Both the position numbers and the translations under genes were made by a program. DNA of 64,000 nucleotides from Nonlabens ulvanivorans (GTDB lineage Bacteria > Bacteroidota > Bacteroidia > Flavobacteriales > Flavobacteriaceae). Positions 1-64,000 of the stretch are shown piece by piece. The notes under the pieces were generated by a model. The model made no database searches. It saw only the letters and a program-made list of their open reading frames with translations, and was not told where the DNA came from. The stretch covers positions 1,226,193 through 1,290,192 of the forward strand of contig NZ_JPJI01000032.1 of assembly GCF_000732625.1 (NCBI RefSeq), written 5' to 3'. Position 1 is the stretch's first letter. Every line of letters starts with the position of its first letter.

Positions 1-3000
1 TAATTATGATGTTTATGTTAGAACTGATTGTATGGGTGCTGCAGGATTCTCTGTTTGGTCTGGGCCAATTTCTTTCCAAACTGCTTGTGCTGTTTTTACA
101 GCACCTTACTCTGAGAACTTTGAGACGTTCACTGCTACAACAAATTTCTTAGAAGAGAATTGTTGGTCAGCTGATGCAGACGGTACTTATGATTGGAATG
201 TAGATAATAACGGGTCAACGCCAAGTACTGGTACAGGTCCTTTAATGGCCTTTAGTGGTACCAATTATTTCTATACAGAGGCTTCATCTACCGGTGCTGA
301 GGCTCGTTTAGTTTCTCCTATTATAGATTATTCAACTTTAACTACGCCTTCTATTCAATTCTATTATCACATGTTCGGTGCACAAATAGGTACTCTTCAT
401 GTTGATGTTAATGATGGTACAGGATGGATTAATGATGTAGATATGATTGTTGGTGCACAACAAACAGCGCAAGCTGATGATTGGATTCAAAGAATCGTTG
501 ATATTAGTGCTATAACTGGTTTAACAGGAACAGAGTTGTCAGTACGATTAAGAGCTGAGTCTAATGGTACTTTTGCAGGTGATATTTCAATTGACGATTT
601 TAGAGTTGATGAAATACCTACTTGTCCAGCACCTTCTGCGTTAATGGTTGATGATACGTCAATTACTATTACTGATGCAACCATAGATTGGACTGAAAAT
701 GGAACAGCTACAACATATGATGTAGAATGGGGACCAATAGGTTACACTCAAGGTATGCCACCTGCTGCGCCTCTTGGAGGAACAGCAACTGGAGTAACTA
801 AGCCTTATACTGTTACAGGTTTACAAGGAAGTACACAATATGATTTCTATGTTAGAGCTATTTGTGGGGCAACTGATACATCGGTATGGGTTGGTCCAGT
901 TAGCTTTCAAACGTTATGTGATGCTATTGCTGCGCCATACTTTGAAGACTTTGAAACATTTGCTCCAAATACTTCATTTGTAGAAGAATTGTGTTGGACA
1001 GCATCTTCAGTAGATGCTTATGATTGGAATGTTGACGGAGTAGGTAGTACGCCTTCAACTGGAACTGGTCCTGCAAATGCAAATAGTGGTGTGAATTACT
1101 TCTATACTGAAGCTAGTTCTGGTACATCAGGTACTAGTGTTGCTACTCTAGTCTCTCCATTAGTAGACCTTAGTCCTTTGACAACTCCTTCTGTAGAGTT
1201 CTTCTACCATATGTTTGGTGGTCAAATAGGGACTTTAGATCTTGAAATAAATGATGGTTCAGGTTGGGTTAATGTCATAACAATAGGTCCTGGACAAATT
1301 CAAACAGCGCAAGCTGATCCTTGGGCATCGCAAATCAGTGATTTATCTGCTTATGCAAGTTCAACAGTTCAATTTAGATTTGTTGCTACAAGTGCAGGTA
1401 CTTTTGAAGGAGATATAAGTCTAGATGATTTTAGAGTAGATGAGCTACCTGCTTGTCCTAACCCTAGTTTCTTAAGTGTGTCTAACTTGACAGATACTAC
1501 AGCTGATTTATCTTGGACAGAGAATGGTGGTTCAACCGTTTGGACAGTTGAAGTACAGCCTCAAGGTGTTGCTCAAGGAACTATGCCAGCTGCATATTTA
1601 AATGCTGCAGCTACTAATGCGGAAACTGCATCTGGTCTTATGCCAGATACACTTTATGATTTCTATGTAACTTCAGATTGTGGTGCTGGTGCATTTAGTA
1701 ATACTGTAGGGCCATTCTCATTTAAAACTGAATGTGCGCCATTAACAGCTCCTTATATTGAGGATTTTGAAACCTTTACTGCTAATCTTGACTTCGCTGA
1801 AGAAAATTGCTGGAAAGGAAGTTTCGATTCTACAAGTTTTACAGCTTGGGATTGGAATCTAGATGATGCTGGTGGTACACCTACAACTAATACAGGACCT
1901 AACTTGGCTTTTAATGGCTCATCTTACTTCTATATTGAAGGTAATGGAGGTGCTGCTGGTAATGAAGCGACATTATTATCTCCTTTAGTAGATGTGTCTA
2001 CATTAACAGCTCCATCAGTACAGTTTAACTATCACATGTTTGGTGCAGTTACTGGTGTATTACATGTTGATGTAAATGATGGTTCTGGTTTTGTTAATGA
2101 TGTGGTGTTAATATCAGGTCAGCAGCAAGCTGATGGTAATGCGCCATGGGAATTAGGTGTAATTGACTTAAGTACCTTTACAGGTTCTGTTGTACAAGTT
2201 AGATTTAGAGCTGAGCGTACAGATTCTGGTTTTACTGGGACTAGTGATATTGCTCTTGATAATGTAGTATTTGATGAATTACCTGCTTGTGCACAACCAT
2301 CGATTCTTTCATCAGCTAATGTTTCTGATGTGGACGCAGAAATTTCTTGGAATGAGAATGGTTCTGCCACCTCATGGAATGTAGAATATGGACCTTGTGG
2401 ATTTACACCTGGAACAGGTACAAGTGTTGTAGCTACTTCTAATACTGGTTTTCTAATATCTGGTTTAACTTCAGAGACTTGTTATGAGTTTTATGTTACA
2501 GCAGATTGTGGAATGGGTACATTAAGTGGAACAGCTGGTCCAGCAACATTCACAACAGAGTGTGCTGCAGTTGTAGCTCCTTATACTGAAGGGTTTGAAA
2601 CATTTACAGTCTCAACAGCTTTCACTGATGAGAATTGTTGGAGTACACCTCAAACTTCTGGTTATACATGGGATGTGAGTACTAATGGTACTACTTCAAC
2701 TAATACGGGACCAACTTCAGCGGCTACAGGATCTAATTATTTCTTCACTGAAGCATCTTCTGGATCAGCAGGTGATGAGGCAGAGCTTTTATCTCCATTA
2801 ATAGATATGTCTGCATTGACAAATCCAGCACTTTCATTTGCTTATCATATGTGGGGACCAGATTTCGATACTTTACATATTGATGTAAATGATGGTACAG
2901 GATGGACACCGGACGTATTTACTCTTGTAGGTCAACAACAAGCAAATCAAGCTGATGCATGGCAAACTGCTATTGTAGGTCTTGGAGCTTATACTGGAGC

Positions 3001-4174
3001 AACTGTTCAAATTAGATTTAGAGGTACTCGTGGAGCTTCTTTCGGAGGTGATATTTCTATAGATGATGTTGTGGTTGATGACTTTAATGGTTGTTTAACT
3101 CCAACAAATGTTGCAGCGGCTAACATCACTGCAACTTCTGTTGATATTTCTTGGTCTGCTGGTGGTTCTGAAACGGTATGGGAATATGCAGTATTGCCTA
3201 GTGGTTCTGGAGCTCCAACTGGAGCTGGTACTTCAACTATGAATACTATGGAATCTGTTTCTGGTTTAGCTTCTTCTTCAAGCTTTGAAGTTTATGTAAG
3301 AGCTGATTGTGGAATGGGTAACTTTAGTTCATGGGTTGGTCCTATTAACTTTGCAACTGATTGTGCTCCTATAGTAGCGCCTTACGGTACAGCTACTGGT
3401 GCTCCAGGAAATGACTTTACTGCATATCCAGGAGTTTGCTGGTCAGAAGGTGATGATACAGCTACAACAGTTGGTCCTAATGGTGTAGATGGTGCTTGGG
3501 CATCTGATGACTTTGCTAACGATGCGACAAGTTCTAATGGTCAGGCAGCTAAGATTAATATTTGGAATACTGCTGCAATCAATGACTGGTTAGTAACACC
3601 TGAATTTGATTTGGGAACATCTGGTAATTTTGAAGCGATTTTTGATATAGCCCATACTACATTTGCTGCAACTGGTGCAACTGCCTTTACTGGTGATCAA
3701 CAAATACAATTGTTAATTACTGATGATGCAGGTTTAACTTGGACAGCTATTCAAACTTGGGATGCTACATCACCTGCTATTTCAAACACAGGTCAATTAG
3801 AAACCGTAAGCCTTAGCAGTTATACGGGAATAGTGCAATTAGCATTCTGGGGTACTAATGGTGTTACTGGAGCCGGTACTGACTCAGAGTTCTTCGTAGA
3901 TAACTTCACTATAGATGCAACACAAAGTAATGTGTCTATCGAGGAGTTAGGATTTACTTTCTATCCAAATCCTGTTAAAGATGTATTGAATATTAATGGA
4001 TTGCAAAATATTGATAGTGCATCTGTTATGAATATGTTAGGGCAACAGGTTATGAATGTATCACCTGGTGTAACTAATGCTCAAATTGATATGACTACTC
4101 TAAGTGCTGGAGTTTATCTAGTTCAAGTAACTACTGACAGTCGTACTTCGACGATTCGAGTAGTGAAAGAGTAA
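1..4174 (+). CDS. Repeat-containing T9SS-secreted adhesin (5' truncated by window edge)
   Basis: The open frame is already running at base 2, and the residues before the first ATG (YDVYVRTDC) match later repeats, so the true start lies upstream of the window. The protein alternates fibronectin type III-like modules (pattern YDxYVRxxCG) with MAM/jelly-roll-like modules that begin APYxExFETF and contain ENCW and YHMFG. Module starts fall at bases 101, 932, 1748, 2576 and 3377, a period of 267-277 codons; the fifth is diverged. The last about 75 residues (FYPNPVKDVLNI, GVYLVQV, final RVVKE) form a typical type A sorting domain of the Bacteroidota type IX secretion system. It is therefore inferred to be exported across the outer membrane and held at or released from the surface. 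Ligand unknown; an adhesive role is inference. Confidence 0.9.
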   Translation, partial: NYDVYVRTDCMGAAGFSVWSGPISFQTACAVFTAPYSENFETFTATTNFLEENCWSADADGTYDWNVDNNGSTPSTGTGPLMAFSGTNYFYTEASSTGAEARLVSPIIDYSTLTTPSIQFYYHMFGAQIGTLHVDVNDGTGWINDVDMIVGAQQTAQADDWIQRIVDISAITGLTGTELSVRLRAESNGTFAGDISIDDFRVDEIPTCPAPSALMVDDTSITITDATIDWTENGTATTYDVEWGPIGYTQGMPPAAPLGGTATGVTKPYTVTGLQGSTQYDFYVRAICGATDTSVWVGPVSFQTLCDAIAAPYFEDFETFAPNTSFVEELCWTASSVDAYDWNVDGVGSTPSTGTGPANANSGVNYFYTEASSGTSGTSVATLVSPLVDLSPLTTPSVEFFYHMFGGQIGTLDLEINDGSGWVNVITIGPGQIQTAQADPWASQISDLSAYASSTVQFRFVATSAGTFEGDISLDDFRVDELPACPNPSFLSVSNLTDTTADLSWTENGGSTVWTVEVQPQGVAQGTMPAAYLNAAATNAETASGLMPDTLYDFYVTSDCGAGAFSNTVGPFSFKTECAPLTAPYIEDFETFTANLDFAEENCWKGSFDSTSFTAWDWNLDDAGGTPTTNTGPNLAFNGSSYFYIEGNGGAAGNEATLLSPLVDVSTLTAPSVQFNYHMFGAVTGVLHVDVNDGSGFVNDVVLISGQQQADGNAPWELGVIDLSTFTGSVVQVRFRAERTDSGFTGTSDIALDNVVFDELPACAQPSILSSANVSDVDAEISWNENGSATSWNVEYGPCGFTPGTGTSVVATSNTGFLISGLTSETCYEFYVTADCGMGTLSGTAGPATFTTECAAVVAPYTEGFETFTVSTAFTDENCWSTPQTSGYTWDVSTNGTTSTNTGPTSAATGSNYFFTEASSGSAGDEAELLSPLIDMSALTNPALSFAYHMWGPDFDTLHIDVNDGTGWTPDVFTLVGQQQANQADAWQTAIVGLGAYTGATVQIRFRGTRGASFGGDISIDDVVVDDFNGCLTPTNVAAANITATSVDISWSAGGSETVWEYAVLPSGSGAPTGAGTSTMNTMESVSGLASSSSFEVYVRADCGMGNFSSWVGPINFATDCAPIVAPYGTATGAPGNDFTAYPGVCWSEGDDTATTVGPNGVDGAWASDDFANDATSSNGQAAKINIWNTAAINDWLVTPEFDLGTSGNFEAIFDIAHTTFAATGATAFTGDQQIQLLITDDAGLTWTAIQTWDATSPAISNTGQLETVSLSSYTGIVQLAFWGTNGVTGAGTDSEFFVDNFTIDATQSNVSIEELGFTFYPNPVKDVLNINGLQNIDSASVMNMLGQQVMNVSPGVTNAQIDMTTLSAGVYLVQVTTDSRTSTIRVVKE

Positions 4175-4194
4175 TTTTTATATAACTTTTTTAG

Positions 4195-4227
4195 AAAGGC
4201 TGTTCTTAATTGAACAGCCTTTTTTTA
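4195..4227 (+). terminator. Rho-independent terminator after the adhesin gene
   Basis: Inverted repeat aggctgttc (4197-4205) and gaacagcct (4212-4220) with a six-base loop, followed by a run of T. It lies 20 bases past the adhesin stop codon and just before the glycosyltransferase start. Confidence 0.85.
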
Positions 4228-4244
4228 TTCCCTATTTTTACAAC

Positions 4245-5246
4245 GTGATAGAACTTAATTTTTCCTTTGTAATACCTGTTTATAATCGTCCTGATGAGGT
4301 TGAGAAATTGCTTTTGAGTATTTCTCAGTTAGATTATCATAAAAGTTTTGAAGTGGTCATAGTAGAAGATGGTTCTGCTATAACCTGTGAGTCTGTCTGT
4401 TCTCGCTTTCGCGAAAGCGTGAATATTTCTTATTTTTTTAAATCTAATTCTGGTCCAGGAGAATCTCGTAATTATGGAATGCAAAAAGCAAAAGGTAATT
4501 ACTTTATTATCTTAGATAGTGATTGTATTCTTCCTAAAAATTATTTATTAGCCGCTGAAAATGCGTTAATATCTGATTATGTGGATTGTTATGGTGGTCC
4601 AGATGCTGCACATGATAGCTTTACATCATTACAGAAAGCTATTAATTATAGTATGACTTCTTTTTTTACAACTGGAGGAATTAGAGGTGGTGGTGAGCAA
4701 CTTGATAAGTTTCAACCACGTAGTTTTAATATGGGCTTAAGTAAAGTAGCTTTTCAAGCTACTGATGGTTTTGGGAAAATTCATCCCGGCGAAGATCCTG
4801 ATCTGAGTATAAGGTTGTGGAAAGCAGGTTATCGCACCAGGTTAATTAAAGAGGCATATGTATATCATGAAAGACGTATATCATGGAAGTTATTTTATAA
4901 ACAGGTTCATAAATTTGGTATGGTTAGGGTTATTTTAAATAAATGGTATCCAGATACATCAAAGCTTATTTACTGGTTGCCTAGTTTATTTTTAATAGGT
5001 TTGCTTTTTTCTTTCATCTCTTTTTTATTAGGTTATATATGGTTTTTATTTTTAGCTTTATTTTACTTCCTGCTTATCTTTATAGATAGTTCTATTAAAA
5101 ACGGTGCTATAATCGGATTGTATTCTGTTTTTGCTGTAATTGTTCAATTCACCGGTTATGGTCTTGGTTTTTTAAAGTCATATTATTACTTGAATTTTTT
5201 AAAAAAAGAAGAAAAAAATCAATTTCCGCAATTGTTCTTTAAATAA
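4245..5246 (+). CDS. Glycosyltransferase family 2, membrane-anchored
   Basis: Starts with GTG 18 bases past the terminator stem-loop's T run. The N-terminus is a GT-A fold: VIPVYNRPDE at residues 9-18, the acidic pair ED at 41-42, PGESRNYG near 71-78 and the metal-binding DSD at 91-93. GEDPDLSIRLWKAGY near 180 fits the region carrying the catalytic base in family 2 enzymes. Residues about 240-320 are strongly hydrophobic and predict two or three membrane helices, so the enzyme probably works at the inner face of the cytoplasmic membrane on a lipid-linked or polysaccharide substrate. Sugar and acceptor cannot be read. The iterated palindrome is in frame here as RFRES (residues 54-58). Likely first gene of a group with the YbbR-like gene and coaE. 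Confidence 0.85.
   Translation: MIELNFSFVIPVYNRPDEVEKLLLSISQLDYHKSFEVVIVEDGSAITCESVCSRFRESVNISYFFKSNSGPGESRNYGMQKAKGNYFIILDSDCILPKNYLLAAENALISDYVDCYGGPDAAHDSFTSLQKAINYSMTSFFTTGGIRGGGEQLDKFQPRSFNMGLSKVAFQATDGFGKIHPGEDPDLSIRLWKAGYRTRLIKEAYVYHERRISWKLFYKQVHKFGMVRVILNKWYPDTSKLIYWLPSLFLIGLLFSFISFLLGYIWFLFLALFYFLLIFIDSSIKNGAIIGLYSVFAVIVQFTGYGLGFLKSYYYLNFLKKEEKNQFPQLFFK
4404..4419. repeat. Iterated palindrome cgctttcgcgaaagcg, copy 1 (coding)
   Basis: Perfect 16-base self-complementary copy inside the glycosyltransferase gene, translated in frame as RFRES. It is the first of 16 copies noted in the window. Confidence 0.9.
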
Positions 5247-5252
5247 CATCCT

Positions 5253-6179
5253 ATGAGCCTAGAGTACAGAAAATGGTTGACTTTTTCTACGTTTGTTTTA
5301 ATAGCAGGTTTATTGTGGTTTTTTTTTAAGTATAAAGAAGTTTATACACAGCATGTTGCTGTGGATGTTTTGTGGGTGAATGTACCTAGTAATGTGAAGA
5401 TTAAAGATGGTTTATCTTACCAGTTAGATGTTGAATTAACGGGTAACGGTTTTAATTTACTTAAGGCTAGTTATGTTGCTCCAATTGTAGAACTTGATTT
5501 TCAGAAATATGTCTATAAGAATGGAGATTATTTTTTTGATCCTAAATCAGTCATGGGTAGTTTAAAAACTCAACTATCCAATAATTATAAAATTGGGTAC
5601 GTCTCAGAAGAGCTTATAATTATTAAGGTCGATGAGTTTATTTCCAAAAAAGTGGGTTTGAAATCAAAAATTAAAACGGTCTATGAGGATAATTATTTAC
5701 CAGTTGTGAGCCCATACTTTATCCCAGATTCTGTGGTTATAACTGGAAATGATTTGTTGATTAAAGATTTAGATATGCTAGAAGTGAGTCATATAGATGT
5801 TGCGATTAAAGATACTTTGGTGATTAAACATATTGATCTCGTTGAACTGTATCCCGATATTAAAGTTGAGCCTTCTAATGTTGACTATGTAATTAAAAGT
5901 GCAGTAATGACTGAAGGCGCGTTTATGGTACCAGTAGACGTGATTAATAATAAGGATAATGTTGCTGTTAAAATTATACCTTCAGAAGTAGAGGTTGTTT
6001 TTAATTGTAAGTTACAGGAGTATGAAATGATTGATGTGTCTGATTTTAAAGCGATTGTTGATTATAATGACCTGAGTGAAGATTATAATCTAATAACGAC
6101 AGATGTGAAGATACTTAGTGATAAAGTTTCTTCTATAAGGTTTTCTCCTCAACAAATTCAAATATTAGTAATGCGATGA
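5253..6179 (+). CDS. YbbR-like (CdaR-type) domain protein
   Basis: A 308-residue protein with a single N-terminal membrane helix (about residues 9-25) followed by repeated beta-rich segments such as VDVLWVNVPSNVK, VVITGNDLLIKDL and VPVDVINN. This is the look of YbbR repeats, which in Firmicutes regulate the diadenylate cyclase CdaA. In Flavobacteriia a protein of this kind commonly lies directly upstream of coaE, as here. It starts 6 bases after the glycosyltransferase stop, and its own stop overlaps the coaE start by four bases (ATGA), so the three genes are probably one transcript. No cyclase gene is visible nearby, so a CdaR role is not supported. Domain placement rests on pattern, not a search. 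Confidence 0.7.
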   Translation: MSLEYRKWLTFSTFVLIAGLLWFFFKYKEVYTQHVAVDVLWVNVPSNVKIKDGLSYQLDVELTGNGFNLLKASYVAPIVELDFQKYVYKNGDYFFDPKSVMGSLKTQLSNNYKIGYVSEELIIIKVDEFISKKVGLKSKIKTVYEDNYLPVVSPYFIPDSVVITGNDLLIKDLDMLEVSHIDVAIKDTLVIKHIDLVELYPDIKVEPSNVDYVIKSAVMTEGAFMVPVDVINNKDNVAVKIIPSEVEVVFNCKLQEYEMIDVSDFKAIVDYNDLSEDYNLITTDVKILSDKVSSIRFSPQQIQILVMR

Positions 6180-6772
6180 TAGTCATAGGTCTTACAGGAG
6201 GAATAGGTAGTGGTAAAACTACCGTTGCTAAGGAATTTGAAAAGTTGAATGTGCCTATTTATATAGCCGATGAGAGGTCAAAGTATATTTTATCTAATGA
6301 TGCTGAGGTTATTGAAAAAGTTAAATCTTTACTAGGTGAAAAGGCTTATGTTGAACTTAATGGTAAACTAGAGGCTAATAGACCTTTTATTGCTAGTAAG
6401 GTGTTCAATAATAAGAGTTTGTTGGAAGGGCTTAATGAAATATTGCATCCTGCAGTACATCTGGATTTTGATAAATTTTGTGTGAAACATAATAATGCTG
6501 CTTATATCTTATATGAAGCTGCGATTCTATTTGAAACTAATGGAGATAAAAGGTGTGAAGCAACTATTTTAGTAACTGCAACACTGCAAGAACGATTGAA
6601 AAGAGTGATGGATAGAGATTTAGTGACTAAAGAAGAGGTTCTAGCTAGAATGAAAAATCAATGGTCCCAAAAAGAAAAACTAGAGTTAGCTGATTTTGTA
6701 ATAATTAATGATAATATCGATTTATTAACTAGTAAAGTGTATTTAATTCATCGTTTTATGTTAAATAGTTAA
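6176..6772 (+). CDS. coaE: Dephospho-CoA kinase
   Basis: Phosphorylates the 3'-hydroxyl of dephospho-CoA, the last step of coenzyme A synthesis in the cytosol. The P-loop GLTGGIGSGKTT is at residues 5-16, followed by the family's VPIYIADE segment and LHPAVH. At 198 residues it has the normal family length. Translation is probably coupled to the upstream YbbR-like gene through the ATGA overlap. The 62 bases to the next gene show no clear terminator, so the kinase and regulator genes may be co-transcribed. Confidence 0.93.
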   Translation: MIVIGLTGGIGSGKTTVAKEFEKLNVPIYIADERSKYILSNDAEVIEKVKSLLGEKAYVELNGKLEANRPFIASKVFNNKSLLEGLNEILHPAVHLDFDKFCVKHNNAAYILYEAAILFETNGDKRCEATILVTATLQERLKRVMDRDLVTKEEVLARMKNQWSQKEKLELADFVIINDNIDLLTSKVYLIHRFMLNS

Positions 6773-6834
6773 GGATTGTTATTTTTATTATAGATGTTAA
6801 CATTTGGTTAAACGCTTTTTAACACTTTACGATA

Positions 6835-8430
6835 GTGTTAAATTTGTGCGTGCAACAGAAATTACTTTATACATTAATCGCTCTGATGAGCCTTTCATTA
6901 GCAGGTATTATTGCGGTCCAGATTTACTGGATTGTGGATAGTATCAATGGAAGAAATGAACAATTCTCCTTTGCGGTAAGACAATCATTAGTAAATGTAG
7001 CTAAAGAAATAGAAGACCAAGAAGTTGAATATTATTACAGAGCTGTAAATCGAGCTATAGATAGTTTAGATATAGCTCCCAACTCAATGAACATGAGTTC
7101 TCTTTTGATGCGTATAAGGGATGCAAATGTTGATGAGGCAATTACATATTCTAATAGTATTCAAGGTGAGAGTTACAAGCTTAATGCTCCTATATTAGAT
7201 ATAGAAATGGATAGCGTGATGTTTACTAAGTTGTTAAATCGTCGTGTTAAAACTATTAAGCGCAATACTTCATTAGACGGTGCACCTGTTAATTCTGAAG
7301 AGTCCTATGAGAAATTAAATCAATGGGACATGTTAAGTAAAAAAATGTTCATGGAATCCATTGCAGATCAATCTGCGAGTCTTCCTATAACCCAGCGTGT
7401 AACTAATAAACAGGTTGAGGAATTACTAAGTAAAGAATTAAAAGAACGTCAGATAAATTCTAGTTTTGAATTTGCTATACATCAGGATAATTTTCCTACC
7501 AGAATTCAATCTGCTAATTTTGATGTCGATGATTATTTTACATGGGGAATTCCGGTTTTTAATTCTGATAGCGCAAATAACCAGTCCTATAAACTATTAA
7601 TCAATCTACCAGGAAGACAAAAGTTTATTTTGTCATCTGTTTTAGGTATGGCTGGTCTTTCATTAGTATTTACTCTTATTATTGTAATTGCTTACTCTAG
7701 TGCTATATCCCAGTTGTTTCAACAACGTCAGATATCACAGATTAAAACGGATTTTATAAATAATATGACGCATGAGTTTAAAACACCCATTGCGACCATT
7801 AACCTGGCATTAGACTCCTTAAAACATCCCAAGATAAGTTCAGATCCTGAAAAGGTTGCTAATTATCTTAGAATGATTAGAGAAGAAAATAAAAGAATGC
7901 ATTCACAAGTAGAGAATGTTTTGCGTATTTCTAAATTAGAAAAGAACGATTTAGATATTCAAAAAGAGAATTTAGATCTCAACGATGTCTTAGAAGATAG
8001 TATTTCACACATAGCCTTAATTCTAGAGCAAAGAGGTGGCTCTCTACACCGTCACTTTGGTGCATTGCGCACGACTGTGCTTGCAAATGAAAGTCATTTG
8101 AGTAACGTATTTGTTAATGTTTTAGAAAACGCAATTAAATATACTGATGAATCTGAAGCTCCTGTCATAGATATTTATACAGAAAATGTCAGAGATAAGA
8201 TTGTCATTAAAGTAAGAGATCAAGGAATAGGGATGAGTAAGACAGCTCAACGCAAAGTATTCCAAAAATTCTTTAGAGAACATACTGGTAATATTCACAA
8301 CGTAAAAGGACATGGTTTAGGTCTAGCATATGCTCAACGCATTGTTGATGACCATCATGGCGATATTTATGTGGAGAGTGAAAAAGGCCAAGGAAGCACA
8401 TTTATAATTAATTTACCTTTAATAACTTAA
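6835..8430 (+). CDS. Sensor histidine kinase, RprX-like
   Basis: Membrane helix at about residues 13-33, a periplasmic region of about 230 residues with no recognised sensor domain, and a second helix at about 264-289. The catalytic part has the phosphoacceptor H313 in MTHEFKTP, an N box (NVLENAIKYTD), G1 (VRDQGIGMS), a FFRE F-box region and G2 (GHGLGLAYAQ). The listed GTG start is not certain: TTG at 6844 and GTG at 6850 are in frame and give equally plausible N-termini. The response regulator follows after 4 bases. The pair resembles RprX/RprY of Bacteroides. The signal sensed is unknown. Confidence 0.88.
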   Translation: MLNLCVQQKLLYTLIALMSLSLAGIIAVQIYWIVDSINGRNEQFSFAVRQSLVNVAKEIEDQEVEYYYRAVNRAIDSLDIAPNSMNMSSLLMRIRDANVDEAITYSNSIQGESYKLNAPILDIEMDSVMFTKLLNRRVKTIKRNTSLDGAPVNSEESYEKLNQWDMLSKKMFMESIADQSASLPITQRVTNKQVEELLSKELKERQINSSFEFAIHQDNFPTRIQSANFDVDDYFTWGIPVFNSDSANNQSYKLLINLPGRQKFILSSVLGMAGLSLVFTLIIVIAYSSAISQLFQQRQISQIKTDFINNMTHEFKTPIATINLALDSLKHPKISSDPEKVANYLRMIREENKRMHSQVENVLRISKLEKNDLDIQKENLDLNDVLEDSISHIALILEQRGGSLHRHFGALRTTVLANESHLSNVFVNVLENAIKYTDESEAPVIDIYTENVRDKIVIKVRDQGIGMSKTAQRKVFQKFFREHTGNIHNVKGHGLGLAYAQRIVDDHHGDIYVESEKGQGSTFIINLPLIT

Positions 8431-8434
8431 ACTT

Positions 8435-9151
8435 ATGGAAACTGTAAACAAAAAGATTCTTCTTGTTGAAGACGATCCCAACTTTGGGACAGTATTAAAA
8501 GATTACCTGATGATGAACGACTTTGACGTGGTGCACGCAAAGAATGGAATGGAAGGGTTTGAAAAATTTAAAAAAGATAACTATGATCTTTGTATCCTAG
8601 ACGTAATGATGCCATATAAAGATGGTTTTACACTAGCCAAAGAAATAAGAGAAAAAAATGAAGAAGTGCCTATCATTTTCTTAACTGCAAAAGCAATGAA
8701 AGAAGATGTTCTTAGAGGTTATAAGGTAGGAGCAGACGACTATTTAAATAAGCCATTTGACAGTGAAGTATTGCTTATGAAAATCAAAGCAATCATTCAA
8801 CGTAAAGGAGCAGATAGTCTAGCAGATTCTAAAGAATTTGAATTTCAGATTGGTAACTTCCATTTAAATTCAAAACTTAGATTCTTAACGCTTAATGATA
8901 AAGAGCCTATTAAATTATCTCCTAAAGAGAATGAGTTATTGCGTTTACTCGCATTACATCTTAATGATCTAATGCCTCGTGAACTTGCACTTACTAAAAT
9001 ATGGAGAGATGATAATTACTTTACCTCTCGTAGTATGGATGTATATATTGCAAAACTACGTAAGTATTTAAAATCTGACGAGAACGTAGAAATCGTGAAT
9101 ATTCACGGTGAAGGATTCCGTTTACTAGTAAAAGATCAAGTAGATTTTTAA
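8435..9151 (+). CDS. OmpR-family response regulator, RprY-like
   Basis: Receiver domain with acidic pocket ED at 12-13, phosphoacceptor D56 in DVMMPYKDGFTL, T84 and K106 in NKPF. A C-terminal winged helix (residues about 130-235, with KLSPKENELLRLL and SRSMDVYIAKLRKYL) should bind DNA. DLCILDVMMP followed by KDGFTLAKEIR is very close to RprY of Bacteroides. It is the cognate partner of the kinase just upstream. Its stop overlaps the stop of the convergent miaA gene by a few bases, leaving no room for a separate terminator. Confidence 0.9.
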   Translation: METVNKKILLVEDDPNFGTVLKDYLMMNDFDVVHAKNGMEGFEKFKKDNYDLCILDVMMPYKDGFTLAKEIREKNEEVPIIFLTAKAMKEDVLRGYKVGADDYLNKPFDSEVLLMKIKAIIQRKGADSLADSKEFEFQIGNFHLNSKLRFLTLNDKEPIKLSPKENELLRLLALHLNDLMPRELALTKIWRDDNYFTSRSMDVYIAKLRKYLKSDENVEIVNIHGEGFRLLVKDQVDF

Positions 9152-10068
9152 TTATTAAAGTCCATAAGTTTTTCACTTACTCGCTGCACAATATCTGTGT
9201 GGCGAGTTTTGTAGTGAAACCACATCACGTCTTGGTCCTTACGATACCAGGTCATTTGTCTCTTTGCAAACCGGCGTGAATTTCTTTTAATTAACCGTAT
9301 TCCTTCTTCTAAATTGTAACTGTTTTCAAAAACACCCATCAATTCTTGATAACCAACAGTTTTTAAAGAGGTAAGATCTTTAAAGGGTAATAGTGATTTA
9401 GCCTCACTAACAAGACCATTGTTGATCATGATATCAACTCTAGCATTGATAAGATCATACAATTCATCTCTTGGAGCTTCTAGACCGATTTTAATGATAT
9501 TAAAATCTCGTTGCTGCTTAACACCAGATCGATATTGAGTAAATGTATTTCCCGTAGCTCTACAAATTCCTAAGGCGCGTATTAACCTTCTCGGGTTTTG
9601 TAAATCAACCTGATTATAGTATTCAGGATCTTTCATTTTTAGTTCCTCTTGTAAAGCTTCAATGCCATCTTCCTTATAAAGTGATTCGATCGCATCATTT
9701 ATTGTATCAGGAACTTCTGGTAATTGATCGAGACCGTGTGTCACCGCTTTTTCATATAATGCACTGCCGCCTACCATGATTACTGTGTCACGTGATTTGA
9801 ATAAGTTTTCTAGCAATTTAACAGCATCTCTTTCAAAATCTCCAACTGAATAGGAATCATGAATACTTAAGTTTTGAATAAAATGATGATTAGCTTTTGC
9901 GAGTTCTTCCTTAGATGGAACAGCGGTACCTATCGTCATTTCTTTAAAAAATTGCCTAGAGTCGCAGGAAATAATTTCTGTTTTATACGCTTTCGCGAAA
10001 GCAATACTTAAAGCAGTCTTTCCAACTGCGGTAGGCCCTACAATAACAATAAGATTTTTTTTAGTCAT
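9148..10068 (-). CDS. miaA: tRNA dimethylallyltransferase
   Basis: Transfers a dimethylallyl group to A37 of tRNAs that read codons beginning with U. P-loop GPTAVGKT at residues 11-18, then TEIISCDSRQFF and the conserved NPRRLIRALGI. An ATG at 10068 gives MTKKNLIVIVGPT; a longer frame reaching 10107 adds 13 residues that the family lacks, so the shorter start is chosen. It overlaps the end of the ion channel gene by 8 bases and is probably translated from the same message. An iterated palindrome is in frame as AFAKA within SIAFAKAYKTEI, at the expected family length. Confidence 0.93.
   Translation of the reverse strand: MTKKNLIVIVGPTAVGKTALSIAFAKAYKTEIISCDSRQFFKEMTIGTAVPSKEELAKANHHFIQNLSIHDSYSVGDFERDAVKLLENLFKSRDTVIMVGGSALYEKAVTHGLDQLPEVPDTINDAIESLYKEDGIEALQEELKMKDPEYYNQVDLQNPRRLIRALGICRATGNTFTQYRSGVKQQRDFNIIKIGLEAPRDELYDLINARVDIMINNGLVSEAKSLLPFKDLTSLKTVGYQELMGVFENSYNLEEGIRLIKRNSRRFAKRQMTWYRKDQDVMWFHYKTRHTDIVQRVSEKLMDFNN
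9988..10002. repeat. Iterated palindrome cgctttcgcgaaagc, copy 2 (coding)
   Basis: Perfect 14-base core plus one flanking base inside miaA, read on the minus strand as AFAKA. miaA homologues have a similar alanine-rich helix of the same length here, so no insertion is needed to explain it. Confidence 0.9.
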
Positions 10069-10924
10069 GTAATGGATAGCCACATTTGTGACAGAATTGA
10101 GCAGCATCTTGATGCTTTTTGGCTAGACAATTTTGACAGACTTGAGTATTCACATGTCTATAATTAGGGCTTTCAGATCCAAGGTTGTCACTTTTGCTTT
10201 TTAAATCTTGAGCATATTCAGCACTTACAATTCCTGTGGGTACTGCAATAATTCCGTAACCCATAATCATAATCAAGGTAGCTAGAAATTGACCTAAAGG
10301 TGTCTCTGGAGCGATATCACCAAAGCCTACGGTAGTCAATGTAACGATACACCAATAAATTGATTTAGGGATACTGTCAAAACCATGTTCTGGTCCTTCA
10401 ACAAGGTACATTAAGGTTCCAAAGATGATTGAAACTACCATGACTGCAAATAGAAAGACCGCAATCTTGGGGCCACTAGATTTTATGGCTTTACTTAATT
10501 TATCTGCTTCACCTATATATCTAGTTACTTTTAAAATTCTAAAAACTCTTAAAAGTCTCAAAGATCTTACAGCCAGTAGCGCACTGAAACCGCCAAAGAA
10601 AAAAGTAAGATACAAAGGTATGGTCGATAAGAAATCGATAATCCCGTAAAAGCTAAAAATATACTTAGTCGGTTTATTAATTGAGATGACTCTCAAAATA
10701 TACTCGATAGTGAAAAAGATGGTTACTATCCACTCTGCAGTGATAAACGGAATAGCATATTTTTCACCTAATCCAGGTATGCTCTCTAGCATTACCAGTA
10801 TTAGACTTATGACAATAAGAACTAACAATATAACATCAAACCACTTTCCAGCAGGCGTGTCTGCTTCATAAATTATTTCATGAATCTTACGTTTCCAGGC
10901 AGGTGCAGATGTCGTATTATGCAT
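10061..10924 (-). CDS. Voltage-gated-type potassium channel with C-terminal zinc ribbon
   Basis: A six-helix cation channel of 287 residues. S1 to S6 lie at about 30-47, 62-82, 88-110, 114-136, 153-175 and 210-235. The S4 segment is rich in arginine (R120 to R136, VRSLRLLRVFRILK), and the pore has the potassium filter TVGFGD (198-203). After S6 there is a short linker and then two CxxC pairs, C263/C266 and C278/C281, a zinc ribbon that ordinary bacterial Kv-like channels do not carry. The start codon overlaps the stop of the E1 dehydrogenase by one base (TAATG on the minus strand), indicating coupled translation. Ion choice is inferred from the filter; gating and the role of the ribbon are unknown. 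Confidence 0.88.
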   Translation of the reverse strand: MHNTTSAPAWKRKIHEIIYEADTPAGKWFDVILLVLIVISLILVMLESIPGLGEKYAIPFITAEWIVTIFFTIEYILRVISINKPTKYIFSFYGIIDFLSTIPLYLTFFFGGFSALLAVRSLRLLRVFRILKVTRYIGEADKLSKAIKSSGPKIAVFLFAVMVVSIIFGTLMYLVEGPEHGFDSIPKSIYWCIVTLTTVGFGDIAPETPLGQFLATLIMIMGYGIIAVPTGIVSAEYAQDLKSKSDNLGSESPNYRHVNTQVCQNCLAKKHQDAAQFCHKCGYPLHD

Positions 10925-13338
10925 TAATAATTTTTAGGATATTTTGCAGGTTGAGCTTCATTCATGATAGCATATACTTTATCAAATATATCATCTACAC
11001 TAGGTTTAGAGAAATAATCACCATCTGTACTATATGCTGGTCTATGTGCTTTTGCAGCTAGAGCTTGAGGTTTACTGTCTAGGTATCTCCATGCATTTTG
11101 TTGATCAACAATTTTTTGTAAAATAAATGCACTAGCGCCGCCAGGTACATCCTCATCGATGACTAATAGACGATTTGTTTTTTCAACGCTATCCTTAATT
11201 TCTTGATTTATATCAAAAGGTAGTAAAGATTGTACATCGATAATCTCTATGTCAATTCCAGCTCTTTCTAATTCAACTGCAGCTTCTTCTATAAGCCTTA
11301 AGGTTGACCCATAAGATACTACGGTAATATCTTTCCCTTCCTTAAGAATTTCTATTTGCCCAATAGGTGTTTTAAACTCACCTAAATTGACAGGAAGTTT
11401 TTCTTTAAGTCTATAACCGTTAAGACACTCTACAATTAGCGCAGGCTCATCACTCTCTAACATGGTATTGTAAAAACCAGCGGCTTGCGTCATGTTACGT
11501 GGCACTAAGACGTGAATACCTCTTACAGAGTTGATAATTCCTCCCATAGGTGAACCACTGTGCCATATTCCTTCTAGTCGGTGACCACGTGTTCTTATGA
11601 TAAGTGGAGCTTTTTGTCTTCCTGCCGTTCTATATTGAACAGTAGCAAGATCATCACTCATTATTTGTAAACAATAGAGTAGGTAGTCTAAATATTGAAT
11701 CTCTGCAATAGGTCGTAAGCCACGCATTGCGAGACCTATTCCTTGACCTAATATCGTCGCTTCACGTATGCCTGTGTCAGACACGCGCAGCTCACCATAT
11801 TTTTCTTGCATGCCTTCCAGCCCTTGATTTACATCACCTATCTCTCCAGCATCTTCACCAAAAATCATAGTATCTGGACGAGAGGCAAAAATAGCATCAA
11901 AGTTATCTCTCATGATTAAGCGAGCATCTACTTCTTCAGAGTCATCATTATATTCTGGTACAACAGCTTCAATTTTAGTAGCTGCCTGGGCAGATTCACT
12001 ATATAAATGACTGCTGTATTTATTTTGAATTTCTTGACTATAACCATTCAACCATTGGTTAAGAGCAGTGATAGCTTCACTATTTTCTTTTAACGTATAG
12101 CGCAATGTTTTACGCACTGTTTCAAGAATTTCTTTACGGATGGGCTCTTTAGTAGATTTAAGGTTTTCTATCATTGGTTTGATAAAAACACCATCTGCAG
12201 ACTGGTTAGCTACATTTTCTAATAAAGGAAGTACGGCATCACGCTCTTGTACAATAGGATTGATAAAAGCAGACCATGCAGCTTTCTTTCCATCTCGTAC
12301 TTGCTTTTTAATATCCTTTTCAATAGCTGATAACTCGTCATCAGTCGCAAATTCATTATCTAATAACCATTTACGGAACTGTACGTTACAATCATAAGTG
12401 CGTTCCCATTCAAGACGTTCTTCATTCTTATATCGTTCGTGAGAACCACTAGTACTATGTCCTTGTGGCTGAGTTAATTCTTGAACATGGATCAGTACTG
12501 GTACATGTTCTTCGCGAGCAATTTTGCTTGCCTTTTCATAGGTTTCTACCAGTTCTACATAATCCCAACCTTTAACGGTCATGATTTCAAAACCAGCATC
12601 TTCATGATCACGCTGGAAACCAGCTTGTATTTTAGAAATGCTTTCTTTTGTTGTCTGATGTCTAGCATGTACAGAGATACCATATTCATCATCCCATACA
12701 CTTATAACCATAGGTACTTGTAAGACACCTGCGGCATTAAAGCTTTCCCAGAAATGTCCTTCACTCGTACTTGCGTTACCTATCGTTCCCCAAGCTACTT
12801 CATTACCTTTATTTGAAAAGCCGTTATCTTCAGGAATTAAGTCATTATGTCTGTAAACCTTAGATGCTTGAGCAAGCCCCAGAAGTCTAGGCATCTGTCC
12901 AGCAGTAGGAGAGATATCTGCACTTGAGTTTTTCTGATCGATCAACCTTTTCCAGCTTCCATCTTCATTTAAACTATGCGTTGCAAAGTGTCCACCCATT
13001 TGACGACCAGCGCTCATAGGTTCTTCTTTAATATCTGTATTTGCATAAAGACCGGCAAAAAACTGTTCTATAGTTAATTCGCCTATTGCCATCATAAAAG
13101 TTTGATCACGATAATATCCACTACGGAAATCACCATTTTCAAAAGCACGTGCCCATGCTAATTGAGGAATTTCTTTTCCGTCACCAAAAATTCCAAATTT
13201 TGCTTTACCGGTAAGTACTTCACGACGTCCTAAAAGGCTACATTCACGGCTAGTTACCGCAATCTTGTAATCTTTAATCACTTCTTGTTTGAAGTCAGAT
13301 TTTACTAGTTTTTGTTCTTGGATTTCTTCTGTTTGCAT
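10924..13338 (-). CDS. Fused 2-oxoacid dehydrogenase E1 (alpha plus beta)
   Basis: At 804 residues this joins the E1 alpha part (about 1-400) and the beta part (about 470-804) of a thiamine diphosphate-dependent decarboxylase that feeds a lipoyl E2; branched-chain 2-oxoacids are the likely substrates. The beta half has IFGEDAG, the QYLDYL and RTRGHRLEGIWHSGSPMGG regions and VVSYGSTLRL. In the alpha half the thiamine/metal motif is changed: the usual GDG is G187-N188-A189 in IGNASTSEGHF, and the later NN is D216-D217 in VWDDEYGISV. No E2 or E3 gene lies nearby. A good promoter sits just upstream, and two genes follow with overlapping ends. Confidence 0.87.
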   Translation of the reverse strand: MQTEEIQEQKLVKSDFKQEVIKDYKIAVTSRECSLLGRREVLTGKAKFGIFGDGKEIPQLAWARAFENGDFRSGYYRDQTFMMAIGELTIEQFFAGLYANTDIKEEPMSAGRQMGGHFATHSLNEDGSWKRLIDQKNSSADISPTAGQMPRLLGLAQASKVYRHNDLIPEDNGFSNKGNEVAWGTIGNASTSEGHFWESFNAAGVLQVPMVISVWDDEYGISVHARHQTTKESISKIQAGFQRDHEDAGFEIMTVKGWDYVELVETYEKASKIAREEHVPVLIHVQELTQPQGHSTSGSHERYKNEERLEWERTYDCNVQFRKWLLDNEFATDDELSAIEKDIKKQVRDGKKAAWSAFINPIVQERDAVLPLLENVANQSADGVFIKPMIENLKSTKEPIRKEILETVRKTLRYTLKENSEAITALNQWLNGYSQEIQNKYSSHLYSESAQAATKIEAVVPEYNDDSEEVDARLIMRDNFDAIFASRPDTMIFGEDAGEIGDVNQGLEGMQEKYGELRVSDTGIREATILGQGIGLAMRGLRPIAEIQYLDYLLYCLQIMSDDLATVQYRTAGRQKAPLIIRTRGHRLEGIWHSGSPMGGIINSVRGIHVLVPRNMTQAAGFYNTMLESDEPALIVECLNGYRLKEKLPVNLGEFKTPIGQIEILKEGKDITVVSYGSTLRLIEEAAVELERAGIDIEIIDVQSLLPFDINQEIKDSVEKTNRLLVIDEDVPGGASAFILQKIVDQQNAWRYLDSKPQALAAKAHRPAYSTDGDYFSKPSVDDIFDKVYAIMNEAQPAKYPKNY

Positions 13339-13357
13339 AGCGCTTTTTCTATAATTG

Positions 13358-13388
13358 CAAAGGTAATGATTAAGCAGTCGAGATGCAA
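13358..13388 (-). promoter_or_regulatory. Bacteroidota-type promoter for the E1-channel-miaA operon
   Basis: On the minus strand a TTG (13386-13388) is separated by 20 bases from TACCTTTG (13358-13365), matching the flavobacterial TTG-N17-23-TAnnTTTG consensus. It ends 19 bases before the E1 start codon. Confidence 0.7.
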
Positions 13389-13396
13389 TAGCCTTT

Positions 13397-16216
13397 CTAA
13401 TACCAACGCCTCGTAAACAAACCAGTAAGAGTATTTAAATCTAGTGTGAGTATAAATCTTACTCGCTGGTCATAATCGCCTTGACCTACTTCCCAGCCAT
13501 TACTACTATAAATAGGTAAGTAGACTTCAAAATAATCTTGTAATAAATTTAACCTTAAACCAGAATCATAAACGCCAGCAAGTGGAGTGTTACGGTTTTT
13601 AACCACACCTACATCTGCATATGCAAATACATATTTCCAGATACTGTATGATGTATTAACCGTGCTTATAAATTGGTTTGCGTATGGTGTTTCTAGTTGT
13701 GATTTAAAGCCACCTTCGGCAATGATAAGTTGTTGTGAGAAGAAACCACTTTCATCTGAGCGACCATAATAATTATAATCAAATAGGTAATCTGTAGGTC
13801 GGTCTAGTGCAAATGAGAAAAAGTTTCCATCATTTTGAGTCTCGTTATGTAAAAATGCACCGCTAAAAAATCTGATGTTTAATTGTCTATTGTCTTTAAA
13901 CAGTTTTCTCCACTGTGTTCTGAATGTCGCCTTACTAAATCTGCTAGAGACTTCAACGCCTGCGTTATAGCTAAAATATCTCTTAAAGTTACGATCTTGA
14001 TTATTATAGTTGATTGAGAAAACGTTATAATCGGGCTCATTAACTGGATTTGCAGGATCTCTATCCCTATCTACTAATACGTTTCTGAAGGTAAGAAATG
14101 ATCTTTTATTGCTACGCAAATCTTTAGGTCTGAAACCTAAATTAAGCCAGGCACTCGCACGACGGTACAGTAAATCATCTGCATAAGAAAAACGATTTGC
14201 AGACACGCCATAGCGCACAAAATAAATGCTCTCATCATGTTTTTCTAAATTATGTGTATAAGATAAACCGACAGATCCAATTACTTTGTTAGAGTTTAGA
14301 CCATAAATAGGTTTTATAGTATATCTGAATGGCTTAGGTAATAATGTCCCATTTGAAAATCGTGCTCCTACAGTGACTCCATCATACACATTAAATCCTA
14401 AGTCAGGCATTAAGAAAACTTGTGCTCTTTCTGGATCTTCAATGTCTTTAAAAAGTCTGAATTCAATAGGTCTATTTTGAGCAAATCCTTTTAAAGTTTT
14501 ATAGTTATCATGCATGGTAAACTCTGGTATGAGTTTTTCATAATTGAGAGAAATTCTATTGGCACGCTTTCGCGAAAGCGTAATCACAGTATCTTCTACA
14601 ACATGATCAATCCATATTTTTTCAACGATACTATCTTTATCGAGACTGTAGAGTGCTATAGGAAGATCTCGATCTGATTTGTTTTTAAGAAATACTTTTA
14701 CGGAATCACCTATTTTTTTTACTCGCTTGATTTTCCAATCCATGCGAGTGTATTTTGTAATATAATCTTTAAAGAACCAGTCGATGTCTTTAGTGTTCTT
14801 ACTTTCTAGAATAGTTTTAAAATCACTGACGTGAGATAATTTCAACTTATTTTTTTGATAAAACTCTTTAATCGTCTGGTCTACAGAATTATTGCCAGAA
14901 TAATCTTGAAGATATTTTAAGCCTATAGCAGCTTTATTGATGATTCCTAATTGTTGATTGTACTTTACCAGTGAGTCTGATCTAGTTGTGATACTTTGAT
15001 CTAGATTCAATCGAGCGGTGTTTAAGTATAAAAAGTTATACTGATCATTAAAATCTAATTGTGTGATATTGAATCCTCTTATTCCCCAAATATTACTAAG
15101 CTTACCTGCTATTTTTAAATTTGGATAATAGGTCTGGTTATATTGTTGTAATAAATAGACCATCATACCATCTTGTAGCCAGTTTTCATCTCTGGGATGT
15201 AATCTGGCACCACTTTCTAACCATTTTCTGGTCATGGCTTTAATGACTTTTATTTCATAAGTAAAGCCAGCAGGAAAAGGATTGATAAAGCTAGGTAGTG
15301 AACTTAAACCATAAACAGGATCTTCTCTATAATATCGATCTGTAATGAGCATATTAGGATATGCATATGCCCCTAATTTTTCATTCAAAAATCCAGAAAT
15401 ACGGTCAATGAATAAAGCTTTTAATTCTGGTGGTACATCACCATCTTCAATATCTGTGGTAACATTTAAATCAGGAACACCAAAGTTTTTATAACGTTGA
15501 AGATTTTGTTCAAGGTAAAGCTCTACATGGGCTAGGTGGTTGCCCTTTAATAAATAACTGTTTTTGTAATCTGTTAATCCAGAAGTTATAATAGGTGCAT
15601 TAGTCACTACTTGATGAGAAGTAGGCAGGTGCAAGGATAAAGAGTAATTTGCTAAAGCTGGATAGTAGTCGTTAATTCCTTTATGCGAGAAATATTGCCA
15701 TTCACCTTGATCAAATACTGCTGGCGTGATATACCAGTAACGCAATGCATAATTGCCTGTACTACTTTTACCATAACCTGTAAAGTCATCTTCTGGTATT
15801 ACTATATCATATTGCCAAACAATTGTTTTAGATGCGCCTGGTAATAAAGGCTCATTAAGTATTAACTCGATAATATCAACTTGATGAGGTAGCCTTTTTA
15901 TTGTAAAGTCTAAATTTGCTGTGGAAGATTTAAAGACCGTTTTACCACGATCATCTTCTGGAGCAAATTGAAATTTATTTTTAAAATCCTCGGCAAATCG
16001 ATTGGCTAGCGGTGTATCTTTAGAACTGAAAGCATGTGCCCAATCCAGCATTACTATTTTATCCCAACTCACATCGCTGTCGTTTTTTACAATCATAGAG
16101 TCTTTGATATGCAAAACATCAGACTCTGATTCTAAAGTAGCGATCATATGATGTGAGTGCTGTGCTTGTGAAATACAAGACAACATCAAAAGCAAAATAA
16201 ACGTAAGTTTTCTCAA
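13397..16216 (-). CDS. M1-peptidase-like protein without zinc site, with C-terminal beta-barrel-like region
   Basis: Signal peptide at residues 1-19 (TTG start, cleavage about SQA|QHS). Residues about 30-550 follow the layout of M1 aminopeptidases, but the zinc signature is destroyed. Where the family has HExxHxW this protein has K326-A-M-T-R-K-W332, and the glutamate 18 residues on is D349 in NWLQDG. From about 620 to the end the sequence alternates as in outer-membrane beta-barrels of the BamA/D15 type and closes with an aromatic end (RRWY). It is therefore inferred to be an outer-membrane protein with a periplasmic pseudo-peptidase domain. No chaperone or partner is recognisable nearby. 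It carries one iterated palindrome in frame (TLSRKR). Confidence 0.75.
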   Translation of the reverse strand: MRKLTFILLLMLSCISQAQHSHHMIATLESESDVLHIKDSMIVKNDSDVSWDKIVMLDWAHAFSSKDTPLANRFAEDFKNKFQFAPEDDRGKTVFKSSTANLDFTIKRLPHQVDIIELILNEPLLPGASKTIVWQYDIVIPEDDFTGYGKSSTGNYALRYWYITPAVFDQGEWQYFSHKGINDYYPALANYSLSLHLPTSHQVVTNAPIITSGLTDYKNSYLLKGNHLAHVELYLEQNLQRYKNFGVPDLNVTTDIEDGDVPPELKALFIDRISGFLNEKLGAYAYPNMLITDRYYREDPVYGLSSLPSFINPFPAGFTYEIKVIKAMTRKWLESGARLHPRDENWLQDGMMVYLLQQYNQTYYPNLKIAGKLSNIWGIRGFNITQLDFNDQYNFLYLNTARLNLDQSITTRSDSLVKYNQQLGIINKAAIGLKYLQDYSGNNSVDQTIKEFYQKNKLKLSHVSDFKTILESKNTKDIDWFFKDYITKYTRMDWKIKRVKKIGDSVKVFLKNKSDRDLPIALYSLDKDSIVEKIWIDHVVEDTVITLSRKRANRISLNYEKLIPEFTMHDNYKTLKGFAQNRPIEFRLFKDIEDPERAQVFLMPDLGFNVYDGVTVGARFSNGTLLPKPFRYTIKPIYGLNSNKVIGSVGLSYTHNLEKHDESIYFVRYGVSANRFSYADDLLYRRASAWLNLGFRPKDLRSNKRSFLTFRNVLVDRDRDPANPVNEPDYNVFSINYNNQDRNFKRYFSYNAGVEVSSRFSKATFRTQWRKLFKDNRQLNIRFFSGAFLHNETQNDGNFFSFALDRPTDYLFDYNYYGRSDESGFFSQQLIIAEGGFKSQLETPYANQFISTVNTSYSIWKYVFAYADVGVVKNRNTPLAGVYDSGLRLNLLQDYFEVYLPIYSSNGWEVGQGDYDQRVRFILTLDLNTLTGLFTRRWY
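14564..14581. repeat. Iterated palindrome acgctttcgcgaaagcgt, copy 3 (coding)
   Basis: Perfect 18-base palindrome inside the M1-like gene, read on the minus strand as TLSRKR. Confidence 0.9.
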
Positions 16217-16293
16217 ATCGTTATGGTATTTGCTTTGGTAGGTTAGCAGTGTACAGAATATTAACGAATAAAATACGAGATTAGTTTTAAGTT

Positions 16294-16983
16294 TTAGAAG
16301 TTAGGACTTAAATCATACTTCTGATAAAACTCATTGATAATAGCAACAGCCTCATCTGATGTGTCCACAATATGTAGTAAATCGATGTCTTCAGGACTAA
16401 TAGTAAAGAACTTCTTATCTAGTGTGCCTTTAATCCAATCTAGTAATCCACTCCAGAATTCAGTTCCTACTAGAATGATAGGGAACTTACCAATCTTATT
16501 AGTTTGAATTAAGGTAATTGCTTCAAACAACTCATCTAACGTACCGAATCCTCCTGGCATTACTACAAAACCTTGAGAATATTTTACAAACATTACTTTT
16601 CTTGCAAAAAAGTAGTCAAAATCTAGACTCTTATCGTGATCGATATATGGGTTATCATGCTGTTCAAAAGGCAATGCTATATTTAAACCTACAGATGTAC
16701 CACCATTAAGGTGCGCACCTTTATTACCTGCTTCCATAATACCAGGTCCACCACCGGTGATAACACCATAGCCATTATCTACAATTTTACCAGCAATTTC
16801 TGTCGCTAGTTGATAGTATTTATTATCTGGTTTTAATCGTGCGCTACCAAAAATAGACACACATGGACCGATACGACTCATGCGCTCAAATCCCATTACA
16901 AATTCAGATAATATTTTAAAAGTAGCCCAACTGTCGTTAGTCTTCTTTTCATTCCATCCTTTTTCTCTAGCTTCTTTTCTCAT
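16294..16983 (-). CDS. LOG family protein (TIGR00730-type nucleotide phosphoribohydrolase)
   Basis: A 229-residue Rossmann-like protein with the family's two signatures: GGGPGIMEAGNKGA (about 78-91) and PGGFGT (143-148) followed by LDELFEA. Such proteins cleave nucleoside 5'-monophosphates to base and ribose phosphate; older annotations call them lysine decarboxylases, which is wrong. The length is slightly above the smallest family members because of an extra N-terminal helix. It is transcribed with the same polarity as uvrA upstream and the M1-like gene downstream, but gaps of 77-101 bases suggest separate units. Its natural substrate in bacteria is not established. Confidence 0.85.
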   Translation of the reverse strand: MRKEAREKGWNEKKTNDSWATFKILSEFVMGFERMSRIGPCVSIFGSARLKPDNKYYQLATEIAGKIVDNGYGVITGGGPGIMEAGNKGAHLNGGTSVGLNIALPFEQHDNPYIDHDKSLDFDYFFARKVMFVKYSQGFVVMPGGFGTLDELFEAITLIQTNKIGKFPIILVGTEFWSGLLDWIKGTLDKKFFTISPEDIDLLHIVDTSDEAVAIINEFYQKYDLSPNF

Positions 16984-17084
16984 AATATTTTTAATTTCTT
17001 AATTAAACTGGCGCTTTACCACTTAATCGTTGTGTTTTATTGCTATTCATGATTAATAGCAATAATTGTTTTATTGAAAGTGCA

Positions 17085-19919
17085 TCACATGCCTAATTCT
17101 TTCTTCAAGAATCGTGCAGTGTGACTCGTTTTATGTTTTGCGACCTTTTCTGGTGTTCCGGTAGCGAGAATTTCTCCACCACCACGTCCACCTTCTGGAC
17201 CTACATCTATAATATGATCAGCAATTTTAATCACATCCATATTATGCTCAATAATTAGTACTGTATTTCCTTTATCGACTAATTTATTAAGAACTAGCAA
17301 TAATACTCTAATATCTTCAAAATGCAATCCTGTAGTAGGTTCATCTAGTATATAAAAAGTATTACCAGTATCTCTTTTAGATAATTCACTGGCAAGTTTA
17401 ATACGTTGCGCTTCTCCACCAGATAGAGTAGTGGATTGCTGTCCTAGCGTGATATACCCTAGACCTACATCTTTTATCGTTTTTAATTTGCGATAAATTT
17501 TAGGAATAGGTTCAAAGAAGTCTGTTGCTTCATTAATAGTCATATTAAGAACATCACTTATTGATTTTCCTTTATAACGTATTTCTAGTGTTTCCCTATT
17601 GAATCGTTTTCCCTGACAGGTCTCACAAGTGACATAAACATCAGGTAAAAAATTCATTTCTATCACACGCAATCCACCACCTTTACAGGTCTCACAACGT
17701 CCGCCCACTACATTAAAGCTAAATCTACCTGGCTTATAACCACGTATCAATGCTTCTGGAGTTTTAGCAAATAGACTTCTTATCTCGTCAAAGGTTTTAG
17801 TATAAGTTGCTGGATTGGAACGTGGTGTTCTTCCTATAGGACTTTGGTTAATGTCAATTACTTTATCTACTGCATCTAGATTTTTAATGCTTTTATAAGG
17901 TTTAGGTATTTTTACTCCATTAAAAAAATGAGCATTCATGATAGGGTAGAGCGTCTCATTAATCATGGTTGATTTACCGCTACCAGATACTCCAGTCACG
18001 ACAATCATTTTACCTAGTGGCAAATCGATGGAAACATTCTTAAGGTTATTACCGGTGCAACCTTTAAGCGATATTTTCTCACCGTTTCCTTTACGTCTTG
18101 TTTTAGGGACATCAATTTCTAGCTTACCATTCATATACTGAGCGGTAAGTGTATCATGATTAAGTATTTCTGCCGGTGTACCTTTTGAAATGATTTCTCC
18201 ACCATATTTTCCTGCCCGTGGACCTATGTCTATAACATAGTCTGCACGCTCAATCATATCTTTATCATGTTCTACAACTACCACACTGTTACCAGTGTCC
18301 CTTAAAGACTCTAGGGAATTAATTAATTTCTCATTATCTCGTTGATGTAGTCCAATACTAGGTTCATCAAGTATATATAAAACACCTACTAATTGTGAGC
18401 CTATTTGAGTAGCAAGTCTTATTCTTTGTGCCTCGCCACCTGAAAGTGATTTGGCACTACGATTTAGCGATAGATAGTCCAGTCCTACATCTAGCAGAAA
18501 TTGCAATCTAACACGTATTTCTTTTAAGAGCTCTGTGGCTATCTGTTCTTGCTTTCGCGAAAGCGTGCTTCCCAAACCATCGAACCATTCTACCAGTTCT
18601 GCGATGTCCATATTTGCTAACTGCGCGATGTTCATTTCATTAACCTTGAAATAGAGCGATTCTTTGCGCAATCGTGCTCCTTCACAAGATGGACAGTCTA
18701 TATGATCCATAAACTCTTTTGCCCAACGTTGTAGAGAGGTACTATCATTATTTGTAAAAGTCTGATCTATAAAGTTTGCAATACCTTCAAAATCTATTTT
18801 GTACTTACGTTTTACACCTAGGTCTTTAGAATTAACTTCCAAAGACTCATTACCACCATAAAGAATCATTTGAATAGCCTCTTCTGGAATTTTATTTATG
18901 GGATCAGTAAGTTTAAAATTAAACTTTTGAGCGATTAGATCCAGCTGCTTAAAAATCCAATCCTTCTTCATGGTAGGATAAGGCGCGAGACCACCTTTAG
19001 AGATTGAAATGCTGTGGTCTGGTAATATTTTATCTGGATTTACCTGGTATAATTTCCCGATACCATTACACTTTGGACAGGCACCTTTAGGTGAGTTAAA
19101 TGAGAAGTTATTAGGTTCAGGTTCTGGATAAGAGATGCCTGTTTCTGGACACATTAATGTTCTAGAGAAATAACGTCCTTCTTTATCGCCAGCTTTAACC
19201 AGCATAAGAATATCGTTCCCGTGATACATTGCTGTATTTATGGAAGCATCTAATCTTTTAATATCTTCTTCACTATCGCCAGGTACAATACGATCTATAA
19301 CTATTTCAATATCGTGTGTTTTATAACGGTCTAGCTTCATCCCTTTTTGAATGTCTAGAATGACACCATCTACACGTACTTTTACAAAACCTTGTTTTGC
19401 AATAGATTCAAACAGCTCGCGATAATGTCCTTTTCTTGAATTAATGACTGGCGCAAGAATGTTGATGCGGTCTCCTTTATATTCATCAATAATAAGGTCC
19501 CTTATTTGCTCGTCGCTATAGCTTACCATCTTCTTACCTGTGTTATAAGAATAAGCATCACTGGCTCTTGCAAAAAGCAGTCTTAAAAAGTCATAAATCT
19601 CTGTAATCGTTCCTACTGTACTACGCGGACTTTTACTGGTCGTTTTTTGTTCGATAGCGATTACTGGAGAAAGGCCATCTATTTTATCTACATCTGGACG
19701 TTCTAATCCACCTAAAAACTGGCGTGCATAGGCACTGAATGTTTCTATATAACGGCGCTGACCTTCAGCATATATAGTATCAAATGCTAGCGATGATTTA
19801 CCTGAACCAGATAAACCAGTGATCACCACTAATTGCTCACGTGGTATATCAATATCGATATTCTTAAGATTATGTGCTCTTGCACCTTTTACTTCAATAA
19901 ATTCTTGAGGTCTCGCCAT
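17085..19919 (-). CDS. uvrA: Excinuclease ABC subunit A
   Basis: The damage-recognition ATPase of nucleotide excision repair, 944 residues from the ATG at 19919 ([20 protein letters not shown]). A TTG four codons upstream is a less likely start. Both ABC modules are complete: GLSGSGKSS and [10 protein letters not shown]-loops, two LSGGEAQRI signatures and LDEPSIGLH / LDEPTTGLH Walker B motifs. The zinc module near the C-terminal half is intact (CETCKGGG and CETCQGKRF). The first module reads CPETG where E. coli has CPxC, so one of its four cysteines is replaced by threonine. One iterated palindrome is in frame as TLSRK. Confidence 0.95.
18551..18564. repeat. Iterated palindrome gctttcgcgaaagc, copy 4 (coding)
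   Basis: Perfect 14-base core inside uvrA, read as TLSRK (minus strand). The surrounding [16 protein letters not shown] has the expected family length, so the word is not an insertion. Confidence 0.9.
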
Positions 19920-20172
19920 AGTTTTTTGCAATCTTGCGAAGTTACTTAAAGCGCTTTAATATAGAGTTTAAAGTCTACTTAAAGTTATGTGATATTGTTC
20001 ATAGGATTGTTACGTTGATTAACTTGTTTAACGTACTGTTCATCCTTTTTGTATTAATTGATTTATACGGTTAAACAGACAAAATGGAAAATGGTCTAAA
20101 AAACAACTTTTTAAAAACCAAAGGAGAATTAAACACGTCTATAATATCTATTAATCTTTAAAATACGCTTTT

Positions 20173-20655
20173 ATGAAGCATTTATACCAAACCCAAAATG
20201 ACCAATTCTCTGTCGCTTATTTCCTTTTAAGAACAATTCTAGGTGCATATTTAATCTATCATGCTAGTTTAAATCTTTTTGATTTTGATGCTTTTTACCT
20301 AGATAGTATTAATTATTCTAATAAGACCGGTTTTCAAAGTTTACTAGGAATAGTATCCCCATTTCTACCATTTGTTGAGCTGTTTATAGGTGTCCTTATC
20401 TTAACCGGTTTATATACGTCAGTATGTTTGCGTTGGTCTATTATTTTAGGGATTCTAGTAACTATTTTTCTTCATATAAGTGGAGATTATCAAGCGGCGC
20501 TATGGCATACCTACTTAATTGTCGCTAAAGTTATATTAGTCAGTAATCTATATTACAATAGATTATCTGTAGACTATTATCAACTTTGGCAAATATATAA
20601 TGAGACAGAATCTGAAGATGTAGAAGAGTACATCAAATATGAGACTATTGAGTAA
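20173..20655 (+). CDS. DoxX-like membrane protein
   Basis: A 160-residue protein with four predicted membrane helices at about 17-35, 58-84, 88-105 and 112-128. FVELFIGVLILTGLYT in the second helix is typical of DoxX/MauE-like proteins, which are often linked to thiol or respiratory chemistry. The tail is acidic (ETESEDVEEYIKYETIE) and probably cytosolic. The 253 bases before it show only AT-rich sequence with no confident promoter. No functional partner is adjacent, so the specific role is unknown. Confidence 0.6.
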   Translation: MKHLYQTQNDQFSVAYFLLRTILGAYLIYHASLNLFDFDAFYLDSINYSNKTGFQSLLGIVSPFLPFVELFIGVLILTGLYTSVCLRWSIILGILVTIFLHISGDYQAALWHTYLIVAKVILVSNLYYNRLSVDYYQLWQIYNETESEDVEEYIKYETIE

Positions 20656-20697
20656 ATAAAAAATAATAATTTGTAAAATATAGTATTCTTTCCATAA

Positions 20698-20736
20698 TGT
20701 AAAGTATATTTGTCATTATTATAAAATAACTTTACA
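20698..20736. promoter_or_regulatory. Inverted repeat around a TAnnTTTG box, possible XRE operator
   Basis: TGTAAAGT (20698-20705) and its exact complement ACTTTACA (20729-20736) are 23 bases apart and flank TATATTTG (20705-20712), which fits the -7 consensus. No good -33 TTG is at the right distance. The site ends just before the start of an operon that encodes an XRE repressor, so autoregulation is a reasonable inference. Confidence 0.45.
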
Positions 20737-20738
20737 AT

Positions 20739-21191
20739 ATGAAAAATTCTGTTTTAAAAAGATTTTGCGAGTTAGAAAAAAAAGGTGGTGCATTTCCATT
20801 ATTACCAGCTTCATTTTTATGGATAGGTATAGGAGTATGTGTTCTTTCTATTCTTACAATGACAATAGTAGCCTTACAGGCAGGTGATCATGTTCTTTTT
20901 TTTAAGGAATTGTGTATGCATTTTATTTTAGTTGGTCTTTTTATGATGACACTAGCTAAAGATAAAAATGAAGATGAACGCATTAAAAGATTAAGGTATC
21001 GAGCGTTTGCATTTGCATTTGTATTAGGGACATTTACACTATTGATGATGAGAATAGTAGTCGTTACAATTAATAGTATCAAAGATGAGTTACCACAGGA
21101 ATGGGAATATAATCAGAGTTTTTTCTTTATTATCTCTTCATATCTGTTTTATTATCTAATGTACTTTCAGATTTTTAAAAAGCAGTTGTAA
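20739..21191 (+). CDS. Membrane protein paired with XRE regulator
   Basis: A 150-residue protein with four predicted helices at about 22-44, 52-69, 88-106 and 123-144. The cytosolic loop between helices 2 and 3 contains KDKNEDERIKRLRYRAFAFAF, the DERI..LRxRA pattern seen in small membrane proteins encoded next to YozG-type XRE regulators. Its stop codon shares one base with the start of the regulator gene (TAATG), so the two are translationally coupled. The function of such pairs is not established; I name it only by context. Confidence 0.7.
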   Translation: MKNSVLKRFCELEKKGGAFPLLPASFLWIGIGVCVLSILTMTIVALQAGDHVLFFKELCMHFILVGLFMMTLAKDKNEDERIKRLRYRAFAFAFVLGTFTLLMMRIVVVTINSIKDELPQEWEYNQSFFFIISSYLFYYLMYFQIFKKQL

Positions 21192-21394
21192 TGAAGAATA
21201 CAGTTCATGTACAACGTGCGATCCATCAGATGAATCAAACAGAATTAGCTCAAGCTATTGGTGTATCTAGACAAACGATAAGTTCTATTGAGAAAAATAG
21301 ATATGTACCATCAACCGTACTAGCTCTCAAAATGGCTAGACTTTTTAAAGTACCTGTTGAAGATATTTTTATTCTTGAAGAAAGTGATGAGTGA
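21191..21394 (+). CDS. XRE-family HTH regulator (YozG-like)
   Basis: A 67-residue Cro/CI-type protein that is almost all helix-turn-helix: MNQTELAQAIGVSRQTISSIEKNRYVPS, then ALKMARLFKVPVEDIF. It has no separate effector domain. One-base overlap with the preceding membrane protein gene shows they are one operon, and an inverted repeat at the operon promoter is a candidate binding site. The gene ends directly against the convergent gene at 21395. Confidence 0.88.
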   Translation: MKNTVHVQRAIHQMNQTELAQAIGVSRQTISSIEKNRYVPSTVLALKMARLFKVPVEDIFILEESDE

Positions 21395-21410
21395 TTATTT
21401 CATCACTTTC
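21380..21410. terminator. Hairpin shared by two convergent gene ends
   Basis: Perfect 11-base arms gaaagtgatga (21380-21390) and tcatcactttc (21400-21410) with a nine-base loop. It spans the stop codons of the XRE gene and the convergent gene. There is no T run on either side, so it is a candidate bidirectional transcription barrier, not a classical terminator. Confidence 0.45.
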
Positions 21411-22102
21411 ACATCAGTAACGGGAATTTCTATACCATACAGGCTACGTGTAGTTGGTAAAGGAAAACCACCATCCGTCATTTTCCAATCGCTCCATTTT
21501 GCCTCGATACCATCAAAAGGAATAATACTTACCCACATTTTAAAAGCAACAGGTTTATTATCTTCATCAACTTCCCATACATAAACATCACCTGGAGTAG
21601 TGCCGCCAGATTTATAACGTACTAGTAGTTTTCTTTTCCCATCCTCTTCAATGAGCTCGCGCTCTGTGCCAATATCAAAAATTTTATAAGGCGCAACAAC
21701 CCAAAAACTATCATTATTAAAGTTTTTTGAAGCATAGGCAATGGCATCTTCTAATTCTTTACCACTCAGTTTTTGATCACCTTTCCATGCAAAACTTATT
21801 TGTGGATATTGAGTTGCGTAAGCAACTTTATAGTCTTCCCAGTAAACATCCACCGCGTTTTGCTGGACTTTCCATACATATTTATTGACACCTCTAAAAG
21901 TCCAATGAATTTCTTTTACTTGCGTAAATTCTTTATTGTTAATCGACTCAAGGATAGCATATCCTAGCTCATCTGCCGCAGCACCTTTTTCTCCTTGCGG
22001 TACATCGTCATTAAAAACTATTTTTAAAACGATAAAAACGACTAAAAGTAACGCAAGTATCCCTAGAACGATTTTTAATAAAATTCTTCCGATTTTTTTC
22101 AA
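21395..22102 (-). CDS. Conserved hypothetical protein with N-terminal membrane anchor
   Basis: A 235-residue protein. Residues 8-28 form one strongly hydrophobic helix after a basic start (MKKIGRILLK), without a lipobox, so it is probably anchored in the inner membrane with the rest in the periplasm. The soluble part is rich in aromatic residues (HWTFRGVNKYVWKV, VDVYWEDYKVAY, DVYVWEVDED) in a beta-strand pattern, like a lipid- or ligand-binding fold. I do not recognise the family. It faces the XRE gene end to end and diverges from the gene at 22160. Confidence 0.65.
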   Translation of the reverse strand: MKKIGRILLKIVLGILALLLVVFIVLKIVFNDDVPQGEKGAAADELGYAILESINNKEFTQVKEIHWTFRGVNKYVWKVQQNAVDVYWEDYKVAYATQYPQISFAWKGDQKLSGKELEDAIAYASKNFNNDSFWVVAPYKIFDIGTERELIEEDGKRKLLVRYKSGGTTPGDVYVWEVDEDNKPVAFKMWVSIIPFDGIEAKWSDWKMTDGGFPLPTTRSLYGIEIPVTDVKVMK

Positions 22103-22159
22103 AGCTGAATGTTTTTGTGCAATTTCGGGTCAAAGATAATGGACATAATAATATAACAA

Positions 22160-22681
22160 ATGAAATTACTAGGAATAGGCTCAAGAATTAATCATGACAC
22201 ATATGGTTTTGGTGTTGTTACTAATGTTACTGCAAAACATTATTGGGTTACTTTTCAAAAAGACGGATTAGAGACATTAGATCTGGATGAAGAATTTGAG
22301 GTTATAGAGGCCTGTGAGGATGACGTGGATACGGTAAGTTTTTATGAAGTAGAGAAAAGCTTAAGAGAGATATTAGAACGATTCTCTGATGTGACGCAAA
22401 TCGTTCCTCTTGCAGATAAGTATAAGAATGGTACTATGGTGCTCAAACCAGCAGATTCTAACCTGTCTGTAAAAGAAATACCTATTAACACTTTCTGGCA
22501 TAAAATTGTCATGCTGCGAGATAGACTACGTGTTATGGAGCAAAAGATCAATAGCTCAGATCTAGATGATCAGGCTAAAGTTGATTTACAACAGTACATT
22601 ACAAGGATATATGGTAGCTTAACGACATTTAACGTATTATTTGCTAGTAAAGAACAGCAGTTTAAAGGTAGTGGTAAGTAG
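22160..22681 (+). CDS. Hypothetical protein with N-terminal Tudor/CarD-like strand motif
   Basis: A 173-residue, probably cytosolic protein. The start, GSRINHDTYGFGVVTNVTAKHYWVTF, has the GxxxxHxxYGxGxVxxV pattern used by small five-stranded barrels found at the ends of UvrD/PcrA helicases and in CarD-like factors that bind RNA polymerase. The rest is helical with KIVMLRDRLRVMEQKIN, a probable coiled coil. It is followed by a strong terminator and appears to be a single-gene unit. Role unknown; an RNA-polymerase or nucleic-acid link is inference from the strand motif only. Confidence 0.65.
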   Translation: MKLLGIGSRINHDTYGFGVVTNVTAKHYWVTFQKDGLETLDLDEEFEVIEACEDDVDTVSFYEVEKSLREILERFSDVTQIVPLADKYKNGTMVLKPADSNLSVKEIPINTFWHKIVMLRDRLRVMEQKINSSDLDDQAKVDLQQYITRIYGSLTTFNVLFASKEQQFKGSGK

Positions 22682-22740
22682 TTTAAGGAATGGCATCTTC
22701 AACTTTGAGCTGATGAATACTGCGGTAAAATATTTTCAAA

Positions 22741-22772
22741 AAAAAATCCAGCTCTTAGAGCTGGATTTTTTT
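22741..22772. terminator. Bidirectional Rho-independent terminator
   Basis: tccagctct (22747-22755) pairs with agagctgga (22757-22765). There is an A run on the left and a T run on the right, so it can stop both the gene ending at 22681 and ppa arriving from the other side. Confidence 0.88.
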
Positions 22773-22805
22773 TACATCACTACTTAAAGTAGGTAAGTAG
22801 AAGGC

Positions 22806-23348
22806 CTATTGATTGTTAGGAAACTTCTTTTTATAATCTTCAATAGATTGTTTAACGATTTCCATCGCCTTATCACGACCTTGAAACTCTTCAACCTCTA
22901 CAGTTTTATTTTCTAATTTTTTATAATCTTGGAAGAAATTACGCATTTCTTTTTTCCAGAATTCTGGTAATTCACTTACATCATTAAAGTGAGCAACAGA
23001 CATGTCGTTTGCAGCAACAGCGATAATTTTATCGTCCATCTCGCCACCATCTAACATTTGCATGACACCTATTACTTTAGCCTCTACCAAACACATAGGT
23101 ACAATCTCTATTTGAGAAAGTACTAGAATATCTAGTGGATCTTCATCATCACAATAGGTTTGTGGGATAAAACCATAGTTGGTTGGATAATACATAGAAG
23201 AATAGATAACTCTATCCAGTATCAACATACCAGAATCTTTATCTAATTCATATTTTGCTCTTGTATTCTTAGGGATTTCAATAATTCCCATTACTTTTTC
23301 TGGCGCATCTTCGCCATAACTTACATCATGCCATGGATGTTGTCTCAT
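22806..23348 (-). CDS. ppa: Inorganic pyrophosphatase, family I
   Basis: Hydrolyses pyrophosphate to phosphate in the cytosol, pulling biosynthetic reactions forward. Contains the signature DEDPLDIL and [16 protein letters not shown], with the other metal-binding acids in [11 protein letters not shown] and the conserved [10 protein letters not shown] start at the ATG at 23348 ([12 protein letters not shown], 180 residues). A frame reaching 23405 exists only because an upstream iterated palindrome happens to be open; its 19 extra residues ([10 protein letters not shown]...) are not protein-like. A TAnnTTTG box precedes the gene. Confidence 0.93.
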
Positions 23349-23370
23349 AGTTCTCTGTTTTTCAAGGCAG

Positions 23371-23378
23371 CAAAAGTA
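23371..23378 (-). promoter_or_regulatory. Candidate -7 box of ppa
   Basis: TACTTTTG on the minus strand fits TAnnTTTG and lies 22 bases upstream of the ppa start. The region where the -33 element should lie is occupied by the iterated palindrome at 23389-23403 and has no TTG. Confidence 0.45.
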
Positions 23379-23388
23379 GTATGGTTTA

Positions 23389-23403
23389 CGCTTTCGCGAA
23401 AGC
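23389..23403. repeat. Iterated palindrome cgctttcgcgaaagc, copy 5 (ppa upstream)
   Basis: Perfect core in the divergent region between ppa and the VWA gene, about where the ppa -33 element would be. It is open in frame upstream of ppa, which misleads start prediction. Confidence 0.9.
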
Positions 23404-23541
23404 ATTTTCTGATTAACTTATCGATAAAAGTGGTCAGTTTACACCTAAAACAGATTTTTTTACCCATTTCTAAACTTTAAACCCATGTTAAATTGAATCT
23501 TCAAGGAAGGAAATGCCATTTTTCACGACTATCTTTAACCT

Positions 23542-24687
23542 ATGATGCAAGAAAGAGCAGGATTTAAATTTGAACTTTTTAACCCTAAAGATGTTGATCC
23601 TTTTGATAAACTATTTGGGATTTTTAAAGAACTTATTACACACACTTCAGGTGATTTTGATGAGGCCATTGACTGGCTGCGTGAGCTTGATAAAGAATAT
23701 AAACTTACCACACCAGATTACACTGTTGATGATTTTATTAATGATCTATTAGAACGTGGATTTATAAAGCAAGAAATTGATCCCAACGCCGGCGGTGATG
23801 GAAGTGGTGATGATGAAAACCCAGCCGGTTTTACAATCACTGCAAAGACAGAACAACTATTACGCAAGCATGCCCTAGAACAAATCTTTGGTAACATGCG
23901 TAAAGGGAATAGCGGGAATCATAAAACAGGTAAACTAGGCCAAGGTGATGAACACAGTGGAGATTATAGAGCTTATCGTTTTGGTGATGGATTGGACCGT
24001 ATTTCTATGACTGAGAGTTTGCGCAATGCGCATATCAATCATGGTATGGGAAACTTTAACCTGACTGAAGATGATCTAGTGGTAGAAGACACACAGTTTA
24101 AAGCGCAAATGTCTACCGTTTTGATGATCGATATCTCACACTCCATGATTTTGTATGGAGAAGATCGCATCACACCTGCAAAAAAAGTAGCGATGGCACT
24201 GGCAGAGTTAATAACGACTCGTTATCCTAAAGACACTTTAGATATTATCGTTTTTGGGAATGATGCGTGGCCCATAAAAATTGCCGATTTGCCTTACCTC
24301 AAAGTAGGTCCTTATCATACCAACACGGTAGCTGGATTACAATTAGCCATGGATATACTGCGTCGCAAGCGTAATACCAATAAGCAAATCTTTATGATCA
24401 CAGATGGGAAACCGAGTTGTTTGCGATTAAAAGATGGTCGATATTATAAAAACAGTAATGGACTCGATGAGTACATCGTAGAGAAGTGTTATACCATGGC
24501 GGCACAAGCACGTAGATTACATATTCCTATAACCACATTTATGATAGCCAACGATCCTTATCTACAACGATTTGTAGATGAATTCACCGAAGCTAATCAA
24601 GGAAAAGCCTTTTTTACCGGACTGCAAGGTCTAGGTGAAATGATCTTTACAGACTATGAAGCAAATAGAAAGAAGAGATTGAAGTAA
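23542..24687 (+). CDS. VWA-domain protein, partner of AAA+ ATPase
   Basis: A 381-residue protein. The N-terminal about 180 residues are helical and acidic with a glycine-rich linker (about 82-92). Then comes a von Willebrand A domain with a complete metal site: D197-x-S199-x-S201 in MIDISHS, a threonine in NTVAGLQLAM, and the aspartate in FMITDGKPS. Pairs of a VWA protein and a MoxR/chelatase-type ATPase are known to act as remodelling or metal-insertion machines; the ATPase follows 124 bases downstream on the same strand. No signal peptide, so it is cytosolic. There is no porphyrin or cobalamin gene nearby to argue for a chelatase proper. Confidence 0.8.
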   Translation: MMQERAGFKFELFNPKDVDPFDKLFGIFKELITHTSGDFDEAIDWLRELDKEYKLTTPDYTVDDFINDLLERGFIKQEIDPNAGGDGSGDDENPAGFTITAKTEQLLRKHALEQIFGNMRKGNSGNHKTGKLGQGDEHSGDYRAYRFGDGLDRISMTESLRNAHINHGMGNFNLTEDDLVVEDTQFKAQMSTVLMIDISHSMILYGEDRITPAKKVAMALAELITTRYPKDTLDIIVFGNDAWPIKIADLPYLKVGPYHTNTVAGLQLAMDILRRKRNTNKQIFMITDGKPSCLRLKDGRYYKNSNGLDEYIVEKCYTMAAQARRLHIPITTFMIANDPYLQRFVDEFTEANQGKAFFTGLQGLGEMIFTDYEANRKKRLK

Positions 24688-24720
24688 AATTAAACAGAAG
24701 TATCATAAAATAATATACAA

Positions 24721-24801
24721 TGTCAGTCAGAGCTTGTCGAAGGCTATGTTTTAACTAACCATAAATGTTAATACAAACTGTAAACTGCCTACTGTAAACG
24801 G
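24721..24801. repeat. Remnants of short dispersed repeats between VWA and AAA+ genes
   Basis: agcttgtcgaaggc (24730-24743) is half of the common bacterial element gagcttgtcgaagg. Further on, actgtaaac occurs twice (from about 24776 and from 24791). Both resemble short repeats frequent in Bacteroidota spacers. They separate two genes that are expected to be co-expressed. Confidence 0.5.
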
Positions 24802-24811
24802 AGACAAAAAC

Positions 24812-26275
24812 ATGAACATAGAAAAAATAAATACCTTAGGTCAACTTAAAAAGTCAGGATGGAAATCGAGATCTATAAAAGATGAACTAAGAGATAACCT
24901 AAGAGAAAATATAAAAAAAGGAGTCGATTCTTTTACAGGGATTCATGGTTATGAAAATACCGTAATTCCAGAATTAGAACGTGCTATTTTATCCAGGCAT
25001 AATATCAACTTACTTGGATTGCGTGGTCAGGCAAAAACCCGACTCGCACGATTAATGACAGGTTTGCTGGATGAGTATATTCCATATATATCAGATAGTG
25101 AGATACATGACGATCCATTAGCACCATTATCCAGGACTGCCATTGAGTTGATAGAAAAACATGGTGACAAAACACCCATCTCGTGGTTGCATAGAGATGA
25201 ACGTTTCTATGAAAAACTTGCCACACCAGATGTTACCGTGGCAGATTTAATAGGTGATATAGATCCTATAAAAGCGGCAAACCTTAAACTAAGCTATGCA
25301 GACGACCGAGTGATCCACTATGGAATGATACCACGTGCCAATCGATGCATTTTTGTTATCAATGAATTACCAGATCTACAAGCACGTATTCAAGTAGCAT
25401 TATTCAATATTCTGCAAGAAGGCGATATTCAAATACGCGGTTTTAAGTTGAGGTTAGAGCTTGATATGCAATTTCTATTCACGGCAAATCCTGAGGATTA
25501 TACCAATCGAGGTAGTATCGTTACACCGCTTAAAGATCGTATAGGTTCACAAATTTTAACGCACTATCCAGAAACCATAGAAATCGCCAAAACGATTACA
25601 CAACAAGAAGCTCGTAAGGATGAACGTACTGAAAACACCGTAATTGTTCCAGAATTAGCAAAAGACTTGTTAGAACAAATTAGTTTTTGTGCACGTGATA
25701 GTGAATATGTAGATGAAAAGAGTGGTGTAAGTGCACGTATGAGCATCACTGCTTATGAAAACTTATTGAGTACTGCAGAGCGTCGTGCACTGATGAATGG
25801 AGACGATTCCACCACATTACGCTTCTCAGACTTCACTGGTGTCATTCCTTCTATTACTGGTAAAATAGAGTTGGTCTATGAAGGAGAGCAAGAAGGTGCT
25901 GCCTTTGTTGCAAATGAATTAATAGGAGATGCGACAAAGAAATTGTTCCCAGAATATTTTCCTGAAATTAAGAAACTTCAAAAACCGGATGAAGAAACGC
26001 CTTATGACAAGCTACTAGAATGGTTCTTTAATAATGATGGCTTAGAATTACTTGATGAACTCAATGATGCAGATTATAAAGCATTATTAGATCAGGTAAC
26101 GCCATTAACAGACCTAGTTGAAAAATACCAGCCAGAATTCCCTATGGAAGATCGTTATTTCTTGAAAGAATTTATTTTATGGTCTTTAGTAGAGTTTGAT
26201 AAATTAAGTAAAAAACGATTTACTGAAGGATATCAATTTAATGATTTATACAGTAGTTTTATCAAAGGGATTTAA
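24812..26275 (+). CDS. AAA+ ATPase, MoxR / magnesium-chelatase subunit I-like
   Basis: A 487-residue cytosolic ATPase. Walker A is GLRGQAKT (residues 69-76), with alanine where most AAA+ proteins have glycine, as in MoxR. Walker B ends INE (N184-E185) where the family has DE. FTANPEDYTNRGSIVTPLKDRIG supplies sensor 1 and an arginine-finger region. The C-terminal 130 residues are acidic and helical. Databases often call this protein magnesium chelatase, but nothing here supports chlorophyll synthesis. Its likely partner is the VWA protein upstream. Substrate unknown. Confidence 0.82.
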   Translation: MNIEKINTLGQLKKSGWKSRSIKDELRDNLRENIKKGVDSFTGIHGYENTVIPELERAILSRHNINLLGLRGQAKTRLARLMTGLLDEYIPYISDSEIHDDPLAPLSRTAIELIEKHGDKTPISWLHRDERFYEKLATPDVTVADLIGDIDPIKAANLKLSYADDRVIHYGMIPRANRCIFVINELPDLQARIQVALFNILQEGDIQIRGFKLRLELDMQFLFTANPEDYTNRGSIVTPLKDRIGSQILTHYPETIEIAKTITQQEARKDERTENTVIVPELAKDLLEQISFCARDSEYVDEKSGVSARMSITAYENLLSTAERRALMNGDDSTTLRFSDFTGVIPSITGKIELVYEGEQEGAAFVANELIGDATKKLFPEYFPEIKKLQKPDEETPYDKLLEWFFNNDGLELLDELNDADYKALLDQVTPLTDLVEKYQPEFPMEDRYFLKEFILWSLVEFDKLSKKRFTEGYQFNDLYSSFIKGI

Positions 26276-26286
26276 AATAATAACTT

Positions 26287-27147
26287 TTGAAAAGATTACT
26301 ATTATTCATTATACCGTTATTTCTGTGGAGTTGTGCTGATAAAGTGCAACTTCAAGAAATGACAGAAAAAGAGCGACTTAAGGCAGAAGAACTAGCTAAT
26401 ATTATTCAAGATGCTTATAACCATGACAAGGCAGCTGTTTTATCTGATTATTTTGATGCTATTGAATTCTCAAAAAGGGTAAGAATACCTGAATTGCGAC
26501 CAGGTGAAAAACCACCTCAAATTGTATTGAACATTATTCACCAGATGTTTGAAACATTTAATAATAATTTATTTGAACATCTTGCTGTAAATGCTTCAAA
26601 ATTAAATTTGTTACACATTCATAAAAAAGATGATGTTATAAGGCTTACTTACATTCTGGAGAATGAAGAATCTTTCTATAATTATTTAGTTTTCTATATT
26701 TCTCCTAATAGTCAAAAGGAATTTGAAATAGCAAACATATATAGCGTTTATGATGGATTAAGTCTAGGTCAAAACGTAAATCAATTTGCCAGTAGATATG
26801 GATCTAATTCTATGATTTTTTTAAATGGCCTAATGGAGGCGAATAATATCTATTTAGAAGCAGAGTCGTACATGAATCAAGGTGATTTCAAAAAAGCATA
26901 TCAATTATTGGACTCCATCGATGATAAACATAAGAATGTTCAAAAATATGCCGCCTCTAGGTTAAGATTGTCTGAGTATGTTGATAATGATACTTATAAG
27001 AAAGAGCTTCAAAATATGCAATCCATTTCACCTAATCGACAAAGTAAACTATTATATCAATGTATTATTGATGGATTGGATAATGAAGATGAAGAACGAT
27101 ATATAGAATGTTTTATTGAACTAGAAAACCTGCTTTTTGAAACTTAA
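26287..27147 (+). CDS. Hypothetical lipoprotein
   Basis: Starts with TTG at 26287 (MKRLLLFIIPLFLWSCADK), giving a clean lipoprotein signal with cysteine at residue 16, so it is an exported lipoprotein. The 286-residue protein is mostly helical with an acidic end and ESYMNQGDFKKAYQLLDSI, which resembles one TPR hairpin. It begins 11 bases after the AAA+ gene and is probably in its operon, hinting at an envelope task linked to the VWA/AAA+ pair. I do not recognise the family. It converges with the thioredoxin gene and overlaps its stop by four bases. Confidence 0.7.
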   Translation: MKRLLLFIIPLFLWSCADKVQLQEMTEKERLKAEELANIIQDAYNHDKAAVLSDYFDAIEFSKRVRIPELRPGEKPPQIVLNIIHQMFETFNNNLFEHLAVNASKLNLLHIHKKDDVIRLTYILENEESFYNYLVFYISPNSQKEFEIANIYSVYDGLSLGQNVNQFASRYGSNSMIFLNGLMEANNIYLEAESYMNQGDFKKAYQLLDSIDDKHKNVQKYAASRLRLSEYVDNDTYKKELQNMQSISPNRQSKLLYQCIIDGLDNEDEERYIECFIELENLLFET

Positions 27148-27893
27148 GCTTCTAATTTTGTAATCAACTCCTCAATAATTCCAGTAAACTCATTATTCTT
27201 TTCGGCTTTTCTTTTTGCTTTTTTAGCCATTTTAAGAGCTTTTCTATTTTCACCATTTTTAGCGAGTAAGTGCGCATAGGTTTCTAGGTTAGAAGTAAAC
27301 TCTTCAAGCTCAATTGAGCGTTGAATTAAAATAAGTGCGCAAGCTATATCTTGTGGATCAGTAAGTTTTTGATAAATTTTCCAAGATAATGCATTGAGTT
27401 GGTGCGCATCATACCAGATGGTCTCTAGATTTTCTACTGTCAGTTTAGGGTTAGCACCTGCAATTAGTTCATGTTTTGAAGGTTTGCCACGGTAGGCAAG
27501 TAGGTTTCCTACAATAGTCATGTCGTCATGTCTTTCTATCATATCAACCATATCTTCACGTTTAACGGCGCTACCTGTACGACCTAGCACACGCCCGTTT
27601 TTAATAAAAAAGTAGGCAGGAATCGAATTCACTTTTAAAATATCGTCGGCAATATTACTGTCGGTATCCATAAAGTATACTGTGGTATCCACGGTTTCAT
27701 CCTCATCAATGTCTTGCATGATGGGTTTCATATAACGACATGGACCACACCAAGACGCTGTAAAGTATAAAACCTTAAGCTGGTTGTCCTCTAACATTAC
27801 AGTTTCTTCCATACTTTCATCAGTGACCCAGTTTTGGGCTAGAGTTGGAATGGTTATAACAAGTGCAAAAAAGCTTAAAAGTATCTGTCGCAT
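27144..27893 (-). CDS. Exported thioredoxin-like protein
   Basis: Signal peptide at residues 1-19 (cleavage near TLA|QNW), then a thioredoxin domain with active site W48-C-G-P-C52 and the cis-proline in VNSIPAYFF near 97. After the thioredoxin fold, residues about 130-249 are helical and end in a lysine-rich TPR-like region (ALKMAKKAKRKAEK). It is inferred to act in the periplasm as a disulfide reductase or isomerase. Target proteins are unknown. It reads away from mazG, with an iterated palindrome in the shared upstream region. Confidence 0.85.
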   Translation of the reverse strand: MRQILLSFFALVITIPTLAQNWVTDESMEETVMLEDNQLKVLYFTASWCGPCRYMKPIMQDIDEDETVDTTVYFMDTDSNIADDILKVNSIPAYFFIKNGRVLGRTGSAVKREDMVDMIERHDDMTIVGNLLAYRGKPSKHELIAGANPKLTVENLETIWYDAHQLNALSWKIYQKLTDPQDIACALILIQRSIELEEFTSNLETYAHLLAKNGENRKALKMAKKAKRKAEKNNEFTGIIEELITKLEA

Positions 27894-27961
27894 ATCGGAT
27901 TGTTTGATATAATAGGAACTAATTTTATGCCATCTTTATTGTGGCGATAGGATTGATTGAA

Positions 27962-27983
27962 TTACGCTTTCGCGAAAGCGTAA
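27962..27983. repeat. Iterated palindrome, copy 6 (intergenic, 22-base perfect)
   Basis: Extended perfect palindrome with core acgctttcgcgaaagcgt and flanks tt/aa. It lies in the divergent spacer between the thioredoxin gene and mazG. Confidence 0.92.
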
Positions 27984-28047
27984 CAAATATAACTGCTATA
28001 CCTCACAATTTAATAATAGAAAAACCATTTACATAGTTATAGAAAAC

Positions 28048-28821
28048 ATGAATAATAGAAAAGAGCAACTCGCAGCACTGGATAGGTTATTAACTATAAT
28101 GGATGAACTGAGAGAAGGTTGTCCATGGGACCGTAAGCAAACGCTAGAATCTTTACGTCATTTAACCATTGAAGAAACCTATGAGTTAGGTGATGCAATT
28201 TTAGATAATGATAGAGCAGAGATTCCTAAAGAGTTGGGCGATTTGTTGTTGCATATTGTCTTTTACTCTAAAATAGGATCAGAGACTGATGAGTGGGATA
28301 TAGGTACTGTGGCAAATGGTATTTGTGATAAATTAATTTCTAGACATCCACACATCTATGCAGATGTTGAGGTAGCAGATGAAGAAGAGGTAAAGAAAAA
28401 CTGGGAAGCTCTTAAACTTAAAGAAGGAAAAAGCAGTGTTCTAGAAGGTGTGCCTAAATCCTTGCCAGCACTGGTTAAAAGCTCTCGTATCCAAGATAAA
28501 GTAGCAGGTGTAGGTTTTGACTGGGAAAAACCAGAACAGGTAAAAGAAAAGCTAGAAGAAGAACTAGATGAATTGCAAGTTGAGGTTGATAAAGGAGATC
28601 AAGATAAGATTGAAGCCGAATTTGGTGACGTACTATTTTCTTTAGTCAATTACGGAAAACATCTAGGAGTGAATCCCGAAGATGCCTTAGAGAGAACTAA
28701 TAAGAAATTTATAAAACGCTTTCAGTATTTAGAAACCAAGGCCAAAGAAATAGGGAAGCAACTAAATGATATGACACTGGCAGAGATGGATGTGTACTGG
28801 AATGAAGCTAAGAAGATATAA
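28048..28821 (+). CDS. mazG: Nucleoside triphosphate pyrophosphohydrolase
   Basis: Hydrolyses (d)NTPs to monophosphate and pyrophosphate, cleaning abnormal nucleotides and affecting the (p)ppGpp response. The 257-residue protein has both MazG repeats: LREGCPWDRKQTLESLRHLTIEETYELGDAI with the metal-binding EExxE/D set, and a second half with EELDELQVEV and EFGDVLFSLVNYGKHLG. Length and order match the full two-domain enzyme. Followed by a strong terminator. Confidence 0.93.
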   Translation: MNNRKEQLAALDRLLTIMDELREGCPWDRKQTLESLRHLTIEETYELGDAILDNDRAEIPKELGDLLLHIVFYSKIGSETDEWDIGTVANGICDKLISRHPHIYADVEVADEEEVKKNWEALKLKEGKSSVLEGVPKSLPALVKSSRIQDKVAGVGFDWEKPEQVKEKLEEELDELQVEVDKGDQDKIEAEFGDVLFSLVNYGKHLGVNPEDALERTNKKFIKRFQYLETKAKEIGKQLNDMTLAEMDVYWNEAKKI

Positions 28822-28824
28822 TAT

Positions 28825-28857
28825 AAAAAAAGCCAACTTTTGATAAGTTGGCTTTTT
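28825..28857 (+). terminator. Rho-independent terminator after mazG
   Basis: agccaactt (28831-28839) pairs with aagttggct (28845-28853), flanked by A and T runs. It can also stop the minus-strand Pmp3 gene coming from the right. Confidence 0.87.
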
Positions 28858-28880
28858 AAATATATATATGTTTTGTGGCA

Positions 28881-29036
28881 TTATTTGGCAGTTACATAGA
28901 AGGCATGTATAACTCCTGGAACAAAAAATATTAGGGTAAGAATTAAATTTATTATAAAATCTTTACCTATTCCTTTATTCATTGCGACACCTACTGGTGG
29001 AATAAAAATGTTTAAAATAATGGTTAGAATACTCAT
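28881..29036 (-). CDS. YqaE/Pmp3 family small membrane protein, copy 1
   Basis: A 51-residue protein too short for ordinary gene callers: MSILTIILNIFIPPVGVAM, then NKGIGKDFIINLILTLIF and FVPGVIHAFYVTAK. The two helices, the PPVGV turn and the PGxIHAFY end are the signature of Pmp3/YqaE proteolipids, which in yeast and plants influence membrane potential and salt tolerance. The ATG is at 29036, and a TAnnTTTG box lies 22 bases upstream of it. A second, different copy is found at 29916-30086 on the same strand. Confidence 0.88.
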   Translation of the reverse strand: MSILTIILNIFIPPVGVAMNKGIGKDFIINLILTLIFFVPGVIHAFYVTAK

Positions 29037-29057
29037 GATTGATGTTTTTGATTTACT

Positions 29058-29065
29058 CAAAGTTA
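29058..29065 (-). promoter_or_regulatory. Candidate -7 box of Pmp3 copy 1
   Basis: TAACTTTG on the minus strand fits TAnnTTTG. No clear -33 TTG was found at the usual distance. Confidence 0.4.
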
Positions 29066-29222
29066 TATCAATTTTTAACTTTTTTTCTTAAAAATTATTG
29101 AATTGATAATATATTAACTTGTTTGATGTGTTTACGTAATAAGACTTGTTGAATGTATTATCGTTGTTTTATAGAACGATTATATCTGTATTTTTCTATT
29201 TTAGTTGCTGTAAACTACACAT

Positions 29223-29921
29223 ATGAAACATTTTATACTTTTTTGTTTTTTCAATGCAAGCTTATTCTTAAGTGCTCAAATAGTTATAAATCCCAATCCA
29301 GTTGATATTAATTCTGGGATTCTTACCATTACTTATGGATCACAAGGTGATTATTCCTTATTTGATCCTATGGGAGATCCTAATTTACTTCTTTATACAG
29401 GACTTCAAACAGATGCTGATCCGTTAACATGGGATTATCACGATGACTTTAGTGATACCAATACATTTGTGGTTTTTAATTTTGACACTACCTTAAATGC
29501 ATATGTTGCACAAATTGATGTGGCTGGTAGAATGTATCAAGAAGAACCTAGTTTAAACGTGGTGAACTTACCAGCCAATATTGTCGTAAATGATTGGTAC
29601 TTTATTATCGCCACGACTGATCTGTCTAGACAAAGCGCAGATTTAAAAGGATCTGATTATGGATGGCAAGCGGCTACATTAAGTAATAAGATTGCCAATA
29701 AGGATTTAGGTGTTAAAGCTGTAAAAAACGTATTGCTTTTTAGTAAGAAAGAGTTTTATGAGATTGAATTGTATGACCTTACTGGTCGTTTAGTGTTGAA
29801 AATCAATAGAAGAATGGAAGAAGACTATCTCGAGATTTTAACGATGCAACCTAAAACATTTTATATTATTAAAATTAGTGGATTACAAGGTCAGCAAGTA
29901 TTTAAACATTACTTTTTATAA
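29223..29921 (+). CDS. Secreted protein with divergent T9SS-type tail
   Basis: A 232-residue protein with signal peptide (residues 1-18, LFLSA|QIV). The central part begins VINPNPVDINSGILTITYGSQGDYSLFDP and is beta-rich; it resembles the starch-binding-outer-membrane style of small surface modules, but I cannot assign it. The last about 70 residues (LLFSKKEFYEIELYDLTGRLVLK, FYIIKISGLQGQQVFKHYFL) follow the plan of a type IX sorting domain, including the strand before the end, but lack the usual YPNP start. Its 3' end overlaps the stop of the convergent Pmp3 copy 2 by 6 bases. Role unknown. Confidence 0.75.
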   Translation: MKHFILFCFFNASLFLSAQIVINPNPVDINSGILTITYGSQGDYSLFDPMGDPNLLLYTGLQTDADPLTWDYHDDFSDTNTFVVFNFDTTLNAYVAQIDVAGRMYQEEPSLNVVNLPANIVVNDWYFIIATTDLSRQSADLKGSDYGWQAATLSNKIANKDLGVKAVKNVLLFSKKEFYEIELYDLTGRLVLKINRRMEEDYLEILTMQPKTFYIIKISGLQGQQVFKHYFL

Positions 29922-30086
29922 AACTCGGTTTTTTTGTCTAGTAATATAAAAGGCATGAATAATACCTGGTATAAAGAATAATAAAGTCAATAAAATACTA
30001 ATTGCAAAATCGTTATGAACTCCTCTTTTCATAAATACACTTACAGGTGGAGCTAGAACGTTAAGAATTATGGTTAAAGTACTCAT
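29916..30086 (-). CDS. YqaE/Pmp3 family small membrane protein, copy 2
   Basis: A 56-residue protein, MSTLTIILNVLAPPVSVFM then KRGVHNDFAISILLTLLFFIPG and IIHAFYITRQKNRVL. It is clearly paralogous to the 51-residue protein at 28881-29036 but has PPVSV for PPVGV and a basic tail. Two membrane helices. The ATG at 30086 is preceded by TACTTTTG (30099-30106). Its stop overlaps the end of the secreted-protein gene on the other strand. Confidence 0.87.
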   Translation of the reverse strand: MSTLTIILNVLAPPVSVFMKRGVHNDFAISILLTLLFFIPGIIHAFYITRQKNRVL

Positions 30087-30098
30087 TGCTTTTTCCTA

Positions 30099-30106
30099 CA
30101 AAAGTA
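30099..30106 (-). promoter_or_regulatory. Candidate -7 box of Pmp3 copy 2
   Basis: TACTTTTG on the minus strand fits TAnnTTTG and lies 12 bases before the ATG. No convincing -33 element is visible. Confidence 0.4.
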
Positions 30107-30270
30107 TAGTGAACATGTTTCCTTACGTGTTAAAATTGATATAAAATAAATTTATTAAGTTGAGAGGTATGATTAACTCGCTTAATAGTGCATTTTAATG
30201 TAGGATTTTATCTTTAGAAGTTTTTTATGTGCGTTGACATACCCTTTATTAATAGTTTACTCCTTATTTC

Positions 30271-30966
30271 ATGTTGAAATATTTAAAAAGTTTTGACCTA
30301 TTTGCTGAGGAACGTTATTTCTTATTGAAAGAGAAACAGCAATCGTCTGGCTACTTTTTTTTAGCTAGTGTGATTATAATGATTGGTTTAGTTATTCTCA
30401 TTTATTGGGATTGGGAATCTATAGATTTCTTTAAAATCATATTGATTTGGGTAGGTATTCAATCCTCATTCATGATTTATCAAAAATTGAATTATGAAGA
30501 ACCTCGTGATATCGATGCCTTTATACCCATAAATAATGTGTCTTTGAGTTGGTATGATAAATCGAAAAATATTTTCTGGATTGCAGTTTCAACATGTATT
30601 ATTGGTTTTTTTGTTTATAATGCAATTCAAGCCTGGATAAGTGAAGATTTTAACCCTTTTGAAGGTCTTTATTATCTATTACCATTTATAGTAATAGCGG
30701 TCAATGTTTTTACACCACCTATACCATCAATACAAATATATTTTCAAGGGGCTCATTTAAAATTTGTGATGAATTCAGTCATTTACTATGAGTCTAAAAC
30801 TGATTTTCAAGAAATACGATTGAGTAAAGAAATGATTAGTATGAAATCAATACATGGTAAGGTAGATCGACTTTATCAATATAATTGGAATGATGATCAA
30901 TTAGAGCAACTCAAAAGCTTTATAAATAAAAAAGCACCTCATATAGAAGTGCTTATTATAGATTGA
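30271..30966 (+). CDS. Hypothetical membrane protein
   Basis: A 231-residue protein with four predicted membrane helices at about 26-45, 52-70, 100-121 and 131-150, paired around a loop rich in charged residues. The C-terminal about 80 residues look cytosolic and end in a pattern (KVDRLYQYNWNDDQLEQLKSFI) like the regulatory tails of PH-like membrane proteins. I do not recognise the family. It stands alone on the plus strand and faces purB, 11 bases away. Confidence 0.65.
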   Translation: MLKYLKSFDLFAEERYFLLKEKQQSSGYFFLASVIIMIGLVILIYWDWESIDFFKIILIWVGIQSSFMIYQKLNYEEPRDIDAFIPINNVSLSWYDKSKNIFWIAVSTCIIGFFVYNAIQAWISEDFNPFEGLYYLLPFIVIAVNVFTPPIPSIQIYFQGAHLKFVMNSVIYYESKTDFQEIRLSKEMISMKSIHGKVDRLYQYNWNDDQLEQLKSFINKKAPHIEVLIID

Positions 30967-30977
30967 TATTTTTGAAA

Positions 30978-32318
30978 TTATATACCAGTAAAGGTAGCTG
31001 GTGTTATGGCTTTCATTTCACTTTTAATAGTTTCACTTACGTCTAGGCCATCGATAAATCTAGCAATACTATCACCTGTGATTTTCTCATTAGTACGTGT
31101 TAATTCTTTTAAGGCTTCATAAGGATTTGGATAAGCCTCACGTCTCAATATCGTCTGAATCGCTTCTGCAACTACTGACCAATTATTCTCTAAATCTTGA
31201 GCAATCTTAGCTTCATTAAGAAGTAATTTTCCTAAACCTTTCATTGTTGCCTTAATAGCAATAATGGTATGTGCAAATGGTACACCTACGTTACGTAATA
31301 CAGTTGAATCTGTTAAATCACGTTGCAATCTAGAGATAGGTAACTTTGCAGCAAGATGCTCAAAAATAGCATTTGCGAGACCTAGGTTTCCTTCACTATT
31401 TTCAAAGTCGATAGGGTTTACTTTGTGAGGCATGGCGCTAGAACCGACTTCACCTTTCTTAATTTTTTGCTTGAAGTAGTCCATGGAGATATAAGTCCAT
31501 ATATCTCTGTCTAAGTCTATTAAAATGGTGTTGATGCGTTTTAAAGTATCGAATAGAGAAGCCATGTGATCATAGTGCTCTATTTGAGTAGTTGGAAAAC
31601 TGTGCGTTAAACCAAGTCTACTTTCTACAAAATCTTCACCAAAATTTCTCCAATCTACTTGTGGAAAAGCAACATGATGTGCATTGTAGTTTCCTGTCGC
31701 ACCGCCAAATTTTGCTGCATGTTGTACTTTATCGAGCATGTTTAATTGCTCATCTAGTCGTACTGCAAATACATAGAATTCTTTTCCTAATCGAGTAGGA
31801 GAAGCTGGCTGCCCGTGTGTGCGAGCTAGCATAGGAATATTTGCCCAATCTGCAGAAAGCTTTTCTAAGGTTTCTTTTAGTGCTTCTATTTCTGGTCGGT
31901 AAATTTCTTCTACAGCATCTTTTATGGAAAGTGGTATGGCTGTATTATTAATATCTTGTGAAGTCAGTCCAAAATGGATGAATTCTTTATGAGCTTGTAA
32001 ACCTAGTTTGTCGAACTGTTCTTTAATAAAATACTCTACGGCTTTTACATCGTGGTTGGTGACTTTCTCGATGTCTTTAATGGCTTGGGCATCTTCATCT
32101 GTAAAGTTGCGGTACAAGTTTCTTAACTGCTCTTGAGTATCTTCAGGAAATGGTTGGAGTTGTTGGATTCCGCTTTCGCTTAAAGCGATAAAATATTCAA
32201 TCTCAACCAAGACACGATAACGTATCAAAGCAGATTCTGAAAAGAAAGGAGCAAGTGTGTCGACTTTTGAACGGTAACGACCGTCTATAGGAGAAATAGC
32301 TTGTAAAGCAGTAGGCAT
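30978..32318 (-). CDS. purB: Adenylosuccinate lyase
   Basis: Acts twice in purine synthesis, releasing fumarate from SAICAR and from adenylosuccinate. It has the fumarase/lyase superfamily signature SSAMPHKVNPIDFEN with the catalytic serine loop, the TSQDINNTA segment and ARTHGQPASPT with the catalytic histidine. At 446 residues it has the normal length. A decayed copy of the iterated palindrome encodes ALSES near residue 46. A helical-repeat protein gene lies 57 bases upstream on the same strand. Confidence 0.95.
   Translation of the reverse strand: MPTALQAISPIDGRYRSKVDTLAPFFSESALIRYRVLVEIEYFIALSESGIQQLQPFPEDTQEQLRNLYRNFTDEDAQAIKDIEKVTNHDVKAVEYFIKEQFDKLGLQAHKEFIHFGLTSQDINNTAIPLSIKDAVEEIYRPEIEALKETLEKLSADWANIPMLARTHGQPASPTRLGKEFYVFAVRLDEQLNMLDKVQHAAKFGGATGNYNAHHVAFPQVDWRNFGEDFVESRLGLTHSFPTTQIEHYDHMASLFDTLKRINTILIDLDRDIWTYISMDYFKQKIKKGEVGSSAMPHKVNPIDFENSEGNLGLANAIFEHLAAKLPISRLQRDLTDSTVLRNVGVPFAHTIIAIKATMKGLGKLLLNEAKIAQDLENNWSVVAEAIQTILRREAYPNPYEALKELTRTNEKITGDSIARFIDGLDVSETIKSEMKAITPATFTGI
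32171..32187. repeat. Decayed iterated palindrome, copy 7 (in purB)
   Basis: cgctttcgcttaaagcg keeps both arms but not the central cgcgaa. It falls where the even spacing of the series would place a copy. Confidence 0.5.
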
Positions 32319-32374
32319 AAGTTCTATCTTTAAAGCGTGCTAAATTACAATTTTAAAAGCTGATTTATCTCTAA

Positions 32375-32935
32375 TTAGGAATCTAATTTTGCAATGATGC
32401 GTCTGGCGCTAGACTTGAAACCATTGCCGTAATTTTCGTCTAGTTTTTGAAGTAAAATAGGTTTAAGCTCTGGATAAATCCAGTCAAATTCTTTCCCAAA
32501 TTCAAATAGTGAATACACGGCATAGGCCATATTTGCGGTCTTGTCCGTAGTGATTAATACCTGAAAACAACCTTCTACCATTTGCTCACGTATAGTTTGA
32601 GTCAATAAGGATTTTACAATGCTTTCTTTTTTGCAGTAGTACTTTTTAGAAAGGATGCTTGATATTTTACAAAGCGCTCGCATACCCGAAGAGTTGATGG
32701 GCATTTCATATAATGCTCCTATTTCTTTGAGATAGGGATAACAAGATTTTTCGTGAAGTAAAAATGATTGCTCCAGCGACCAGCAGGCTTGATGAGAAAC
32801 GCCGCTTTCAGGTTTACATAAGTCGATTAGTTCTGATAGTAAATTACTTTCTACTGCTGCGACACCTATTCTCACGCGCTCGTCTTTATAAGCTTTGAGG
32901 TTTTGGAGTTCTGTTTTGAATTGGTTAACGGTCAT
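32375..32935 (-). CDS. Helical-repeat (HEAT-like) hypothetical protein
   Basis: A 186-residue protein made of paired helices such as VESNLLSELIDLC, QACWSLEQSFLL and AYAVYSLFEFG, which suggests a small HEAT-type scaffold. Homologues beside purB are sometimes labelled adenylosuccinate lyase; the sequence has none of that enzyme's motifs, so I reject the name. Its start codon overlaps the stop of the upstream lipoprotein gene by one base, so the two are coupled. Function unknown. Confidence 0.65.
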   Translation of the reverse strand: MTVNQFKTELQNLKAYKDERVRIGVAAVESNLLSELIDLCKPESGVSHQACWSLEQSFLLHEKSCYPYLKEIGALYEMPINSSGMRALCKISSILSKKYYCKKESIVKSLLTQTIREQMVEGCFQVLITTDKTANMAYAVYSLFEFGKEFDWIYPELKPILLQKLDENYGNGFKSSARRIIAKLDS

Positions 32936-33753
32936 TAATCTAAAAAAGCCTTGTATTCTGGTTTGTATTTACCGAATTTTTCCATATCCGCTTTAGTATA
33001 AATAGCATTTTCTATATCACTGCATATAAAATGAAGAGCGTCTTTAGCGTCGATCTCTTGAAGACCAATTCTACTTCTATTTTGTTTAGGATCATTTTTA
33101 TCATCAATCACCCATATTTCTTTATAAGCTTTATCGCTTAATATACTTTTGGTATCGCACAGCTCATCCTTAGTAGATGCATTTGAATAAACAGTATATA
33201 TGGTTCTGTTTAAGGTTTTAACATCACCTAAAGGTTCATCTGTAAACTGGACGCTATAGAGTATTTTTATATCTGGAGTTTCATTAACCGAATCTACTTC
33301 AAATTGTCGGGATGTTTTAACACAATTTTCATTAGTTCCACTACAGGACCAATATCCATCTTTACTCTGTAATTCAAGATTTACATCACAATAATAACAG
33401 GAGACAGAACGATTACTAATTTTATAGCCTTCTTTAAATGCTGTGATTAATGCTGCAGTTTGAATTTTATTTGTCGTGTTGGTTGCTATAAGTGCATATT
33501 CAAAGTCATCATTATTAAGAGTTTTAATTTTTTTAATGCTAAAAGTTCCAGCTTGAAAAAGATAAGGCGTTTCTGAATTATTAATCATGTTGTTCCATGA
33601 GCTAACCAAATCCTTTTGTTCTATTGGTTCACCGTCATAGTTGTAAAACACAAGATCTTCTACTTTTTGAGAAGTTAAATCATCTATGGAGTTATTTTCA
33701 GAGCAAGAGAAAAATAATAAGCATGTTAATAATAAAAGAGGTAACTTTTTCAT
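32935..33753 (-). CDS. Hypothetical lipoprotein with cysteine cluster
   Basis: From the ATG at 33753 it begins MKKLPLLLLTCLLFFSCSENN, a clear lipoprotein signal with the lipid cysteine near residue 17; a TTG two codons upstream is less likely. The 272-residue protein holds a compact cluster of cysteines (SCYYCDVNLEL then WSCSGTNENC) that could bind a metal or form disulfides in the periplasm. Family not recognised. Coupled by a one-base overlap to the HEAT-like gene. Confidence 0.65.
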   Translation of the reverse strand: MKKLPLLLLTCLLFFSCSENNSIDDLTSQKVEDLVFYNYDGEPIEQKDLVSSWNNMINNSETPYLFQAGTFSIKKIKTLNNDDFEYALIATNTTNKIQTAALITAFKEGYKISNRSVSCYYCDVNLELQSKDGYWSCSGTNENCVKTSRQFEVDSVNETPDIKILYSVQFTDEPLGDVKTLNRTIYTVYSNASTKDELCDTKSILSDKAYKEIWVIDDKNDPKQNRSRIGLQEIDAKDALHFICSDIENAIYTKADMEKFGKYKPEYKAFLD

Positions 33754-33793
33754 AATCAAGATTTTGATGAAAATATATAAAAATAATCTTAAA

Positions 33794-34477
33794 TCAAAAC
33801 TCCATATTCAACAAATCAGCCACCTTTTGAACACCAGTACTCGCATTCTCAGCAAACACTTTAAGTCTACCATTACTCTCTAAAGATGGATGTGGATCTA
33901 CAAAATAAATAGGGCAGTGGTCAGGAGCATAATCTTTTAATCCAGCAGCTGGATAAACTTGTAATGATGTACCGACAATGAGTAACACGTCTGCTTTTGC
34001 GGTAATTTCTATCGCTTGTTCCATAGCAGGAACTTCCTCACCAAACCAAACGATATGTGGTCGCAATTGTGATCCAGCATCGCAAAGATCGCCTAAATGT
34101 AAATCATCTTTCCAGTGTAGCTGGTCATGATAATTCTTGCTACTGCGCACTTTACGTAACTCACCATGCAAGTGTATTATATTACTAGATCCTGCGCGTT
34201 CATGCAAATCATCTACGTTTTGTGTAATCACGTGCACATTAAAATTACGTTCCATTCCGGCAATACAATGGTGTGCTAGATTGGGTTCGACCTCTTTCAA
34301 TTGTGCTCTACGCAGGTTATAAAAATTTAAAACAAGCTCAGGATTTGCGGCAAAACCTTGTGGTGACGCTACTTTCATCACATCGTGTCCTTCCCATAAT
34401 CCACCAGAATCTCTAAAGGTGGAAATACCACTTTCTGCACTTACTCCAGCGCCTGTTAATACAACTAAGTTTTTCAT
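33794..34477 (-). CDS. cobB: Sirtuin (NAD-dependent protein deacylase), zinc-less form
   Basis: Removes acyl groups from lysines using NAD. Landmarks: GAGVSAESGISTFRD (10-24), QNVDDLH (86-92), catalytic H104 in LHGEL and GTSLQVYPA. Y53 and R56 in FYNLRR match the pair that lets SIRT5 and E. coli CobB accept succinyl-lysine, so desuccinylase activity is plausible. The usual four zinc cysteines (two CxxC pairs) between about 110 and 140 are missing; only C132 remains. At 227 residues it is a minimal sirtuin. It is followed upstream by the methyltransferase gene, 9 bases away. Confidence 0.88.
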   Translation of the reverse strand: MKNLVVLTGAGVSAESGISTFRDSGGLWEGHDVMKVASPQGFAANPELVLNFYNLRRAQLKEVEPNLAHHCIAGMERNFNVHVITQNVDDLHERAGSSNIIHLHGELRKVRSSKNYHDQLHWKDDLHLGDLCDAGSQLRPHIVWFGEEVPAMEQAIEITAKADVLLIVGTSLQVYPAAGLKDYAPDHCPIYFVDPHPSLESNGRLKVFAENASTGVQKVADLLNMEF

Positions 34478-34486
34478 GCATACAAG

Positions 34487-35650
34487 TTATAATTTCTTTG
34501 CTTGTATTACAATAGGTTTTCCCATAGAACTGGTAAAGAAAAGATAATCGGTCTCGTGTTCTTTGAGTTGATATTTTGTGCGTAGTTGGTGCACGCTTTC
34601 GCGAAAGTTTCTGGTGACGACAGCGCGATGACTTTTGGCATATGTGCGCTTGATATCTTTGGGTTTATATGCTTTTACCTCTTCTATGATAAAGGTTCTG
34701 CCAGGGAAATCGGTGCTTTTTTTACCAGTAAAAAGATGTGCGTCTTGATCGATTTTTGAAACTCCATACGTTTCACACAGGTGACCGAATGCTTGTGATT
34801 TCATTATAGCGGCATTAGGTTCATAAAGATAATCCAGTGGTTCACTGAGTTCAATACTAGCGATATCGCCATGATTTAATATCAGGTCAGGTTGTTGGCT
34901 TTCTAAGTTCACGCAATGAATAATCACCTCATTTACGTCTTTTTCTAGAATCCATAAAAGTTCTTTTACATCATTCTTTACAGCGATGATATGTATTGCA
35001 CAAACGTTTTTAAGTTGCTTTAATCCAGCTGTTATATCTAGCATGGGTGATGTTTTGATCATCACTTTCTTTCCTTTAGAAAGTAGTAGATCTAGATTCT
35101 TAATAACATTAGGCTCATAATCTTCTAACTGTATCGCTTTGCTTTTTGTGTCGGTTTTGCGACTAGGATCTATATAGATTAAATCATATATAGATGTGCT
35201 TTCAATAAGATATTGCAGTCCGTCACCAGCATAACTTTTGGTGGTTAATTCTTGTGCAGTAAATAATTGTTTAGCTAGTCTTTGTAAGTCTTTATTAAGT
35301 TCTATATGTGTGGTGTTGGTATACGCTTTCGCGAAAGCGGAAGTATCAATTCCAAATCCACCGGTAAGATCTATCATTTTCTCACCTTGAAAAAGGTTTG
35401 CCTTATAAGTAGCGGTAGACCAAGAACTGGTTTGCTCTAAGTTTACCTTAGGAGGGAAAATTACTTGATCATTATTGAAAAGTGATTCAAACTTTAAACG
35501 TGCTTTTTGCAACCCGACAAGCTGTTGTGTAAGTTCTTGCGGACTAATACTATCAAAGGGATGTGACTTTAAAAGAAATGAAGCAGCGTTTACATGGAGA
35601 TGTTCCAATAAATATTCTCGCACTATAGGCTGTAACAGCTTTAAATTCAT
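34487..35650 (-). CDS. THUMP-like SAM-dependent methyltransferase (PG_1098-like)
   Basis: Residues about 95-230 are a class I methyltransferase fold: DLTGGFGIDTSAFAKAY is the SAM-binding motif I and YIDPSRKT the motif IV region. The N-terminal 80 residues are a helical PG_1098-type domain, and the C-terminal about 75 (FPGRTFIIEEVKAYKPKDIKRTYAKSH) match the THUMP-like domain used for RNA substrates. An RNA methyltransferase role is inferred, target unknown. It carries two iterated palindromes in frame (AFAKA and NFRES), the only gene here with two. Confidence 0.82.
   Translation of the reverse strand: MNLKLLQPIVREYLLEHLHVNAASFLLKSHPFDSISPQELTQQLVGLQKARLKFESLFNNDQVIFPPKVNLEQTSSWSTATYKANLFQGEKMIDLTGGFGIDTSAFAKAYTNTTHIELNKDLQRLAKQLFTAQELTTKSYAGDGLQYLIESTSIYDLIYIDPSRKTDTKSKAIQLEDYEPNVIKNLDLLLSKGKKVMIKTSPMLDITAGLKQLKNVCAIHIIAVKNDVKELLWILEKDVNEVIIHCVNLESQQPDLILNHGDIASIELSEPLDYLYEPNAAIMKSQAFGHLCETYGVSKIDQDAHLFTGKKSTDFPGRTFIIEEVKAYKPKDIKRTYAKSHRAVVTRNFRESVHQLRTKYQLKEHETDYLFFTSSMGKPIVIQAKKL
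34594..34607. repeat. Iterated palindrome cgctttcgcgaaag, copy 8 (coding)
   Basis: Near-complete copy in the THUMP-like methyltransferase gene, read as FRES in NFRESVHQL. Confidence 0.8.
35324..35339. repeat. Iterated palindrome cgctttcgcgaaagcg, copy 9 (coding)
   Basis: Perfect 16-base copy in the same methyltransferase gene, read as AFAKA directly after the SAM-binding glycines. Confidence 0.9.
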
Positions 35651-36754
35651 CTATAGATTGCGTGTCAATTTTTGAACAATCTTGTACTCGCTCAAGAATT
35701 CTTTAGAAATCACTTTTAAAGCGGTATATGTGGGAATAGCAAGTACTAGTCCTATAATGCCAAACAATAATCCAGCGATTAATATAATTATGAAAATCTC
35801 TAAAGGATGTGACTTTACACTTTTACCAAATATAAGTGGTTGATTAATAAAGTTATCTATTAATTGAACAATAGAGTATCCTATGGCTACTATGACCAGC
35901 TTAGGTAATATGGTATGTGTAAAATCTGCTCCTAGATTATCACTAATGACAAATCCCATCATTAAAATAGAACCTATTGCTGGACCCAAGTAAGGAATCA
36001 GATTTAATAGGGCACAGAAAAAAGCTATGATTAAAGCATTTTCTACTCCTACAATAAGTAAAATGATACTATAGAGAATAAATAGAACAAATACTTGAAG
36101 AACCAACCCTATAAAGTATCTAGAAAGCAGTTTTTTTATTTTGTTGAACGCTCTTAGGAATTGTCCTTCGGTTCCTTTTTTTGAGAAAACGAGTACTCCT
36201 TCAACCAGTAGTCTACTATCTTTAAGTAAAAAGAAAGCGATAAAAATAACTGAAAATAGTCCAATCATGATATTACCTAACGTTCCAAAAATTCCATTTA
36301 CAAACTGAGGAATTAACTCTACATCAAAGTTTTGTACATATTCTAATCCTTGAATGCGCTCAAAAATATTAACACGTTTAATCCCAAAGTATTCACTTAT
36401 TTCAATATTAAGAACCTCGAGGTTACCTTTTACTTCTTCAATATCAATGCGGCTTAGATTCTCACCTTGTTCTAGCATGATCGGTATAATCATATAAGTA
36501 ACTCCGGCAAGAATAAGTAGGATGAAAAATATAGTGATTATGACTGCTAGGGTATTATGAAATTTTAATCGATCTCTCAAGAAGACTACAATTGGTCTAC
36601 CGATTAATGAAATAACAGCTGCAATCCCTATGTATAATAATACCGATTGAATTTTCCAAATAAACCATAATAATACAAAGACACCACCTATAATAAGTAG
36701 GGCTCTTAAAATACCATATGCTATGGATTTGGAATTAAGTAATGGTGTAGACAT
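35651..36754 (-). CDS. AI-2E family transporter (TqsA/PerM-like permease)
   Basis: A 367-residue integral membrane protein with about eight helices, two at the N-terminus, then a soluble region (about 95-150) and the main bundle from 155 on. The family's conserved part includes PYLGPAIGSILMMGF and QPLIFGKSVKSHPLEIFIIILIAG. Members include exporters of autoinducer-2 and sodium/proton antiporters, so the substrate cannot be read from sequence. Reads into the methyltransferase gene with no gap and is preceded by the DUF4159 gene 3 bases away; likely one operon. Confidence 0.87.
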   Translation of the reverse strand: MSTPLLNSKSIAYGILRALLIIGGVFVLLWFIWKIQSVLLYIGIAAVISLIGRPIVVFLRDRLKFHNTLAVIITIFFILLILAGVTYMIIPIMLEQGENLSRIDIEEVKGNLEVLNIEISEYFGIKRVNIFERIQGLEYVQNFDVELIPQFVNGIFGTLGNIMIGLFSVIFIAFFLLKDSRLLVEGVLVFSKKGTEGQFLRAFNKIKKLLSRYFIGLVLQVFVLFILYSIILLIVGVENALIIAFFCALLNLIPYLGPAIGSILMMGFVISDNLGADFTHTILPKLVIVAIGYSIVQLIDNFINQPLIFGKSVKSHPLEIFIIILIAGLLFGIIGLVLAIPTYTALKVISKEFLSEYKIVQKLTRNL

Positions 36755-36757
36755 AGA

Positions 36758-37396
36758 TTAGTTTGTGAAAACGTATTTTATAATATTAGCTCCCATGTCT
36801 AGCGCTTTCTTGCGCACAGCTGGTGGGTCATTATGTACTTCTGGGCTTTCCCAGCCATCTCCTAGATCTGATTCAAAGGTAAATAATAGGACTAATCTTC
36901 CCTCATGAAAAATACCTAAAGCTTGTGGACGTTCACCATCATGTTCGTGAATTTTAGGTAAGCCCTGTGGGAATTGAGTATGATTATTAAATATCTCGTG
37001 ACTAGCCGGTAATTCAATAAGTTCTTTATCTGGAAATAATTTAAGTAGTTCTTTTTCTAGATATGGTTTCATTCCATAATTATCATCAATATGCAGAAAA
37101 CCGCCGCTTAACAAGTAATTTTTAAGATTAGATAAATCATCTTCACTAAAAACCACATTACCGTGACCAGTCATGTGTATGAAGGGATATTGAAAAATAT
37201 CAATGCTGTTTGCTTCAACAGTAGCGATGTCTTCAGAAAGTGTAGTTCCTATTTCTTGATTACAATAGGCAACTAGGTTAGGAAGTGCTGTAGGGTTAGA
37301 ATACCAATCACCACCACCATTATACTTAAGTACAGCGACATCTTGTGCCATAACAAGGTATGTAGAGCAAAAAAAGAGTAGTATAAAATTCTTCAT
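36758..37396 (-). CDS. DUF4159 domain protein, exported
   Basis: Signal peptide MKNFILLFFCSTYLVMA|QDV. The rest is a single DUF4159 domain: VAVLKYNGGGDWYSNPTALPNL, PFIHMTGHGNVVFS, GGFLHIDDNYG and LFTFESDLGDGWESP. The domain is related to ThuA/glutamine-amidotransferase-like folds and is typical of Bacteroidota and Planctomycetes. No catalytic role is proven. At 212 residues it is the normal length. First gene of the minus-strand set running down to the sirtuin. Confidence 0.85.
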   Translation of the reverse strand: MKNFILLFFCSTYLVMAQDVAVLKYNGGGDWYSNPTALPNLVAYCNQEIGTTLSEDIATVEANSIDIFQYPFIHMTGHGNVVFSEDDLSNLKNYLLSGGFLHIDDNYGMKPYLEKELLKLFPDKELIELPASHEIFNNHTQFPQGLPKIHEHDGERPQALGIFHEGRLVLLFTFESDLGDGWESPEVHNDPPAVRKKALDMGANIIKYVFTN

Positions 37397-37526
37397 ATGT
37401 TCAAATATCTAACAATCTTAATAAGCAAGGATACATTATTAACAAATAATTGTTAGATAAAAGTGAAATTAAGGTTAAGTCGTTACGATTAATTATATAT
37501 ATTTAAATCCCCTTAAATCAATTATC

Positions 37527-37712
37527 ATGCAAATTAACACTTCGCTAAGAATCATTATTCCCACTTGTTCTATGTTACTCGCATTAGGAACTGTTGCTTT
37601 TCAAAGCATTGAGGATTATTCAAAGAAAGAACAAAAAGAAAATATTCATCAAATAGAAGTTCAACAACAAGTTGATCTTGATGGTGTTTTGCTCATTGAA
37701 AATGAACAATAG
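37527..37712 (+). CDS. Small hypothetical protein, possibly exported
   Basis: A 61-residue frame starting MQINTSLRIIIPTCSMLLALGTVAF, which looks like a signal anchor or signal peptide, followed by a hydrophilic, glutamine- and glutamate-rich tail. It lies alone between divergent/convergent neighbours and is preceded by AT-rich sequence. The amino acid composition is protein-like and the frame is not antisense to any gene, so it is probably real, but I cannot name a family. Confidence 0.5.
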   Translation: MQINTSLRIIIPTCSMLLALGTVAFQSIEDYSKKEQKENIHQIEVQQQVDLDGVLLIENEQ

Positions 37713-37725
37713 GTTTAAATAGACC

Positions 37726-38430
37726 TTAATTGTTTATAATATTCAATGTTGCTGCGGTGTAAACACCTGCTGTTTCTGTGCGCAATCTAGTTGCACCCAA
37801 ACTTACTGGCTTAAAATTATTATTTAATGCTAGTTCAATTTCTAGTGGCGTAAAATCACCTTCTGGTCCTATAAGTACTGTTGCCGAGTTACCTTTACTT
37901 ATCATATTGATGAGGTGGTTTTTATCACCATCCTCACAGTGTGCTATAAACTTGGAACCTGATAGGTCTGAGTTTATAAAATCTTCAAAAGTGGTAAGCT
38001 CATCTAGTTTTGGCTTATGGAATTGTAGTGATTGTTTCATCGCACTAATGATAATACGATTAAAACGATCTAGATTAATTTTTTGTCGTTCGCTATGTTT
38101 ACATAAGATAGGTGTAATTCTAGTGATTCCCATTTCTGTTGCTTTTTCAAGAAACCATTCCATGCGATCATTCATTTTAGTAGGAGCAATGGCGATGTGT
38201 AATTGATATGGTAATGGTGGATACGCTTCCGCGAAAGCGATATCTAAATCACATCTATTACTAGTGATGTGATTTATAGTTCCATGATACAGATTGCCCT
38301 TACCGTCAGTAAGATTAATTTTATCACCGATTTTCTTGCGTAAAACTTTAAATACATGTCTGCTTTCTTCTCGATCTAATGTGAAAGATGTGGATTCTGT
38401 ATCTAACTGAGAATTATAAAATAATTGCAT
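37726..38430 (-). CDS. rsmE: 16S rRNA (uracil-1498-N3)-methyltransferase
   Basis: SPOUT-class RNA methyltransferase of 234 residues. N-terminal PUA-like part (HVFKVLRKKIGDKINLTDGKG) and the SAM-binding knot with VLIGPEGDFTPLEIELAL and SLGATRLRTETAGVYTAATL. Modifies U1498 in helix 44 of the small subunit. Start overlaps the tsaD stop by one base (TAATG), so the two are coupled. A one-mismatch iterated palindrome is in frame as AFAEA. Confidence 0.93.
   Translation of the reverse strand: MQLFYNSQLDTESTSFTLDREESRHVFKVLRKKIGDKINLTDGKGNLYHGTINHITSNRCDLDIAFAEAYPPLPYQLHIAIAPTKMNDRMEWFLEKATEMGITRITPILCKHSERQKINLDRFNRIIISAMKQSLQFHKPKLDELTTFEDFINSDLSGSKFIAHCEDGDKNHLINMISKGNSATVLIGPEGDFTPLEIELALNNNFKPVSLGATRLRTETAGVYTAATLNIINN
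38224..38239. repeat. Iterated palindrome, copy 10 (one mismatch, in rsmE)
   Basis: cgcttccgcgaaagcg differs from the word by one C for T, encoding AFAEA on the minus strand. Confidence 0.75.
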
Positions 38431-39446
38431 TACATATGTATTCTAGGTGAAGCAGTCGTGTCTAATCCTGCAAAATCATTTTCTAAATATTTGAAATAAC
38501 CTGCAATCCCTATCATGGCTGCGTTATCTGTGGTATACTCAAATGGCGGGATAAAGGTTTTCCATCCTTTTGATTCCATAGATTTAAGATGTTCTCTGAT
38601 ACCAGAGTTTGCACTTACACCACCACCTATAGCAACTTGTTTTATACCTGTTTGAATAACTGCTTTTTCTAATTTTTTAAATAAAATTTTAATTAAGGTA
38701 TATTGAATACTGGCACAAATATCTTCTAGATTTTCTTTTATAAAGTCTTCGTTTTTTTTAGTCTCTCTTTGAAGAAAATATAAAACGGCAGTTTTAAAAC
38801 CACTAAAGCTGTAATTAAGATCTGGTGCTTTAGGGACTGGAAACTCAAATTTTCTTGGATTTCCTAATTTAGCTAATCGATCAATTTGTGGTCCTGCTGG
38901 GTAACCTAGTCCCAGAATTTTACCTGATTTATCAAAAGCTTCACCAACCGCATCATCTTGAGTTGTACCTAGTACAACGAGATTACTAGAGCTATTGACT
39001 TGAACTATTTGAGTGTGTCCACCACTTATAGTAAGTGCTAAAAAGGGATAACTAGGTTTTTCCTGACCATCATCTATAAAATGCGCTAGAATATGACCAT
39101 GCATGTGATGTACATCTAGTAATGGTATATTTAACGATAATGCTAATGATTTTGCAAAACTGGTACCTACTAATAGACTGCCCATTAAACCTGGACCTTT
39201 AGTAAATGCAATGGCGCTTAATTGTTTTTTGTCAATTTTTGCCAGTTTAAGAGCTTCCTCAACAACAGGAATAATATTAGATTGATGTGCTCTAGAAGCG
39301 AGCTCTGGCACTACACCACCATATTGTTCGTGTATTTTTTGGTTAGCGACGACATTAGATAAAACGCGGTCATTTTCTAGAATTGCACAAGCAGTGTCAT
39401 CACATGAAGACTCAATTGCAAGAATGTATGTATTTTGTGTGGGCAT
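38430..39446 (-). CDS. tsaD: tRNA N6-threonylcarbamoyladenosine transferase
   Basis: Moves the threonylcarbamoyl group to A37 of ANN-decoding tRNAs, with TsaB and TsaE (not in this window). Begins LAIESSCDDTACAIL, has the metal-binding HMHGH, and ISGGHTQIV with the ASKH-fold nucleotide loop and GGGVSANSGIR. I start at the ATG at 39446 (MPTQNTYILAIESS, 338 residues); a longer frame to 39494 has 16 cysteine-rich, non-family residues. Coupled to rsmE downstream; divergent from tamB. Confidence 0.94.
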   Translation of the reverse strand: MPTQNTYILAIESSCDDTACAILENDRVLSNVVANQKIHEQYGGVVPELASRAHQSNIIPVVEEALKLAKIDKKQLSAIAFTKGPGLMGSLLVGTSFAKSLALSLNIPLLDVHHMHGHILAHFIDDGQEKPSYPFLALTISGGHTQIVQVNSSSNLVVLGTTQDDAVGEAFDKSGKILGLGYPAGPQIDRLAKLGNPRKFEFPVPKAPDLNYSFSGFKTAVLYFLQRETKKNEDFIKENLEDICASIQYTLIKILFKKLEKAVIQTGIKQVAIGGGVSANSGIREHLKSMESKGWKTFIPPFEYTTDNAAMIGIAGYFKYLENDFAGLDTTASPRIHM

Positions 39447-39541
39447 TATGATACTAAGGCATAAAAATTGGTGACATTTGCAAAAGTAAATCATCTACTA
39501 CTATTAAAAGGATTTTAAAAATATTACTAAGGATACTACTA

Positions 39542-42500
39542 GTGCTACTGGTGCTATTTATTATTCTAGTAATCGCATTCAGCTTTCCATCAGTGCAAAC
39601 TAAAGCAGCACAATGGACAACTACATATCTTAATGATAGTTATGATACTGACATCTCTATTGATAAAATCCATGTCAGTTATTCTGGTAATGTCTCCTTA
39701 GAAAACGCATTAGCGCTGGATCACAGAAAAGACACAGTAATATTTGTAAGAAATTTAGAAACCTCTATTGTAAGTTTTAGCGATTTATTTAATGGACAAC
39801 CAGATTTGGGGTCTGTAGAATTAGATGGGTTGTATTTAAACATTCATAGATATAAAGAAGATGCAAGAGATAACTTAAGTCTGTTCATAGATAAATTTGG
39901 AAGTAGCGAAAGTTCAAGTAACGCTCCATTTATTTTAGAAGCAAGTGAACTGAATGTTACTAATTCTCATATTATAGTATTTGATGAAACTATCAAATAT
40001 CCAGAATCTTTTAATGCAAGAAATCTGAACATGGTTGCTAGTGATTTTAAGATTGATGGTGGTGTGATTACTGCAAGTATTGAAAACTCTGATTTCTTAA
40101 TGCATACAGGTGTTATGAAAGAAGAAAATGGTGTGACTGATTTAATAGTCAAAAACCTAAAATCTAATTTCACTTATACAAGTTCTCAAATTCACATTGC
40201 CGATTTATATATAGAGACCGCAGGATCAAAGTTAGAAGGAGATTTAAAACTGAATTACCAGAATAATAATTTCTCTGATTTTACAAATAAAGTGGATTGG
40301 GACTTTCAAATTGATGAATCTATTATAGCGACTAATGAGTTGCGATTATTTTATAATGAGATTGTTAAAAATGAAACAGTAGAACTTAGTGGTCATATGA
40401 CTGGAATTCTCAATGATTTTAATGTAGATCAGATGAAGGCCAGAGCACTTAATGATATCTCTATTGATGGAGATATGCATTTTGTAAATGTGGTAGATAA
40501 TCTCGATGAATTTTATATTGAAGGAGACTTTAATCAATTAAGAGTTAGTAATAAAGATTTAAAAGCCTTTTTGCCAAACATATTAGGAAAATCTTTGCCA
40601 GTAGAAGTTGACGCATTAGGTACCGTTAATGCACAAGGATATGCATCTGTAAATGCAAATACTGTAGTGTCACGTTTAAAAGGTACTTCTCGTAAAGGGG
40701 CTTTTGATACCGATTTAGTGCTTACTAATATTCAAAGTACTCAACCAGGATATAAAGGAAAGGTTCAAGTAACAGATCTAGACATTGGTTCTCTACTCGG
40801 AGTATCCTCTTTAGGTAAAACAACCCTTAATTTAATTGTGGATGGAAAAGGTTTTAATCCAGATCAATTGAATACGAATATAAACGGTGGTGTCATTAAC
40901 CTAGAGTATAACGGTTATGTTTATCGTAACATTAAAGTAAATGGAACACTTAAAAAGCCATTGTTTGATGGAAGCTTATCTATTAACGATCCCAATATTA
41001 AAATGACCTTTGATGGGTTAGCAGATCTTTCACAAGAAACTAATAAATATGACTTTAAGGCTAGCATAGAATATGCAGACCTAAATGCTATAAATATTTT
41101 TAAAAGAGATTCTACGGCTATATTGAAAGGTGATATTGTAATGGCGATGCAAGGAACTACAATCAATGATGCGTATGGTTTTGTTGAGTTTAAAGATGCC
41201 AGCTATAAAAACGATAATAAAGAATATGTATTTGAAGATTTTAAAGTAGTATCCTCATTTGATGAAGACGTGCGCAAGATCACAATTAATAGTCCTGACA
41301 TCATAGAAGGAGAATTGTCTGGTAAATTTAAATTAGAAGAAATACCTGAGCTTTTTAAAAATGCTATTGGTAATGTATATACCAATTATAGATCAGAAAC
41401 CGTGACTAAAGATCAATATCTAGATTATGAATTTCAGATATATGATAAAATAGTAGATCTTGTTTTTCCAGATATCGCTCTAGGCGAAAACACAACATTA
41501 AAAGGTCAAGTAGCATCAAATGAAGCTCAGTTTAAAATGACTTTTAGAACACCAGAGATTAAGCTTTTTGACGATATTAAGTTAGACAAGGTTAATGTGC
41601 AAATCAATAATCAAAACCCTTTATTTAATACCTATATTAAGATTGATAACGTAAAGAATGGTGTTTATGACGTTAATGATTTTAAACTAATTAATGTAAC
41701 TAATAAGGATACCTTATTCTTTAGAACCGAATTTGCCAGTGAAAAAAGGGAATCAGATAAATACAACCTTAGTTTTTATCACACGGTAAACGATAGTAGT
41801 CAATCTGTGGTAGGAATAAGGAAGAGCGATATCAAATTTCAAGGCAAGAAATGGTTTTTAAATAATGATGATAAAGAGGTACAACTCACCTTTGATCATG
41901 ATTTTAAAAAAATTAGCCTAGATACTTTAGTATTTAAACACTCAAAAGAGTTTATTACTCTAGCAGGTGATGTAAGTGGTAAGGATAATAAAGCACTTCA
42001 TTTAGATTTTAAAGATGTGCGTATTTCTAGTTTAACATCGCCTATAGATAGTTTAAAAATGAAAGGCCTCATAAATGGATCTTTAGAACTAAATCAAAGT
42101 AATGGTAAATATGCACCTACCAGTGATTTTACGGTATCTGATTTTGAAGTAAATGATACTCCATTAGGAGATTTTGAATTAGTTATTGCTGGAAATGAGA
42201 ATTTAACCCAGTATAAAGTAAATGCTCAATTGAAAGATGACGTACAGCGCACACTTTGGGCAAATGGTACGGTTAATACTGCCGGTGATCAATCTAAGAT
42301 TAACGTCGATTTTAATTTTAATGAATTCAATTTAGTCGCTTTAAGTCCATTAGGTGGTGAGGTGCTCGATAATATGAGAGGATTTGCGACAGGAGAGATA
42401 GGTCTTACAGGTTTATTAGTAGAACCTAATCTTAGTGGTGGATTAGTGATAAAAGATGGTGGATTGAATATACCATATCTTAATACAGATTTTGACTTAG

Positions 42501-43957
42501 CTCAAAATAGTGAAATTACTGTAAGTACTGATTTATTTGACTTCAATACTATTGAACTAACAGATACTAAGTATGGTACTAAAGGAACGTTATCTGGAGT
42601 TATAAAGCATAAGAATTTTGGCTTCTGGGAATTAGGGCTCAACCTTAGCTCTGATAGATTACTAGTTTTAGACACAGGATTAACGCCAGAATCTTTATAT
42701 TATGGGACCGCATTTATAGACGGTACAGCAAGTATAAGTGGACCTACAGATAAATTGTTTATCGACGTAAATGCTACTACCGGAGAAGACACCATATTTA
42801 AAGTACCCTTAAATGATGCCGAAAGTATAGGTGATAATTCGGTCATTTACTTCTTAAGTCCAGAAGAGAAAGAAGCTCGTGTATCAGGTGAAGACATTCA
42901 AATAAAAGATATTTCAGGTTTAGAATTAAGGTTTAATCTTAAAGTAACTCCTGCTGCCGAGGTAGAAATTACCGTAGATCAAGAAAATGGAAGTTACTTA
43001 AGAGGAAGTGGCGCTGGTAATTTATTACTTGAAATTAACACCTTAGGTAAGTTTAATATGTATGGTGACTTTATAGTCTATGATGGTATTTATAATTTTA
43101 AATATGCCGGTATAGTTAATAAAGAATTTACCATTCAACCAGGTGGTACCGTGGACTGGAATGGTAGTCCAACAGAAGCTAACATAGATGTAAGTGCAAC
43201 TTATAAAACACAAGCAAATCCTGCGATTCTATTAGATAATCCTAATATAAATTCACAAATTCCGGTAGAGGTTATTACAAAGTTAGAAGGGAATTTATCC
43301 TACTTTGATCCAGAGTTTGAAATCAAATTCCCGAATGCCAACTCTGTAGTAAGCTCAGAGCTTCAATATCGTTTAGAAGATAAAGCACAACGTTATTTAC
43401 AAGCTATGTCTCTCATTACTGGAGGAACATTTTATAATCCTAACAGTATAGGTCAAAATGCTGTAACTGGTAACCTAGTAGAAAGCTTATCTGGTATAGT
43501 GAATGATCTGGTAGGTAATCGTGATGGCGATATTCAATTTGGTGTTAATTATGAAGCTTCAGAGCGTAATCCTAATAGTGATTTACAGCGATCAGATCGT
43601 TTCGGTGTAACTGTGACTACTCAAATCACAGATCGTGTTTTGATAAATGGTAAACTAGGAGTTCCAGTAGGTAGTACTAGTGCCACAGAGCGTGCTGTCA
43701 TAGGTAATGTAGAAATTGAATTTTTACTTAATAAAGATGGATCATTAAGACTTAAAATATTCAATCGTGAAGATAACCTGCAGCAAATAGGTGATATAAG
43801 TGGATATGCTCAAGGAATAGGTTTATCATGGTCAGTAGACTTTGATACTTTAAAAGAGTTATATCAAAAAATCTTTAATAAGAAATTAGAAATTGAAAAA
43901 CAACAGCCTAAACAATCTGCATCAACAACTTTAAATAATGGACCTGTAAAATTCTAA
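39542..43957 (+). CDS. tamB: TamB-type translocation and assembly module protein
   Basis: A 1471-residue AsmA/TamB-like protein. N-terminal hydrophobic anchor, long beta-helical middle with repeated patterns, and a C-terminal TamB domain ending with VIGNVEIEFLLNKDGSLRLKIFNRE and YAQGIGLSWSVDFDTLKELY. It is thought to span the periplasm and carry lipids or help outer-membrane protein assembly. The GTG at 39542 is the first start codon of normal type, but the frame is open upstream from 39458 and reads KSKSSTTIKRILKILLRILL just before it, the basic stretch that such anchors normally have. The true start is probably an unusual codon, for example ATT at 39476 or 39467. A second reading is a sequence error. 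Confidence 0.85.
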   Translation: MLLVLFIILVIAFSFPSVQTKAAQWTTTYLNDSYDTDISIDKIHVSYSGNVSLENALALDHRKDTVIFVRNLETSIVSFSDLFNGQPDLGSVELDGLYLNIHRYKEDARDNLSLFIDKFGSSESSSNAPFILEASELNVTNSHIIVFDETIKYPESFNARNLNMVASDFKIDGGVITASIENSDFLMHTGVMKEENGVTDLIVKNLKSNFTYTSSQIHIADLYIETAGSKLEGDLKLNYQNNNFSDFTNKVDWDFQIDESIIATNELRLFYNEIVKNETVELSGHMTGILNDFNVDQMKARALNDISIDGDMHFVNVVDNLDEFYIEGDFNQLRVSNKDLKAFLPNILGKSLPVEVDALGTVNAQGYASVNANTVVSRLKGTSRKGAFDTDLVLTNIQSTQPGYKGKVQVTDLDIGSLLGVSSLGKTTLNLIVDGKGFNPDQLNTNINGGVINLEYNGYVYRNIKVNGTLKKPLFDGSLSINDPNIKMTFDGLADLSQETNKYDFKASIEYADLNAINIFKRDSTAILKGDIVMAMQGTTINDAYGFVEFKDASYKNDNKEYVFEDFKVVSSFDEDVRKITINSPDIIEGELSGKFKLEEIPELFKNAIGNVYTNYRSETVTKDQYLDYEFQIYDKIVDLVFPDIALGENTTLKGQVASNEAQFKMTFRTPEIKLFDDIKLDKVNVQINNQNPLFNTYIKIDNVKNGVYDVNDFKLINVTNKDTLFFRTEFASEKRESDKYNLSFYHTVNDSSQSVVGIRKSDIKFQGKKWFLNNDDKEVQLTFDHDFKKISLDTLVFKHSKEFITLAGDVSGKDNKALHLDFKDVRISSLTSPIDSLKMKGLINGSLELNQSNGKYAPTSDFTVSDFEVNDTPLGDFELVIAGNENLTQYKVNAQLKDDVQRTLWANGTVNTAGDQSKINVDFNFNEFNLVALSPLGGEVLDNMRGFATGEIGLTGLLVEPNLSGGLVIKDGGLNIPYLNTDFDLAQNSEITVSTDLFDFNTIELTDTKYGTKGTLSGVIKHKNFGFWELGLNLSSDRLLVLDTGLTPESLYYGTAFIDGTASISGPTDKLFIDVNATTGEDTIFKVPLNDAESIGDNSVIYFLSPEEKEARVSGEDIQIKDISGLELRFNLKVTPAAEVEITVDQENGSYLRGSGAGNLLLEINTLGKFNMYGDFIVYDGIYNFKYAGIVNKEFTIQPGGTVDWNGSPTEANIDVSATYKTQANPAILLDNPNINSQIPVEVITKLEGNLSYFDPEFEIKFPNANSVVSSELQYRLEDKAQRYLQAMSLITGGTFYNPNSIGQNAVTGNLVESLSGIVNDLVGNRDGDIQFGVNYEASERNPNSDLQRSDRFGVTVTTQITDRVLINGKLGVPVGSTSATERAVIGNVEIEFLLNKDGSLRLKIFNREDNLQQIGDISGYAQGIGLSWSVDFDTLKELYQKIFNKKLEIEKQQPKQSASTTLNNGPVKF

Positions 43958-43972
43958 GGTTCAGTTGAGTTA

Positions 43973-43987
43973 CGCTTTCGCAAAAGC
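43973..43987. repeat. Decayed iterated palindrome, copy 11 (intergenic)
   Basis: cgctttcgcaaaagc has one A for G in the centre. It lies between the convergent tamB and DUF721 genes, where a hairpin could help end transcription. Confidence 0.65.
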
Positions 43988-44001
43988 ATAGTTATAAACC
44001 T

Positions 44002-44301
44002 TTATCTCAATACTAGCTTTTCAATCATATTACTACCTAAATGCTTGTTGAGGTTTTCCATGATTTTAGTACGTCCATAAAGTAACTCTTCTCTTAAAAC
44101 AGATGATGACAGGCTTATAAATAGAGTAGTGCCACTATATTTAATCTGTGTTGTGTAAGTCATGATACCATTACCCATAACTTCTTTCCATGCCGTTTCT
44201 ACATCAACACGAGCAAACCCTTTTTGAAGTTTATTTTGAGCTTTAAAATCATTTAAAGCCTCGCTCATATTTAAGAAGTCGTCTTTTTTATTCTTGCGCA
44301 T
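44002..44301 (-). CDS. DUF721 domain protein
   Basis: Starts at the ATG at 44301 ([19 protein letters not shown]), giving 99 residues. The domain shows ALNDFKAQNKLQKGF, AWKEVMG and TLFISLSSSVLREELLYGR, the usual DUF721 pattern. These small basic proteins are commonly encoded next to recF and are thought to bind nucleic acid or help DNA replication; evidence is thin. It overlaps the end of the lipocalin-like gene by 14 bases, so it is probably the third gene of a recF operon. Confidence 0.82.
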   Translation of the reverse strand: MRKNKKDDFLNMSEALNDFKAQNKLQKGFARVDVETAWKEVMGNGIMTYTTQIKYSGTTLFISLSSSVLREELLYGRTKIMENLNKHLGSNMIEKLVLR

Positions 44302-44698
44302 TCTCGTGTGCTTTATAAATGTATTCTGTTCCGTTATCATGCAATAAGATAAGTGTTGATCCATTACACTTTTTTAAGGTCTGTTGGTATCGACTATCTC
44401 CATCTTTAAATGTTAATACAACATCTTGGTCAACAACTTCCCATGTAAAGGAAACAGGACTTCCATAATTAATAAAGCCTCCATCATAAGTAGGACTTAC
44501 TCTATTTTTAACACCATTATATCCTTCAATTTCAAAATGATCCATATGATTTGAAAAAGGAAATTCTCTCTCGCTACCGTCAGGTAAGGTGACCGTTTCT
44601 ATATTCCAATAACCTTCCATGGCATTTACCATTTCTTTACTATTATTACTGCAAGCAGTAACGCTGATTAATATCAATAATAAAATTAAATTTCTCAT
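44288..44698 (-). CDS. Lipocalin-like lipoprotein
   Basis: [19 protein letters not shown] is a lipoprotein signal with the modified cysteine at residue 16. The mature part ([46 protein letters not shown]) is a short beta-rich lipocalin-like domain common in Bacteroidota. Its start shares four bases with the recF stop and its stop lies within DUF721, so the three genes are one operon. Ligand unknown. Confidence 0.78.
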
Positions 44699-45774
44699 AA
44701 TTTAAAAATCTTATACGATTGGTGTATCTCTTTTACGACTTGTTCTGTACGTTCAGGATGCGTATCACTTATGAATAATTGACCGAATTGTTCATCATTC
44801 ACCATATTGATAATTTGAGAAACACGATTTTCATCTAATTTGTCAAAAATGTCATCGAGCAATAGAATAGGAACTGTACCACTTTGAGATTTAATAAACT
44901 CAAACTGGGCTAGCTTTAAAGCCGTTAAAAAACTTTTTTGTTGTCCTTGACTACCGTATTTCTTAACGGCATGCCCATTAAGTAAAAAGTATAAATCATC
45001 TTTATGTGTTCCAGCGCTACTATATTGTAATTGCATGTCTTTTTGGAGTGCTTTTTCAAACACTTCTTTGGCAGCGATTTCATTAAGATCAGATTTATAA
45101 TAAATATTTACATCTTCTTCACTCTGTGAAATATAGGCATAATATTTCTTAAAAATAGGAGTGAAGGATTCTAGAAAGTCTACTCTAGTTTTATGTATAA
45201 AGGTAGCAAGTACGATGAGCTGTTCATCATATACTTCTAATCCGTCTCTATCAAAAGTACGGTTGGCTTGAAAATATTTTAACAACGCATTGCGCTGTTG
45301 AATCAACTTATTATAAGTAACCAGTTGATTTAAGTAATTTTGATTATCTAAAGATATAACGCTGTCCATAAAACGGCGCCTAGTATCACTACCTTCAATG
45401 ATTAAATCACGATCTGCAGGTGATATAATGACCAGTGGAATCAGTCCTATATGTTCACTTAATTTTTCATAAGCTTTACCATTGCGCTTTACGACACGTT
45501 TATGACCTCTTTTTGCACTTACGACCACTTTCTCTTCATGGTCATTTTTATTAAAATTTCCATTAATGACAAAAAAGTCCTCGTCATGTTTAATGTTTTG
45601 AACTGTAATGGGATTAAAGTAACTTTTTGCAAATGCAAGATGGTAAATAGCATCTAGAACGTTGGTTTTTCCTACACCATTGTTGCCTACAAAACAATTA
45701 ATCTTCTCATCCAGCTCAAATTCTGCAGATGCGAAACTTTTATAATTTACTAAGCTCAAAAAATCGAGATGCAT
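44695..45774 (-). CDS. recF: DNA replication and repair protein RecF
   Basis: Loads RecA at gaps with RecO and RecR. The Walker A motif is [24 protein letters not shown], the signature [10 protein letters not shown]-like segment (SAGTHKDDL) and Walker [13 protein letters not shown] are all present. The ATG at 45774 ([19 protein letters not shown], 359 residues) fits the family; an extended frame to 45849 passes through the iterated palindrome and adds non-family residues. Heads the recF-lipocalin-DUF721 operon. Confidence 0.93.
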
Positions 45775-45818
45775 ATATGATTGATAATGTTTTGAATTGC
45801 AGTGTGTTGAGGTTGTTT

Positions 45819-45834
45819 CGCTTTCGCGAAAGCG
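45819..45834. repeat. Iterated palindrome cgctttcgcgaaagcg, copy 12 (recF upstream)
   Basis: Perfect 16-base copy in the divergent spacer between recF and the TPR gene. Confidence 0.9.
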
Positions 45835-45930
45835 TAATTTAAAGCTCACTTTTCAACCTCTCGCAAAGGTATGGTTTGAAACTAAGAAGAATAAAGCTTT
45901 AAACACATTTTTAATTATGGATAAATATTA

Positions 45931-45938
45931 TATTTTTG
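45931..45938 (+). promoter_or_regulatory. Candidate -7 box of the TPR-ribH unit
   Basis: TATTTTTG fits TAnnTTTG, 19 bases before the TPR gene start. No -33 TTG at the usual distance. Confidence 0.35.
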
Positions 45939-45957
45939 CGCGTTCAATAAATAAACT

Positions 45958-46746
45958 ATGGCAACCTATAATAAACGAGGATACAAACCTAAAACTAAGA
46001 AAGAGAAAGAAGTTGTAGAAGAAGTTCTAGAATCTGAATCTACTACAGCAGAAGTTTTTAGCACCTTAGATGAAGGAGCAAATAAGACGGAAGAATGGGT
46101 AAGTAGAAATCAAAATACAATCTTATATATTATAGGTGGACTTGCTGTAATAGCTTTACTATGGTGGGCTTACACACAATTCATATTAGGCCCTAAGTCT
46201 GAAGAGGCTGTGGCAGAGATGACCCAAGCAAACATTTATTACAATGACGCTATCGTTGCTACAGGTGATGTTCAAGATTCACTATACACTCTAGCTTTAG
46301 AAGGTGGAAATGGTAAATTTGGTCTTACTAGAATCATCGATGAGTACTCTGGTACTGATGCAGCTAACCTTGCAAATTATCAAGCTGGAATGGCATATCT
46401 AAATTTAGGTGGAAATAATTATCAAAAAGCAATTGATCATTTAACTGCTTATAAAGGTGGAGATTCTGTATTAGAATCTATTTCTCTTGCTGGAATAGGT
46501 GATGCACTAGTACAAGTTAATCAAACTGCAGATGCTGTTTCTTATTACATGCAAGCTGCTGAGACCAATCCTAACGATTTTACTTCTCCTAAGTATTTAT
46601 TAAAAGCTGCTAATGCTGCTCTTGCTACTGGTGATAAATCAACAGCGATCGAGGCTCTAGAAAAAATAGAATCGATGTATGCTGATGCAGATGAGGCTAG
46701 TACAGCAAAAGTACTTTTAGGTCAGGCACAAGCATCAGGTAACTAG
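45958..46746 (+). CDS. Tetratricopeptide-repeat inner-membrane protein (YfgM-like)
   Basis: A 262-residue protein: basic, charged N-terminal cytosolic part (KTKKEKEVVEEV), one membrane helix at about 54-72 (LYIIGGLAVIALLWWAYTQF), then periplasmic TPR units (AGMAYLNLGGNNYQKAIDHLTAY, AGIGDALVQVNQTADAVSYYMQAAETNP, AANAALATGDKSTAIEAL). The plan is that of YfgM/BamD-like helpers that sit beside SecYEG. It is followed after 4 bases by ribH, an unrelated pathway, so the pairing is probably historical. Confidence 0.82.
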   Translation: MATYNKRGYKPKTKKEKEVVEEVLESESTTAEVFSTLDEGANKTEEWVSRNQNTILYIIGGLAVIALLWWAYTQFILGPKSEEAVAEMTQANIYYNDAIVATGDVQDSLYTLALEGGNGKFGLTRIIDEYSGTDAANLANYQAGMAYLNLGGNNYQKAIDHLTAYKGGDSVLESISLAGIGDALVQVNQTADAVSYYMQAAETNPNDFTSPKYLLKAANAALATGDKSTAIEALEKIESMYADADEASTAKVLLGQAQASGN

Positions 46747-46750
46747 TTAC

Positions 46751-47272
46751 ATGGCAACACAAGGAAAAGATTTATCACATTACGATAAAAACAATTTACC
46801 CGATGCCGCAGCAATGCGTATCGGGATTGTTGTTTCTGAATGGAATGATGATATTACAGAAAACCTTTATAAAGGTGCTGTAGAGGCTTTAATGGACTGT
46901 GGTGTTGACCAGTTTAATATTCATAGAATGAACGTTCCTGGTTCTTTTGAGTTGATCTATGGATGTAAAACGATGCAGCACAGATCTTATCCAGTGGTTA
47001 ATAGAAGAACTAAAAAACCATTAGACGCGATAATTGCTATAGGTAATGTGATTAGAGGAGAAACCGCTCATTTTGACTTTGTATGTCAAGGTGTTACTCA
47101 AGGAATTAAAGATCTTAATTTAAATAAAACTCGTATTCCTGTTATCTTTTGTGTTTTAACAGACGATACCCATGCGCAATCTGCTGCTCGTAGCGGTGGA
47201 CAACATGGAAATAAAGGGTCTGAGGCGGCTATAGCTGCAATAAAAATGGCCGCTATTAAAAACGACCATTAA
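46751..47272 (+). CDS. ribH: 6,7-dimethyl-8-ribityllumazine synthase
   Basis: The penultimate step of riboflavin synthesis, joining the butanone phosphate and the ribitylaminouracil. Contains VPGSFELIYGCKTM, AIIAIGNVIRGETAHFDFVCQG and VPVIFCVLT-like (IPVIFCVLTDDTHAQSAARSG), with the catalytic histidine in the ETAHFD loop. At 173 residues it is slightly longer than many because of a polar start. The gene ends at a terminator that overlaps the subtilase stop. Confidence 0.95.
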   Translation: MATQGKDLSHYDKNNLPDAAAMRIGIVVSEWNDDITENLYKGAVEALMDCGVDQFNIHRMNVPGSFELIYGCKTMQHRSYPVVNRRTKKPLDAIIAIGNVIRGETAHFDFVCQGVTQGIKDLNLNKTRIPVIFCVLTDDTHAQSAARSGGQHGNKGSEAAIAAIKMAAIKNDH

Positions 47273-47298
47273 TTAGATACTTGTTTATAATAATATTT

Positions 47299-47330
47299 GA
47301 AAGCTGATTATTTTATAATCAGCTTTTTTG
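47299..47330. terminator. Terminator shared by ribH and the convergent subtilase gene
   Basis: aagctgattat (47301-47311) pairs with ataatcagctt (47315-47325), three-base loop, T run to 47329. The stem includes the subtilase stop codon, so this gene's last codons are part of the ribH terminator. Confidence 0.85.
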
Positions 47331-50300
47331 TTGTTTGTAATTCTCCAGTGCTAACTCTAACAAAATATAATCCTGATTTATAATTACTCACATCTAGCTT
47401 TGTAGTCATTGAACTTTTGACTTTATCAGCTTGTAGAATCACCTGACCTAAACTATTCATAATTTGAATTTCTACAGTTTCTGCGGTAAGTTTATCTATT
47501 TCTATAAATGCTATTGTATTTGCTGGGTTAGGATATAAATTTACAGCACTTGCTAATTTGTTTTCTTTATTTGATAATGTGCTATTTAGAGATATGTTAT
47601 CAATATATGTACTGTTACTGTAATCATTAAGGTTAACAAACCTTAATACTATATCATTACCTACAAACGAGCTTAAGTCTATACTTTCTTGTCGCCAGTC
47701 TGAAGCACTGCTAGGTGTCCAAGTACTATTAGTATAGGGTACCGTGGCAAGTGTTAAGCCATCTTTAAAATAAATTTGATTGTATGTACTACCGCAATCT
47801 GTAGATAATTCTACTCTTAGTCCATCATTGTAGGTTGCAGACCATTGTGCTTTTGCTAAATCAAAAGTAAGTGTAGCGGTACCATTAAAATTTAAATCAT
47901 AATAATTTGTAGTAAAAGAATCTGTTTGTCCACGTGAGGTATAGTTTGCACCGTCAATGAATGCAGCTGTTGTCGGATTTCCATTAACTCCTATAACATT
48001 CATCTCTTCAGTCCATGTCGTATTTCCATCTGGATTATCAAGTATCCATCCTGTAGGTAGTACACCATTTACATCAAAAGGTTCTACAATGTCTAATGAT
48101 TCACTTGTTGCTGTAGCAAAATAATCAAGTGTTTTTTCATCGTTTACTAATTGTTCATCATTAGTTGTGCTTACCCAAACACGTAATGTGCCTGCACCAT
48201 TTGCGTTCACAGTTGCTGGTGTGTTGAAGTTATATAAAATGGAAGAACCTGCATTAAGAGTTCCATTATAAGTCTCTTGTATCATAGCATTATTATCGAT
48301 TTGATATGATACTGTAAAGTTAGACTGGTCTTGTGATCCTAGGTTCTCTATACTGGCCGATACAATGATAGGTCCAGGATTACAAATGAATTGAAAATCT
48401 GCTGTGGTATTCAAAATACTTACAACCGTTAAATCGTTGCTTAGTGAGCAATTTAATAATCCACTGCCGTCATATTCTATAGCATTGTTACGCAGACTAG
48501 TCCATCCATTGCCGCCAGAAGCGCTGATGGCTATCCATTGTACATCGTTAATGTTTGTAATAGGTATACTGTAGCTTAAAGTTGTACTGCTACCATTTAC
48601 TTCCATAAATTGTTGTCCTAAAGTATAAATATCATATGAAGTGGCACCTGGCATCGCGTTCCATGATACATTAATATATGTCGGGCATACTTGTGTAATG
48701 CTTAAACCTGTCACTCGTTGAGCAATAGAAAATGCAGCGTCACTAGTGTCTGTATTACCATTACTATCAGTTATTCTTACGAGACATTGACCAGAGACAT
48801 CATTAGGTACGGTCCATTCATATAATAAACTTGTATTACTTACAGTTGCGATTGCATTCCAACTCGTACCGTTATCAGAGCTATATTCTAATGAGAGATT
48901 ACCGCTAGTATTAGTAGCATCCCATTGAATAAACTCTGTACTACCTGGTGTTAAAGATTCACCACCATTAGGATATGTGATGTTTAGTTGGTCTTCTATT
49001 ATTTCATAAACGACATAGAATTTTTGGATTCCCATGGGTATATTAAATCCTGTAATATCTACAGTATAATCACCAGCGATAGGATTATCAATTACGACTT
49101 GTTCCATGTTATTCAGTCGATCTATTCCAGTAGTAGCTGGAGCATTAAGAGTCACAGCATTTGGGCTGCTATTGAGAACCCATGGATTGTAAATAGAACC
49201 AGCTGGATCACTCACCACTAGATCTAAGTCGTTAACTAGAGCAGTGGAAACACCAGTAGCAGCTGCCGGATCATTCCAGTATAGCATTATTCTAACTTGT
49301 GAAGCATTTTGTGGTACAGGAACAACACGACTTTGTGATGTGCCTTGTGAAACCGTTCTGCTAAAAAAATTACGTCCTTCAATTGTTTTAACAGCTCTTA
49401 ACCCATTTACAATTCCCCAGCCGTATTGAAAATCAGGACCAGTATTACCTACGTCATTTGCGGTATTAAGCATGATAGCCTTTATTAAAGCTGACTCTGG
49501 TAAAACACCATTTGCTATGGTTTGATAAGCATCATATAATTGAGCCGCTACACCTGCAATTCCAGGTGCCGCACCTGAGGTTCCTCCAAAAGATAAATAA
49601 CCGTTGTTTTCATTAGTTGATATATGACCTTGCCCATGAGCTGTAATATCTGGCTTGATACGTCCATCGGTAGCAGGTCCATTACTACTGCTTCCCGCAA
49701 GAGTACCGTCATCATTTACATTTGCGGTTGCAATTACATTTTTACCTTGTTTGTGTCCACCCGTTATATTTCCCCATTGGCCACCAGCACCATATCCGCA
49801 ATCAGCCCCATTAGAATTTCCTGCAGAAAATACATGTAATAATGAAGGTGTATTATTAATTTGAGTATCGACAGTATTTGCAGTTATGGTATAGCCTGCA
49901 TTACATCCATTTCCATAAGAAGAGTTGGTGATTTGAACATCTCCATTTGCGATAAGTGATGTCGTCGCGCTATCTAGAAAAGAAGAAGCATAATTTGAGA
50001 TATAAACATTAGATCCAGCTGCCATACCGCGATTTTCTGGATTGAGGTTTCCAGCACCAGCTAAAATACCAGCAACACCATCGCCGTGCGTTTGTCCTGA
50101 ACCACTAGCCTGTGAGTTGTCTATGCGGCCTTCAAAATCGATATGCGGTCCAACAATTCCATCATCTCTTACTAGAACACCAATGCCAGCACCAGTGTAG
50201 TTTCTTCCACCTACCTGTTGCGTGTCTAGATTATTAGACCTGTGTAAACCTCTTCCATCAGTATCTTCTTTTATGGATGGAGGCGCGATGATGTCCATAT

Positions 50301-50910
50301 ATTGAACATAGTTACGAGAGGCAATCTCATTAATACGATCATTGTCAATGGCGACCATGACGTTGTGACCACTTGTAAAAACTTCTATAATATCAATACC
50401 ATCGTTTTTTAAGTCTATACTAATTTCCTCTGGAGTAATTGATTTGAAATATTGAATCTGGATAAGGATTTTATCTCCTCGAATAGCCCAATTACCGATA
50501 GTCTCATTTTTAAGATCATGTGATAATTTCATGCGATTATCATAAGGTCTAATTGTAATGACTCCTTTTTGTTTTAAAAATATAGGACTTACTTCTTGTG
50601 ATGCTGTAAAAGCATAAGTTCTATGAGGTAAATAGGCTTCAAGTGTAATTCCTGCAGCTTTTAATTCTTGTTGAACTATGTAAGTAGGAGTTTGTGCAAA
50701 TTGTATCCATCCAGTATAGCTGTTTTTTAATACACTATTTGATGGAAATTGTGACCATTGAAAGTTATCGATATTAGTTTCCATGGTAATGATATCTCCT
50801 TGAAAATCTATCGGATATGAGTCTTGAGAAAAAGATAACGTACTAAAACAAATGATTAGAAAAGAGATAGTCCCTTTAAGGATGCTGTTTACTGGATTGG
50901 TTAGATTCAT
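47308..50910 (-). CDS. Subtilisin-family serine protease with T9SS sorting domain
   Basis: A 1200-residue secreted peptidase. Signal peptide at about 1-29 (LSFSQ). The S8 catalytic triad is D249 (VRDDG), H275 (HGDGVAG) and S445 (GTSGAAPG), with N365 in SAGNS for the oxyanion hole. Downstream are a proprotein-convertase-P-like beta region, a segment like PNGGESLTPGSTEF, an FnIII-like domain (TYINVSWNAMPGATSYDIY), a MAM/jelly-roll-like module and the type A sorting tail (YPNPANTIAFIEI ... GLYFVRV ... KKLIIK). It is inferred to be exported by the type IX system and to degrade external protein. Confidence 0.93.
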   Translation of the reverse strand: MNLTNPVNSILKGTISFLIICFSTLSFSQDSYPIDFQGDIITMETNIDNFQWSQFPSNSVLKNSYTGWIQFAQTPTYIVQQELKAAGITLEAYLPHRTYAFTASQEVSPIFLKQKGVITIRPYDNRMKLSHDLKNETIGNWAIRGDKILIQIQYFKSITPEEISIDLKNDGIDIIEVFTSGHNVMVAIDNDRINEIASRNYVQYMDIIAPPSIKEDTDGRGLHRSNNLDTQQVGGRNYTGAGIGVLVRDDGIVGPHIDFEGRIDNSQASGSGQTHGDGVAGILAGAGNLNPENRGMAAGSNVYISNYASSFLDSATTSLIANGDVQITNSSYGNGCNAGYTITANTVDTQINNTPSLLHVFSAGNSNGADCGYGAGGQWGNITGGHKQGKNVIATANVNDDGTLAGSSSNGPATDGRIKPDITAHGQGHISTNENNGYLSFGGTSGAAPGIAGVAAQLYDAYQTIANGVLPESALIKAIMLNTANDVGNTGPDFQYGWGIVNGLRAVKTIEGRNFFSRTVSQGTSQSRVVPVPQNASQVRIMLYWNDPAAATGVSTALVNDLDLVVSDPAGSIYNPWVLNSSPNAVTLNAPATTGIDRLNNMEQVVIDNPIAGDYTVDITGFNIPMGIQKFYVVYEIIEDQLNITYPNGGESLTPGSTEFIQWDATNTSGNLSLEYSSDNGTSWNAIATVSNTSLLYEWTVPNDVSGQCLVRITDSNGNTDTSDAAFSIAQRVTGLSITQVCPTYINVSWNAMPGATSYDIYTLGQQFMEVNGSSTTLSYSIPITNINDVQWIAISASGGNGWTSLRNNAIEYDGSGLLNCSLSNDLTVVSILNTTADFQFICNPGPIIVSASIENLGSQDQSNFTVSYQIDNNAMIQETYNGTLNAGSSILYNFNTPATVNANGAGTLRVWVSTTNDEQLVNDEKTLDYFATATSESLDIVEPFDVNGVLPTGWILDNPDGNTTWTEEMNVIGVNGNPTTAAFIDGANYTSRGQTDSFTTNYYDLNFNGTATLTFDLAKAQWSATYNDGLRVELSTDCGSTYNQIYFKDGLTLATVPYTNSTWTPSSASDWRQESIDLSSFVGNDIVLRFVNLNDYSNSTYIDNISLNSTLSNKENKLASAVNLYPNPANTIAFIEIDKLTAETVEIQIMNSLGQVILQADKVKSSMTTKLDVSNYKSGLYFVRVSTGELQTTKKLIIK

Positions 50911-51000
50911 GTTATAAAAGTCTTTTTTGGAAGCCTTAAATATAATGCCTAAACATCACAAAAAGATTACACTATTATAGAATGGGTTGACTTGTTGATG

Positions 51001-51024
51001 ATTACGCTTTCGCGAAAGCGTAAT
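51001..51024. repeat. Iterated palindrome, copy 13 (intergenic, 24-base perfect)
   Basis: The longest perfect copy, core acgctttcgcgaaagcgt with att/aat flanks. It lies in the divergent spacer between the subtilase gene and the small membrane protein gene at 51147. Confidence 0.93.
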
Positions 51025-51096
51025 TATTCAACATAACACGTCTTTAAACGGCTATTTTTTAATTATTAGTCATATTGTTGATAGTCGGTATGGTGT

Positions 51097-51131
51097 TTGA
51101 CGTATCTACAATAGCATATTTATTAACTTTG
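51097..51131 (+). promoter_or_regulatory. Candidate Bacteroidota-type promoter
   Basis: TTG (51097-51099), 24-base spacer, TAACTTTG (51124-51131). The -7 box is a perfect match; the spacer is slightly long. It would serve the small membrane protein gene and mutL. Confidence 0.55.
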
Positions 51132-51146
51132 TAATAAACCATAATC

Positions 51147-51428
51147 ATGGGAATTCTAACACGTCGCAAAAATAAAAAGTATAGTTACGAGCCTCGCTTT
51201 TATAAGCAAGAGGAAGGAACACGACCGTTTGAAATTAAACATAAATTTGATGAACACCGATCAACTATTGATGCTGGTGGTTTAAAAAATAGGTTTAATA
51301 CAGCGATGAGTGATTATAAGCAAGGTGTAGATGCAGGTGTTAAAAAACGCTTATATATCATTGTAGCTGTGCTTGTATTAGTCTTTTTATGGTTAATTGA
51401 TTTTGATTTATCCATATTTAAATTTTAG
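51147..51428 (+). CDS. Small conserved membrane protein upstream of mutL
   Basis: A 93-residue protein with a basic, tyrosine-rich cytosolic start (RRKNKKYSYEPRFYKQEEG), a helical middle and one membrane helix at about 69-89 near the C-terminus, the layout of a tail-anchored protein. Flavobacterial homologues are sometimes called riboflavin synthase subunit beta; nothing in the sequence supports this. Nine bases separate it from mutL, so it is probably co-transcribed. Function unknown. Confidence 0.75.
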   Translation: MGILTRRKNKKYSYEPRFYKQEEGTRPFEIKHKFDEHRSTIDAGGLKNRFNTAMSDYKQGVDAGVKKRLYIIVAVLVLVFLWLIDFDLSIFKF

Positions 51429-51437
51429 ATTGACTTC

Positions 51438-53270
51438 ATGTCAGACATTATAAGATTATTGCCCGATCACGTGGCCAACCAGATCGCGGCTGGAGAAGTT
51501 GTGCAACGACCTGCCAGTGTTGTAAAGGAGTTGTTAGAAAACGCCATCGATGCTGGAGCCACACAAATTTCTTTAATTATTAAAGATGCTGGTAAAACAC
51601 TTGTGCAGGTCATTGATGATGGAAAAGGGATGAGCATGACTGATGCTCGTATGGCGTTTGAAAGACATGCTACTTCAAAAATCACTAATGCAAATGATCT
51701 TTTTGATTTGCACACAAAAGGGTTTCGTGGTGAAGCGCTTGCTTCTGTAGCGGCTATTGCACATGTGTCGTTAAAAACCAAGAGAGAAGATGATGATCTA
51801 GGTACTATTCTTGAAATAGAAGGTAGTAAGGTTGTCAATCAAGAACCTGTCGTAACCACAAAGGGAACTATGATTAGCGTTCGCAATTTGTTTTACAATG
51901 TACCAGCACGTCGTAAATTTTTAAAATCTGATAATGTAGAATTACGCAACATTACTGATGAGTTTCATCGTGTTGCTATGGCGCATCCTCAAGTAGGACT
52001 TAAATTCTCTAGTAACGATACAGAGCTATTTAATTTACCAATTAGTAATTACAGACAGCGTATTGTAAATATTATGGGAGCAAAGACTAATGAAAAGTTA
52101 GTTCCTGTAGAAGAAGAAACAGAACTAGTTAAAATATCTGGTTTTGTAGGTAAACCAGAGTTTGCTCGTAAAACTAAAGGTTTACAGTATTTCTTTGTTA
52201 ATGACCGATTTATTAAGCATAATTATCTACATCACGCCGTGACTAGTGCTTTTGAAGGCTTGCTTAAAGAGAAAAATAATCCAACATATTTTTTATTTTT
52301 AGATGTGCCTAAGGATAGTGTGGATATCAATATTCATCCTACAAAAACTGAGGTAAAATTTGACGATGAGCATAGTTTATATGCCATTGTTAGAGCAAGT
52401 GTAAAACATGCGCTAGGACAGTTCAGTATTAATGCGATTGATTTTGACAAAGAACCTCAATACGAGGTTCCTTATGAGTATACTAAGAAAAATACCAGTT
52501 CTCCTAAAATAGAAGTTAATCCAGATTTTAATCCATTTTCAAATACTGGCAGTTCTAGTTCTAGCACCAGTAAATCAACTCCATCTTATAGTAAACCTGC
52601 GCCGCAAGCATGGGAATCGCTATATGCTGGATTAGATGATTCTTCAACCTTACTAGATGAGACAGAAGAGGTGTCGATGACTACATCGATGTTTGAGGAT
52701 GAGAAAGTAACGCGCAATATTTTTCAATTACAGCGCAAATTTATCATCAGCACATTAAAGAGTGGTATGCTGGTCATTCATCAAAATCGTGCTCACGAAC
52801 GTGTTTTGTATGAGCAATTATTAAAGCATATCACTGTACAGAGAGGTACAAGTCAACAATTATTATTTCCGTTGAGACTTAATTTACCTGTTGATGAAGT
52901 GTCTATTTTAACACAATTACAAGAACAGCTAGAGCAGACAGGTTTTATCTTTAAAACATTAGCAAATAATGTTGTTGAAATTGTAGGCTTACCTATCCAG
53001 TTGAAAGAAAAACACGTGCCGGAAGTTCTGGAAACTATCATCAGGGATAGCGAATTAGATTTACCTAAAGAAAGTTTTTCTCAATCAGATCGGCTAGCAG
53101 CTACCATGGCTAGAGGAATGGCCATCAGAAGTGGAGAATCTATGAGTCAAGAGGCTATGGAGAATCTTGTCGATGAATTATTTGCTTGTAAAGAGTCAGA
53201 ACTTACCGCTCAAGGAAAAAAGGTGTTCATAAATATCACGGGCGAAAGCCTAAATTTAAAGTTCAACTAG
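51438..53270 (+). CDS. mutL: DNA mismatch repair protein MutL
   Basis: A 610-residue GHKL ATPase: ELLENAIDAGAT, DDGKGM and KGFRGEALASVAAIA, then VPARRKFLKSD, all as in MutL. A serine-rich linker (about 370-400) leads to the dimerisation domain. In MutL proteins that nick DNA this domain has DQHAx2Ex4E; here the site reads H448-Q-N-R-A-H-E-R-V-L-Y-E, losing the aspartate and histidine. The CPHGRP-type motif near the end is also absent (ACKESELTAQGKK). Nicking by this protein is therefore doubtful. Two rhomboid genes follow with 1-base spacing and overlap. Confidence 0.93.
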   Translation: MSDIIRLLPDHVANQIAAGEVVQRPASVVKELLENAIDAGATQISLIIKDAGKTLVQVIDDGKGMSMTDARMAFERHATSKITNANDLFDLHTKGFRGEALASVAAIAHVSLKTKREDDDLGTILEIEGSKVVNQEPVVTTKGTMISVRNLFYNVPARRKFLKSDNVELRNITDEFHRVAMAHPQVGLKFSSNDTELFNLPISNYRQRIVNIMGAKTNEKLVPVEEETELVKISGFVGKPEFARKTKGLQYFFVNDRFIKHNYLHHAVTSAFEGLLKEKNNPTYFLFLDVPKDSVDINIHPTKTEVKFDDEHSLYAIVRASVKHALGQFSINAIDFDKEPQYEVPYEYTKKNTSSPKIEVNPDFNPFSNTGSSSSSTSKSTPSYSKPAPQAWESLYAGLDDSSTLLDETEEVSMTTSMFEDEKVTRNIFQLQRKFIISTLKSGMLVIHQNRAHERVLYEQLLKHITVQRGTSQQLLFPLRLNLPVDEVSILTQLQEQLEQTGFIFKTLANNVVEIVGLPIQLKEKHVPEVLETIIRDSELDLPKESFSQSDRLAATMARGMAIRSGESMSQEAMENLVDELFACKESELTAQGKKVFINITGESLNLKFN

Positions 53271-53271
53271 T

Positions 53272-53973
53272 ATGTTTAGTAACATGACGCCTGTAGTAAA
53301 AGGCATTATTATTCTTAATGTCGTTTTTTATGTAGGGACTGTTTTTATTGCTCCAGGATTATATGACACATTTGCCCTTCATTTCTTTGAAGATCCAAGG
53401 TTTCAAATATGGCAACCGATATCGCACATGTTCATGCATGATTCTGCAAATTTTCTACATATTTTAATGAATATGTATGTGTTAGCTATTTTTGGTCCGC
53501 CACTGGAACGCTGGATGGGAAACAATAAGTTTATTTTCTTTTACTTAAGTTCTGGAATAGGAGCTTATTTATTAACTACAGGAATAGACTACTACGAGTA
53601 TATAACATGGACTAGTGAGGCGATAGAAGCAGGCGCTACTCAAGCTATTGTAGATCAACAGCTTTTTGGTACCGCTAGTAATCCTAATTTTTGGGGTGTA
53701 ATGGTAGGAGCAAGTGGATGCACCTTTGGTGTACTGGCAGGATTTGCTTTTTTATATCCTAATGTGAAATTACAAATTCTATTTATTCCTTTTCCTATTG
53801 CGGCAAAATGGTTGATAGGTGCCTACTTTGCATACGAGACCATAGCGACATTAGGTATTACAGGTGTACAAGATAATATCGGGCATGCAGCACACGTCGG
53901 TGGTGCTATAGTAGGCTTTATAATTACCTGGTACTGGAAAAGAAATAGCATGGACAAATACCGTTGGGATTAA
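53272..53973 (+). CDS. Rhomboid intramembrane serine protease, copy 1
   Basis: A 233-residue six-helix protease. Catalytic S148 in G146-A-S-G149, catalytic H208 in HAAHVGG, and H63-x3-N67 in LHILMNM for the oxyanion hole; all residues needed for activity are present. It starts 1 base after mutL and shares one base with the next rhomboid gene (TAATG), so the three are probably one operon. Substrates unknown. Confidence 0.93.
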   Translation: MFSNMTPVVKGIIILNVVFYVGTVFIAPGLYDTFALHFFEDPRFQIWQPISHMFMHDSANFLHILMNMYVLAIFGPPLERWMGNNKFIFFYLSSGIGAYLLTTGIDYYEYITWTSEAIEAGATQAIVDQQLFGTASNPNFWGVMVGASGCTFGVLAGFAFLYPNVKLQILFIPFPIAAKWLIGAYFAYETIATLGITGVQDNIGHAAHVGGAIVGFIITWYWKRNSMDKYRWD

Positions 53974-54836
53974 TGACTTTCATAGATGATTTAAAAAGTA
54001 AGTATGCACAGCAAACAGCATTAGGTCAATTAATTGTTGTCATTGTGGCGTTAACTTTAGTGTCGTGGTTATTACAATATGTATATGCGCCATCATACTA
54101 CTGGTTCAGGTTACCACCAGGTTTATGGGAGACTTTATTACAACCGTGGTCCATAATAACCTATGCCTTTTTACATTCCGGTATTTTTCATTTATTTTGG
54201 AATATGTTGATACTGTTCAGTTTTGGACAGATGATGCTTAATTTTTTTAATAGTCGTCAACTAATCACTTTATTCTTTGCAGGTGTTTTAAGTGGAGCTG
54301 CTTTTTATTTATTAGGCGAAAGCTTGTTTTCTACCTATGTAAATTCAGCTGGATTAGTAGGAGCAAGTGCTGGTGTTTATGCAGTAGCCTTATTTGTATG
54401 CTCATATCAGCCAGATACAGAGGTGCGATTGGTTTTCTTTAATTTAAAACTCAAGTATATAGGATACTTTTTATTAGTCATGACGATTGCTGGAATTTTT
54501 GCTCGTGATAATGTCGGTGGAAATTTAGCTCACCTAGGCGGTATCGCTATTGGATTTTATACCGCACATAAAATGCGTGATGGTATAGATATTTTGAAAG
54601 GACTCTCATCAGTTGGTGATTGGTTTCAATCAATGTTTAAATCGACTCCTAAAAAGGAAAAGAAGGCGCCTATGAAAACGGTTTACCGCAATAAGAAATC
54701 TACTAATAGTACTGCTAAAGAGAAGTCTACACAGCAAAAGAAAATTGATGCTATTCTAGATAAAATATCTGCAAGCGGTTATGAAAGCCTTAGTAAAGCA
54801 GAGAAAGATTTTTTATTTAAAGCAGGTAAGGATTAA
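53973..54836 (+). CDS. Rhomboid intramembrane serine protease, copy 2, with C-terminal extension
   Basis: From the ATG at 53973 (a TTG three codons upstream is less likely) it is 287 residues. Catalytic S132 in G130-A-S-A-G134, H187 in NLAHLGG and H73-x3-N77. After the last helix, about 75 residues of basic linker and a short helical module (DAILDKISASGYESLSKAEKDFLF) follow, a cytosolic tail seen in many Bacteroidota rhomboids. The two tandem copies differ in the loop between helices 3 and 4 and so may have different substrates. Confidence 0.92.
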   Translation: MTFIDDLKSKYAQQTALGQLIVVIVALTLVSWLLQYVYAPSYYWFRLPPGLWETLLQPWSIITYAFLHSGIFHLFWNMLILFSFGQMMLNFFNSRQLITLFFAGVLSGAAFYLLGESLFSTYVNSAGLVGASAGVYAVALFVCSYQPDTEVRLVFFNLKLKYIGYFLLVMTIAGIFARDNVGGNLAHLGGIAIGFYTAHKMRDGIDILKGLSSVGDWFQSMFKSTPKKEKKAPMKTVYRNKKSTNSTAKEKSTQQKKIDAILDKISASGYESLSKAEKDFLFKAGKD

Positions 54837-54855
54837 GCAGCGATGTCTTTAAATG

Positions 54856-54873
54856 ACGCTTTCGCGAAAGCGT
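54856..54873. repeat. Iterated palindrome acgctttcgcgaaagcgt, copy 14 (intergenic)
   Basis: Perfect 18-base copy between the convergent rhomboid and TRIC genes. The spacer holds no other terminator-like hairpin. Confidence 0.9.
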
Positions 54874-54898
54874 AATAATTCTACCACTACTTTTAAAA

Positions 54899-55507
54899 TT
54901 AATCAAGGTAAGGACGTGGTAATTGCCATTTAAATTTAACGGCCAGCATACGAATCACAATAACCGAAATACCTGACACGATAAATGTGATGTTTTCTGG
55001 AGCCTCAAATTTTCTAAGAATAAAGTAAATACCGCCACCAGCGATACATGCGGTAGCATAAATGTTTTTACGAAAAATCACGGGAATCTCATTTACTAGT
55101 ATATCCCTAATCACACCACCAAAACAGGCCGTAATACAACCTAGTGTGACACAAATAAACGGATGTAGTCCTGCAGTGATTCCCATTTCTAGACCTACAA
55201 CGGTATATAAACCGATACCTATCGTGTCAAAAAAGAAAAGTGTTTTGCGCAGTTTTAACAACTTCTGACTAAATATGAAAGTTACCAGTACACATATTAA
55301 TATAGTATAGACTAGATTCATATTAGTCATCCAGGATACGGGACTCACACCTAGTAAGATATCTCTCAATGTGCCACCACCAGCAGCGGTAACAAATGCA
55401 ATGATAATAATACCAAAGGCGTCTAGTTTTTTATTGTATGCGGCAAGAGCACCAGATATGGCAAACGCTACCGTTCCCAATAAATCAATTACTTGTATAA
55501 AATCCAT
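54899..55507 (-). CDS. TRIC family cation channel (UPF0126)
   Basis: A 202-residue membrane protein with two copies of a three-helix unit plus a seventh helix. Each unit has the glycine-rich pore segment: AAGGGTLRDILLG in the first and ACFGGVIRDILVNEIP in the second. This is the trimeric intracellular cation channel family, which moves potassium. The start abuts the stop of the RDD gene with no gap, so the two are co-transcribed. Confidence 0.9.
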   Translation of the reverse strand: MDFIQVIDLLGTVAFAISGALAAYNKKLDAFGIIIIAFVTAAGGGTLRDILLGVSPVSWMTNMNLVYTILICVLVTFIFSQKLLKLRKTLFFFDTIGIGLYTVVGLEMGITAGLHPFICVTLGCITACFGGVIRDILVNEIPVIFRKNIYATACIAGGGIYFILRKFEAPENITFIVSGISVIVIRMLAVKFKWQLPRPYLD

Positions 55508-56230
55508 CTAGCGTCCTTGTGTGAGGTATGTATAGTCTTTAAGGATCGTACGTATAAAAATACCATCTCTCAATTCTGAATTAGTCTGCAACAGCTCTTC
55601 TACTTTATGACGTAATTGGTGTAGAGCCTTAAAGTCACGACTCTCTGCAGCGAGTCTATAAATTTCTTTAATCTCGTTAACATCATTGTCACTTAGATTA
55701 TTAACCATCATAAAGGTAGGTTCATAACTCTGATCTACTTCTTCTAAGATGGTATGACTAATTTTAGTTGTTTTGCGAGCGTCTATAACAATAGTATCTG
55801 AAGCAGAGTCTCCTAATCGCTGATTTTTTTCTGTAAAAATGATAGCAATAATTCCCACGCCGCCGTTAGTAGACCAGATATCTATTAATCTTATAATCCA
55901 TGTGGTTAAATAGTCAGACCATCTAGCTGGTGATCCGTCTATTTTAACGACTCTCATTTTCATAATAAATTTACCAGGAGTACGACCACCAAATGCGATA
56001 TTAAAGAATAGACTATAAAAAGCTACTGGAAGGAAAAGTAATTCTGAAATACCAAAATAAGTGTTGTTATCTACTATATCCCTAAAACCTAAACCGATGT
56101 AATCAATTACAATTAAATACACAGCCATGACTAGCAGGTCAATAATAAATGCGACGATACGATATCCTAGACTAGAAACCTGATAGTTAATATTAACATT
56201 TTGAGCTGTATTTACATTTGTGTTGGACAT
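55508..56230 (-). CDS. RDD family membrane protein
   Basis: Start at the ATG at 56230 (MSNTNVNTAQNVNINYQV), 240 residues. The RDD domain (SLGYRIVAFIIDLLVMAVYL) with the first arginine and aspartates, then GGRTPGKFIMKMRVVKIDG, is at about 20-150; the last about 80 residues are helical and cytosolic. It diverges from the SpoIIM-like gene 37 bases away. RDD proteins are commonly encoded beside MoxR/DUF58 clusters, as here, and some work in sodium or compatible-solute transport. Confidence 0.87.
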   Translation of the reverse strand: MSNTNVNTAQNVNINYQVSSLGYRIVAFIIDLLVMAVYLIVIDYIGLGFRDIVDNNTYFGISELLFLPVAFYSLFFNIAFGGRTPGKFIMKMRVVKIDGSPARWSDYLTTWIIRLIDIWSTNGGVGIIAIIFTEKNQRLGDSASDTIVIDARKTTKISHTILEEVDQSYEPTFMMVNNLSDNDVNEIKEIYRLAAESRDFKALHQLRHKVEELLQTNSELRDGIFIRTILKDYTYLTQGR

Positions 56231-56267
56231 GCTGAAATTAGTTTTTATCTTAGCCAAAAAACGTGCT

Positions 56268-57248
56268 ATGCGTGAAGCAGCTTTTGTGAAGCAAAATAAG
56301 GAAAAATGGGTGGCTTTTGAAAAGGCTCTAGACTCAAATTCTAAAATTGATCCAGATTACCTTGCAGAGCTCTATATACAATTGACTAACGATTTATCAT
56401 TTGCCCAAACTTATTACAAAAAAAGTAAAACTTTACTGTATTTAAATTCTTTAGCAAGTCAAGCGCATCAAAAAATATATGTAAATAAAAAAGAAAGTGG
56501 TAATCGTATTGTAGATTTCTGGAAGACAGAGTTCCCTTTATTTTTTGCAGATCATCAACGTACGCTTTTTTATGCCTTTGCTATTTTTATGATAGCAGTA
56601 GCTATAGGTGCCATAAGTACTATATATGACGATTCTTTTACTAGACTAATATTAGGTGATCGTTATGTTAATGAAACTTTAGAAAACATAAGAAATGGCA
56701 ATCCTACAGGTATATATCAAGATGATGGTGCGTTGGGCATGTTTTTATGGATTACTAAAAATAATATTCAGGTAGGAATGTTGTGTTTTGCCGCTGGACT
56801 GTTGACATCTATAGGTTCGGGTTATATTTTATTTAATAATGGTATAATGGTAGGGACCTTTTTTGCTATGTTCTCAAATGAAGACGTAGCTGTAGAGGCG
56901 TGGAGTGTAATTATGTTGCACGGTACTATCGAACTGTCTGTAATCGTTATTTGTGGTGCTGCCGGAATGATCATGGGTAATTCTATATTGTTTCCTGGCA
57001 CTTATTCTAGACGGGTATCTTTTGTAAAAGGTGCTAAAAAGGGACTTAAAGTACTAATTAGTACTATACCGCTTTTTATAGTTGCTGGATTTATTGAAGG
57101 GTTTGTCACCAGATATGCTTTTATGCCTTCTATCCTTAAATATGCAATTTTGTTATTGAGTTCTGTTATTATTGTAGGATATTACATTATTTATCCTAAT
57201 TACCTAAAAAGAAAAAATGAGGAAGTATATAGAGCCCAGATTACGTAG
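56268..57248 (+). CDS. SpoIIM-like (stage II sporulation protein M) membrane protein
   Basis: From the ATG at 56268 (MREAAFVKQNKEKWVAFEKAL, 326 residues); a GTG at 56220 would overlap the divergent RDD start and add residues absent from the family. The N-terminal cytosolic helices are followed by five or six membrane helices with FFAMFSNEDVAVEAWSVIMLHGTIELSVIVICGAAGM, the SpoIIM signature. The organism does not need to be a spore former: in Bacteroidota this family is the first gene of the MoxR/DUF58 cluster. It overlaps the next gene by 32 bases. Confidence 0.88.
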   Translation: MREAAFVKQNKEKWVAFEKALDSNSKIDPDYLAELYIQLTNDLSFAQTYYKKSKTLLYLNSLASQAHQKIYVNKKESGNRIVDFWKTEFPLFFADHQRTLFYAFAIFMIAVAIGAISTIYDDSFTRLILGDRYVNETLENIRNGNPTGIYQDDGALGMFLWITKNNIQVGMLCFAAGLLTSIGSGYILFNNGIMVGTFFAMFSNEDVAVEAWSVIMLHGTIELSVIVICGAAGMIMGNSILFPGTYSRRVSFVKGAKKGLKVLISTIPLFIVAGFIEGFVTRYAFMPSILKYAILLLSSVIIVGYYIIYPNYLKRKNEEVYRAQIT

Positions 57249-58149
57249 GGACTTTGGAGGAATAATATCTGCATATTTTGATTTTTTGAAAGGAAACTTT
57301 AAAGAAATCATCAATATGTTTGTAGGATATAATGGCATCTTTGTCATTTTTATATTAATCAGTGTCTATCTAATGATCACTGGTATCGTGGCTATTGCAA
57401 TCGCACAAAATAGCTATTCTATAGGTGGATCAAATGCAGAAGAGTCTGCAGCGATGATTACGGGAATAGGTGTGATATTATTAATACTGGTGTTATTAAT
57501 TGCCACATTGTTAAATTATACTTTATCTAGTGCTTACGTCAGTTTATACGAGGAGCGCAAGGTTAATAATATACCACGTAAAGATGCTTGGGAAAAGGCT
57601 AAACGTCATCTTGGAGGGATTTTTCTAGTTGCTCTAGTAGCTGTTGGACTTTATATTGTTTATATAATCGTTCAAGTTATACTAGCATTTATACCATTCT
57701 TAGGCTCTATACTTAGCATCTTCATAGGTTTAGGGTTTAATGCGTGGATCAGTCTCACTATATTCAGTTATGTTCACAATGAAGATTCTACCGTTTTTGG
57801 AGCATTTGGTGAAGCCTGGGATTTACTTTTTAGTAATTTTTGGAAAGCGATAGGAGTAAACTTTGTGTTAGGATTAATTATCCAAATAGCCTTAATGGCT
57901 CTAAACCTACTACCAGCGATACTTGTAGGTGTGTATATTTTCCATACGGTGGAGTCAGGAACTAGTCTTGATGAAAGCGTCTTTGGTCAAATATTATTGG
58001 TGGTAGTCATAAGTTTATTCTGTTTAATGTTGATGTTTATACAATTGTTATCGCAAACCATTAACGCTTTTGTATATTTCAATTTGCATGAATTTAAGCA
58101 CAATACTTTTTTGCGTTCTCGTATTGAAAAAATAGGTGAGAACATATGA
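57217..58149 (+). CDS. Multi-pass membrane protein of the MoxR cluster
   Basis: A 310-residue protein with six or more helices, glycine- and isoleucine-rich. It starts MRKYIEPRLRRDFGGIISAYFDFLKGNFKEI, a common beginning of membrane proteins related to the glycerophosphodiester phosphodiesterase membrane domain; no enzymatic residues are present. Overlaps at both ends (32 bases before, 4 bases after) show it is part of the same transcript as SpoIIM-like and DUF4129. Exact role unknown. Confidence 0.8.
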   Translation: MRKYIEPRLRRDFGGIISAYFDFLKGNFKEIINMFVGYNGIFVIFILISVYLMITGIVAIAIAQNSYSIGGSNAEESAAMITGIGVILLILVLLIATLLNYTLSSAYVSLYEERKVNNIPRKDAWEKAKRHLGGIFLVALVAVGLYIVYIIVQVILAFIPFLGSILSIFIGLGFNAWISLTIFSYVHNEDSTVFGAFGEAWDLLFSNFWKAIGVNFVLGLIIQIALMALNLLPAILVGVYIFHTVESGTSLDESVFGQILLVVVISLFCLMLMFIQLLSQTINAFVYFNLHEFKHNTFLRSRIEKIGENI

Positions 58150-58904
58150 GAAAATTAGTGCTTATAGGTATTGTTTTGATATCCGCTTTTGCGAAAGCGC
58201 AATCACTACAAGATCTCATTCCTAAAATAGAGGAACGACCTCGAGAAATTACCGACACGTTAAACCGAGATTATGATAATCGTAGTCTGGACATACCGGA
58301 TATAGGTGATGACCTGAGAGAACAGTACACCGGTAATGATTTTTTCTACTATGAAGTGTCTGATGAAGGTGATAACTTTTTTACTAGATTTCTTAACGGT
58401 GTTTTCAATTGGATAGGTGATGTATTTGGAATCGATATTAATCCTTTTTGGGCAGACGTTTTAAAGATTTTAATATTTATAATAATGGCCGCTGTAGGGA
58501 TCTACTTTCTAGTAAGATTGCTCTCTAAAGAAAGCGCCCAATCGTTATTAACTCGCAATGCTAGAGTTGCAGCAACCGTAAATATGGAAGAAACTCATAT
58601 CGAGCAAATCGACTTGAGTCAATTAATTAAAGACAGTGTTGCTACTGGTAATTATAGAAATGCGGTCCGCTATTTATATCTAGACGCCTTAAAGTGGTTG
58701 AGTACTAATAAGAAGATTGAATGGGATTTTCAAAAAACAAATTCCGACTATTATCGCGAACTTAACGAGCCTGCGCTCAAAGAGCATTTTAAGAAAATAT
58801 CCTACCTCTATGATTATGTTTGGTATGGAGAGTTTGAACTTAATGAACATACATTTAACGACGCTAGAACAAAGTTTGAATCTCTTAAAAATCAGACATC
58901 ATGA
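58146..58904 (+). CDS. DUF4129 domain membrane protein
   Basis: Signal peptide MRKLVLIGIVLISAFAKA|QSL, in which the palindrome itself encodes the AFAKA cleavage region. One membrane helix at about 100-122, then a cytosolic DUF4129 domain (IKDSVATGNYRNAVRYLYLDALKWLS, YREL). In these clusters DUF4129 proteins are the small partner of DUF58 and MoxR. It overlaps the genes on both sides by four bases. Confidence 0.85.
   Translation: MRKLVLIGIVLISAFAKAQSLQDLIPKIEERPREITDTLNRDYDNRSLDIPDIGDDLREQYTGNDFFYYEVSDEGDNFFTRFLNGVFNWIGDVFGIDINPFWADVLKILIFIIMAAVGIYFLVRLLSKESAQSLLTRNARVAATVNMEETHIEQIDLSQLIKDSVATGNYRNAVRYLYLDALKWLSTNKKIEWDFQKTNSDYYRELNEPALKEHFKKISYLYDYVWYGEFELNEHTFNDARTKFESLKNQTS
58184..58199. 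repeat. Iterated palindrome, copy 15 (one mismatch, in DUF4129 signal peptide)
   Basis: cgcttttgcgaaagcg has one T for C. It encodes SAFAKAQ, the end of the signal peptide and the cleavage site. Confidence 0.8.
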
Positions 58905-60214
58905 TAGATAAGAGAGCAAAAACGATACTATATGTACTGCTAGGTGTGGTGGTTATGCTTTTCTTTTTTGAAAGCAGTAGACCTAGACCATTAAACTGGC
59001 AAAAGAGTTTTACTAGTGGTGACAAAATACCATTCGGTGCGTTTGTATTATATGATCAGTTAGATGAAATTTTTAATAGAGATGATATCACATCTGTTGA
59101 TGAAGTGCCTGTCGACTTTTTACTAAAGAATGATTCTATAACAAATGCCAACTATATTTTCATAAATGATTATCTCAGTTTTGATAGTGTAGAAAGTGAC
59201 TATTTAATGGATTTTGTTGCGCGTGGTAATAAAGTGTTTATTGCCAGTAATGGCGCTTATGGCACTCTGGCAGACACATTAGGATTGGAGACCAACTCTT
59301 CTTCATTTTACTCTTATTCTAGAAGGGATACAGTAAGAACTAGACTGGTTAATAAATCTTTAAAAGATAGAAGTTATGTCTATGATAAAGGTGCAGATTA
59401 TAAGTTTTTTGAAGTTTATGATACCTTAAACACTAAAGTGTTAGGTGAGGTGCTAGCCTTTGAGCCTTCTAAAGGATACATTGCAGATTATCTTGAAGAA
59501 ACTATTGATAATGATGAAGGTGAAAAAGAAGAAAAACTTGATATTAATGTAGATGATAAAGAAGAGAAAAGATTAACTAGAGAGACTCCACAAGTTAATT
59601 TTGTCGAGATAAAGGTTGGAGATGGTGCTTTTTATTATAATCTCAACCCTATATCATTTACTAACTATTACATGCTCAAAGATGGTAAACACCAGTATGC
59701 TGTAGAGGCTTTAAGCTATATGAACGATGGTCCAGTATTCTTTGATGACTATGGTAAGTCTGGTCGTAAAGTTATTACCTCACCCATGCGTTTTGTGCTA
59801 TCTCAACCTGCTTTAAAATGGGCTTATTATATAGCATTGTTGGGTGTGATTATCTATATGATTTTTGCTAGTAAACGTAGACAGCGCATTATACCTATTG
59901 TAGAACCACTTAAAAATAGTTCGGTAGAATTTACAAAGACGATAGGTAGTTTGTATTATCAAACAGGTGATTATAGCGGAATTATTGATAAAAAGATTAA
60001 TTACTTTTTAGAACGATTGCGTTCTAAATATTTTGTAGACACTCAAAGATTAGACACTACTTTCATAAAGAGACTAGCGGTTAAATCGGGTAGATCACAG
60101 AACTTTACAGAAGATGTCATTTTATACATTAATAAGTTGCGTGCTAAATCAGTACACAATGAATATGAATTAAAACAACTTAATAAAAGGATTGAAGCCT
60201 TTTTAAAGGAATAA
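58901..60214 (+). CDS. DUF4350 domain protein
   Basis: A 437-residue protein with one N-terminal helix (about 9-24), a large extracytosolic domain with YIFINDYLSFDSVESDYLMDFVARGNKVFIASNG (DUF4350, ThuA/GATase-like fold), a second helix at about 305-323 and a helical cytosolic end (SLYYQTGDYSGIIDKKINYFLERLR). It is the fourth gene of the cluster, overlapping DUF4129 by four bases. Confidence 0.85.
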   Translation: MIDKRAKTILYVLLGVVVMLFFFESSRPRPLNWQKSFTSGDKIPFGAFVLYDQLDEIFNRDDITSVDEVPVDFLLKNDSITNANYIFINDYLSFDSVESDYLMDFVARGNKVFIASNGAYGTLADTLGLETNSSSFYSYSRRDTVRTRLVNKSLKDRSYVYDKGADYKFFEVYDTLNTKVLGEVLAFEPSKGYIADYLEETIDNDEGEKEEKLDINVDDKEEKRLTRETPQVNFVEIKVGDGAFYYNLNPISFTNYYMLKDGKHQYAVEALSYMNDGPVFFDDYGKSGRKVITSPMRFVLSQPALKWAYYIALLGVIIYMIFASKRRQRIIPIVEPLKNSSVEFTKTIGSLYYQTGDYSGIIDKKINYFLERLRSKYFVDTQRLDTTFIKRLAVKSGRSQNFTEDVILYINKLRAKSVHNEYELKQLNKRIEAFLKE

Positions 60215-60220
60215 ATAACT

Positions 60221-61375
60221 ATGGAAGAAAATAAAGACCAACTCCAGCCACAAGATAACCAGCCACAATCAGATCAAGATACTAATTCTCAACCTGTACA
60301 CGAGGCCGCACAAGAGCAGTTTGTTCAAACACCAGATCAAGAGTCTGGATCTTCTGCTTTTGTTCCAGATCAACCTGAAGTAGAAGAAGCTACTCAGTCA
60401 GATGGATTGGCTTTTAAAAATAGGCTTGACCTAACAGAATTGTCTGCTGCAGTTGTTAAAATTAAAGAGCAATTAGGTAAAGTAATAGTTGGTCAAGAAG
60501 AGATGATTGACCTATTGATAGTTTCTATTCTAGCAAATGGACATTCCTTAATAGAAGGAGTTCCTGGTGTAGCAAAAACGGTAACAGCAAAATTACTTGC
60601 CAAAACCATGCAAATTGGTTTTTCACGTATTCAATTCACACCAGACTTAATGCCTAGTGATATATTAGGTACAAGCGTTTTTAGTATGAAGAATAATGAA
60701 TTTGAATTTAAGGCAGGACCTATATTTTCAAACATTATTCTTATTGACGAGATCAATCGAGCACCAGCAAAAACACAGGCGGCACTATTTGAAGCGATGG
60801 CAGAGCGTCAGGTAACTATTGATGGGCATGAGTACAATTTAGATACACCATTCTTAGTATTTGCAACTCAAAACCCAGTAGAACAAGAAGGAACCTATAG
60901 ATTGCCAGAAGCGCAACTAGACCGTTTCTTATTTAAGATTAACGTCGATTACCCTAATCTAGACGAAGAAATTAAGATACTAGAAGGTAATCACGCTAGA
61001 AAAAATGAAGATCCAGAAACGCTGATTGAAGGAGTACTATCAGCAGCTGCAATTAAAAAATATCAAACTATTATTAAAGACATTATCATTGAAGATAATC
61101 TAATTAAATATATAGCAGAGATTGTTCTTAATACACGTAATAATGCAAATCTTTATCTAGGAGCATCACCACGTGCATCAATTGCTATAATGAATGGGTC
61201 TAAAGCTTATGCGGCTCTTATGGGACGTGATTTTGTAACACCAGATGATATTAAATACATTGCAAAATCTGTTATGCGACACAGAATTATTTTAACTCCA
61301 GAAAGAGAAATGGAAGGCTTTACTGCAGATCGAGCTGTAGCACAAATCTTAGAAACCATAGAGATTCCTAGATAG
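60221..61375 (+). CDS. MoxR family AAA+ ATPase
   Basis: A 384-residue ATPase with a 70-residue disordered, glutamine- and glutamate-rich start. Walker A is GVPGVAKT, Walker B LIDEINRAPAKTQAALFEAMAERQVT, followed by sensor 1 FATQNPVEQEGTYRLPEAQLDRFLF and arginine finger/sensor 2 (SPRASIAIM). Unlike the ATPase at 24812 it has an intact DE Walker B. It is expected to remodel or activate the DUF58 and other membrane partners encoded next to it. Ends on the first base of the DUF58 start. Confidence 0.92.
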   Translation: MEENKDQLQPQDNQPQSDQDTNSQPVHEAAQEQFVQTPDQESGSSAFVPDQPEVEEATQSDGLAFKNRLDLTELSAAVVKIKEQLGKVIVGQEEMIDLLIVSILANGHSLIEGVPGVAKTVTAKLLAKTMQIGFSRIQFTPDLMPSDILGTSVFSMKNNEFEFKAGPIFSNIILIDEINRAPAKTQAALFEAMAERQVTIDGHEYNLDTPFLVFATQNPVEQEGTYRLPEAQLDRFLFKINVDYPNLDEEIKILEGNHARKNEDPETLIEGVLSAAAIKKYQTIIKDIIIEDNLIKYIAEIVLNTRNNANLYLGASPRASIAIMNGSKAYAALMGRDFVTPDDIKYIAKSVMRHRIILTPEREMEGFTADRAVAQILETIEIPR

Positions 61376-62721
61376 TGAAAAAGAAACTACATAAATTCTA
61401 TAAGAGTATTTACTTCTCAAAGCGCTTTTTTCAAGTGCTTATTGGGCTTGTGATATTATTGATAGTCTCTTTCTTATTCCCAGCCATTTTTAGCTATTTA
61501 AAGTTTGCATTTTATCTGTTTATAGCACTTACAATTCTCGATGTTATATTAGTATATCGACTTCAAAAAGGAATTAAAGCAAAACGTAATATTCCAGATA
61601 AATTATCTAATGGAGACAATAACCCTATAAATATTGCTATTGCAAATCAATACCCTTATAAAATTGCAATTAAAATTATTGATGAGTTACCTATTCAGTT
61701 CCAGAAACGAGACTTTGTTATAGATGCAACTATTGAGTCAGGTAAGTCTAGAGAGTTTAATTATACGGTGAGACCTGTAGAACGCGGTGAGTATCACTTT
61801 GGGTCTTTAAATGTCTATGTATCCAGTTTTTTAGGTTTTATAGAACGGCGTTATCTTTTTGATGCAGATGCTATGGCGCCTACATATCCATCTTTTTTAC
61901 AAATGCGTAAGTATGAGTTGATGGCTTTTACCAATAAACTCAAAGACTACGGAATGAAAAAAATACGTAGGATAGGGCACACTATGGAATTTGAGCAAAT
62001 TAAAGACTATGTGCCAGGTGATGATGTGCGCAATATCAACTGGAAAGCCAGTGCAAAACGTGGGCAATTAATGCTTAATCAGTATCAAGATGAAAAGTCG
62101 CAACCAGTTTACTCTGTTATTGATAAAGGACGTGTCATGAAAATGCCTTTTGAAGGTATGAAATTGATTGATTATGCGATTAATGCGACTTTAGTGATTA
62201 GTAATATAGCCTTAAAGAAAGGTGACAAAGCTGGTATGTTTGGCTTTTCAGACCGCATATCTAATCAGGTGGTAGCTCAAAAAAGAGCTTCGCAAATGAA
62301 TCTTATTCTTGAGACACTTTATAATGTTGATACAGATTTTAAAGAAAGTGATTTTTCTAGATTATATATAGACGTTAAACGCAAGATTACAAATCGTAGT
62401 TTACTACTATTATATACAAACTTTGAAACACTTGATGCTTTACATAGACAATTACCATATTTACAAGCGATTGCTAAAAGTCATTTACTAGTGATCATAT
62501 TCTTTGAGAACACTGAACTTAAAGAGATGCTTATAGAAGAGGTAGATACAACTCGTGAGATATTTGATAAAACCATCGCAGAAAAGTTTATCTATGAAAA
62601 GAAACTCATCGTTAATGAGTTGAACAAATATGGTATACAAACTATTCTTACAGAACCGCAACACCTTACAGTAAATACCATTAATAAATATCTTGAGATT
62701 AAAGCAAGAGGTCTTTTATAA
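61375..62721 (+). CDS. DUF58 domain protein
   Basis: GTG start sharing one base with the MoxR stop (TAGTG). The 448-residue protein has two N-terminal helices (about 17-37 and 42-60), a beta-rich middle and the DUF58 core DYVPGDDVRNINWKASAKRGQLMLNQYQDE, followed by a VWA-like fold with an incomplete metal site (VYSVIDKGR where DxSxS would be). The MoxR-DUF58 pair is found across bacteria and has been linked to stress tolerance and envelope quality. Last gene of the cluster proper. Confidence 0.88.
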   Translation: MKKKLHKFYKSIYFSKRFFQVLIGLVILLIVSFLFPAIFSYLKFAFYLFIALTILDVILVYRLQKGIKAKRNIPDKLSNGDNNPINIAIANQYPYKIAIKIIDELPIQFQKRDFVIDATIESGKSREFNYTVRPVERGEYHFGSLNVYVSSFLGFIERRYLFDADAMAPTYPSFLQMRKYELMAFTNKLKDYGMKKIRRIGHTMEFEQIKDYVPGDDVRNINWKASAKRGQLMLNQYQDEKSQPVYSVIDKGRVMKMPFEGMKLIDYAINATLVISNIALKKGDKAGMFGFSDRISNQVVAQKRASQMNLILETLYNVDTDFKESDFSRLYIDVKRKITNRSLLLLYTNFETLDALHRQLPYLQAIAKSHLLVIIFFENTELKEMLIEEVDTTREIFDKTIAEKFIYEKKLIVNELNKYGIQTILTEPQHLTVNTINKYLEIKARGLL

Positions 62722-62729
62722 TCTTATAA

Positions 62730-63143
62730 ATGAAGATGGCTAAAAAGTTTTATTTTTTTAATACCAGGTGGCGTGCCTATCCTAGATGGGTTCAATGGTG
62801 TCTTTCTATTGCTATTGGGATACTGATTGTATTTCCACAATTTATCGTTCCTGATCTTTGGTTTGGTATTCCAGGTGTGGTGCTATATTTAATAGGATTA
62901 GCCTATTTAATATGGTTAGCAACTCGCAAAAATGCTTTACATTGGAAAAGAGATGATCAAGTTAAACTTAAGATAGATGGTAAGACTTTAGAGCTGGACA
63001 TGAAGTTTATATCACAGGTTTGGGTAGAAGATCAACATTTACTAATACGTCGTATCAATCGTTTAGATTCATTTTCGACTTCTCATTTAAAACCTTTAGA
63101 TATAGATAAATTGGTAGCTTTATTAAAAGAGTACGAGCCATAG
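62730..63143 (+). CDS. Hypothetical membrane protein
   Basis: A 137-residue protein with two helices (about 22-39 and 43-64) and a soluble C-terminal part with KLKIDGKTLELDMKFISQVWVEDQHLLIRRINRLDSF, which looks like a small PH-like or regulatory domain. It lies 8 bases after DUF58 and is probably the last gene of the transcript. Two ATGs (62730 and 62736) are possible starts. Family not recognised. Confidence 0.65.
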   Translation: MKMAKKFYFFNTRWRAYPRWVQWCLSIAIGILIVFPQFIVPDLWFGIPGVVLYLIGLAYLIWLATRKNALHWKRDDQVKLKIDGKTLELDMKFISQVWVEDQHLLIRRINRLDSFSTSHLKPLDIDKLVALLKEYEP

Positions 63144-63198
63144 CCTGCTTAAAAATACAACTCGGTAGTTATTTATGACAGTTGGGTATTTTAAAGTT

Positions 63199-63214
63199 CG
63201 CTTCCGCGAAAGCG
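63199..63214. repeat. Iterated palindrome, copy 16 (one mismatch, intergenic)
   Basis: cgcttccgcgaaagcg has one C for T, the same change as copy 10. It lies between the hypothetical membrane protein and the DUF2141 gene. Confidence 0.75.
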
Positions 63215-63256
63215 TGATGCATATTTGTCTCATCAAACAACAAAAACCACACAATT

Positions 63257-63664
63257 ATGAAAACTATCATCACAACAATCGCATTATTTATTTCTCTATT
63301 AAGTTTTGCTCAAGAAACAACACACACTTTAAAAGTTACCGTTCCTAACGCGACTAGCGATAAAGGTGAAATGGTGTTTGCACTTAATACTAAAGAAACG
63401 TTTATGGTAGCAGCACCTGTGCAAAGCGCTGCGGTAAAAATTGAAGATGGAGTAGCGACTGTAACTTTTGAAAATGTTGCTCCAGGAGAATATGCTATTA
63501 TAGTATTACATGACTTAAATGGTAATCAAAGAATGGACTTTAAAGACGGTATGCCTGCCGAAAATTATAACGTAAGTGGAGGACAGATGAGTTTTGGACC
63601 ACCAGTTTTTGGAGATTCAAAATTTACCTTAAAAGAAGATACAGAAATGACTATCAGACTTTAA
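63257..63664 (+). CDS. DUF2141 domain protein, exported
   Basis: Signal peptide MKTIITTIALFISLLSFA|QET. The 135-residue protein is one DUF2141 domain: VTFENVAPGEYAIIVLHDLNGNQRMDFKDGMPAENYNVS and GPPVFGDSKFTL. The DLNGNQRMDF loop resembles a calcium-binding dockerin-like loop. Function unknown; the family is frequent in marine Bacteroidota. Followed by a terminator. Confidence 0.87.
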   Translation: MKTIITTIALFISLLSFAQETTHTLKVTVPNATSDKGEMVFALNTKETFMVAAPVQSAAVKIEDGVATVTFENVAPGEYAIIVLHDLNGNQRMDFKDGMPAENYNVSGGQMSFGPPVFGDSKFTLKEDTEMTIRL

Positions 63665-63680
63665 ACTTAATACCTTTTTT

Positions 63681-63716
63681 AAAAACCCATTACTTTCTTT
63701 AGTAATGGGTTTTTTT
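63681..63716 (+). terminator. Rho-independent terminator after the DUF2141 gene
   Basis: acccattact (63685-63694) pairs with agtaatgggt (63701-63710), six-base loop, T run to 63716. Confidence 0.9.
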
Positions 63717-63830
63717 AGTTCAATTAGGTACATAAAAGAAGGCTTCATTGATCTAGATTCTAACATCTTAAAAGTTAATTCTATACAAAAGCATTTTACA
63801 TACTAGTCGATAGCGACTAACTTTACCTAT

Positions 63831-64000
63831 ATGAATGTATTAATAACAGGTGCGACAGGTCTAGTAGGCTCGCAAATAGCAGATTTATTTATCTCAAAAG
63901 GTCATACAGTTCATTATCTGACCACTCGTTCCAGCGCGATTAGAACAGAACCTAATTATAAAGGCTTTTTGTGGAATGTTAAAAACATGACCATAGATTC
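63831..64000 (+). CDS. TIGR01777-type SDR epimerase (3' end beyond window)
   Basis: The ATG at 63831 opens a frame that runs off the window: MNVLITGATGLVGSQIADLF, then SKGHTVHYLTTR and FLWNVKNMTID. The GATGLVGS glycine loop is the NAD(P)-binding motif of short-chain reductases, and the order LTTR then W fits the extended SDR family sometimes called SulA/YfcH-like (TIGR01777). A short hairpin (agtcg 63805-63809, cgact 63814-63818) and TAACTTTA (63818-63825, one base off the -7 consensus) lie just upstream. Only about 56 residues are visible. Confidence 0.8.
   Translation, partial: MNVLITGATGLVGSQIADLFISKGHTVHYLTTRSSAIRTEPNYKGFLWNVKNMTID

Follow-up and report, generated by a model that had tools for sequence, protein, structure and literature searches.

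A predicted Omp85-type barrel protein with a catalytically dead M1 peptidase module in Flavobacteriaceae

We find that a gene of Nonlabens ulvanivorans encodes an M1-peptidase-fold module that has lost its active site and is fused to a predicted Omp85-type outer-membrane barrel. The gene lies at positions 13397-16216 on the minus strand of the window, i.e., the whole stretch of 64,000 nucleotides that was analysed. We hold this architecture, which is based on structure prediction and homology, and the evolutionary history described below with high confidence. The explanation as a whole, i.e., an outer-membrane protein with an Omp85 barrel whose M1 module replaces the POTRA domains and serves non-catalytic docking, we judge to be fairly probable.

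Gene and protein layout

The open reading frame of 939 aa begins with a TTG codon at 16216 and has its stop at 13397, which is where the sequence-only reading had located it, and full-length homologues are found in Flavobacteriaceae. By the identities to the relatives L032-L039, the window genome is close to Nonlabens. We give practically no credence to the gene being a pseudogene, an assembly error or a misread frame. Such a reading could point to the TTG start and to a draft contig of Nonlabens ulvanivorans, whose copy (L039:5001-7819; best segment 94% identical) does not form one frame and shows 25 stops over the matched range. The latter frame breaks are probably draft sequencing errors, since adjacent genes are split too, and the 89%-identical relative L032 likewise uses a TTG start. 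Furthermore, the frame is open in almost every relative, is under strong purifying selection and carries residues that are invariant throughout the family, i.e., the reading is refuted by conservation.

All features listed in the following are on the minus strand. The sequence starts with a putative Sec signal peptide (residues 1-18; 16163..16216) with a probable cleavage between SQA and Q; Q19 is nearly invariant among the relatives and a conserved lipobox Cys is absent. It is followed by the catalytically dead M1-fold module (residues 19-490; 14747..16162; AF2 model and structural matches) and by residues 491-571 (14504..14746), for which the AF2 secondary structure suggests a beta-sandwich similar to M1 domain III (about 491-557) and a linker to the barrel. 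The predicted 16-strand barrel covers residues of about 598-925 (13442..14425). Strands 11 and 12 are connected by a long loop at the L6 position of Omp85 proteins (residues 792-848; 13673..13843; model and alignments), which is the most conserved stretch of the protein (DRPTDYLFDYNYYGRSxxSGxxSQQ...EGGFKS). Alignments further reveal an Omp85-like strand-13 motif Y-x-D-x-G (residues 866-870; 13607..13621) and a conserved C-terminal tail LFTRRWY (residues 933-939; 13400..13420), which the model places beyond the last strand.

The AF2 model of the full protein, like every structure discussed here a prediction, was built on 66 sequences and has a mean pLDDT of 82 and a pTM of 0.81, with pLDDT values of L6 and the C-terminal tail below 50. 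The structure prediction that the sequence-only reading had proposed as a check thus returned both an M1 fold and a barrel rather than a model lacking one of them. Its description of the barrel as of the BamA-family type holds, but the final strand does not close with RRWY: the last barrel strand ends near residue 924 and is followed by the tail, with a low-confidence helix at 927-935.

Assignment of the barrel to the Omp85 type

Modelled alone (residues 572-939), the barrel reaches a pTM of 0.72 with 15 clear strands, compared to 16 in the full model. All of the 50 best Foldseek matches of the barrel are Omp85 proteins (TamA, BamA, CdiB, Sam50 and others) with TamA on top (E 1.8e-6). Using VIA-align, we obtain Z scores of 16.9 for FhaC and 16.2 for BamA; this structural margin is modest (about 2 Z units), since TonB-dependent receptors reach up to 14.7.

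The sequence profiles separate the candidates more specifically. The barrel profile of active relatives aligned by hhalign to TamL from the same genome scores 51.5-51.8 (prob 91, 165 columns). Respective controls stay far below, i.e., at most 21.4 for ten FadL or TonB-dependent barrels of the same genome, at most 16.2 for 100 column shuffles and at most 14.4 for the reversed template. The barrels of the deepest relatives align to the Omp85 set from L6 through the final residue with a score of 47.6 (shuffles at most 13.8). The profile match is clear only with the phylum-wide profile, whereas the narrow Flavobacteriaceae barrel alignment gives a weak one (prob 1.9). A single-sequence BamA template gave no match; for that reason, the label 'BamA-type' rests on the superfamily and on TamL and not on BamA itself.

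The family and Omp85 proteins share the strand-13 pattern F/Y-x-D-x-G, and the deep-branching members terminate in the usual Omp85 C-terminal F. Residues of L6 (D809, R819, G835) and of strand 13 (D868, G870) are kept in dead as well as active members of the class. The VRGF/Y motif is important in most Omp85 proteins; it is absent from L6 of the window protein, which has EGGFKS instead. At this very column, the deep relatives L171 and L172 carry VRGY, which suggests that the barrel is homologous and the motif has diverged.

Pfam PF01103 matched neither the window protein nor any of the scanned relatives. Neither Pfam nor NCBIfam recognises the barrel or defines the family, and a PDB sequence search with both the protein and the family profile returned no relative but one chance match (E 0.38). 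No POTRA domain was seen, as residues 18-629 align to M1 peptidases; POTRA-free subfamilies exist among the accepted Omp85 proteins (PMC4104836). Based on profiles and model, we assign the barrel to the Omp85 type with TamL being nearest by profile. The M1 module occupies the position that the POTRA domains hold in BamA and TamA.

Elsewhere in the window genome, a 1239-aa ORF (L214; G000:C32:1623197-1623904) has a long N-terminal part ahead of a C-terminal Omp85-like barrel that is just below the Pfam cut-off.

An M1 fold without catalytic residues

The N-terminal module is best matched by ERAP1 (6mgq_B; Z 22.8, rmsd 3.4, 463 residues aligned by VIA-align). ERAP1, puromycin-sensitive aminopeptidase (PSA), IRAP and tricorn F3 score Z 20-23 against the module, and the M1 matches ERAP1, LTA4H and tricorn F3 together span Z 19-23. 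The M1 model of Pfam (PF01433) reports it weakly with 12.7 bits (cut-off 27.7), compared to 50-74 bits for active relatives.

The zinc site HExxH-x18-E of M1 peptidases is not present: KAMTRKW (residues 326-332; 15221..15241) takes the place of HExxHxW, and D349 (15170..15172) that of the distal Glu ligand within WMDEG, a column that by alignment holds D or G in most dead relatives. The sequence-only reading, which had claimed an M1 layout with all zinc ligands lost, is thereby borne out. It had missed that the GxMEN-type exopeptidase motif is gone as well, i.e., YGLSSLP (residues 302-308; 15293..15313) replaces the GGMEYP of active relatives. Judged from the alignments, the catalytic residues are all lost, namely the zinc ligands, the general-base Glu and the GxMEN Glu.

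This state is a property of the family. None of 110 Flavobacteriaceae homologues has HExxH, and K326, R342 and W346 are invariant among them (K in 110/110 at column 326). Column 349 is more variable (D 68, G 31, E 3, others 8). Another four copies from the diverged end of the list also lack HExxH, including both full-length copies of G049. The family search that had been proposed as a check therefore finds zinc loss and barrel fixed across Flavobacteriaceae.

We consider it very unlikely that the module is still an enzyme that uses a substituted chemistry or another metal. The invariance of K326 at the first-His column within Flavobacteriaceae and the carboxylate of D349 in 68/110 homologues would fit such an enzyme. 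However, no set of zinc ligands is left, column 349 is G in 31/110, neither the general-base Glu nor the GxMEN Glu remains, and K326 is not retained in all other dead families.

The window genome has six clear M1 genes. One of them, L207 (G000:C23:252897-253436), is an M1 domain within a 1233-aa ORF that apparently also contains membrane-spanning stretches and may be a permease-M1 fusion.

Active relatives and history of the loss

Profile searches of phylum and order identify homologues of full length (900-1150 aa) in numerous further families. Most homologues from outside Flavobacteriaceae (f1, assigned by named records) have a complete site (GGMEYP, HEVGHNWF, WMDEG) together with the same C-terminal barrel. 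Among active relatives from class and order, the two His and two Glu of the zinc site as well as Tyr and Pro of GGMEYP are found in 26/26. The impression of the sequence-only reading that the fusion is unusual does not hold up, as the same fusion with an intact site is found throughout Bacteroidia as well as in further classes of the phylum.

In a maximum-likelihood tree computed without the active-site columns, the dead proteins of the order form one clade (SH-aLRT 99), whose sister is the active L185, followed by active f67 proteins. L161 (HAMGC) represents a separate, independent loss. Tree and alignments suggest that the zinc site was lost once before Flavobacteriaceae and once elsewhere in L161; the exact branch of the loss is to be read with some care, since the SH-aLRT support comes from a quick search.

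Orthology is supported by position. In most Flavobacteriaceae, the gene order is uvrA, SLOG, M1-barrel gene and 2-oxoacid dehydrogenase E1. In the window, these neighbours are also on the minus strand: the SLOG / 'lysine decarboxylase' family gene directly upstream (16294..16983; Pfam PF03641; 79/80 relatives), uvrA as second upstream neighbour (17085..19931; 67/80) and the fused alpha/beta E1 gene downstream (10924..13338; 67/80), where the counts over 80 relatives are limited by 5-kb flanks and contig ends. The E1 gene also adjoins the active L185 and the dead L183, L186, L189 and L195. That is, active and dead proteins are found at the same chromosomal position.

Some individual loci are worth recording. 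In L158:2512-7036 and L161:643-5166, both from one related family, the M1-barrel gene forms a tandem pair with a gene for a soluble M1 protein of 524 or 573 aa with intact HEVGH; in L161, the site is intact in the soluble protein and dead in the barrel copy, which suggests a division of labour. L171:1515-7003, from a distant member of the phylum, has two adjacent M1 ORFs of 1146 and at least 705 aa, the first of which carries VRGY. L202 (G623:C33), from a genome coded f68, is a dead copy that resembles those of Flavobacteriaceae and has the complete uvrA-SLOG-E1 neighbourhood, while the copy of another f68 genome (L201) is active; contamination or misplacement may be involved.

Conservation of both domains

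A strong match (E 7e-70 or better) is found in 193 of the 199 sampled Flavobacteriaceae genomes and a weak one only in the remaining six. The gene is near-universal in Flavobacteriaceae and encodes a single-copy protein that is predicted to reside in the outer membrane, a location that follows from signal peptide and barrel. Compared to L032 and L033, the M1 part has a dN/dS of 0.03-0.06 and the barrel one of 0.03-0.04, both rough values given that synonymous sites are near saturation. L6 shows the lowest dN (0.007-0.015), and against L032 alone dN is about 0.03 for the barrel and about 0.09 for the M1 part. Within the M1 module, W59, G91, W161, R342 and W346 are invariant. The low dN/dS indicates that the dead module is maintained rather than decaying.

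These statistics bear on two other readings of the protein. According to the first, which we rate as unlikely, the barrel is a small-molecule channel or porin and the M1 module a periplasmic plug that is vestigial or structural. This would be in accordance with the dead site, with the M1 part evolving faster than the barrel and with the closeness of unrelated barrels in VIA-align (14.7 vs. 16.9). On the other hand, a vestigial domain of 470 aa is expected to shrink or vanish, while it is kept in 193/199 genomes with low dN/dS and invariant residues, and the profile similarity is specific to Omp85 and not to FadL or TonB-dependent barrels.

The second reading, somewhat less likely still, has the M1 module pass through its own barrel to the surface and act there as a receptor or adhesin, as proposed for the type Vd protein PlpD. 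PlpD shares the order of parts, i.e., an enzyme-like domain followed by an Omp85 barrel (PMC4104836). The window genome moreover encodes a candidate of this type: L215 (G000:C32:278178-278717), a 763-aa ORF that begins like a patatin (GLVLSGGGA) and matches Omp85 weakly. But passenger and barrel of PlpD are separated by a POTRA domain, for which we see no counterpart in the window protein, and an M1 module of about 470 residues that is rigid and attached via a beta-sandwich makes a poor passenger. In addition, the strongest constraint is on the barrel and L6 and not on the M1 surface (the dN values against L032 given above).

Proposed function

We return to the docking explanation. All diderm bacteria rely on Omp85 proteins to build their outer membrane, and the N-terminal modules determine what these proteins act on. 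The N- and C-termini of Omp85 barrels face the periplasm; in BamA and TamA, the periplasmic N-terminal module receives clients, while the barrel with L6 works at the membrane.

The ancestral form, surviving in most related lineages, would have been a membrane-tethered zinc aminopeptidase, and in the active lineages the M1 module may still act as an aminopeptidase tethered to the outer membrane. One ancestor of the lineages including Flavobacteriaceae then dropped both the zinc site and the site that binds N-termini, while the two domains, the gene position and the L6 region of the barrel were retained. With the barrel probably in the outer membrane and the M1 module in the periplasm, the latter could serve for docking or delivery and present a polypeptide or a partner protein to the barrel. 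As zinc chemistry and N-terminus recognition are gone in core Flavobacteriales, the module is most likely a docking surface. The sequence-only reading had suggested a dead domain held at the outer membrane as a binding platform; this idea agrees with how long the dead domain has been conserved (dN/dS of about 0.03-0.06), with the platform itself staying putative.

What the barrel does is a further step. Given its superfamily, it may help to assemble or export outer-membrane or surface proteins. Non-catalytic docking combined with such a role in outer-membrane biogenesis is plausible, and we put it forward tentatively. Several points stand against the explanation: the neighbours are DNA-repair and metabolic genes and not envelope genes, the protein is not among the named subunits of the purified F. 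johnsoniae BAM complex (PMC12611786), VIA-align sets Omp85 barrels apart from unrelated ones by a mere 2 Z units or so, EGGFKS replaces VRGF/Y, and pLDDT is low in L6 and the C-terminal tail. We further offer, as a possibility that we regard as doubtful, that the M1-Omp85 proteins form a hitherto undescribed branch of the machinery that serves outer-membrane biogenesis or export in Bacteroidota. In this branch, the aminopeptidase would handle or trim client N-termini in most lineages and provide POTRA-like non-catalytic docking in core Flavobacteriales. Near-universality in Flavobacteriaceae and intact relatives elsewhere make the protein look like an old part of an outer-membrane machine that lost its enzyme activity and kept a job.

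If true, there would be a phylum-wide branch of Omp85 in which a peptidase fold takes the usual place of the POTRA domains. As a natural experiment, the loss of catalysis with everything else kept would also reveal the essential part of the machine. F. johnsoniae is a tractable test bed, since gene depletion and outer-membrane proteomics are established there (PMC12045153, PMC12611786).

Comparison with known systems

The M1 aminopeptidases ERAP1, LTA4H and tricorn F3 have the fold of the N-terminal module in common with our protein. Unlike them, the flavobacterial protein has neither zinc ligands nor general base nor GxMEN Glu and is tethered by a predicted barrel. A dead M1 protein is known from eukaryotes: TAF2, a transcription factor without a barrel, uses a peptidase-inactive M1 fold in a protein assembly.

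We found no description of an M1-Omp85 fusion in the open-licence literature. This weakly suggests that an Omp85-type barrel with this N-terminal module, a pseudoenzyme in one large clade, is new. Heinz and Lithgow list ten Omp85 architectures, among them patatin, WD40, lipoprotein, POTRA-free and PF00149 types, with M1 not mentioned in the available text and the word 'peptidase' absent from the main text (PMC4104836). The purified BAM complex of F. johnsoniae comprises BamA, D, G, H, M and P; the M1-barrel protein is not among these subunits by names and descriptions, and 'peptidase' does not occur there either (PMC12611786).

A comparable plan is that of the 'Metallo' architecture (Heinz and Lithgow 2014), i.e., a metal-dependent enzyme domain and an Omp85 barrel. 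However, it is defined by PF00149, for which the window protein has no Pfam match at E up to 1, and is reported as conserved only at genus level (PMC4104836), whereas the M1-barrel family spans the phylum. The patatin-Omp85 protein PlpD (type Vd) also places an enzyme-fold domain N-terminal to an Omp85 barrel (PMC4104836), but it combines patatin with a POTRA domain and releases its passenger, no sign of which is seen for the M1 module of the window protein.

The TamA-like proteins of F. johnsoniae are TamL, TamL2 and TamA (PMC12045153). TamL, an Omp85 lipoprotein of Bacteroidota, and its proteobacterial counterpart TamA share the 16-strand Omp85 barrel with the window protein, whose best single profile match is the TamL encoded in its own genome. 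There are also differences: TamL carries an N-terminal lipid and POTRA domains (PMC12045153), where the window protein has an ordinary-looking Sec signal and the M1 module, and L6 of the latter is, unlike that of TamL and TamA, devoid of VRGF/Y.
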